Assembly (NCBI GenBank): GCA_003602595.1
Contig: QQRX01000028.1
Coordinates: forward strand, 1-35,504
Direction: 5' to 3'
Source: Candidatus Poseidoniales archaeon
Lineage (GTDB): Archaea > Thermoplasmatota > Poseidoniia > Poseidoniales > Thalassarchaeaceae
DNA length: 35,504 nt
Positions within the stretch are counted from its first letter, which is position 1. Each line of letters starts with the position of its first letter. Below the pieces are notes generated by a model that was not told the DNA's origin, searched no databases, and was given only the letters and a program-made list of their open reading frames with translations. Positions 1 to 35,504 of this stretch are shown here, in pieces. Both the position numbers and the translations under genes were made by a program.

Positions 1-79
1 CTGTTAGAGCAGTAGGAATCCTTCTAAGAGGTTTTTGGTGATTTTCTGGATCAATAGATCTCATAGGTGCCTCTACCAT
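1..79 (-). CDS. 5' end of an unknown minus-strand gene (partial)
   Basis: On the minus strand an ATG at 79-77 opens a frame that stays open for 26 codons to the window edge and reads MVEAPMRSIDPENHQKPLRR before continuing. A GGGGAG Shine-Dalgarno-like string lies just upstream (84-89), and an in-frame second ATG sits at 64-62 after an AGAGG string. No plus-strand frame is open over the same bases, which supports the minus-strand reading. A TATA-like stretch (161-170, read on the minus strand) lies about 80 bases upstream, so the gene would be divergent from the tRNA. The product is not recognised; too little of it is visible to assign a family. Confidence 0.4.
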   Translation of the reverse strand, partial: MVEAPMRSIDPENHQKPLRRIPTALT

Positions 80-245
80 ATTTCTCCCCGTGCATCCCCG
101 GCATTGCTGCCTTACAATTCATCAGAGTTATCTTTCCCTTCTTAACAGTTGAGGGAGATTCAATATACTAGAGGTCGTTTTTATGACTCAATTTTTTTAA
201 CCGATTAATGTACTTATTAGTTAATATGATATTATTTTCATTTAT

Positions 246-265
246 TTTCCGGATAACACCGGAAA
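246..265. repeat. Perfect 7-bp inverted repeat upstream of tRNA-Tyr
   Basis: TTTCCGG and CCGGAAA flank a 6-base spacer (ATAACA). The repeat lies in the 220-base non-coding gap between the divergent minus-strand gene and tRNA-Tyr, about 35 bases before the tRNA. It could be an operator or a small hairpin. The rest of the gap (80-299) is AT-rich with T-runs at 178-183 and 192-198, and I see no further gene in it. Confidence 0.35.
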
Positions 266-299
266 GCAACATAAAGCAAAGGGCTCTCGTCTAAAGTAT

Positions 300-413
300 C
301 CGAGCTTAGCTCAGTTGGCTAGAGCACCTGACTGTAGACTGGAAATAACAACTTAGGTTGTTGGCCAAATGGCCATCAGGGGGTCCCCGGTTCAAGTCCG
401 GGAGCTCGGACCA
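300..413 (+). tRNA. tRNA-Tyr (GUA anticodon), intron-containing, CCA encoded
   Basis: The acceptor arm CCGAGCT (300-306) pairs with AGCTCGG (403-409), followed by discriminator A410 and an encoded CCA (411-413). The D-stem is GCTC/GAGC, the anticodon stem is CCTGA (327-331) with TCAGG (376-380), and the anticodon GTA is at 334-336. The T-arm is CCCGG-TTCAAGT-CCGGG (386-402). The anticodon loop is interrupted after G37, so an intron must be removed. The C1-G72 pair is the archaeal/eukaryotic tyrosine identity element. The gene converges on the minus-strand SerK-like gene, whose stop lies two bases away. Confidence 0.95.
338..374 (+). other. 37-nt tRNA intron at position 37/38
   Basis: Removing these bases restores a seven-base anticodon loop (CTGTAGA) closed by a perfect five-pair stem. 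Because A338 and A375 are identical, boundaries 339-375 give the same mature tRNA. Inside the intron there are two potential hairpins: AACAAC (347-352) with GTTGTT (357-362), and GGCC (363-366) with GGCC (371-374). Archaeal tRNA introns at 37/38 are removed by the splicing endonuclease at a bulge-helix-bulge motif; I did not model that motif rigorously. Confidence 0.85.
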
Positions 414-414
414 C

Positions 415-855
415 CTATCCATCACGTAGTTTTTCTAGTGGTATCGATAGACTGGGTATTTCAAAATCAAAAGAATGTTTGCTGGTTTTTGGAGGAAAAA
501 CATTTCCCGATAAACCCATTTCTATTACTTCTTCTTTTGTTATGGAATCTTTACCACATTCTGGCCATACATTTACCTGAACTCCTGAATCATTGAAGTA
601 GTCAACAAATATTGTAGGTACTTTGGAGAGTCCAAACTCTTTAGCTGCATTCCATTTATGGTGACCATCTAATATAACATTAGTCTGTTTATCTGCTATT
701 ATTGGCTTATAGAAACCTCTCTTTTTGATTTTTTTTATCCTAATTTTCAAATTGTTTTCTATTGTTTCTTCATGCTCTTTCAAACCCTTGAGTTCAGCGA
801 GAATAACTACTCTACCCTCTGACACCACGACTTCTTCTAATGCAAGTAGGCTCAT
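415..855 (-). CDS. SerK-like ParB/sulfiredoxin-fold protein
   Basis: This 146-aa soluble protein has the ParB/sulfiredoxin-fold signature: an early acidic/His motif KEHEE (residues 26-30), then ILDGHHKWNAA (61-71) and a C-terminal segment NVFPPKTSKH (118-127). The DGHH motif together with the FPPKTxxH segment is what I know from archaeal SerK (ADP-dependent free L-serine kinase) and its SbnI relative, not from chromosome-partitioning ParB, which also has a DNA-binding helix-turn-helix missing here. It is shorter than characterised SerK proteins (about 240 aa). If active, it would make O-phosphoserine for cysteine or phosphoserine pathways. It is divergent from the L15e gene and convergent with tRNA-Tyr. 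The fold is fairly secure; the substrate is inferred. Confidence 0.65.
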   Translation of the reverse strand: MSLLALEEVVVSEGRVVILAELKGLKEHEETIENNLKIRIKKIKKRGFYKPIIADKQTNVILDGHHKWNAAKEFGLSKVPTIFVDYFNDSGVQVNVWPECGKDSITKEEVIEMGLSGNVFPPKTSKHSFDFEIPSLSIPLEKLRDG

Positions 856-895
856 AAAGGAGTGTAAAGTCGGCGACTCGCTAGGAGGCCTACAA

Positions 896-1483
896 ATGAG
901 TCTTAATCAATATGTTAGGAATGTATGGAAGCAACCCAAAGCAAACATGCCAAGCCGTTACAGAATAGACAGAATGGCTTCTTGGAGGAGAGAACCAGTC
1001 TTTCAAAGAATAGATAAGCCAACTAGAATAGACGCTGCTCGAAGAGTTGGATACAAAGCTAAACAAGGAGTAGTTTTAGTTCGAACTAGAATACGCCGTG
1101 GAGGGCTTAGGAAAGGTAAAATACATATGAAGCGTAAACCTTCAAAGTCCGGTATTACTAAAATAACAATGGCCAAATCTACTCAAAGAATTGCTGAAGA
1201 GAGAGCAAGTAAAAGATATCCTAATCTTGAAGTTCTAAACTCATATTGGGTTGGAGAAGATGGAAAAAATAAATTTTTTGAAATAATAATGTTAGACCCA
1301 CACCACCCAGTAATAAAAGCCGATAAAAAGTATAATTGGATTTCTTCAGGAAATAGCCACAAAGGACGTGCCGAACGCGGAAAGACAAGCGCTGGAAAAA
1401 GAGGCCGAGGATTACATAATAAAGGAAAAGGAGCAGAAAAACTTCGTCCAAGTTTAAAGGCTAACAAAAATCGCGGAAAATGA
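896..1483 (+). CDS. rpl15e: 50S ribosomal protein L15e
   Basis: This 195-aa, very basic protein begins MSLNQYVRNVWKQP and runs through the L15e core, including the Arg/Lys-rich stretch with RRGGLRKGK, the ASKRYPNLEVLNSYWVGEDG segment and the terminal GLHNKGKGAEKLRPS region. L15e belongs to the large ribosomal subunit of archaea and eukaryotes and has no bacterial counterpart. The start at 896 is chosen because AGGAGG (883-888) lies seven bases upstream; the frame is open earlier, but the extra N-terminal residues do not match the family. It is transcribed away from the SerK-like gene, with a 40-base gap. Confidence 0.97.
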   Translation: MSLNQYVRNVWKQPKANMPSRYRIDRMASWRREPVFQRIDKPTRIDAARRVGYKAKQGVVLVRTRIRRGGLRKGKIHMKRKPSKSGITKITMAKSTQRIAEERASKRYPNLEVLNSYWVGEDGKNKFFEIIMLDPHHPVIKADKKYNWISSGNSHKGRAERGKTSAGKRGRGLHNKGKGAEKLRPSLKANKNRGK

Positions 1484-1530
1484 TTATATCATCCGTCATA
1501 TTGATGTTTCAAACCTCATCGGTTTAGTTG

Positions 1531-1785
1531 ATGGTTGACCACTACCTCTCAGAAATACGAGGGCTTCCTGTGATTCTTCCTGATGGTAGAGTAATTGGAA
1601 CTGTTAATGATGCCGTTGTGGAAACCAATGGTTGGAAATGCAGCCATATATTCGTTGCTAATCCCCCTAGTGAACTAGTAGAAGGCAGAGTTCATGTTTC
1701 AATTCCATGGCATTGGATACGTTCGATAGGGGATGTTGTCATACTCAGATGGTTTCCAAAAACACCAATACCTGAGGACTTATGA
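1531..1785 (+). CDS. PRC-barrel domain protein
   Basis: This 84-aa protein consists almost entirely of one PRC-barrel: EIRGLPVILPDGRVIGTVND at the N-terminus, then a second half ending in a hydrophobic strand (DVVILRW) and a Pro-rich tail. PRC-barrels occur in RimM, photosynthetic reaction-centre H subunits and many small archaeal proteins linked to RNA metabolism. The ATG at 1531 is preferred over the overlapping TTG at 1528. A TATA-like TTATATCA lies just after the L15e stop. It sits between L15e and RNase Z, so a role in RNA processing or ribosome assembly is plausible, but only by context. Confidence 0.75.
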   Translation: MVDHYLSEIRGLPVILPDGRVIGTVNDAVVETNGWKCSHIFVANPPSELVEGRVHVSIPWHWIRSIGDVVILRWFPKTPIPEDL

Positions 1786-1787
1786 TG

Positions 1788-1796
1788 TCTATATCA
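1788..1796 (+). promoter_or_regulatory. TATA-like box for RNase Z (leaderless start)
   Basis: The string TCTATATCA is centred about 24 bases upstream of the ATG at 1816. That is the distance at which an archaeal TATA box would place transcription start at, or within a base or two of, the start codon. No Shine-Dalgarno sequence precedes that ATG, so a leaderless mRNA is likely. Confidence 0.4.
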
Positions 1797-1815
1797 CTAT
1801 TTCAATTTGATTACT

Positions 1816-2793
1816 ATGTTTGATTTACACATACTTGGCACTTCCGGATCACGTCCTACGGGTACAAGATCTGTTTCAGGAAATTATCTTTCTACTTCCG
1901 ATGGAAATTTAATTATTGATTGTGGAGAAGGATTCCAAAGTCGCCTAATTAAACATGAATTAGATTTAAAAAATAATCCAATAGGCATTAGAGCACGCTT
2001 TTCAAAAATAAAAGTAATATTACTTACTCATTCCCATTTGGATCATTGTTGGGGAATTTTACCTTTATTGAAAACAATGCAATTAGACGGTCGACAACAA
2101 CCATTGACTATAATCGCTCCCTCTACTCCTCAAGCAATTGAATGGGCGGAAAAAAATTATAGAGAAACAATTCCAGATAATTACGACATAAATCCCTCAG
2201 ATTTTGCCTTTTTATTCAAAGAATGGCGCAATCACATAAATAATTCCAGAAAAAAAATATTTAAAATAAATTGGATTCTTATCCCAATTAATGGACAAAA
2301 CTCTCATGATATACCACTTCAACCAATTAAAGGAATTAAATTGACTGCAATTCCAACTAAACATACAGTTGTTTCGGTTGCTTGGCTAATTTCAAGTATT
2401 GAGAAACCAGATAGGAGTGTTTTGATATCAGGAGATACGAAATATAACGGTACATCCTTCAAAAAAGAAATATTAGAAAAACCTGTGGACATATTAATCC
2501 ATGAAGCCACATTCACTGATGAATTATCAGAAAAAGCTGGAGAACATGGCCATTCAACCGCTTTAGAAGCAGGAAAAACTGCTTCTGACATTAACGCCCA
2601 AATTCTTGGTATGGTACATTTTAGTCCAAGAATAAATGATCTTGAAACGGTCGAAATAGAATCTAGAATTTATCATAATAGGAGTTTTGCCTGTAATGAT
2701 GGCGATATTTTTCGTGTATCAAACAATGGAGAAATAAAATTATTCAGAAAATACAAAAACTCATGGTACGAGTATGATACTCAACGAACGTAA
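1816..2793 (+). CDS. rnz: Ribonuclease Z (tRNA 3' endonuclease), metallo-beta-lactamase fold
   Basis: This 325-aa protein of the RNase Z / ElaC family cleaves tRNA precursors after the discriminator base. It starts with LHILGTSGSRPT, and the metal-binding motif THSHLDHCWG (residues 71-80: H72, H74, D76, H77) is intact. H183 in PTKHTV, D207 in SGDTKY, H246 in GEHGHST and H268 in VHFSPR supply the remaining conserved metal and catalytic positions. The ATG at 1816 is chosen because family members begin right at the first beta strand; a TTG at 1809 minus two (1807) would add three residues. The nearby tRNA-Tyr encodes its own CCA, so processing by this enzyme at that tRNA would need trimming or tolerance of CCA. 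Confidence 0.93.
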   Translation: MFDLHILGTSGSRPTGTRSVSGNYLSTSDGNLIIDCGEGFQSRLIKHELDLKNNPIGIRARFSKIKVILLTHSHLDHCWGILPLLKTMQLDGRQQPLTIIAPSTPQAIEWAEKNYRETIPDNYDINPSDFAFLFKEWRNHINNSRKKIFKINWILIPINGQNSHDIPLQPIKGIKLTAIPTKHTVVSVAWLISSIEKPDRSVLISGDTKYNGTSFKKEILEKPVDILIHEATFTDELSEKAGEHGHSTALEAGKTASDINAQILGMVHFSPRINDLETVEIESRIYHNRSFACNDGDIFRVSNNGEIKLFRKYKNSWYEYDTQRT

Positions 2794-2833
2794 TTGCGAT
2801 ACGATTCAAAAGGCATGTCGAAACGGTTGACCA

Positions 2834-5044
2834 ATGAAGAGACAGCCCGGGAGCATACTTGCTGTTGTGATAATATTACTTTCCGCCCAATTCATTCATG
2901 CAGAATCTAAAGCAATAACCAATTGTAACAATGTTAATGCAACATCCTTGCCCAATAATTGGACACTAGAACAACAAAGTTGCGTACGAATAGATCTAGG
3001 CGAATTAGAACCAAGTAAAACTTTTGATTTTGAAATTTCTTCCAATAACCCAATAGACATACTCCTTTTCCCAGCTAACTCTCTAGAAGTTTATCTAAAT
3101 GAACAATCATATAGAAATGAAATGATTTGGCAACAAGAATCAGTATTTGAAAATTTCAATGGAGATGGTGAATGGCATTGGACTGTTCCAGATGATAGAG
3201 AGAAAACAAGATGGTACATGATAATAGATAATTTTGCTCACCCCGGAGATGATGGGATGGGGGCACAGGGAGAATTAGAAACTCAAGTCTCATTCGATAT
3301 GCAAGATATAATTACACAACCATATACTATTTTTGACTCAATTATTAGAGTTGATACAAGTAGCTTTTCAGTAGCAGAAGGGCCAATTGTGGTAGATGCA
3401 GGAACTAAAATAAATATATTCGCTAGAACAATGGAAGGTAATCCTGATATTTTTATTATGACAGAGGAACAGAAGAATCTCTATTCCAACGGAGGGACAG
3501 CGGCTTCAAGGATAGTCGAAGCAGATTTACTCCTCGTCTCAACTGAAATGTACAAGCAATGGTTAGTTCCAGAATCATATGAAGGTATCGATCTCTATGT
3601 GATAGTTGATAATAGAGCAGGGCCAGGAGGAGGGGGAGCAGGTACAACAATTGCAAAGACTACTATCACTATAACTCTCGATCCAATAATCAATCCTGTT
3701 ATATCTACATTAAATCCTCAACAAACTTATGATGTAGGTGAATTGCTTTCATTTTCTGCATTAGATACTCCTAATAGGTCTAATCAAATCTCAGATTCTG
3801 GATATTCATGGGATGTTAATCAAGACGATATTCCAGATTTTTTTGGCCCAATACTTGATTATATGTGGCCAAATCCGGATAATGCATCTCTAAAATTAAA
3901 TGTCATTTCAACTGATGGAACAATGGTAAGCACTATTCTTGTTTTACAAATAGAAGATAATACTCCTCCAAATGCATCTATTTCAGTTAATGGAGATTTA
4001 CAGAAAGGTTACAATCAAACAATATTTATCAGTGCATTATTTTCTGATAATTGGGGTGTTGAGAGTATAGAGTGGCTAGTGGATGGGATAATTGAGCAAA
4101 GTAACGCTAGTATTGGTGATGCAGTCAGCTCATCGTTTACTTTCAGTTTTGATTCTAATTATCAAGCCGGTGAACATAATATTGAATTTATTGTTACGGA
4201 TAAATCAGGTCAAAAATCTAGTGACAGTGTAAAAGTAATACTTTCTGATTTATCTCCTCCAGTTTTTGATAATTATGTTAATCAAATATCTGTTTCTGTT
4301 GGTGAACCTATAACATTTGAAATATCAGCATATGATGAAGAATCCGATGAAATACAATATTCTTGGATATTCAATGAAGGTACGGAAGATGAAACGCAGT
4401 TATATGGTAGATTGATTCAATATGATTTCCAAACTACTGGAGCACAGAGAGTACTATGCATTGCTGAAAATAGTGCTGGATTATCTTCACAGGCAGAAAT
4501 TATTGTAACCGTCATGGAATCAGAGTCAGAAAATAAATCCTTAAATCCATTTTTTATTCTAATTATTCTGATATTGTTTTTGATAATTATTTCCATTATT
4601 GCTTACATATTTTTTAGAAGAAGAATTCTGATTAGAACCGAAGAATTATCACAAAAAAAGGAAGAACCAGCCGAAGAGATAAAACCCCCATCTGTCGAAG
4701 AACAAAAACAAATGTGGGCGCAAACATCTCCTAACTTGTATATTTCTGACGATAATAATATTGTGGATATCTCAGATGTTGACTTAGAAGGATTATTGGA
4801 AGATGCTCAAACATCACCATCTAAATCATTTACATCAGAAGATAATTTACTCTCAGATTTGATAGATGATATTTCGGATTCTAAACCTGCAAATAATGTT
4901 ACTGAGAAAGTATCTGACAGAGTAATAAAGAAAAACTGCTCTTCATGTAATCTGTTATTTTCAGTAGAATTACCAGAGGGAATTGATTCTGCTCGTACTG
5001 CCTGCCCTAAATGTGGCTCAATTGAGGATGTAAATCTTGGATGA
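2834..5044 (+). CDS. Single-span surface protein with tandem PPC-like domains, PKD/Ig-like domains and a cytoplasmic zinc ribbon
   Basis: This 736-aa protein has a signal peptide (residues 1-24, hydrophobic core ILAVVIILLSAQFI). Two related beta domains follow, at about 45-160 and 165-285; each contains an IxDNxAxPGxxGxGA-type motif (WYMIIDNFAHPGDDGMGA and LYVIVDNRAGPGGGGAG). Next come Ig/PKD-like domains at about 290-390, 395-475 and 480-565, the last with a YSWIFNEG strand typical of PKD folds. One transmembrane helix lies at about 571-593, followed by RRR. The 140-residue tail is acidic and ends in a zinc ribbon: C702-x2-C705 and C724-x2-C727. The orientation is outside-N, inside-C. The function is unknown; the tail suggests a cytoplasmic partner. 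Confidence 0.8.
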   Translation: MKRQPGSILAVVIILLSAQFIHAESKAITNCNNVNATSLPNNWTLEQQSCVRIDLGELEPSKTFDFEISSNNPIDILLFPANSLEVYLNEQSYRNEMIWQQESVFENFNGDGEWHWTVPDDREKTRWYMIIDNFAHPGDDGMGAQGELETQVSFDMQDIITQPYTIFDSIIRVDTSSFSVAEGPIVVDAGTKINIFARTMEGNPDIFIMTEEQKNLYSNGGTAASRIVEADLLLVSTEMYKQWLVPESYEGIDLYVIVDNRAGPGGGGAGTTIAKTTITITLDPIINPVISTLNPQQTYDVGELLSFSALDTPNRSNQISDSGYSWDVNQDDIPDFFGPILDYMWPNPDNASLKLNVISTDGTMVSTILVLQIEDNTPPNASISVNGDLQKGYNQTIFISALFSDNWGVESIEWLVDGIIEQSNASIGDAVSSSFTFSFDSNYQAGEHNIEFIVTDKSGQKSSDSVKVILSDLSPPVFDNYVNQISVSVGEPITFEISAYDEESDEIQYSWIFNEGTEDETQLYGRLIQYDFQTTGAQRVLCIAENSAGLSSQAEIIVTVMESESENKSLNPFFILIILILFLIIISIIAYIFFRRRILIRTEELSQKKEEPAEEIKPPSVEEQKQMWAQTSPNLYISDDNNIVDISDVDLEGLLEDAQTSPSKSFTSEDNLLSDLIDDISDSKPANNVTEKVSDRVIKKNCSSCNLLFSVELPEGIDSARTACPKCGSIEDVNLG

Positions 5045-5098
5045 TTACATTCATTTGACTCAAAAACCCGACTCATTTAATGCCCATGAAGGGCAATA

Positions 5099-5107
5099 GC
5101 ATATATC
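5099..5107 (+). promoter_or_regulatory. TATA-like box for the giant secreted protein gene
   Basis: GCATATATC is centred about 25 bases upstream of the ATG at 5129, matching the spacing expected for a leaderless or nearly leaderless archaeal transcript. It follows a weak TGCCC/GGGCA inverted repeat (5081-5095). Confidence 0.4.
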
Positions 5108-5128
5108 AGATATAGTCTAGGTGAAGTC

Positions 5129-8100
5129 ATGGGAAGGCGCAACCCAATAGTATTCCCGCGTTTCGATTTCAATCCATCTCGATTAGCCCTTTTACTTACA
5201 TTTTTATTTTTATTACCCTCTTTGACCCCATTAGCTAATGTTGACGCTGAAGCAAGGATTGAATCAGACGATTTTGAAATTTTAGATGATTTATCGGATA
5301 TTTTATCAGAAAGACAGAATATAATTAATACAAATACTATAGGATCACTAGCAGAGCCAAAAATTGACAATATAGATAATCTTGTATCTCCTTCTGGAGA
5401 TTCAGATCCACTTTCCAATATCGGTCAAGGTGTCAAGAATATTTCTCTAATAGAAACCAATCCTCCTGTGCCTTCTCATCCGGATGCATATGATTTGGCA
5501 ATAAGTGGTGCAAATAGACCAGGGCAAGTAAACACTATCTGGCAAACATTGATTAATGTTACAGATTATGTTATTTGGACAAAATATACAGATGTTGGTG
5601 GAAACATTGTTGAAAAATTTGAAACAGTAACATTCAGCGCCTCTTTATTATCATTGTTTAATTTTAATACTGATCCATTTCTTCATGCAATAGATATTGA
5701 TGATGATGGTGATGACGACATTCAAGTTGGTTTAACAGTAGCTTGGGATTTTAATGGTGGATGGGGTATTGATGGAGATTCTTTATGGATTGAACCAGGA
5801 ATTTCATTCACAGTAGAAGTATTGGGTGATAGTGTTGCCGATTCAGACTGGAATAATTTGAAGTTTTTACAAGTTTCCTTGATAAAAGCATTTGCTTATT
5901 CAGCTGATGATACCGCCTTAGCACTTGGAGAAGGTGAAAGCTATATTTGGATTGTAGACTCGAGATTTACCTCTGCCCCTTATGATTTTTCCATAGAGAT
6001 TGGAATTGAAAGATTTTATTTCGATATCTCACAAGCTAGTAGTGGTTTGATTCTGGCATTAACATTAGGATTGATTGATCTAGGTCAGGATGAAACAGGA
6101 ATTTCTTTTGCTTCAATTTCTGCACCATATTCTATCCGAGTTAACAATGCTGGGCAAGTATCTTGCCCCTCAAGATATTCGCCATCTGAGTTGACTACTC
6201 TACCATCTGAAGAAATTAATTGTGGAGTTTCTGCAGGTTTAGGTTACATTCACTTTTCTCCTCCTAATAATGATGGAACTAGAAATGTTTGGGAATTGGC
6301 GTATATAGATGCAACATTTCATCCAAATGGTGAATCAGATAGGTTACCTTCAGAAGCAGAAATAATTATCAGAACTGATACTATATTACCAACCTCTACG
6401 GGACTAGAAGGAGACAAAAGTCTTACCACAATAGAATATTGGGCAGATGATAGAGCTGATTTATTCCTCCATTTTCATGAAAATAGATCGAATCTTCCAG
6501 CATCAGAATCTGATGGGGATTATGGTAACATAACCGATTCTTTAGGTTGGTTCAGGGGGATGCCAGAAGGATCTATGTCTCCTGGAGAAATATCCAGAAT
6601 TTTTAGGATGCTTGGCTCTGAGAATTCTCCAGAATTACCAGGAGGTCAGCCAGATAGGCTAGGATTGATCATTGGAGTAAAAAATTTCTCAAGAGACACT
6701 AGTCCAAATGTTAATGATTTGACATTACCTATCAACCCTGCTAATCCTCCTAAAAGTTTAATTCTCCTTAGATCTAAACAATCAATTGAAAGTATAGATT
6801 ATTCTTCTTGGTTCAAACGAGGTGGGATACAAGAAGATCATAGAGCGATATATGTAAAGGCAGACAATATCCCAACCGCAATGATAGTTTATGGTTCATT
6901 TGAATTAGGAGGAACTTCAGACGTAGATACTAGTTTAGATAGTGCTACAGATCTTGATTTTATTTCAAAAATAGTTGATTCAGTAATATTAAATCTAGTA
7001 GATTTATTTTTAGATACTGGTACTGTATTAAATGATGTTCCTTCAATTATAGTTGATTTACTCAGTGGTGATACTACATCTGGTAGCTTTGATGGAGCAT
7101 CATTTCACATACTAATGACAAATAATTGGAGAGAAGATAGAACAATGATGCCTCTATCCTCAATTGAATTGGCAATCGGCTCTTCGCCCCATCCAACTAT
7201 TTCCGGAGACCATCTAATCATATCAAAAGATACAGATTTAGATATAATACAAGGCCTTAATGGACCTGTTGAACCTTTAGCACCGATTGCTGCTAGTGCA
7301 AAGTTTAGTGGTTTTATGGCGGCCTCATTTGTTGATAATAATGATACAAACGAGCAAACAATTGAGATATTTACTGAATCTACTAAATCACTTGTTATGT
7401 CATTCATAGAACATCCTCATAATTCTATCATCAATTATTCTCATCATGCCATTTCTTTTTCTGATTTACCGAATGAAATATCTATTACAATCACTCCAAA
7501 TTCGTTAAATTATGCTGCATCATCAATTATCGATACTATTTCATACACTGGAAATGAAAACAATCAATATCAGGCTGCTAATATAATAGACCTTCCAGCA
7601 AATTTTGTTTCTACATTCGGTAATACTATTTCGTGGTCTTCAGATACGCCAATTAGTACCATAGAAGCACAGATTACAAATTCTTCTAATCCGATTACAA
7701 TGAGTGGTGATCATTTCTTATTTCATAACGATCCTGATAGTTCTCAAGTAAGCTTATCTTCTAGGATTTCTGGTCTGAGAGAAATTGGTTGGATCGAACC
7801 TCAAGAAGAAGGAGCAAAGGGTTTAGCAGGAATGGGGACTGCATTCATGTCAATAGCAAATCCAAATCCAATGTTAATTAATGTTGAAAAAGCACCAACC
7901 AGTCTAGATGATAAATTATCAGTAAAGGCAGAAATCAATCCTCTGCCCTCTTCCTTATCTCTCAAGATACCTACGGGCATCAGTGAAGGGCCAACTTTGA
8001 TAATTCCAGAATTTAATACTTCTCAAGGTTTATCTGGCATAGCATCGTTCATTGGAGGATTTTCTGACCTAGGACGCTCAGTAAATGATGTCCTTTCAAG

Positions 8101-9508
8101 TATCACTACGGATATATCAACAGGTTCAGGTACTGGTGCTTCTAATTTTTCTTTTGGAATTGAATTAGATTCAGATTCGGAATTTGATATAATGGTAGAG
8201 TCATATCACGGTGAAAAGAAATCAGAAAATCTTCCTTGGGTTCACGGTGTTTCTTTTGAGGCTAGCCCAACAGGTATTTCGGAAGGCTTCCATCTAAGAT
8301 TATGGATGCCAAGACTCCCTCCTTCTGTTGAATTATCAATATCTAGGGACGGTTTAGAAAATCGTCAAGATTGGTCTATATATGTAGATTTAGAATCATG
8401 GTATCCCCAACATACTGAACTAATGCTAGTAATTAGAGGAATCAATGGTCAGGATTTATTTGTGACTATGAAAGGATTGAAAGTTGGGGAATATACAAGT
8501 CTAGGTTTAGATTCAATAATTAGCATTACTACTTCTGGAGAGATAACTGAAGTTTCCACTTCAAGCCTCTATCAATTGTCTAATAGACTTGAATGGATTC
8601 ACGTTCTCTTAATTAACAGAGAAGCAGGTTTACGCACTGAAATAATGATAAATGATATACCAGAATCCGTTGAATTTCAGGCAAGTTTAGGTTCTGCAAT
8701 CTCAATAGATATGACCGTACCTGAACAATTTAGGACATCTGAAGGATTTGCAGTTGGCTCTATGATGATTCAACAAATGCAATGGATGGACAACTTGTGG
8801 TGGCCTGCAACTGTATTTTTAACTGATATTCCAGGTTCGATGAACTTGACTACAGAGCCAGATTTGAACTTTGATATTACTAAAGATTTAGCTTTTCAAG
8901 GTACTCCAATTCTAGATTTTACAGCTTCCGATATAGGCATGTCATTGTATATTGAAGCATTTGGCAGAGCCATAAATAGTAGAGGCGATATAGTTCTCTT
9001 AGCAGAAGGAATGACTGATAAGATGATAATTAAACCAACAAATTCTTTCGGCTTACAGATAAGATCTGGGGGAGAGGGGGTCGAAAAGATATATCTCCGT
9101 TCAAGTAATATTCCAACTACTCCTCCAATAGTAATAGACGAAATGGAAGCATTAGGTGAAAACTTGAAGAGTGCTACAATACATATCAGAGAAGTTGTCT
9201 ATCCATACAGTGTTATTGAGATTGATGATGTACAGGGAGGACGTATCATTGCTTCAGCAAAATTACATGCCGAAATAGGCGACAGGAATATAGATCTGAA
9301 AGGTGTTTTAATTGATGCCCAAATAACGGGAGGAATTCCTACTGGAACTACCTTTGGAGTAAATGGTTTAGCCTCAGATCTTTCAATTCTAAGTATAATT
9401 CCGGGGATATCTGGATCAACAAGCCATATAATGGCTCCAGAACCACTTTCTTCAGGTATTTTGACAATTTTATCAATGTTAGGAGGTGGTAATGATGGGC
9501 CTACTTGA
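5129..9508 (+). CDS. Giant secreted beta-rich repeat protein (1459 aa), function unknown
   Basis: A Sec-type signal peptide is clear: a basic N-terminus, a Leu-rich core (LALLLTFLFLLPSLTPL, about residues 19-35) and a cleavage region ending ANVDA. No membrane helix follows, so the mature protein is exported and not self-anchored. An acidic DxDDDGDDD loop (residues 189-197) resembles calcium-binding turns. The second half is built of degenerate modules. One unit containing SGDH recurs at 692-695 and 859-862, with similar flanks (SIELAIGSSPHP and TIEAQITNSSNP). A motif of the type LPxSxxLxI recurs at irregular spacing, and PTGISEG occurs twice. The downstream gene begins inside its last codons, so the two are translationally coupled. 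No known family is recognised. Confidence 0.75.
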   Translation: MGRRNPIVFPRFDFNPSRLALLLTFLFLLPSLTPLANVDAEARIESDDFEILDDLSDILSERQNIINTNTIGSLAEPKIDNIDNLVSPSGDSDPLSNIGQGVKNISLIETNPPVPSHPDAYDLAISGANRPGQVNTIWQTLINVTDYVIWTKYTDVGGNIVEKFETVTFSASLLSLFNFNTDPFLHAIDIDDDGDDDIQVGLTVAWDFNGGWGIDGDSLWIEPGISFTVEVLGDSVADSDWNNLKFLQVSLIKAFAYSADDTALALGEGESYIWIVDSRFTSAPYDFSIEIGIERFYFDISQASSGLILALTLGLIDLGQDETGISFASISAPYSIRVNNAGQVSCPSRYSPSELTTLPSEEINCGVSAGLGYIHFSPPNNDGTRNVWELAYIDATFHPNGESDRLPSEAEIIIRTDTILPTSTGLEGDKSLTTIEYWADDRADLFLHFHENRSNLPASESDGDYGNITDSLGWFRGMPEGSMSPGEISRIFRMLGSENSPELPGGQPDRLGLIIGVKNFSRDTSPNVNDLTLPINPANPPKSLILLRSKQSIESIDYSSWFKRGGIQEDHRAIYVKADNIPTAMIVYGSFELGGTSDVDTSLDSATDLDFISKIVDSVILNLVDLFLDTGTVLNDVPSIIVDLLSGDTTSGSFDGASFHILMTNNWREDRTMMPLSSIELAIGSSPHPTISGDHLIISKDTDLDIIQGLNGPVEPLAPIAASAKFSGFMAASFVDNNDTNEQTIEIFTESTKSLVMSFIEHPHNSIINYSHHAISFSDLPNEISITITPNSLNYAASSIIDTISYTGNENNQYQAANIIDLPANFVSTFGNTISWSSDTPISTIEAQITNSSNPITMSGDHFLFHNDPDSSQVSLSSRISGLREIGWIEPQEEGAKGLAGMGTAFMSIANPNPMLINVEKAPTSLDDKLSVKAEINPLPSSLSLKIPTGISEGPTLIIPEFNTSQGLSGIASFIGGFSDLGRSVNDVLSSITTDISTGSGTGASNFSFGIELDSDSEFDIMVESYHGEKKSENLPWVHGVSFEASPTGISEGFHLRLWMPRLPPSVELSISRDGLENRQDWSIYVDLESWYPQHTELMLVIRGINGQDLFVTMKGLKVGEYTSLGLDSIISITTSGEITEVSTSSLYQLSNRLEWIHVLLINREAGLRTEIMINDIPESVEFQASLGSAISIDMTVPEQFRTSEGFAVGSMMIQQMQWMDNLWWPATVFLTDIPGSMNLTTEPDLNFDITKDLAFQGTPILDFTASDIGMSLYIEAFGRAINSRGDIVLLAEGMTDKMIIKPTNSFGLQIRSGGEGVEKIYLRSSNIPTTPPIVIDEMEALGENLKSATIHIREVVYPYSVIEIDDVQGGRIIASAKLHAEIGDRNIDLKGVLIDAQITGGIPTGTTFGVNGLASDLSILSIIPGISGSTSHIMAPEPLSSGILTILSMLGGGNDGPT

Positions 9509-10049
9509 AAGATTAAAAGATGTTGATGATGATTCAATAGAATCAGAAATAGCACATGATATTTTAGAGACACTTGAATCAACTAAAGAACTAATTTCTC
9601 CTAGAAGAGTCATTTTTGCTTCTGCTACCGCACTTTCTTTGCTTCTTGTTTCTATCTTCACAGTAGTTTGGATAGTTCCTTATGACAGAGTAAGTGTTGA
9701 TGTTGTATATCGTCAAGGTACTTCAGGGCACATAATTCTGGCACAATTAGATAATCATGGTAGTAGGGAAATAACTGATGTAACAATCTCAATACGATTT
9801 ACAGATAAAAATAGTATTGAATTGGGACGTACTGATCATTACATTGATTCGCTTTCCTCTCATAGTTTCTACGCAGGAGATGATTTGGAATTAATCATAG
9901 GAGGGGCCTCAGTATGGGAAAATTATCAAATAGAAATATTATTGGAATATAGTTACTACAATGGAATAGTAGATGAAAGATGGACGCATCAAGTAGGAGA
10001 TTGGACTATGGAACTTTTTACTAATCGTGCTCCAATTACAATATTTTAA
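9495..10049 (+). CDS. Small single-span membrane protein coupled to the giant secreted protein
   Basis: This 184-aa protein has an acidic N-terminal cytoplasmic segment (about 35 residues, GLLERLKDVDDDSIESEIAH), one transmembrane helix (about residues 39-62, VIFASATALSLLLVSIFTVV) and an external beta-rich domain resembling CARDB/immunoglobulin folds (LDNHGSREITDVTISIRF). The start at 9495 lies 8 bases after a perfect AGGAGG (9481-9486) inside the preceding gene's last codons and overlaps that gene by 14 bases; ATG 9492 is an alternative. This tight coupling suggests the two products act together, with this protein as a possible anchor or export partner for the unanchored giant protein. The family is unrecognised. 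Confidence 0.7.
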   Translation: MGLLERLKDVDDDSIESEIAHDILETLESTKELISPRRVIFASATALSLLLVSIFTVVWIVPYDRVSVDVVYRQGTSGHIILAQLDNHGSREITDVTISIRFTDKNSIELGRTDHYIDSLSSHSFYAGDDLELIIGGASVWENYQIEILLEYSYYNGIVDERWTHQVGDWTMELFTNRAPITIF

Positions 10050-10055
10050 GGATGA

Positions 10056-10061
10056 TTTTTT
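10056..10061 (+). terminator. Oligo-T terminator after the coupled pair
   Basis: A run of six T occurs seven bases after the stop of the 184-aa gene, in an 84-base gap before the protease gene. Archaeal RNA polymerase terminates at such U-runs, with or without a hairpin; none is evident here. Confidence 0.35.
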
Positions 10062-10133
10062 CATGCAAAATAATATGTCAATAATCAATAATTTACCCAT
10101 ACTATCAAATCACAACCGACGAGGCGAACAATC

Positions 10134-13100
10134 ATGAATCAGCGTACAACCGTGCTGATACTTGCGATTTTATTAGTGTCGTATTTCCCATCATTAGAAT
10201 ACGATTCCGAGACGGAATATGATGAAATGAACTTCTTAGATCAAAATTACAAGAGAACTGAGATATCTCCTAATCCAGATACTATGCAAAGTTTATCATT
10301 AGTATCATCATATTTTGAATCGGAGGAAACTAGAAATTTAAGGGCAGATACTCCTATAGGAATTTTTACTGAAATGGGACTAATACCTAGTGTTTTAATG
10401 AAATCTGAATTAACTACTACTCGCTCAGACTTATTACTAGTTTTAATTGATGGAGATACTGGATTATGGGATGCCAGACTAGAAATCATCGATCATGCTA
10501 ATGTAGAAATACGTGCAACCATCCCTCCTTCAGGATTCTTGATACAAGGCACTCAAAATGAATTGAACAAGATTTCCAATCTTCCAATTGTACGTGCCAG
10601 TCATTTAGTTCCACTCGGTTTACTTTCTGATAAGCAATTCTATAATTTAGATACAGAAGATTCTGTTATGGTGGAATTATTAGGATGGAAAGATTCAGAT
10701 TTAATCAGACACGACTCTCCGGGCTTAAATCTACCTAGCTCGTTATCTGATGTAGCAAATGTATGGATGAATAATTATACTTCGTACCATACTGGGTCAT
10801 ATCTCGGAGAAGTCAATGTAAAGGATATAGATGAGATACTAAAATACCCTGCTGTTTCATTTATATCTCCAATACTAGAACGTACAACATTCAATGATTA
10901 TGCAAGGATCCATATGGGGATTAATACTGTTGAAAATGTGTATTTTACAGGTCTTAATGGCAGTGGTCAAAGAGTAGCCGTTGCTGATACAGGATTAGAT
11001 CAAGATCATGGAGATTTTGGTGATAGAATTATCAATGTCGTTAATGTAGCCGGCGACTCATCTACAGCAGATACAAATGACGGCCATGGTACTCATGTTG
11101 CATGTACAGTATTAGGAGATGGTAGTAGAACTTCTGCATATGCAGGCATTGCTCCAGAAGCAGAATTATACTTTCAAGCAATGGAGATAGATAGCACTGG
11201 TCAACTTTCTAACAGCGGGATTTATGGAATGCTTAATTCAGCATACAATTCAGGTGGTGCAAGATTTCATACAAATAGTTGGGGCTCTGCCGTAGGTGGA
11301 TCATATACAACACAATCTGAAGATGCCGATGACAGGACTTCTACGTGGGATCAATACTGGGCCTATCAAGGTATGACGGTTTTATTTGCTGCTGGAAATG
11401 AAGGCGCGAATGGTATTTCTTCTCCTGGTACAGCAAAGAATGTTATCACAGTTGGAGGACACCAAAATAGATGGGATCCCGATGAAATGTATCCATTTTC
11501 TAGTCAAGGACCAACGGATGATGGTAGGATAAAACCAGATGTCACTGGTCCAGGTGATTACGTCAGATCATGCTTAGCCCAAGAAGCGGAAGAAGCATCA
11601 ACAAATATTGGCGACTCATATTATATTGAATATAGTGGAACATCGATGGCAACACCTGCGGTAGCAGGGGCTGCCGCTTTAGTTAGAGAATATATAATGG
11701 AAATTGCGGAACGTCCAGCCCCTCAAGGATCTTTAATCAAGGCGATGTTGATTTTAGGGGCCGAAGATATGGGTACACGTAACATACCCAATGATGATGA
11801 AGGATGGGGTCGAGTAAATCTGATAGACACACTGATTCCAGATGAAGATGTAGGAATCTATGTTGATGATAGATCTCGATTATCAGCTGGACAAGTAAAT
11901 GAATATTCATTTGATGTTACAAGAAGTGGAGAACCATTGAAAGTAGTTGTTGCATGGTCTGATTATCCGGGTTCAAGTAGTTCAAGTATTCAATTGAGAA
12001 ATGACCTAGATCTCGAAGTAATCTCACCAAATGGAGAAGTAACTTATTTAGGAAACGATTTCAGTAATGGTAAATCAACAATAGGGGGCTCAAAAGATAA
12101 TAGGAACAATGTTGAAGTCGTATTAATTGATAGTGCTACAAATGGCATATGGACTGTTAAAGTGAAAGATACATCACATGGAGGTAGTAGAACATTCCAG
12201 CCTTATTCAATAGCCGTTAGGGGAGTAAATGTAAATGATCTTACTCCTGATCCAACATTTATTGCAGATTCATTTGAAATATCTACTCCAATACCACAGG
12301 TCGGTGAAGAAGTAGAAATATCAATATCACTGAGAAATCAAGGTGCTGGATCTTTTACAGATATTCCTGTAGCTGCTTATGCAAACTCTAACCCGATTGG
12401 AAACCAATTAATTACTATGCCTCCGGGAGGTGACGAGGAATTAACTTGGTATTGGACTCCTGTTTCCGAAGATGAAGGTGAAGTTGAAATCTCGTTTTAT
12501 ATAGACCCGAATGACGATCTAGAAGAATTGTCTGAGGTTAATAACTATATTTCTGTCTTAGTACCCGTTAGTACTCCTGGAATCAAAGTTTCTTCTGAAA
12601 ACCCAATAGTTACATTAGGAGAGGCATCAGATTCAACAACTCAATGGGATATACTAATTACCAATACAGCATTATTCGAGACTAATGCCACAATATCAGT
12701 ATCTTATCCGATTAGAACTAGGGATAATATTCAATTCGATTGGCCCGGTTTCTTCAATAATACTAATTTCAATTTAGATGCTTCTGAAAATATACCAGTA
12801 ACCTTACTCATGTCACACCCCGCTCCTCCTCCTCCAGGTTTGTACAAAATGATAATCACTGGAAATGACATTGAGAATAATATCGACTCAGAGTTAGAAA
12901 TCTTTTTTGATGTACCTGTTCTTGCACAACCTCAAGTCATTTTACCCTCATCTGAGATATTTGTTAGTTCATTGACAGATACAAAATTTTCTTTCGATAT
13001 AAAAAATAATGGAAACGGTGCGCAAACTTATGATGTCTCTATAATATCTCCTGCTGGTTGGAATTTAGGTTTTGATGATATTGGAGCATTTACTGGCTCT

Positions 13101-14573
13101 TCATCTGGATCGACTGGGACTCTCATTAAAGATGGTAGAGTAAATATTGATGTAACAATCACTTCTCCTGGTGCATTGATTGAAGCTGGTTCCGAATTTA
13201 TTGCTACCTTAGTGGTAAATTCTAGAGTTAGTGATGATACTTGGTCAATAGACATACCATTGATAGTTGAAGGATACGATAAAATTGAAATAACTACAAG
13301 TTCAGAATCTGATGATTTTGAAAATAAACTCTTATCTGACGGCAACTATCAATTTATTTTAGATATTAGTAATCAAGGAAATAGAGATATAACTTTGCAG
13401 CCAATACAAAGAACACTTCCAGGAGGGTGGACACTTTCCAATCTTGAAGAAATAACAATAGAAAAAGGACAACAATCTCAATGGGCCATGTCCATTACAG
13501 GTAATGGGAAAGCAACGAGTGGTATTTTAGAAATTAGATTTATTTCTAATTCTGACTTTTCTATTGATTGGAATCTTACATTAGATGTAATTTCGGGCGC
13601 AATTCCTGTAGTTGATTTTTATCAAGTTGATATTCCAAATGGGCAAACCGCTGACACACCATTAGGCGTGGATGCTCATCCAGTTGGAGCGCCCGGTTTT
13701 GATTTAGGTTGGACTGTAACAAACAATGGTACTGTAAGTTGGGAACCATCTGTTACTATGGAATTACCCAATTCTGACTTTTCTTCATCATGTTCATTAA
13801 ATCCTCAGAAAATATACCCGGGCGAATCCTCACGTGTTTGGTGTACAGTAATCATTCCTATGTCTGCTGAAGCAGGGTCAGAGCCAGAAATAACTTTGGT
13901 AATGGAAGATGGAGGAATAGAAACTAGAAATACTATTTCTCTTTTAGTTGAAACTGTCAATCAAGTTACATGGACTCTGATTCAAGTCAGTGATATTTAT
14001 AATGGATTTTCAAGTACTATGTACTTTGAACTACAAAATACTGGTAACTCGGTAATTTCTGACAGAATTGTCGTTTCTGGGCCTAGTAGTTGGAATATCA
14101 GAGTATTAGATGGGATGATGGTCAATCTGCAGCCAGATGAAATAAGATCTGTACAGATAGAATTTACTCCAAATAATGCAAAGGACAGTATAATAGTCTT
14201 GGACCTCGGAGAATCAACAGAATTATCCGATTATAGCACACAAATTCCAATCGAAGTAAAAGGAATTGTCAATAATGATGGAGTTTCATCCACTTTAATA
14301 CTCGTATTATCAATTATTATTATCTCAATAATGGGTGGTGGTTTGTATTTTTATCAACAAGAATTTCAAAAGAAGAAAAATTTGGTACCTACTAATCATA
14401 AGAAGAAAGAAGAAGATTTGATAATTACTTCACAATTAGGAAATACTGTAAACACTGAAAAATCCCAAGATGATGGAAAAAATTTACAGAAATACGACGA
14501 ATATCCTGGATGGTTATGGGATTCAGATAAAGAAACTTGGATTCCCGACCCGGAACATCAAGATACCCAATAA
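10134..14573 (+). CDS. Membrane-anchored subtilisin-like (S8) serine protease with CARDB/NEW3-type domains
   Basis: This 1479-aa protein has a signal peptide (about residues 5-20), a long N-terminal region (about 30-255) that may be a propeptide, and a complete S8 catalytic domain. Asp285 lies in VAVADTGLD, His318 in NDGHGTHVA, the oxyanion Asn422 in FAAGNEG and Ser504 in SGTSMATPAVAG. After the protease come a P/jelly-roll-like domain (about 575-695, with LRNDLDLEVISPNG) and several CARDB/NEW3-like beta sandwiches to about 1380. One transmembrane helix (about 1387-1407) and a 63-residue charged cytoplasmic tail follow, ending in a Trp motif (PGWLWDSDKETWIPDPEH). It probably digests external proteins at the cell surface. 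The arrangement is common for archaeal surface proteases; the tail motif is of unknown role. Confidence 0.93.
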   Translation: MNQRTTVLILAILLVSYFPSLEYDSETEYDEMNFLDQNYKRTEISPNPDTMQSLSLVSSYFESEETRNLRADTPIGIFTEMGLIPSVLMKSELTTTRSDLLLVLIDGDTGLWDARLEIIDHANVEIRATIPPSGFLIQGTQNELNKISNLPIVRASHLVPLGLLSDKQFYNLDTEDSVMVELLGWKDSDLIRHDSPGLNLPSSLSDVANVWMNNYTSYHTGSYLGEVNVKDIDEILKYPAVSFISPILERTTFNDYARIHMGINTVENVYFTGLNGSGQRVAVADTGLDQDHGDFGDRIINVVNVAGDSSTADTNDGHGTHVACTVLGDGSRTSAYAGIAPEAELYFQAMEIDSTGQLSNSGIYGMLNSAYNSGGARFHTNSWGSAVGGSYTTQSEDADDRTSTWDQYWAYQGMTVLFAAGNEGANGISSPGTAKNVITVGGHQNRWDPDEMYPFSSQGPTDDGRIKPDVTGPGDYVRSCLAQEAEEASTNIGDSYYIEYSGTSMATPAVAGAAALVREYIMEIAERPAPQGSLIKAMLILGAEDMGTRNIPNDDEGWGRVNLIDTLIPDEDVGIYVDDRSRLSAGQVNEYSFDVTRSGEPLKVVVAWSDYPGSSSSSIQLRNDLDLEVISPNGEVTYLGNDFSNGKSTIGGSKDNRNNVEVVLIDSATNGIWTVKVKDTSHGGSRTFQPYSIAVRGVNVNDLTPDPTFIADSFEISTPIPQVGEEVEISISLRNQGAGSFTDIPVAAYANSNPIGNQLITMPPGGDEELTWYWTPVSEDEGEVEISFYIDPNDDLEELSEVNNYISVLVPVSTPGIKVSSENPIVTLGEASDSTTQWDILITNTALFETNATISVSYPIRTRDNIQFDWPGFFNNTNFNLDASENIPVTLLMSHPAPPPPGLYKMIITGNDIENNIDSELEIFFDVPVLAQPQVILPSSEIFVSSLTDTKFSFDIKNNGNGAQTYDVSIISPAGWNLGFDDIGAFTGSSSGSTGTLIKDGRVNIDVTITSPGALIEAGSEFIATLVVNSRVSDDTWSIDIPLIVEGYDKIEITTSSESDDFENKLLSDGNYQFILDISNQGNRDITLQPIQRTLPGGWTLSNLEEITIEKGQQSQWAMSITGNGKATSGILEIRFISNSDFSIDWNLTLDVISGAIPVVDFYQVDIPNGQTADTPLGVDAHPVGAPGFDLGWTVTNNGTVSWEPSVTMELPNSDFSSSCSLNPQKIYPGESSRVWCTVIIPMSAEAGSEPEITLVMEDGGIETRNTISLLVETVNQVTWTLIQVSDIYNGFSSTMYFELQNTGNSVISDRIVVSGPSSWNIRVLDGMMVNLQPDEIRSVQIEFTPNNAKDSIIVLDLGESTELSDYSTQIPIEVKGIVNNDGVSSTLILVLSIIIISIMGGGLYFYQQEFQKKKNLVPTNHKKKEEDLIITSQLGNTVNTEKSQDDGKNLQKYDEYPGWLWDSDKETWIPDPEHQDTQ

Positions 14574-14615
14574 GTCACATCAAATAACGGCCTTTGAAAT
14601 AAATTGATTCTCTGC

Positions 14616-14629
14616 AAATATATATTTTA
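14616..14629 (+). promoter_or_regulatory. Strong TATA-like element upstream of the 898-aa surface protein
   Basis: AAATATATATTTTA lies in the 107-base gap after the protease gene. Transcription would start near 14647, giving a leader of roughly 30 bases with a GAGGG string (14673-14677) close to the ATG at 14681. This suggests that the 898-aa protein has its own promoter. Confidence 0.45.
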
Positions 14630-14680
14630 ATTGTACATTTATTCCAAAGTCCTTTGAGTAAGGATTGATTCCGAGGGTTG

Positions 14681-17377
14681 ATGAGGAACAATTCTGTAGT
14701 CACAATTTTGATTACTTTGATGCTGATTACTATATCTTTACCTCTTGTTTCAGCTTCTGTCAACGTAACTCTGTCTGCTTCTCCAACTAGTCAGTCAGCT
14801 TCATCGGGAGATGATGCAACTTATACAATAACCGTTTCAAATTCCGGAGAAGATGATGCCACCATATCATTGAGTACATCCCAAGCAGCAGAATGTAACG
14901 GCTACACTTCTTCTTTAGCCGATCAAGTACTTACTGTAAATGGAGGAAGTAGTGAAACTACTGAACTCACAGTATCCCTTTCTGATACTGCAGGAGATAG
15001 TTGTGAAACTACCGTCTCCGCTACTGCTGTTGGAGCCACACCTGGAGATCAAGACTCAGATTCTATTACTGTTGAAACAACTAATGAAGACGGAGGAGGG
15101 CAATATTCAGTCCAAATTTCCGTCAAGAATGATGACCCTCAAGTAATAAATTATGATAGTGAAGAAGATGGCGATCAAGTCAAATGGGAACTTATTGTAG
15201 AAAATACTGGAGAACAATCTTCTGCAATGCAAATCGAAATCACATCAGACGGCGATTGTGATTCAGATGGTTTATCTGCCAACTCAGATAAACAAACTAC
15301 AGGAAATCTTGGTTCTGGAGATACAGAGGAAGTAGAAATAACGGTTGATGTCCCAGATGAAGGAGCGACCGAAGCAGATTCACATTGTTTCATAGTTCGA
15401 GCAACAGTAACTCAAGATCCCAATGCCGCCGACAGAGCTGAAGATAACATTACATTAACTCTCCAAATTCCTGAAATAAAAGAATGTGAGGCATCTCTTA
15501 GTAAATCCTCTCATACTTTAGATCCATCAGAGTCTGCATCCAATTCACTTTCTATAACAAATATTGGAAACACTGACTGGACTGCAACTGCCAATGCTGC
15601 CTCCGATGACGGTGATATCAAGGATTGGATTTCTTTTGAAGGAGCTCAATCTAAAACACTAACTGAACCGGGCACTTCTCAAGATTCACACACATTTCTA
15701 TTTTCAATAACTCCAGATGATTCGGTTGAGCCTGGGACGGTTCAAATAAAAATTCAAGCAAGAGCCGGGGTCGCAGTTGCATGTCAAGAAATTTTGTATA
15801 TTACTTTAGGACAGAATAAAGATGCTTCTTTATCACTTAGTAATCAAAGGGTATCTAATGTTCAGCCAGGCACTACAGAAAGAGTAGAATTAACTGTTAA
15901 GAATACTGGTAACGGGCAGGACACATTCGCAGTTGGAGCTTCAAATTTACCCACTGGTTGGCAAGTTACAATGTCTCAAAGCAGCGTCACCATCAATGGA
16001 AGGCATTGCGGACCAAATAATTGTAATACACAAATCTTAGATGCAGATATACAAGTTCCTTCCGGAGCACTAGCTAACATCCAATATGAAATTGAATTCT
16101 ATGTCAATTCGGCAGGTACACAACATGATTTAATACCTTTAGAGGTCACTGTAGCGGCAATTCATTCTGTAGATACCTCTCTAACTTCAGATTCTCAAAC
16201 AGGTAAATTTGCACAAATTGTGAAGTTCCCCTTGACTATTGAAAATACAGGTAATATTCGTGATACATTTGTTTTGGATGTTTGTAATCCTAATATAAAT
16301 TCTTCATGTTCTTCTCCTGCTTGGAACGCTTCTTTTTCTAATTCCCAAGGTAATACAATTTCTACAATCACTCTAGATCCATCTGAATCTTCAGATATAT
16401 TTGTTGATGTAGTAGTTGAAGATCCTTTTGACAACAGTGAAGAAGCATTTGAGGTAAGAGTAGGAATTATGGGTTCATCATATGTATCTACAGAAATAGT
16501 CAGAGTTACAGTTTCCAATTATAATTACAGTATGGCAATTTCTTTCCAGAATCCAGGAGACGATCCTTCCAGTGCTTCATTATCGCTGCCTCCGGGTGGA
16601 GGATATGGAACATTCTTTTGGATTGATAATACGGGAAATGGAGGAATAGATGATGCAATTATTACAGTTAGTGGAATGGAATCTTCTGTATTCCATACAA
16701 TTAAAGTTGATGGAGTTATTGCCGATGATGAGATTTCAATTCCATCCGATTCTAGAGTTCTAGTTGAAGTTGAACTGGAAGTAATAGAGGGCGTTGAAAG
16801 TGGAATTTCTGGATCAATAAGTGTCAGTGTATCTTCGAAGAAGAATACGGCTCAGGTTTCATCAATTAATTTCAATATAGATGTGATGGTAATTCATGAT
16901 TTACAATATACTTTAGACGCAACTCCAGAAGAAATAACGATTAAATATCCAAATAGAGCGACATTTATTGTTTACGTTACAAACAATGGAAACTCAGAAG
17001 AAAAGGTAGAAGTCATCACTCCTGCACCTTTACGTCAATGGTCAGTCGATGTAGTTCCTGATGATTTTATTTTGCAACCAGGTCAGACTAAAGAAATAGA
17101 AATCAGAGTCACACCCCCCGTCGGATTAAAAGATGACGATACTTACAAATTTACAATAATCATTCAGCCAGAAGATACTCCTGTTGCTGGAGAGCCGCTT
17201 GAATTAATTGTTAATGCTGATATTTCAACAATTAGTTTAGCCAATAATTTAGCAGGACAAGTCCTACTCTATGGTGCAATGTTAATTGGTTCAATACTCC
17301 TCATTTTGGTATTTTTAAGGGCAAGAAAAGAAAATAAAATCATCAATGAAGCCTTGTTACTTAAGCAAGAAGATTGA
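14681..17377 (+). CDS. Membrane-anchored multi-domain beta-sandwich surface protein with paired cysteines
   Basis: This 898-aa protein has a signal peptide (residues 5-26, core VVTILITLMLITISLPLV), then about seven consecutive CARDB / NEW3-like beta-sandwich domains of 100-130 residues with recurring NTGN and LxPGxTxE turns. A C-terminal transmembrane helix (about 858-879) and a short basic tail (RARKENK) close it. The first five domains each hold exactly two cysteines (C72/C108, C193/C236, C269/C368, C443/C448, C535/C543), as expected for intradomain disulfides outside the cell; the last domains have none. ATG 14681 is preferred over TTG 14678. It is probably a cell-surface structural or adhesive protein, possibly an S-layer-associated one; no enzymatic motif is seen. 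Confidence 0.8.
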   Translation: MRNNSVVTILITLMLITISLPLVSASVNVTLSASPTSQSASSGDDATYTITVSNSGEDDATISLSTSQAAECNGYTSSLADQVLTVNGGSSETTELTVSLSDTAGDSCETTVSATAVGATPGDQDSDSITVETTNEDGGGQYSVQISVKNDDPQVINYDSEEDGDQVKWELIVENTGEQSSAMQIEITSDGDCDSDGLSANSDKQTTGNLGSGDTEEVEITVDVPDEGATEADSHCFIVRATVTQDPNAADRAEDNITLTLQIPEIKECEASLSKSSHTLDPSESASNSLSITNIGNTDWTATANAASDDGDIKDWISFEGAQSKTLTEPGTSQDSHTFLFSITPDDSVEPGTVQIKIQARAGVAVACQEILYITLGQNKDASLSLSNQRVSNVQPGTTERVELTVKNTGNGQDTFAVGASNLPTGWQVTMSQSSVTINGRHCGPNNCNTQILDADIQVPSGALANIQYEIEFYVNSAGTQHDLIPLEVTVAAIHSVDTSLTSDSQTGKFAQIVKFPLTIENTGNIRDTFVLDVCNPNINSSCSSPAWNASFSNSQGNTISTITLDPSESSDIFVDVVVEDPFDNSEEAFEVRVGIMGSSYVSTEIVRVTVSNYNYSMAISFQNPGDDPSSASLSLPPGGGYGTFFWIDNTGNGGIDDAIITVSGMESSVFHTIKVDGVIADDEISIPSDSRVLVEVELEVIEGVESGISGSISVSVSSKKNTAQVSSINFNIDVMVIHDLQYTLDATPEEITIKYPNRATFIVYVTNNGNSEEKVEVITPAPLRQWSVDVVPDDFILQPGQTKEIEIRVTPPVGLKDDDTYKFTIIIQPEDTPVAGEPLELIVNADISTISLANNLAGQVLLYGAMLIGSILLILVFLRARKENKIINEALLLKQED

Positions 17378-17460
17378 CCATACCTCACAACGCTTGCCGG
17401 ATACACTTATGTTCCGTTTTCAGGTGGCCACGTTTGTCGACCTCTAGTGCGACGTGTGGT

Positions 17461-17913
17461 GTGAGTGTGTCTGTGCCTGAAGATTATATTGCGGTAGCCG
17501 TTATGGCCCTTGTCGGTATTGGTTTTCCAATAGGGAGTTTCATTGGTTCGAGACTTCTTAGGCCTACTCCAAATTCCAATGATAAATCACAACTAAGCTC
17601 ATGGTTATTACCTGGTTATGAGACCGATCAAAGTCTCTACATTCGTCGAGATAGCACCTATGAGTGCGGTTCCGAACCTGTCGGAGATGCAGACATAAAT
17701 TTCCACTTTCAATATTATTGGTATGCAATAATTTTCCTTGTTTTTGATATAGCATTTATGTTTCTAGCATTTGGAGGAGTTATTACAGTACAAGATAAAA
17801 TATTGACAACATCAGAAGTATACAGCGCTTTACTGACCCTTTCAATCTTCATTATTTTAATGAGTCTTGGCGTTTGGCATGTTTTTAGAAAAAGAGGCAG
17901 AATTTACATATGA
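17461..17913 (+). CDS. nuoA: Complex I subunit A (NuoA/NdhC/FpoA)
   Basis: This roughly 150-aa membrane subunit has three predicted helices (about residues 7-30, 83-107 and 117-140). The family signature is present: FPIGSFIGSRLLRP after helix 1, YECGSEP before helix 2, then HFQYYWYAIIFLVFDIAFMFL. It helps form the joint between the membrane and quinone-reducing arms. The start is uncertain: in-frame GTG codons at 17461, 17467 and 17473 all sit just before helix 1, and an upstream TTG at 17374 would add a tail unlike the family. The loop between LLRP and YECG is about 31 residues, clearly longer than usual. It is the first gene of the complex I operon. Confidence 0.9.
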   Translation: MSVSVPEDYIAVAVMALVGIGFPIGSFIGSRLLRPTPNSNDKSQLSSWLLPGYETDQSLYIRRDSTYECGSEPVGDADINFHFQYYWYAIIFLVFDIAFMFLAFGGVITVQDKILTTSEVYSALLTLSIFIILMSLGVWHVFRKRGRIYI

Positions 17914-17931
17914 GGAATTATTATGGCAGAA
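17910..17931 (+). repeat. 22-bp direct repeat, copy 1 (nuoA/nuoB junction)
   Basis: The junction contains the nuoA stop TGA, an overlapping GAGG Shine-Dalgarno, a short spacer, the nuoB ATG and its first codons (MAE). All 22 bases are identical to 19191-19212 at the nuoC/nuoD junction. Confidence 0.8.
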
Positions 17932-18522
17932 GATGGTCAAAATTATACTATGTTTAGTAGTCGAATGTTAATAGATACTGTTGGAGATACAACCGATGCA
18001 GCGCTTGAAGCAAGTGGCCTCAGAGACGTCATAGGAGTTCTTGCAGGAAGACTATTCAATTGGGGTCAAAGAAAATCTTTGTTTCCTTTACACCTAGGTA
18101 TCAAATGTTGTGCATTAGAAATGGCTGCTGCTGGTGCTAGCCGTTTTGATGCAGAGAGATTCGGTGTTTTCTTCAGATCAAGTCCAAGGCAATGTGATGT
18201 TTTACTCGTCAATGGTCCAATAAGTAAGAAATTTGCTGATCCAATAGTTCGCCTATGGGAACAAATGCCTGAACCAAAATGGTGTATCGCAATGGGAGAA
18301 TGTGCTATTTCAGGTGGTCCATACTTTCAATCTTACAATGTTCTTGAAGGTGTCGATACTGTAATACCCGTTGACATTTATATCCCAGGCTGCCCACCTC
18401 GTCCTGAAGCACTTATTGATGGATTTGGCAAGTTACGTGAAAAAATAATCCGTATAGGAGCAGTACCTAGTCATTCAAGAACTGATAGCACAGCTCCAAT
18501 AATAATTGGGGATGAACAATAA
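17923..18522 (+). CDS. nuoB: Complex I subunit B (NuoB), N2 iron-sulfur cluster protein
   Basis: This 199-aa peripheral-arm subunit holds the terminal 4Fe-4S cluster N2, which passes electrons to quinone. All four ligand cysteines are present: C62 and C63 in GIKCCALEM, C127 in MGECAISGG and C157 in YIPGCPPRPEALIDG. The adjacent-cysteine pair is diagnostic for this subunit. The ATG at 17923 follows GAGGAATTATT, where the GAGG overlaps the nuoA stop codon. The N-terminal 40 residues are more variable, as is usual. Confidence 0.97.
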   Translation: MAEDGQNYTMFSSRMLIDTVGDTTDAALEASGLRDVIGVLAGRLFNWGQRKSLFPLHLGIKCCALEMAAAGASRFDAERFGVFFRSSPRQCDVLLVNGPISKKFADPIVRLWEQMPEPKWCIAMGECAISGGPYFQSYNVLEGVDTVIPVDIYIPGCPPRPEALIDGFGKLREKIIRIGAVPSHSRTDSTAPIIIGDEQ

Positions 18523-18540
18523 AGAATAAGGGGTATTACT

Positions 18541-19194
18541 ATGAGTGTTGTTTCACAAGAATCTCAAATCTCTTCCGCAGAAGATTTAGCACAAAAACTA
18601 AACTCTGTTGATGGAGTTTCTTCTTTTGTAGATCAACGTTCTAGTGGAACCCAAACAAGACCAGTAGTTAAATTACAAGTATCTTCAGAAAATTGGCGAG
18701 AAGTTGCTGAATCACTATACGTTGATCATGGGGTAGATTATTGCTCAATGATAACTGGTATTCATTGGCCTGACTCAAAAGATAAAAATTGGGAAATAAT
18801 ATATCATTTCCTTAGGACAGGAGTCAAAAATCCTCCTCATAGTGATGGAGTAGTACAACCAATAATAACCAATAATTCTGAGTTAAAAGGTTCTGATGTA
18901 CCCTTGGAATTAGAAGTGACTATTCATTTAGGAGATACCCGTACTCCATCAGTTGCAAGCATTCAAGACATTTGGGTTGGAGCAGATTGGAATGAGAAAG
19001 AAACATGGGATTTAGTAGGGATTGATTTTGAAGGTCATCAAGGAATGCGCCGCGTCTTACAACCTCATGAAACTCCAAAGGGCTATCACCCACTACAAAA
19101 ACAACATAAACTTAGATATCATAACTTCCAAGAAATGTATGATGATGCTCAGGGTTTCAAAAGAAAACCAGTCGACTCTGAGAGGGTTAAATGA
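18541..19194 (+). CDS. nuoC: Complex I subunit C (NuoC, 30-kDa subunit)
   Basis: This 217-aa subunit of the quinone-reducing arm contacts NuoD. The family motif is clear: DIWVGADWNEKETWDLVGIDF followed by EGHQGMRRVL, equivalent to the canonical ERExYDLxGIxFxGHPxLRRIL. The N-terminal half (residues 1-110) has the usual alpha/beta region with VDYCSMITGIHW. nuoC and nuoD are separate genes here, unlike the fused nuoCD of enterobacteria. A GGGG-containing Shine-Dalgarno lies in the 18-base gap after nuoB. Confidence 0.93.
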   Translation: MSVVSQESQISSAEDLAQKLNSVDGVSSFVDQRSSGTQTRPVVKLQVSSENWREVAESLYVDHGVDYCSMITGIHWPDSKDKNWEIIYHFLRTGVKNPPHSDGVVQPIITNNSELKGSDVPLELEVTIHLGDTRTPSVASIQDIWVGADWNEKETWDLVGIDFEGHQGMRRVLQPHETPKGYHPLQKQHKLRYHNFQEMYDDAQGFKRKPVDSERVK

Positions 19195-19212
19195 GGAATT
19201 ATTATGGCAGAA
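19191..19212 (+). repeat. 22-bp direct repeat, copy 2 (nuoC/nuoD junction)
   Basis: These 22 bases are identical to 17910-17931. The copy again spans a TGA stop overlapping GAGG, the AATTATT spacer, the start ATG and the first codons MAE. Confidence 0.8.
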
Positions 19213-20340
19213 ATGTGGATTTCAATGGGGCCACAACATCCTATGACGCATGGATTATGGACTTTGAAAGTAAAAGTAGACGGTGAAACTGTAGTAGATA
19301 CAGAACCTGATTTAGGTTATATTCACAGAGGTGTTGAGAAAATTTGTGAATCTAGAGATTTCACACAAATAACTACCTATTGTGATCGTTTATGTTACGC
19401 AAGTGCAAATACTTGGTCTCATGCATATATCTATGCAGCTGAAGATTTACTAGGCGTCGAAGTTCCTGAAAGAGCAGAGTATATCCGTCTAGTTGCGGTC
19501 GAATTACAACGTTTAGCCAGCCATTTGATGTGGCTGGGAGCATATGGTCCAGATATAGGAAATCTCAGTGTAATGGTCTGGTGTCTGCGTGAAAGAGAAA
19601 TGATGATGGATCTGCTACAAGAATTGGGTGGTTCAAGAATGCACTACAATTTCCCTCGAGTTGGTGGTGTAAAAAGAGATCTTCCACATGGTTTTGCTAT
19701 GCGAGCTAGACATAAACTATCTCTTTTCTTAGATCGAATTCAAGAATATGAATCTCTTTTTGATGAAAGTACAATTTTCCTTGTTAGAAGTCAAGGTGTT
19801 GGATATGCCAAACCAGAAGAAATGATAAATCATGGCGTATCTGGTCCTAATCTTCGTGCCGGAGGAGTAAATCATGACATTAGAACATCGCACCCTTATT
19901 CTGTTTATTCCGAATTAGATTGGACGCCAGCAGTCGAAAGATCATCAATAAAAGGTGCAGACTGTTATGATAGATATAGAATTAGAGTAGAGGAGATGCG
20001 TCAAAGTGCTGGTTTAGTTTTGCAAGCACTTGATAAAATGCCGGGAGGAGCGGAAACATATCATGAACCAGGAGATCCAAAAATACTAGCAAAAGCGCCT
20101 TCAAGGGCACCAGAAGGGACGAGTGGATCGCATCATTTTGAAGATAGTAGAGGCGAATCAATGTTCTACATAGCCGGGGGCGGCGAAGGTAGAGGTAAAA
20201 TGCCATACAGGGTTTCTATAAGGTCACCTATGTTCATTACGATTCCATATGCGTCTAAATGCATGATTGGTTACAAAGTTGCTGACATTCCAGCAATTAT
20301 GGGTTCATTTGATCCTTGTATAGGAGAAACAGATAGGTGA
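19204..20340 (+). CDS. nuoD: Complex I subunit D (NuoD, 49-kDa subunit)
   Basis: This 378-aa subunit, related to the large subunit of NiFe hydrogenases but without Ni ligands, forms the quinone pocket with NuoB and NuoH. It begins with the quinone-loop motif MGPQHPMTHGLW (residues 8-19). It continues through DLGYIHRGVEKICESR, DRLCYASANTWSHAY and ELQRLASHLMWLGA, and ends with the typical IMGSFDPCIGETDR. A roughly 20-residue Pro/Gly/His-rich stretch (about residues 283-318) before FYIAGGGEGRG is longer than in common homologues. The start follows the repeated TGAGGAATTATT element that overlaps the nuoC stop. Confidence 0.96.
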   Translation: MAEMWISMGPQHPMTHGLWTLKVKVDGETVVDTEPDLGYIHRGVEKICESRDFTQITTYCDRLCYASANTWSHAYIYAAEDLLGVEVPERAEYIRLVAVELQRLASHLMWLGAYGPDIGNLSVMVWCLREREMMMDLLQELGGSRMHYNFPRVGGVKRDLPHGFAMRARHKLSLFLDRIQEYESLFDESTIFLVRSQGVGYAKPEEMINHGVSGPNLRAGGVNHDIRTSHPYSVYSELDWTPAVERSSIKGADCYDRYRIRVEEMRQSAGLVLQALDKMPGGAETYHEPGDPKILAKAPSRAPEGTSGSHHFEDSRGESMFYIAGGGEGRGKMPYRVSIRSPMFITIPYASKCMIGYKVADIPAIMGSFDPCIGETDR

Positions 20341-20344
20341 TTAA

Positions 20345-21841
20345 ATGACTAGTACTGATTGGTTAGATATTCGTGGATGGTCTGAATCAATCATTGGATG
20401 GTCAATGGATACAACTCACGATTTATTACCTAACTCAATACAAAATGATTTTGCACAAATACAACCAGCATTAGAATCCTTTTTCTTGGCTACAGTGATG
20501 TGCACGGTGGTATTTGCAATTATGATGCTTACACTCATGGTTGTCCCATACATAGAACGTAAATTTATTGGAAGATTAATGGACAGAATTGGTGCTACAA
20601 CTTCATTACGCAGTCTTTGGATTGGAGAAGGAAGTGCAACTGCAGGAGATTGGTGGAATAAATTACCTATGGGGATGGGCACTCCAATAGGTTTTGTAAA
20701 TGCTAAATTGAACCAATCATTCGGTAATGACCATCCTCATGAAACTATTTCAAGGGTTAATAATAGAGGATATCATGGTATTTGGTTTCTATTCCCAGGC
20801 TTTTTCCAAGCATTAGCCGATTTTCTAAAATTCGCCACAAAGGAACATATAGTCCCCAAGAAAGCCGATAAATTAGTATTCGAAATAGCACCTGTAATAA
20901 TAATAGCAACCACAATAATGGTTTATGCATTTATTCCATTCGGTCCGCATATTTGGGCGGCAAATCCAGATCTTTCCTTAATTTTCATGATGGCAATTTT
21001 TGGTGTTGCACCATTGGGAGTATTTTTTGCTGGTTGGGCATCTAATAACAAATATACTCTGATAGGAGGAATGCGATCTGCAGCACAATTAACCGCATAT
21101 GAAATACCGCTTCTAATAACCGTTCTGAGTATAGCTGTAATTAGTGGCTCATTCAATATTCTAGAAATCGTTGATTTCCAAATTGAAACATCCAATACTT
21201 GGAATATTTTTATTCTTCCCTTGGGTGCTGTACTATTTCTTGTTACTATGATTGCAGAAGTGGAACGAATACCTTTTGACATGCCCGAAGCAGAAGCGGA
21301 ACTTGTAGAAGGCTGGTGGACCGAATATGGAGGAATACGTTGGGGACTCATGTTTGCCACTGAAATGATGAGGGCTTATGCTGCATGTATCTTATTCGCA
21401 ATGTTCTTTTTAGGCGGTTGGGAGTTTCCTTTCGAAGATTTCTTATCTTCATTGCCACTCTTAGGGGGAATCTTTGAATTAATATTCACTATAATACCGG
21501 GTTTAGTTTGGGTATTACTAAAAGCATGGTTATTATTTGCATTTTTTGTCTGGATTAGAGCATCATTACATCGTATAAGAACGGATCAAATTTTAGAATT
21601 TGGATGGCTTTATCTTCTTCCTTTATCTCTAGTAAATCTTGTAATTGCTACCTTTTTACGTCTTGAAGTTTGGACAGAATCTGGTTGGCCCATATGGGCC
21701 GCGCCTGTTCTCACAATTACTGCATTATTTTTCTTTGTAGTATACGCTATTGATGAAGATGAAGAAGCATTATCACAATCACGCCGTCCATACAGTACAC
21801 AGACTTTATCTAAGGCATATCCCGGTACTCAGGAGAAATAG
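20345..21841 (+). CDS. nuoH: Complex I subunit H (NuoH), with an enlarged first loop
   Basis: This 498-aa membrane subunit forms the quinone channel; typical NuoH is 320-400 aa. Conserved parts are the first helix (about 45-68) and ERKFIGRLMDRIG (71-83), then GFFQALADFLKFATKEH (152-168). Later come the acidic quinone-loop motif EVERIPFDMPEAEAELVEGW and EYGGIRWGLMFATEMM, and a C-terminal helix followed by an acidic/Ser tail. About 60 residues (84-143) are inserted between the ERK...RIG motif and the LADxLK motif, where standard proteins have only some ten. The N-terminus also has about 40 extra residues. The start lies four bases after the nuoD stop. Confidence 0.94.
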   Translation: MTSTDWLDIRGWSESIIGWSMDTTHDLLPNSIQNDFAQIQPALESFFLATVMCTVVFAIMMLTLMVVPYIERKFIGRLMDRIGATTSLRSLWIGEGSATAGDWWNKLPMGMGTPIGFVNAKLNQSFGNDHPHETISRVNNRGYHGIWFLFPGFFQALADFLKFATKEHIVPKKADKLVFEIAPVIIIATTIMVYAFIPFGPHIWAANPDLSLIFMMAIFGVAPLGVFFAGWASNNKYTLIGGMRSAAQLTAYEIPLLITVLSIAVISGSFNILEIVDFQIETSNTWNIFILPLGAVLFLVTMIAEVERIPFDMPEAEAELVEGWWTEYGGIRWGLMFATEMMRAYAACILFAMFFLGGWEFPFEDFLSSLPLLGGIFELIFTIIPGLVWVLLKAWLLFAFFVWIRASLHRIRTDQILEFGWLYLLPLSLVNLVIATFLRLEVWTESGWPIWAAPVLTITALFFFVVYAIDEDEEALSQSRRPYSTQTLSKAYPGTQEK

Positions 21842-21853
21842 GAGGTGAATTAA

Positions 21854-22825
21854 TTGAAAAATCTAGAATATAATACAGGACACCCACATGCAACACCAAA
21901 TTTTCGCAATTTAGTTATTAGGCCAATGTGGATTACAATGAAAACTGCTTTACGTACCATTCCTTATATCGGGAAAGCTAAATTTCTCAAAAATGACTAT
22001 CATGCACAAGAAGCAACCATGGTAGATGAATATACAATTAATAGAGTGGGTGAAAATCACCCCTCCGTTGGACAAGTATATTCTGCAGATAGGGAATCCT
22101 CTCCTGCATTACCTTTTTTGGAACGTCCAGTCACTATAATGTATCCATATGAGAGACTAGAAGATATGGAGCCATGGCTTTTCGTTCCAGGTAACTACAA
22201 TGGACGTATAGGAATAGTTTGGGAGACTTGTACTGCCTGTAAAGCATGTGTCAAGGCATGTCCAAATGATTGCTTACACATGACTAGTGAAACAAGAGTC
22301 AATGTTCTTGATACTACAAATGAAGGAGATGAATGGCATGGTTATGGGGGAGAATTAGAAGCTGGTGGTTTAGCAGCCCGTGAGAAAGATAATTTTACTG
22401 AAATAGAAGAAGAGTTTGATTTAGTCCATGCACATGCACCTCCTCCTCAACAATATGATTTTGCAGAAATTATTGATATTTCAGGTGATACTGCTACCGT
22501 TAGATGGCAAGATGGCTCTGGAATTGAAGAAATCAATACTTCGCATCTAAGGCCAGCAGAACAAGATATTGTATCTGGTAGAATCGATTTGGGAAGATGT
22601 ATGTTTTGCGGTTTATGTGCAGAAGCATGCCCTTTCGAATCCTTTTTCATGACAAATGAATATGATGGTATGACTGGATATACGCGTGAACAACTTTGGA
22701 TGGATGCTGACCGTACACGTTTACTTCCAGCAGTTCATCAAGAGCGAGTAGATATGGAATTAGCAAAGAGGGCTCAAAAAGAAAAAATAAAGCGAGAAAA
22801 GAAAGCTGCAAAATTGGAGGCCTGA
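21854..22825 (+). CDS. nuoI: Complex I subunit I (NuoI), 2x[4Fe-4S], with a large insertion
   Basis: This 323-aa subunit carries clusters N6a and N6b; typical NuoI is 160-220 aa. The first cluster motif is CTACKACVKACP (C126, C129, C132, C136) and the second CMFCGLCAEACP (C249, C252, C255, C259). The two motifs are 113 residues apart instead of about 30. The insert (about 150-240) is acidic and His/Pro-rich at first, then holds a short beta-rich unit (about 203-235, EIIDISGDTATVRWQDGSG then HLRPA) resembling SH3-like Tudor/KOW/agenet folds. There is also an N-terminal extension of about 60 residues. The start is a TTG at 21854, supported by GGAGGTG eight bases upstream at the nuoH stop. Confidence 0.93.
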   Translation: MKNLEYNTGHPHATPNFRNLVIRPMWITMKTALRTIPYIGKAKFLKNDYHAQEATMVDEYTINRVGENHPSVGQVYSADRESSPALPFLERPVTIMYPYERLEDMEPWLFVPGNYNGRIGIVWETCTACKACVKACPNDCLHMTSETRVNVLDTTNEGDEWHGYGGELEAGGLAAREKDNFTEIEEEFDLVHAHAPPPQQYDFAEIIDISGDTATVRWQDGSGIEEINTSHLRPAEQDIVSGRIDLGRCMFCGLCAEACPFESFFMTNEYDGMTGYTREQLWMDADRTRLLPAVHQERVDMELAKRAQKEKIKREKKAAKLEA

Positions 22826-22827
22826 TT

Positions 22828-23094
22828 TTGTCTATTGACTTCCAAGCAATTGTATTCGTTATTATGGCCGCACTCGCTATTTTAGGTGCTCTTGGATGTG
22901 TATTCTCTAGGAGGGTAGCACATTCTTTACTCTCTTTAATGCTCACCTTTTTTGCAGTTGCTGGTGTGTTTGTATTAGCTGGTGCTGAGATGTTGGCAGC
23001 AATACAAATCCTTGTTTATCTTGGGTCAGTAATGTTAGTCGTTCAATTTGGAGTCATGCTCACTAGACGTAAGATATTGGAGGTTGACTACTAA
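22828..23094 (+). CDS. nuoJ1: Complex I subunit J, N-terminal half (NuoJ-N)
   Basis: This 88-aa hydrophobic protein has three helices matching the first part of NuoJ: FSRRVAHSLLSLMLTFFAVAG, then the conserved AAIQILVYLGSVMLVVQFGVML, including the helix that carries the pi-bulge in structurally studied complexes. It stops with TAA, whose last base is the first base of the next gene's ATG. The start is TTG at 22828 with GGAGG about seven bases upstream. Split nuoJ genes also occur in haloarchaea, so this is not a frameshift artefact. Confidence 0.88.
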   Translation: MSIDFQAIVFVIMAALAILGALGCVFSRRVAHSLLSLMLTFFAVAGVFVLAGAEMLAAIQILVYLGSVMLVVQFGVMLTRRKILEVDY

Positions 23095-23432
23095 TGAGAA
23101 CAATCACTGCTTTAACTTCTTTAGGAGTATTTATTTTTGTTCTTTTACTTTTACATGAGGTAAACTCACATCCAATGTGGGATACCTCAATTTCTTCTAA
23201 TTCACCAACAACTCTTGATTTTGCAGATTCTATTTTCAATCAATGGGCATTTGCTACCATCATACTTGGAACTCTTCTATCAATGGCAATGATAGGAGCG
23301 TCGTATTTAGTTAGAGATGAACGTTTAATTAACCTTGTATGGGATATTAGGGGAGAGGTAACTGATAGTTTGGAAAACATAGGTACGTTCAAAAGATTCA
23401 ATCGGACTTCAAAACAAAAGGAGGAAGAATAA
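23094..23432 (+). CDS. nuoJ2: Complex I subunit J, C-terminal half (NuoJ-C)
   Basis: This 112-aa protein has two helices (about residues 4-21 and 51-70) that supply the fourth and fifth helices of NuoJ, and a charged C-terminal tail (RFNRTSKQKEEE). Position and topology define it more than sequence motifs do. Its ATG overlaps the nuoJ1 stop (TAATG), with GGAGG at 23079-23083, so translation is coupled. Its own stop overlaps the nuoK ATG in the same way. Confidence 0.8.
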   Translation: MRTITALTSLGVFIFVLLLLHEVNSHPMWDTSISSNSPTTLDFADSIFNQWAFATIILGTLLSMAMIGASYLVRDERLINLVWDIRGEVTDSLENIGTFKRFNRTSKQKEEE

Positions 23433-23734
23433 TGATAGATCCTAGTTGGATAGTAGGCTTGGGTGTTATATTATTCGGTATTGGATTATTAGGTACATTC
23501 TATCACAAAAATGCAATCGTTGTTTTGATGTGTATAGAATTGATGCTAAATTCTGCAAATCTTAATTTTGTTGCTGGAGCAATGTATTATGGGGACGTAA
23601 ATGGTTGGGTTTTTACTGCAATTGCCATAGCTATTGCTGCAGCAGAGGTTGCAATCGGATTAGCAATTCTACTATCGATGTATAGTACTCAACAAACTAT
23701 TTCCTTAGAAGATGCTAATATTTTAAGAAACTGA
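23432..23734 (+). CDS. nuoK: Complex I subunit K (NuoK)
   Basis: This 100-aa, three-helix membrane subunit is related to MrpC antiporter subunits. The two conserved membrane glutamates are present: one in VLMCIELMLNSANLNFVA and one in IAAAEVAIGLAILLS. The length is typical for the family. AGGAGG at 23419-23424 precedes the ATG, which overlaps the upstream stop by one base. Confidence 0.96.
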   Translation: MIDPSWIVGLGVILFGIGLLGTFYHKNAIVVLMCIELMLNSANLNFVAGAMYYGDVNGWVFTAIAIAIAAAEVAIGLAILLSMYSTQQTISLEDANILRN

Positions 23735-23743
23735 GGTGAATTA

Positions 23744-26014
23744 ATGGGCGAAGTAAAACACGAATATCCACTCCTATATCCTCTAATACCTATATTGTTG
23801 TTGGCACCAATTTTAAAATTATTAGGCTGGGAATCTGTAGATGCGGCATTTTTAATTGTCACAATACCATTATTGATATTCCCTACAATCTTAATAATTG
23901 GCCAAATTTATAATAAAAATCCAATATGGAAAAATAAGTGGAAAGAAGGTGGAATTTTAGCACTTGGGGCACTTACGGTATCGTTAACAATAGCACTTTG
24001 GATATTGTTTGATTATTTATATGGTAATTCCAGTTTTTCAAATCAATCTGTAGATACATGGTTTGAATGGATAACTTTTGATTTCTTACAATCTAATTAT
24101 GTCATCTCCCAAGAAAGTCGGATAATAGGCATAGGCGTTTGGATAGATCAAGTTACACTGATGATATTATTTGTTGCAACATTTCTTTGTTTTTTGATTT
24201 GTTGGTTTAGTATGGGTTATATGAATACTGACCCAATCAATGAAGATCGTAACCACCGCTTTTATGCAGAATTCGTATTATTTAGTATGGGCATGTTTGG
24301 AATGGTATTGGCAGATAGCTTTCTTTGGCTTTTCATATTCTGGGAAATAATGGGACTTTGCTCTTATCTGTTAATAGGATTTTATTATTGGAAAGTTAGT
24401 GCTGCATATGCTGCAAAAAAAGCATTTCTCACAACCAGAATTGGTGATGTTTTTCTAATGATTGGTCTATTTATTCTGTATGATATTTATGGCTCATTGG
24501 ACTTTGCAGTAATTTTTGATGATCCATCAACAGGTGTTTCAGGAGCATTAGTCGATTCAAATAAATTGTTTTGGGCTCTTTTACTATTGTTTGTAGGAGC
24601 AGTTGGGAAGTCTGCACAATTTCCACTTCATGTATGGCTACCAGATGCAATGGAAGGTCCTACACCTGTTTCTGCACTAATTCATGCTGCGACTATGGTA
24701 AATGCTGGATTATACTTAGTAGCCAGAATGGTCCCCTTTGTTGATATACATTATCAGGGTGTACCTGGATTAGAAAATCTTGGAATAATCATTGCATTTA
24801 TAGGTGGAATAACAGCATTTATGGCCGCATTAATTGCATTTGTTCAAAATGATATTAAGAAAGTTTTAGCATATTCAACTATGAGTCAATTAGCATATAT
24901 TTTTACTGGTTTAGGGGTTGCTCTTTGGTTTTACAATACTGATCATCACCATGCAGCCATGATAGCATTTGGAGCTTCTATGTTCCATTTGTTCAATCAT
25001 GCAATGGCTAAAGGGATGTTATTCATGGCAAGTGGTTCTGTTATACATGAAGTTCATCATGCACACGATCACATAAGTGAAGGAAATCATAATCACAATT
25101 TTGATCCACAAGATATGCGTAACATGGGTGGTTTGGCTGCGAAGATGCCAATTACTGCAACAGCGATGATGTTTGGTTCTATGTCAATCATCGGCGTTCC
25201 TCTCATCGGTGGTTTTTGGTCTAAAGAAGGAATAATTGCTGAGACATGGAAGGCAGCAATAGAATATGAGCCAATAATGTTTGTACCCGCTATCCTCATT
25301 CTTGCAACTGCAGGTATGACAGGATTCTATATGTCTAGAATGTGGCTAATGACATTTGCAGGAGAGCCAAAAAACGATGTTGTAAATCATGTCCATGAAA
25401 CAACTCCTTGGATTAGAGAACCACTTTTGATTCTTACAGCAATAACGGCAATTAGTGGTTTTGGCTTGGCTTTATTTGACATCATTCATTATCTATCATT
25501 TGACATAGATAATCTAAAAATGAAAGGATTAGTTTACACTTTAGAACATGCATTTTTACCTTCTGATATAAATACAAGAATTATAGGTTGGACAACAATC
25601 ACTCTCTCTTTCATTATTGGGCCAATTATTGCTGCAAGAGTTCATGGAGGTAAACTACAAGAGGGAGAAAAGGCCATACCTACAATTAGTTGGTTAGTAT
25701 CACTTTCAGGTAAATTTGGAAGCCAAGATGTAGATAATATCTCCAAATCACAATTTTCTGAGGCATTACAAAATAGATTATACTTTGATGATTTTTATGA
25801 GTATTTAATCTCAAAAACCGTCATACCATTCGCTAATTTTACTGCATGGTTTGATAGAATAATCATTGATGGCATAATTAAGCAAGTAGAATCTAAATCA
25901 GTGTCTGGATCACTAGAGGTTAGGAAAATAACCACAGGTAGTGCTAAAGATTATATTTTGATGGCAGTAGTTGGTATGATTTCGATCTTCATATTGATTT
26001 GGGGGGTGAGTTAA
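23744..26014 (+). CDS. nuoL: Complex I subunit L (NuoL), antiporter-like
   Basis: This 756-aa subunit is the distal proton-pumping one. The key helix-5 Glu201 lies in FIFWEIMGLCSYLLIGFYYW and Lys289 in VGAVGKSAQFPLHVWLPDAM. GPTPVSALIHAATMVNAGLYL and NDIKKVLAYSTMSQLAYIF are also conserved. Between SVIHEVH and QDMRNMGGL there is a His-rich loop with seven histidines between residues 435 and 451. The C-terminus carries the extended segment expected for the lateral helix and a last transmembrane helix (about 735-754). The start follows TGAGGTGAATTA, where the nuoK stop overlaps the Shine-Dalgarno. Confidence 0.96.
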   Translation: MGEVKHEYPLLYPLIPILLLAPILKLLGWESVDAAFLIVTIPLLIFPTILIIGQIYNKNPIWKNKWKEGGILALGALTVSLTIALWILFDYLYGNSSFSNQSVDTWFEWITFDFLQSNYVISQESRIIGIGVWIDQVTLMILFVATFLCFLICWFSMGYMNTDPINEDRNHRFYAEFVLFSMGMFGMVLADSFLWLFIFWEIMGLCSYLLIGFYYWKVSAAYAAKKAFLTTRIGDVFLMIGLFILYDIYGSLDFAVIFDDPSTGVSGALVDSNKLFWALLLLFVGAVGKSAQFPLHVWLPDAMEGPTPVSALIHAATMVNAGLYLVARMVPFVDIHYQGVPGLENLGIIIAFIGGITAFMAALIAFVQNDIKKVLAYSTMSQLAYIFTGLGVALWFYNTDHHHAAMIAFGASMFHLFNHAMAKGMLFMASGSVIHEVHHAHDHISEGNHNHNFDPQDMRNMGGLAAKMPITATAMMFGSMSIIGVPLIGGFWSKEGIIAETWKAAIEYEPIMFVPAILILATAGMTGFYMSRMWLMTFAGEPKNDVVNHVHETTPWIREPLLILTAITAISGFGLALFDIIHYLSFDIDNLKMKGLVYTLEHAFLPSDINTRIIGWTTITLSFIIGPIIAARVHGGKLQEGEKAIPTISWLVSLSGKFGSQDVDNISKSQFSEALQNRLYFDDFYEYLISKTVIPFANFTAWFDRIIIDGIIKQVESKSVSGSLEVRKITTGSAKDYILMAVVGMISIFILIWGVS

Positions 26015-27648
26015 TGAATCTTGATATTTTAACAATAATTACTCTTGTACCTATTTTTACAGGCCTTATATTAATTATTCTGCCTCAACTTTTACCTAAA
26101 GAAACTGCAGATAATCTAAAATTAATTACTCGAAACATTTCCATGGGAGTCGCATTAGCAATTTTTGCTATTTCTACAATGATTTTTATTGGAACAATAG
26201 GTAGTGTAGATTGGACTGATATTTTACACGGCGAATACGTCTTGAAGAATGAACAATTTTCTCTTATCTCTTCCATTGGCGTCCAATGGAAGGTTGGAGC
26301 AGATGCTCTTTCATTTCCGATGATTTGGCTAACATCATTATTAATTCCAATTTCTATGCTCGTAGAATGGGATGCAAAGAAAGGCCATATCTTCCATCCT
26401 CTAATATTGATTATGGAAGGGGCATTATTGGGTGTTTTCGTTTCATTAGATTTATTCATCTTTTACGTTTTCTGGGAATTGACTTTGATTCCAATGTTCC
26501 TACTGATACTGTTATGGGGTGGTGAAGATAGAAAATATGCTGCCATGAAATTCTTCATTTACACATTTACAGCAAGCGTTTTCATGCTTATAGGCATTCT
26601 AGTGATGTATTTCCACACTACTCCTATACCTGGAATTGGAAGTATGACCGGCCATCATTTTGATTTGGTCCAAATGTCTCTGCAAGATAATTTAATCCCT
26701 AATGAAGGACTTAGACACTTTGTTTGGATACTTTTACTCATAGGCTTTGCAACTAAAATGCCGAGCGTTCCTGTACATACTTGGCTTCCTGATGCACACG
26801 TTCAAGCACCAACAGCCGGATCTATGTTATTAGCAGGAGTTATGCTGAAAATGGGTGCTTATGGTTTTCTTAGAATTGCAGTAACAATCTTCCCAGAATC
26901 TACTATAATTTTTATGCCACTATTAGTCTTCTTAGGGATGGCAAGTCTAGTTTATGGAGCATGGGTGTGCATGGGTCAAACAAATCTCAAGAGAATGGTT
27001 GCATATTCTTCGGTTTCGCACATGGGATTAATTTTCCTTGGTATAGCGACAATGCAACCTCTTGGTATCGCAGGCGCATTATTTATGATGTTTGCACATG
27101 GAGTAATCAGTCCACTACTCTTCGCAGTTGCAGGGGCCTTCAAACACCATTATCATACACTAGAGATTGGTTCAATGAGAGGGATAGCACATCACTCTCC
27201 ATATCTTTCTGGCCATATGATGTTGGGTTGGATGGCTAGCTTAGGACTTCCTTTAATGGCAGGCTTCGTCGCTGAAGTTGCAATATTAATAGCATTCTGG
27301 ATGTCTTTTGGATGGTTAGTTATGCTACCTGCATTAACATTAATCATTACTGCAACATATTATCTAACGTCCATGCAGCGTACGATTTTCGAATCCGACG
27401 ACCCTCATCAAGGAATATTGCCCGCTTCTCTTAATGGTGATGAACCTCGTGATGTGACCTGGAATGAAAATACAGGTATGTTCATATTAGGAATTTTTAC
27501 TATTATTTTCGGTATTTTCCCATTTATTTTCTGGGACATGATGTCTGTATGGAGTACTGGATTTATGTCTGATATAATGATTAGTGCTATGGAAAATACT
27601 GACGCTTGGAGTCCAAGTATAGATTGGATATTGGAGGTATTCAAATGA
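26014..27648 (+). CDS. nuoM: Complex I subunit M (NuoM), antiporter-like
   Basis: This 544-aa, multi-helix proton-pumping subunit has FYVFWELTLIPMFLLILLWG with the helix-5 Glu, then GFATKMPSVPVHTWLPDAHV with the helix-7 Lys. APTAGSMLLAGVMLKMGAYG and NLKRMVAYSSVSHMGLI follow, all diagnostic of NuoM. The ATG at 26014 overlaps the nuoL TAA by one base and follows a GGGGGGTGAG Shine-Dalgarno, so it is preferred over the upstream TTG at 25999. Confidence 0.96.
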   Translation: MNLDILTIITLVPIFTGLILIILPQLLPKETADNLKLITRNISMGVALAIFAISTMIFIGTIGSVDWTDILHGEYVLKNEQFSLISSIGVQWKVGADALSFPMIWLTSLLIPISMLVEWDAKKGHIFHPLILIMEGALLGVFVSLDLFIFYVFWELTLIPMFLLILLWGGEDRKYAAMKFFIYTFTASVFMLIGILVMYFHTTPIPGIGSMTGHHFDLVQMSLQDNLIPNEGLRHFVWILLLIGFATKMPSVPVHTWLPDAHVQAPTAGSMLLAGVMLKMGAYGFLRIAVTIFPESTIIFMPLLVFLGMASLVYGAWVCMGQTNLKRMVAYSSVSHMGLIFLGIATMQPLGIAGALFMMFAHGVISPLLFAVAGAFKHHYHTLEIGSMRGIAHHSPYLSGHMMLGWMASLGLPLMAGFVAEVAILIAFWMSFGWLVMLPALTLIITATYYLTSMQRTIFESDDPHQGILPASLNGDEPRDVTWNENTGMFILGIFTIIFGIFPFIFWDMMSVWSTGFMSDIMISAMENTDAWSPSIDWILEVFK

Positions 27649-29333
27649 ATTCTTTAAGTGATATTTCTTTGGAATTATTATTACCTGAGGCAATGATGAT
27701 TGTTGGTATATTAGCTATGATAATAATTCCCAATTTGGGCGATGCGAAGATTAGAATACCTCTTACCAATACTTCTGTACCAGTATTTTTTGGAGGCACA
27801 AGATTCGCCCAAGTAAACAATCCATTTATTCCAAGCGTAGTTGCAATGATTACCTTTACTGCATCATTCTTTATGTCGTTGATTATGCTTGAAGCAGAAA
27901 CTAATGGTAACATAGGCGAAGTAATGGAGATAAATCAATTCACTAACTTATTTTCATTAATTTTTACCTCCGCCCTACTCATAACATCTATAGCTACCTT
28001 TTACAGGATGCCTCCTCATAAAAATCCTGAAATACCTAAGAATACAGATTCTGAATCTTCTACAGGTACTAAAATAAAAATATTAATGAATAATCGACGT
28101 CAGGTTGACTTTTACATCCTTTTAATGATGGTTGGATTAGGCATGTGTCTTATGTCTAAATCTACACATTTATTCTTACTTTTCGTCTGTCTAGAATTAG
28201 CGTCATTATCTTCATATGTCCTTGTAGGCTTTTATAAGGAAAGTGATATAGGTGGAGAGGCAGGTACAAAATATTTTATTGTTGGCTCAGTTGCTTCTGC
28301 TGTAGGAATATATGGAATGTCTTTACTCTATTTGTGGAATGGAAATCTGCAAATAGATTCTCTAACATCTTCATGGGCGACTATGGAAAGTCTTGATCCA
28401 TTTGCCGGTATTGGCATCGGTTTGATGCTTGTTGCTTTCGGCTTCAAAGTTGGTGCAGCACCCTTCCACCTGGCGACTCCTGATGCATACTCTGGAGCCT
28501 CTTCTCCTATCGCAGGATTACTTGCAACTGCATCTAAAGCAATGGGTTTTGTAGCTATAATGAAAATATTACTCATTATTACATCTTCAGAAGAGGGAAT
28601 AGAAACATATTGGATGGTTGCAATTGCATTAATGTCTGTAATTACAATGACATGGGGTAATTTTGCTGCTTTAAGTAGTGAAAACCCAAAAAGGATGCTG
28701 GCCTATTCTAGTGTTGCTCATGCAGGATACATGCTTGCTGCAATTGCTGCGATTGGAAGCGGACTGGGGGACATAGACTCAAATATTCTGATAGTTACTG
28801 CTGTAATTTTCCATCTGACGATTCTAATTTTATTTAAATTTGGAGCATTCCTAGTTCTTACAATACTTGAGAATGAAGGATTAAGTCATAATATGGATGG
28901 TTTGAAGGGATTAGCAAAGAGAGATCCTGTGATAGCCGTTTCTATGTTTATATTCATGCTTTCTCTTGCAGGGATACCTCCTCTGTCTGGATTCTTATCT
29001 AAATTATTAATGATTAACGGAATAGTAAATGTATCCGCAGGTACCGGTAGTTTATCCTCTGCAACGATATTGACATGGATAACTAGTGTTAATATTATAT
29101 TTTGGTTAGCCCTTTCAATAGTAATCAATAGCGCAGTTTCATTATTTTACTATTTGAGGATAGGTTTGATAATGTTCTTTGAAGAACCGGTAATTGAAGA
29201 ACCTCCAGCAAAATCGATATATCTGAGAATTATTATAATTATTTGCGCTACTTTTACTATCTTATTAGGTATAGGTCCGTTATCGGAATATTTACTCGAA
29301 ATAGCCAATGAAGCTGCTCAATCTTTACTCTAA
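27645..29333 (+). CDS. nuoN: Complex I subunit N (NuoN), antiporter-like
   Basis: This 562-aa proton-pumping subunit has LLFVCLELASLSSYVLVGFYK with the conserved Glu, then GFKVGAAPFHLATPDAYSGA with the pumping Lys, and NPKRMLAYSSVAHAGYML. The segment around residues 105-160 carries a polar stretch (PHKNPEIPKNTDSESSTGTK) that makes the loop before helix 4 longer than usual. The ATG overlaps the nuoM stop (ATGA) and follows GGAGGT at 27632-27637. It is the last complex I gene; no nuoE, nuoF, nuoG or F420H2-oxidising fpoF follows. Confidence 0.95.
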   Translation: MNSLSDISLELLLPEAMMIVGILAMIIIPNLGDAKIRIPLTNTSVPVFFGGTRFAQVNNPFIPSVVAMITFTASFFMSLIMLEAETNGNIGEVMEINQFTNLFSLIFTSALLITSIATFYRMPPHKNPEIPKNTDSESSTGTKIKILMNNRRQVDFYILLMMVGLGMCLMSKSTHLFLLFVCLELASLSSYVLVGFYKESDIGGEAGTKYFIVGSVASAVGIYGMSLLYLWNGNLQIDSLTSSWATMESLDPFAGIGIGLMLVAFGFKVGAAPFHLATPDAYSGASSPIAGLLATASKAMGFVAIMKILLIITSSEEGIETYWMVAIALMSVITMTWGNFAALSSENPKRMLAYSSVAHAGYMLAAIAAIGSGLGDIDSNILIVTAVIFHLTILILFKFGAFLVLTILENEGLSHNMDGLKGLAKRDPVIAVSMFIFMLSLAGIPPLSGFLSKLLMINGIVNVSAGTGSLSSATILTWITSVNIIFWLALSIVINSAVSLFYYLRIGLIMFFEEPVIEEPPAKSIYLRIIIIICATFTILLGIGPLSEYLLEIANEAAQSLL

Positions 29334-29383
29334 CTTAGGGAATTGATGCTCAAGTTCACATAGGAGTCTATCAACCGAAGCAT

Positions 29384-29908
29384 ATGGCACGTAGGGAAGA
29401 GAAGGTCGATGCAGAGCTTCTTGCACGTCTAGAATCCGGTTCTGGAGATAGAATTAGGGTTCCCTTACCTAATAGAAAAGTGAATGAGATGTTTGCAATA
29501 GCAGACATGATTCTTGGAGGTAGAAGAGTACGTTCCATATGCGAAGATGGACAAACTCGTCTTGCTAGAATTCCTGGAAAGATGCGAAGAAGACAATGGG
29601 TAAGAGAAGGGGATTTGATAACTTTACAACCTTGGGAATTTCAAGATGAGAAGGCCAATGTTTGCATGCGTTATACGAAAACGCAATCACTTTATCTATC
29701 AAGAAAAGGTGTATTGCCAGAAATTGTTGATTTGTTTGGGATGTCTGAAGATTCACACTTGAAAACAGAAGAAGATATCGAAATTAATGAACAAGAAGAA
29801 ACCAATATTGAAATAACTACAGAGCCGGAAATCAACAAAGAACCTCATAATAATCCTCCATCCGTTGAAAATGATGCTGACGATGACATTGATTCGTTCT
29901 TCGGGTGA
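29384..29908 (+). CDS. eif1a: Translation initiation factor aIF1A with an acidic C-terminal tail
   Basis: This 174-aa factor has the S1/OB-fold core at about residues 28-115 (FAIADMILGGRRVRSICEDG, then ARIPGKMRRRQWVREGDLIT). It binds the decoding site of the small ribosomal subunit during initiation. Most archaeal aIF1A proteins are about 100-115 aa; this one adds a 54-residue Glu/Asp-rich tail (121-174) ending DADDDIDSFFG, reminiscent of the eukaryotic eIF1A tail. It lies 50 bases after nuoN and just before RIO1. Confidence 0.95.
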   Translation: MARREEKVDAELLARLESGSGDRIRVPLPNRKVNEMFAIADMILGGRRVRSICEDGQTRLARIPGKMRRRQWVREGDLITLQPWEFQDEKANVCMRYTKTQSLYLSRKGVLPEIVDLFGMSEDSHLKTEEDIEINEQEETNIEITTEPEINKEPHNNPPSVENDADDDIDSFFG

Positions 29909-29912
29909 AAAA

Positions 29913-30797
29913 ATGGAAGATGACAAAGAGTGGGACTTAGAGCCTGACTTTGATTCTCTAATGAAGAGTGAAAAAAAACATGAGTGGATTTCTGAGCCCA
30001 GATTTAAGAAATTATTTGATGAAATTGAACATAGTATACAGGGTGTAATGGGAAAAGGTCGGTATGAATGGGTAGACAGAAGGGTTTTCGATCAAGTATT
30101 TGATAGTTCAACTCTTCTGGCAATACATAAATTGATGCAAAAAGGAGACATTGATACCATTGAATACCCTATAGCAAGAGGTAAAGAGGCACATGTTTTC
30201 TATGCAACTAGTAATAATGGTCCTGTTGCTGTAAAAATATTTCACACTACCAATGCTGTTTTCAAAAGTCTTACAAAATATATTGATGGTGACCCAAGAT
30301 TTGGTGGACTTTCTAGACGTCACAGAGAATTGGTAAATATTTGGGTGCGTAAAGAATATAGAAATTTAAAGCGAATGAGGGCTAATGGGATAAGAGTTCC
30401 ACAACCAATTTCTCATTTCAAGAATGTGTTAATAATGGAATTTATAGGCAAAGAACAAGCAAGTCCGAGATTGAGAGATGTAGAAATAGAAAACCCCTTA
30501 GAAATATTTTCAAAACTTTTAGATATAATAGCTATTAATTGGCAATCTTGTAATTTGGTTCATGCAGATTTTAGTGAATATAATATATTAATCAAAAATA
30601 AAGAAATCTGGGTTATTGATGTTGGACAGGCCGTTACCAATCAACATCCCAATGCTGAAGAATTTTTAATTAGAGATATTACTAGACTAGTAGAGTGGAT
30701 TAATCGTAAAGGTTTCGAGATTAATCTTACCGATTGTTTGGTAAGAGTTTTAGATGAACCTGTGCCAAAATTAAAACCTCTCCCGGGTGGAGATTAA
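29913..30797 (+). CDS. rio1: RIO1-type atypical serine kinase/ATPase
   Basis: This 294-aa cytosolic protein is involved in small-subunit ribosome maturation. It has the RIO1-type glycine-poor loop IARGKEAHVFYA (residues 87-98) and the ATP-site Lys108 in VAVKIFHT. The flexible RIO1 segment RFGGLSRRHRELVNIWVRKE and the catalytic loop HADFSEYNIL (D219, N224) follow, then metal-binding D236 in VIDVGQAV. The ATG at 29913 is chosen because it lies four bases after the aIF1A stop; upstream in-frame ATGs lie inside aIF1A. The acidic N-terminal 30 residues are an extension. Confidence 0.95.
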   Translation: MEDDKEWDLEPDFDSLMKSEKKHEWISEPRFKKLFDEIEHSIQGVMGKGRYEWVDRRVFDQVFDSSTLLAIHKLMQKGDIDTIEYPIARGKEAHVFYATSNNGPVAVKIFHTTNAVFKSLTKYIDGDPRFGGLSRRHRELVNIWVRKEYRNLKRMRANGIRVPQPISHFKNVLIMEFIGKEQASPRLRDVEIENPLEIFSKLLDIIAINWQSCNLVHADFSEYNILIKNKEIWVIDVGQAVTNQHPNAEEFLIRDITRLVEWINRKGFEINLTDCLVRVLDEPVPKLKPLPGGD

Positions 30798-30810
30798 AGT
30801 ATATGACTTC

Positions 30811-31554
30811 ATGACACGTTTCATGGAGCACCTAGCACGCATACCAAAAGATCGTATCGGAGTTCTCATCGGAAAGGGAGGAGAAACACGTAAATTGATA
30901 GAAAAGGCAAGTGGAGGTTCTTTACAAATAGATTCCCAATCTGGCGAAGTTAACATAAAATGGGACTCAGAAACAGTAGATCCTATAATACGCATGAAAA
31001 TGCCAGATTTAATTATGTCAATAGGGAGAGGTTTAGCACCAAAAAGAGCATTACAACTACTAAATGACGATATCTTCCTAAGGATGTATGATATTAGAGA
31101 ATGGGTAGGCCGTCAACCAAATCAAATTCGTAGGATGAGAAGTAGATTAATTGGCACAAATGGCAGAATAAGGAGTTTAATTGAAGAATTATCAGGTTGT
31201 GAAATATCAATTTATGGCTCAACAGTTTTGATAATAGGTGATGATGAAAGTTTGTTAATTGCCGGACCAGCCATTGAAGGGATATTGAGAGGTTCTGAGC
31301 ATGGGACTGTTTTGTACGGACTTGAACAAGATAGGAGAAAACAACGCTTACATTCCCGAAGTCTTGAATCATATCAAGATAAAATTGATCAGCCAAAATC
31401 AGGTTTCGAAGCATTAGTTCCTGGTTTAGCCAGTGCTCGAAGAAAGGCTGCTAGAAAATTTAAAAATACTCCAATTAATATTGAAGACCAAAATGAAATT
31501 AATGAAATGTTAGAGCTTGCCGAAGACGAACAAATAGTGTATGAAGAAGAGTAA
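30811..31554 (+). CDS. Two-KH-domain RNA-binding protein (Dim2/Pno1/Krr1-type)
   Basis: This protein of about 247 aa has two KH domains. KH1 begins RIPKDRIGVLIGKGGETRKL with an intact GKGG loop. KH2 is around MRSRLIGTNGRIRSLIEELS, with GTNG as a diverged GxxG. Archaeal Dim2 binds 16S rRNA near the 3' end and acts with RIO1 in small-subunit maturation, and it follows rio1 here as in many archaea. The C-terminal 65 residues are an extension with a basic ARRKAARKF stretch and an acidic end. The start is uncertain: GTG 30787 overlaps rio1, while ATG 30811 and ATG 30823 are closer to the family's N-terminus. Confidence 0.88.
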   Translation: MTRFMEHLARIPKDRIGVLIGKGGETRKLIEKASGGSLQIDSQSGEVNIKWDSETVDPIIRMKMPDLIMSIGRGLAPKRALQLLNDDIFLRMYDIREWVGRQPNQIRRMRSRLIGTNGRIRSLIEELSGCEISIYGSTVLIIGDDESLLIAGPAIEGILRGSEHGTVLYGLEQDRRKQRLHSRSLESYQDKIDQPKSGFEALVPGLASARRKAARKFKNTPINIEDQNEINEMLELAEDEQIVYEEE

Positions 31555-32878
31555 TGAAACCGCCACACCTAAGCACAGTAGTCTCTTCGCCGGTACAATG
31601 TCTAATCATTTAGAAGAGTTATACGATTATGAAAGATGGGCTATAAATATAATTTTAGCATCCTTTATACTACTTTTTTCTGGTCTATTTCTTTCATTTT
31701 TAGATATCGAAAATCCTCTAACTGAGTTTATCTATGACTATTATTTAGATCCAATAATTGCCGAGGAAACATCAGATGCAGGATATAATACAGTAAATAC
31801 ATTGACTTATGCCTTTATTCTAGCTATGTTTGTTGTTTCATTGGCTGCATTATTGAGGTTTTTAGGCATCGATTCAAGTGACTATTCATTAATAGCATTA
31901 TTTCCTTATGTATTTTGGGCCGTTTTTGGTGAAGTTGTCGAAGATGCACAAATGTTTGATTCTAATTTAGCACCATTTTTTGTTAGTCCGGGAATTCATT
32001 TTCAAACCGCTTTTTGGGTCATAACTGCTGGTTCGATAGCTTACATTCTCCAGAAAAAATCCAAAAGTGAGAAAAAATTAGAAAGAGAAATAGAACTATT
32101 ATCTAGTTTACTAATTCTCTTACAATTTTTTATATATGTTTCTTCAATTTCAAACAGTGATAAAGTTACTAGCCAAGGAATAGATTTATCACTTTTACTT
32201 ATAATTGGAATTGTCGCCATTTTTGTGCCCCAACTACTAAATAAATCTTTGAAAATTTTTACTCCAATTCAGAGATTAGTTTATTCAGTGGGGCTAGGGG
32301 GTTCTTTGATTTTCATTGGTGCACTTTCATCTTATGCAACTCACGTTTCTAGTGATCAACTTGTTTTCTGGCCGGTAATTGTTGTGATTGGAGTACCATC
32401 TCTTCTTGCATACTATATGTATATTGTTGGTTCTCCCGCAGTAGATGAACTTTCCTCTAATGGATTGATTGCTGGTATATTGCCGGGTTCAATGACGGAA
32501 GAAGATTATTTAGCCTTAGTTTCACCAGAGAAAGATCTCATTGAATCTTTACGTAAGAAAGCAATAGGTGCTTCTCCTGTAGTCTTTTTAGCCGTATCAG
32601 GTCAATTACTTGATGGTTTAGCTACATGGATTGGCATTGATTATTTTAATTATAAAGAAAAGCATGTATTTTCAGCATGGATTATCGAACAATTCAATAC
32701 AGCTGCAGGTTTTGTCGTAATCAAGTTAGGATTAGGATTATTGATTTGGTATTTCTTTACTATTTCCAACTTTGAGAATAGACAGCAGCATTTACGATTG
32801 TTAATTGGATTGGCTATGTTGGTTGTAGGTATGGCCCCGGGCCTTAGAGATGTTTTCCGACTTGCTTTAGGAGTTTAA
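31541..32878 (+). CDS. DUF63 family archaeal membrane protein
   Basis: This 445-aa polytopic protein has about ten predicted transmembrane helices. It shows DUF63 hallmarks: AGYNTVNTLTYAFILAMF, the loop SPGIHFQTAFWVI, and the C-terminal QLLDGLATWIGIDYFNYKEKH. It is longer than the roughly 300-aa haloarchaeal members. The biochemical role of the family is unknown to me. The start at 31541 overlaps the upstream gene by 14 bases; ATG 31598 (MSNHLEELYDYERW) is an alternative that would remove a polar N-terminal stretch. Confidence 0.8.
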   Translation: MKKSNETATPKHSSLFAGTMSNHLEELYDYERWAINIILASFILLFSGLFLSFLDIENPLTEFIYDYYLDPIIAEETSDAGYNTVNTLTYAFILAMFVVSLAALLRFLGIDSSDYSLIALFPYVFWAVFGEVVEDAQMFDSNLAPFFVSPGIHFQTAFWVITAGSIAYILQKKSKSEKKLEREIELLSSLLILLQFFIYVSSISNSDKVTSQGIDLSLLLIIGIVAIFVPQLLNKSLKIFTPIQRLVYSVGLGGSLIFIGALSSYATHVSSDQLVFWPVIVVIGVPSLLAYYMYIVGSPAVDELSSNGLIAGILPGSMTEEDYLALVSPEKDLIESLRKKAIGASPVVFLAVSGQLLDGLATWIGIDYFNYKEKHVFSAWIIEQFNTAAGFVVIKLGLGLLIWYFFTISNFENRQQHLRLLIGLAMLVVGMAPGLRDVFRLALGV

Positions 32879-32886
32879 TTATTTAA

Positions 32887-32897
32887 TTTTTAAATAT
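32887..32897 (+). promoter_or_regulatory. TATA-like box upstream of the carboxylase cluster
   Basis: TTTTTAAATAT lies immediately after the DUF63 gene stop and about 54 bases before the ATG at 32946. Transcription would begin near 32917-32922, giving a short leader before the MCC beta start. This marks the likely start of the leucine-degradation operon. Confidence 0.45.
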
Positions 32898-32945
32898 TAA
32901 ACAATTCAATTGAATACTTGGAGGCCATCTCGAGAGTTGAGTGCT

Positions 32946-34556
32946 ATGGAGAGGCTACCCACGCGCATTGATTCCGGAAGTCAAGAATTTATTCGCTGTC
33001 AAGAAAAAAATGTCGCCTTAGTAGATGATTTAAAGGAAAAGTTAGCTAAAGTAAAACTCGGAGGGGGGGAGAAATACGTTGAACGCCATCGTAACCGAAA
33101 TAAAAAATTGGCAAGAGAACGAATTTCAGATATTTGTGACCCCGGAACTCCTTTTCTAGAATTATCTCCATTAGCAGCAATTGACTGTTATGACGGCAGC
33201 GCGCATTCTGCTGGGATTGTTACCGGGATAGGAGTAGTTCATGGTAAACAATGTATGTTTGTTGCAAATGATGCGACTGTAAAAGGAGGGTCATATTATC
33301 CTTTAACTGTTAAAAAACATATCAGAGCACAGGAAATAGCAGAAGAAAATAATTTACCTTGTATTTATTTGGTCGATTCTGGAGGGGCTTTCCTCCCTCT
33401 TCAAGACGAAGTATTCCCTGATAAATTACATTTTGGACGAATATTTAGAAATCAAGCAATACTTTCCAGTAAAGGAATTCCACAGGTAGCAGCTGTTCTT
33501 GGATCTTGCACTGCAGGAGGGGCATACATACCTGCAATGTCTGATGAGTCAATTATAGTCAAGGGAAATGGTACAATTTTTCTTGCCGGCCCTCCATTAG
33601 TGAAATCTGCTACTGGTGAAGAAGTAACTGCTGAAGAATTAGGGGGCGCCGATGTTCACACTAGAGATTCAGGTGTCGCAGATCACTTTGCCAATGATGA
33701 ACCAGAAGCATTACATATGGTAAGAAATATTGTAGAAAACCTCAATGTAAAACCAAAATATAGGCTTGAAACCGGAATTGTAGAAGATCCAATATATGAT
33801 GCTGATGAGCTAATGGGAATTATACCAATAGATAATAGAACTACTTATGATGTTAGAGAAATAATTTCAAGAATTGTCGATGGTTCTAGGTTTCATGAAT
33901 TTAAAAACAGATATGGCCCTACTTTAGTTTGCGGATTCGCAAAGATTCATGGCTATCCTGTTGGAATTGTAGCAAACAATGGAATTTTATTTTCTGAATC
34001 TTCATTAAAGGGAGCGCATTTTGTGGAATTATGTGGTCAAAGAGGAATACCTTTGATCTTTTTACAAAATATTACTGGATTTATGGTGGGGAAAGATGCT
34101 GAATCAGGTGGAATAGCCAAGGATGGGGCAAAATTAGTTACCGCAGTGTCTTGTGTACCTGTTCCTAAATTTACAGTGGTCATTGGAGGTTCTCATGGTG
34201 CTGGTAACTATGGAATGTGTGGACGCGCCTTCGACCCAAGATTTTTATTCATGTGGCCGAATTCACGTATTTCGGTCATGGGAGGCCCTCAGGCTGCAGA
34301 TGTATTGACTACTGTAAAACAAGATCAAAGAGAAAGAGAAGGTCAAATACCCATGATTGGAAATTCTCTTAATGAATTTCGTGATCCAATACTTAAAAAA
34401 TATGAAAAAGAAGGATCTCCATACTATTCAACATCTAGAATTTGGGATGACGGCGTCATAGATCCTAGAGATACACGTGATATTTTGGGCTTATGTATTT
34501 CCGCTTCTTTAAACGCTCCTATGCCAGAACAAAAATATGGTGTATTCAGGATGTGA
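32946..34556 (+). CDS. liuB: Methylcrotonyl-CoA carboxylase, beta (carboxyltransferase) subunit
   Basis: This protein of about 536 aa moves carboxyl from carboxybiotin to 3-methylcrotonyl-CoA in leucine/isovalerate breakdown. It matches MCC beta better than propionyl-CoA carboxylase beta: [55 protein letters not shown] and [20 protein letters not shown]. The C-terminal half has [20 protein letters not shown] and the NSRISVMGG oxyanion region. ATG 32946 (MERLPTRID) matches the family N-terminus; TTG codons at 32910 and 32937 are alternatives, with GGAGG at 32920-32924. It is followed directly by the hydratase. Confidence 0.93.
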
Positions 34557-34560
34557 TGAT

Positions 34561-35421
34561 TTGAAAATAACCGATAATAAACCACAGACAAACTATTGTA
34601 ATATAGCCATTGAAGATTCTATAGCGACAATTACCTTAAATCGTAAGGAAGTATATAATGCACTTAATGCAGATTTAATCAATGAATTAATACAATTATT
34701 AATTTGGACTAAGGAACGTTCAGTAGGTGAAAATAACGATTTACTCGATTCTAATGGTGATAAATATCTCAGAATTTTAGTGGTTAAATCTGTTGGTAAG
34801 CATTTTTGTGCTGGAGCCGATATTAATATGATGCGCGAAGCAGGATCAAAAACAGCAGAGGAGAATAGACAAGATTCTACACGTCTTGACCAGTTATTTT
34901 ATTCTCTTTGGTCACATCCTTGTTTTACTGTAGGGCTAATCCAAGGAGTAGCACTGGGAGGTGGAGCAGGTTTAATTGCCTGTTTAGATCACATAATCAT
35001 GGAATCAAAATCCCAGTTAGCCCTTTCTGAAGCAAAATTAGGAATATTGCCAGCAGTAATAGGGCCATATGTATACCGTAAAATAGGAAGTGCTCAATTT
35101 CGTAGATTATCTATGTTAGCCAGCAGAGTTAGTGCTGAAGAAGCATTAAGAATAGGCTTTGCCAACGAAATTGTTGACACTAGTGAAGATTTTCACTCCT
35201 CCTTAGAAAAAATAATCATTGAAGTATTGAGTACAGGGCCTATGGCCATTTCAGAAGCCAAAAAATTAACTTTGATTTTCGATCGTTGGAACGATGATGA
35301 TTCTAAACTTCGACAATTTACTCTAGATGAGACTAGTAAGATGCGCGGTTCCAAGGAAGGACAAGAAGGATTATCTTCCTTTATTGAAAGAAGAAAACCG
35401 AATTGGTTAAGTAAAGAATGA
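34561..35421 (+). CDS. liuC: Enoyl-CoA hydratase/isomerase family, probable methylglutaconyl-CoA hydratase
   Basis: This crotonase-fold protein of about 286 aa has oxyanion-hole motifs KHFCAGADINMM and GVALGGGAGLIACLD, and the catalytic segment LALSEAKLGILPAVIGPYV. The Glu of LSE is kept, while the other general acid/base position (GGGxE in mitochondrial crotonase) is Gly here. As far as I recall, bacterial LiuC enzymes share that variant. The neighbours (MCC beta before, biotin carboxylase after) support 3-methylglutaconyl-CoA as substrate. The start is uncertain: TTG 34561 follows the MCC beta stop by four bases, while ATG 34537 would overlap it by 20. Confidence 0.85.
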   Translation: MKITDNKPQTNYCNIAIEDSIATITLNRKEVYNALNADLINELIQLLIWTKERSVGENNDLLDSNGDKYLRILVVKSVGKHFCAGADINMMREAGSKTAEENRQDSTRLDQLFYSLWSHPCFTVGLIQGVALGGGAGLIACLDHIIMESKSQLALSEAKLGILPAVIGPYVYRKIGSAQFRRLSMLASRVSAEEALRIGFANEIVDTSEDFHSSLEKIIIEVLSTGPMAISEAKKLTLIFDRWNDDDSKLRQFTLDETSKMRGSKEGQEGLSSFIERRKPNWLSKE

Positions 35422-35430
35422 GGAATTACA

Positions 35431-35504
35431 ATGTTTCCTGACTGGATGAAAGATGCACCAAAACCGTATTCTTCTGTATTAGTTGCAAATAGAGGAGAAA
35501 TTGC
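35431..35504 (+). CDS. liuD: Acyl-CoA carboxylase alpha (biotin carboxylase) subunit, 5' end
   Basis: Only 24 codons are visible before the window ends. They include SSVLVANRGEI, the conserved N-terminal strand of the biotin carboxylase fold (usually followed by A-x-R). Given liuB and liuC upstream, this is most likely the alpha subunit of methylcrotonyl-CoA carboxylase. The ATG lies nine bases after the liuC stop, and the TGAGGAATTACA element again overlaps a stop with the Shine-Dalgarno. Confidence 0.88.
   Translation, partial: MFPDWMKDAPKPYSSVLVANRGEI

Follow-up and report, generated by a model that had tools for sequence, protein, structure and literature searches.

The question of where 11-subunit complex I obtains its electrons is still unsettled (PMC11238625), and the nuo operon studied here raises it for Poseidoniales, the archaea found in greatest abundance in surface sea water (PMC8821943). 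Which donor feeds their complex I, and what part in electron entry could be played by a large insert in the subunit NuoI? In the literature the complex figures as a canonical NADH dehydrogenase (PMC6336850), a label at odds with the absence of the NADH module from the operon and from almost every genome that was scanned. An earlier note, drawn from the DNA sequence of this locus, had proposed that the insert lies between the two 4Fe-4S motifs of NuoI, carries an SH3/Tudor-like unit and could be a docking surface for a non-NADH donor. We followed up this proposal in the window, the whole stretch of 35,504 nucleotides from a Thalassarchaeaceae contig (QQRX01000028.1), and in related genomes.

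The nuoI gene and its operon

The window carries all of NuoABCDHIJKLMN in one operon, with the following features:

17374..21841, + strand: nuoA, B, C, D and H, upstream of nuoI in the same operon (ORFs, Pfam)
21854..22825, + strand: nuoI, TTG start, 323 aa, two 4Fe-4S motifs
22262..22597, + strand: inter-motif segment of 112 residues (137-248), comprising the hairpin strands and the insert
22301..22369, + strand: acidic lead segment NVLDTTNEGDEWHGYGGELEAGG, residues 150-172, conserved in both families
22370..22561, + strand: SH3-like barrel of the insert, residues 173-236 (AlphaFold, conservation, Foldseek)
22828..29333, + strand: nuoJ (two ORFs), K, L, M and N, downstream of nuoI (ORFs, Pfam)

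No nuoE, nuoF or nuoG was found among the ORFs or by Pfam between nuoD and nuoH, or elsewhere in the operon; nuoM, which lay outside the Pfam scan, was assigned by position and sequence. The NuoF family occurs in 6 of 60 Poseidoniales genomes and the NuoG family in the same 6, away from the nuo operon, and both are missing from the other 54. The complex is thus of the 11-subunit ('headless') kind, with no NuoF or NuoG serving it. Where the NuoF/NuoG pair was inspected (genome G073; L166, L179) the two genes are adjacent, a NuoE-NuoF-like fusion standing beside a formate-dehydrogenase/NuoG-like protein, a type present in 6/60 Poseidoniales. NuoJ is encoded by two overlapping ORFs (22828-23432), one matching the N-terminal half of the family and the other the C-terminal half. 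A Poseidoniales-specific insert of ~60 residues, absent or shorter in other Thermoplasmatota, follows the first transmembrane helix of NuoH (residues about 86-149; 20600-20791).

In the translation of 21854-22825 the two CxxCxxCxxxC motifs that bind N6a and N6b in NuoI/NdhI proteins are intact, with the ligands C126/C129/C132/C136 and C249/C252/C255/C259. The distance from C136 to C249 is 113 residues, which reproduces the gap claimed in the earlier note, and the positions assigned there to the insert (22301-22573) are exactly codons 150-240 of nuoI, with the two motifs it had singled out, VRWQDGSG and HLRPA, both present in the translation. The insert, put there at about 85 residues, measures about 65-85 residues; the figure varies with the point at which the ancestral hairpin is assumed to stop, since the sister group MGIII, in the same class, already shows a spacing of 43 residues. 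The MGIII hairpin has a basic tip (HLAKRKSK) and may represent an intermediate state, the alignment there being too weak for proof. NuoI also has ~50 extra residues relative to other Thermoplasmatota between the N-terminal helix and the first strand (residues about 37-89; 21962-22120).

The best NCBIfam family for the protein is TIGR01971 (NuoI; E 1.2e-19), matched in two split stretches; since the insert divides the match, the score of 70.1 bits falls under the NCBIfam cut-off of 113.05. Nothing was recognized between the two halves in the Pfam and NCBIfam scan. The best PDB matches are NdhI/NuoI chains, NdhI foremost, and judged from these matches and the operon the gene is clearly nuoI despite its sub-cut-off score. 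The closest named relatives of the protein come from Marine Group II and Thalassarchaeaceae genomes.

Predicted fold of the insert

The complete NuoI was modelled with AlphaFold2 from the family alignment (model m43f9f9c919e3). Strands are predicted at residues 173-177, 201-210, 213-218, 224-228 and from 232 onward, with a short helix at 181-187, which together make a predicted five-stranded SH3-like barrel. The pLDDT is about 65-90 over the barrel block and about 75-90 in its strands. The mean for the whole NuoI model is 57 and the Fe-S core is poorly predicted, so that the model does not tell where the barrel stands with respect to the clusters. When the insert is modelled by itself the barrel is the same, with the acidic lead segment (residues 150-172) poorly ordered. 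Foldseek against the PDB, at a probability near 1, matched SH3, KOW, Tudor and designed SH3 barrels as well as NdhO. The earlier description of a Tudor/KOW/agenet-like unit is therefore borne out for the predicted fold but not for the family: an SH3-like barrel is shared with Tudor domains (PHF19 Tudor, TM-score 0.72 by target), whereas the Poseidoniales insert reaches the cut-off of none of the Tudor, agenet and KOW family models (agenet, 14.8 bits against 27).

Distribution and constraint of the insert

A comparison of NuoI across Thermoplasmatota, of the kind called for in the earlier note, separates the order from the rest of the phylum. The inter-motif spacing is 109-114 residues in Poseidoniales (144 loci, including redundant copies of the same genomes), whereas it is 24-44 in 20 other Thermoplasmatota NuoI computed in the same way. 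In a search with the barrel profile, the insert was recovered from 123 of the 128 Poseidoniales genomes, nearly always as a single copy, and from both families; the single-contig genome G002 is among them. The five unmatched genomes are drafts, from which the relevant contig is most simply taken to be missing. In the 262 other Thermoplasmatota genomes no match fell below E 1e-3, and three partial matches among them (E 0.002-0.008) look like chance. The earlier note had allowed that such an insert might prove common in archaeal Fpo/Nuo proteins; within the phylum, this search found none outside Poseidoniales. This distribution rules out a misassembly or a one-off insert and makes the insert a fixed, order-wide feature rather than a product of chance, and its presence in both Thalassarchaeaceae and Poseidoniaceae indicates that it was fixed before the families split. 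In one genome (G148, contigs C16 and C14) the NuoI insert occurs twice, and its second copy lies in an open frame of 427 aa.

It is also evident that the insert is constrained. Seven residues (G171, A175, H194, F203, G211, W218 and A235, with G171 just before the barrel) are invariant in 44 diverse NuoI sequences. In the same pairs of close relatives, dN/dS is 0.03-0.08 for the insert versus 0.015-0.02 for the flanks, which rules out recent decay or filler. Judged by these substitution rates, the insert is functional sequence under strong purifying selection, somewhat freer than the Fe-S core. In a profile search of the genomes, no protein other than NuoI matched the barrel well, which leaves it without a good paralogue.

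The electron entry site and candidate donors

In NDH-1L of T. elongatus, ferredoxin is bound through Lys86/89/91 of the NdhI hairpin between the same two motifs and passes its electron to N6a; around this hairpin lie NdhS, which is SH3-like, NdhV and NdhO (PMC6992706, PMC7021789). The insert occupies this same hairpin, and the idea that it lies near a donor-docking place is thus upheld. NdhS makes no contact with ferredoxin in the NDH-1 structures (PMC6992706, PMC7021789), and NdhO lowers the ferredoxin-dependent activity of NDH-1; an NdhO-ferredoxin contact is reported by PMC7021789 and none is seen in PMC6992706, papers that also differ on NdhV. A nearby SH3-like domain therefore need not bind the donor.

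The net charge between the motifs averages −18 in Poseidoniales (range −10 to −22). The first part of the insert is acidic, as noted earlier, but the acidity is not confined to it and spans the whole insert (net −18). The hairpin of the relatives is neutral to basic (net −1 to +4) and usually ends in a KRP-like motif (KxxKRP-type), which is gone in Poseidoniales. With a basic hairpin exchanged for one whose net charge is about −18, an acidic ferredoxin is unlikely to dock in the simple way, and the plain form of the docking idea in the earlier note is at odds with this charge. The hairpin would repel such a ferredoxin, and the carrier may be less acidic, the domain may gate the site, or the donor may differ.

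As for the donors encoded, the FpoF-type family was found in 0 of the 60 Poseidoniales genomes. The POR family (2-oxoacid:ferredoxin oxidoreductase) is present in 58 of the 60, and a supply of reduced ferredoxin is therefore to be expected. Many Poseidoniales genomes encode a small plant-type 2Fe-2S ferredoxin (about 99 aa; L188-L195) whose negative charge is unusually low, with a net charge of +1 in the genome of the window and −1 to −9 in relatives. Going by gene content, a ferredoxin-type donor would be the most economical reading.

We place about half of our confidence in the explanation that the fused SH3-like domain beside N6a shapes and gates the electron entry port of this 11-subunit complex I. 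The domain would hold the NuoI hairpin and set which one-electron carrier can approach N6a, so that one polypeptide would do what the small SH3-like subunits NdhS and NdhO do around the ferredoxin site of NDH-1. The ultimate donor would likely be a ferredoxin reduced by 2-oxoacid:ferredoxin oxidoreductase, and the electrostatics, reversed relative to cyanobacteria, would point to a less acidic carrier or to a domain gating over the site. A donor-docking or gating role that we infer in this way, including the non-NADH donor surface suggested before, is plausible.

Resemblance to NdhO and alternative explanations

Among known structures NdhO appears to be the closest to the insert, which raises the alternative that a true NdhO-family domain was fused into NuoI, perhaps gained from a cyanobacterium or handed down by an older complex I of the ferredoxin type. 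NdhO is the top match of the barrel profile among 177,635 PDB sequences (E 0.14) and the second of the whole-insert profile (E 0.65). By Foldseek against the PDB, it leads the matches of the insert model (E 0.0035, the runner-up at 0.025) and comes third for the full NuoI model (E 0.035). The two share the pattern H-x-x-P-P ... EV-D-GD-A-(V/I)-(K/R)-(W/F), also written EVxDxxGDxA(V/I)(K/R)(W/F), hhalign gives P 1.8e-4, and one insert hits the Pfam NdhO model at E 0.19. Against descent from NdhO, the hhalign probability is 48 over 18 aligned columns only, and the test is weak because the NdhO side consists of only three PDB sequences; no NdhO homologues for a deeper alignment were found in plasmid records or viral contigs. 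The profile of an 11-sequence Poseidoniaceae subset missed NdhO in the PDB, and the Poseidoniaceae consensus prefers Myosin_N SH3-like over it. The Pfam NdhO model (PF11910) stays under its cut-off even for that best-scoring insert, and in the reverse search of whole genomes with this model, also below cut-off, other ORFs outscore NuoI. The insert lies in-frame within NuoI; NdhO is a separate subunit. NdhS was rejected as the closest relative, since its model (PF11623) does not match NuoI; the same model had no match over the cut-off in 21 genomes. NdhO is thus a good functional comparison, but kinship is not proven, and descent from it seems to us improbable. A shade less probable again is the fuller proposal that the insert is a genuine NdhO-type domain, fused and charge-reversed, which defines a ferredoxin-fed complex I in marine archaea; if true, these archaea would share a component of the ferredoxin port so far regarded as peculiar to oxygenic photosynthesis.

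The domain might instead be a structural cap, which packs on NuoI/NuoD/NuoB, shields N6a and stabilizes an arm lacking the N-module, with no say in the choice of donor. The order-specific expansions of NuoI (~37-89) and NuoH (~86-149), as if the arm were padded, fit such a cap, and so do the invariant residues, which are mainly small, hydrophobic or aromatic, like a fold core. However, the charge change of ~20 units falls at the donor site, and other headless Thermoplasmatota complexes manage without the domain; we regard the cap as a possible but doubtful explanation. Docking of something other than a donor, such as an assembly factor or a regulator, would agree with the common binding of peptides by Tudor/SH3-like folds and with the weak agenet and Myosin_N matches. 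It is very unlikely, given that no family cut-off is reached, no partner is known, and the domain is fixed, single-copy and at the electron entry site. Gating of the entry port thus remains the explanation that we favour.

Comparison with known complexes

The 11-subunit complex I is a known kind, and NuoEFG are missing in several other Thermoplasmatota (PMC3750248); a fused accessory domain in NuoI was not found described in the literature searched, which comprised open-licence papers only. A fixed and constrained domain of ~70 residues at the entry cluster offers a handle on the donor question, as it can be expressed and tested for ferredoxin binding.

Complex I of other Thermoplasmatota (Thermoplasma type, MGIII) has the same operon and recognizable identity in NuoB, NuoD and NuoH. 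As this identity is roughly 34-63%, nothing in these sequence comparisons, taken here in place of a tree, suggests acquisition of the whole operon from outside. Their NuoI has a hairpin that is short and basic and, in 18 of the 20 examined, two further 4Fe-4S motifs at the C terminus, which are absent in Poseidoniales; the entry subunit has therefore been modified in two ways within one phylum. The four-motif NuoI, with an extra C-terminal dicluster domain, is found at L145-L162 and L164 except L156, MGIII included, and L156 and L163 have two motifs only.

Fpo (F420H2 dehydrogenase) has in common with the Poseidoniales complex a complex I core with a non-NADH donor, and differs in its FpoF, of a family that all 60 genomes lack. 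Cyanobacterial and chloroplast NDH-1 likewise combines 11 core subunits without NuoEFG and an SH3-like domain beside the N6a hairpin. There, the SH3-like subunits are separate and the hairpin is basic, whereas in Poseidoniales the domain is fused inside the hairpin and is acidic.
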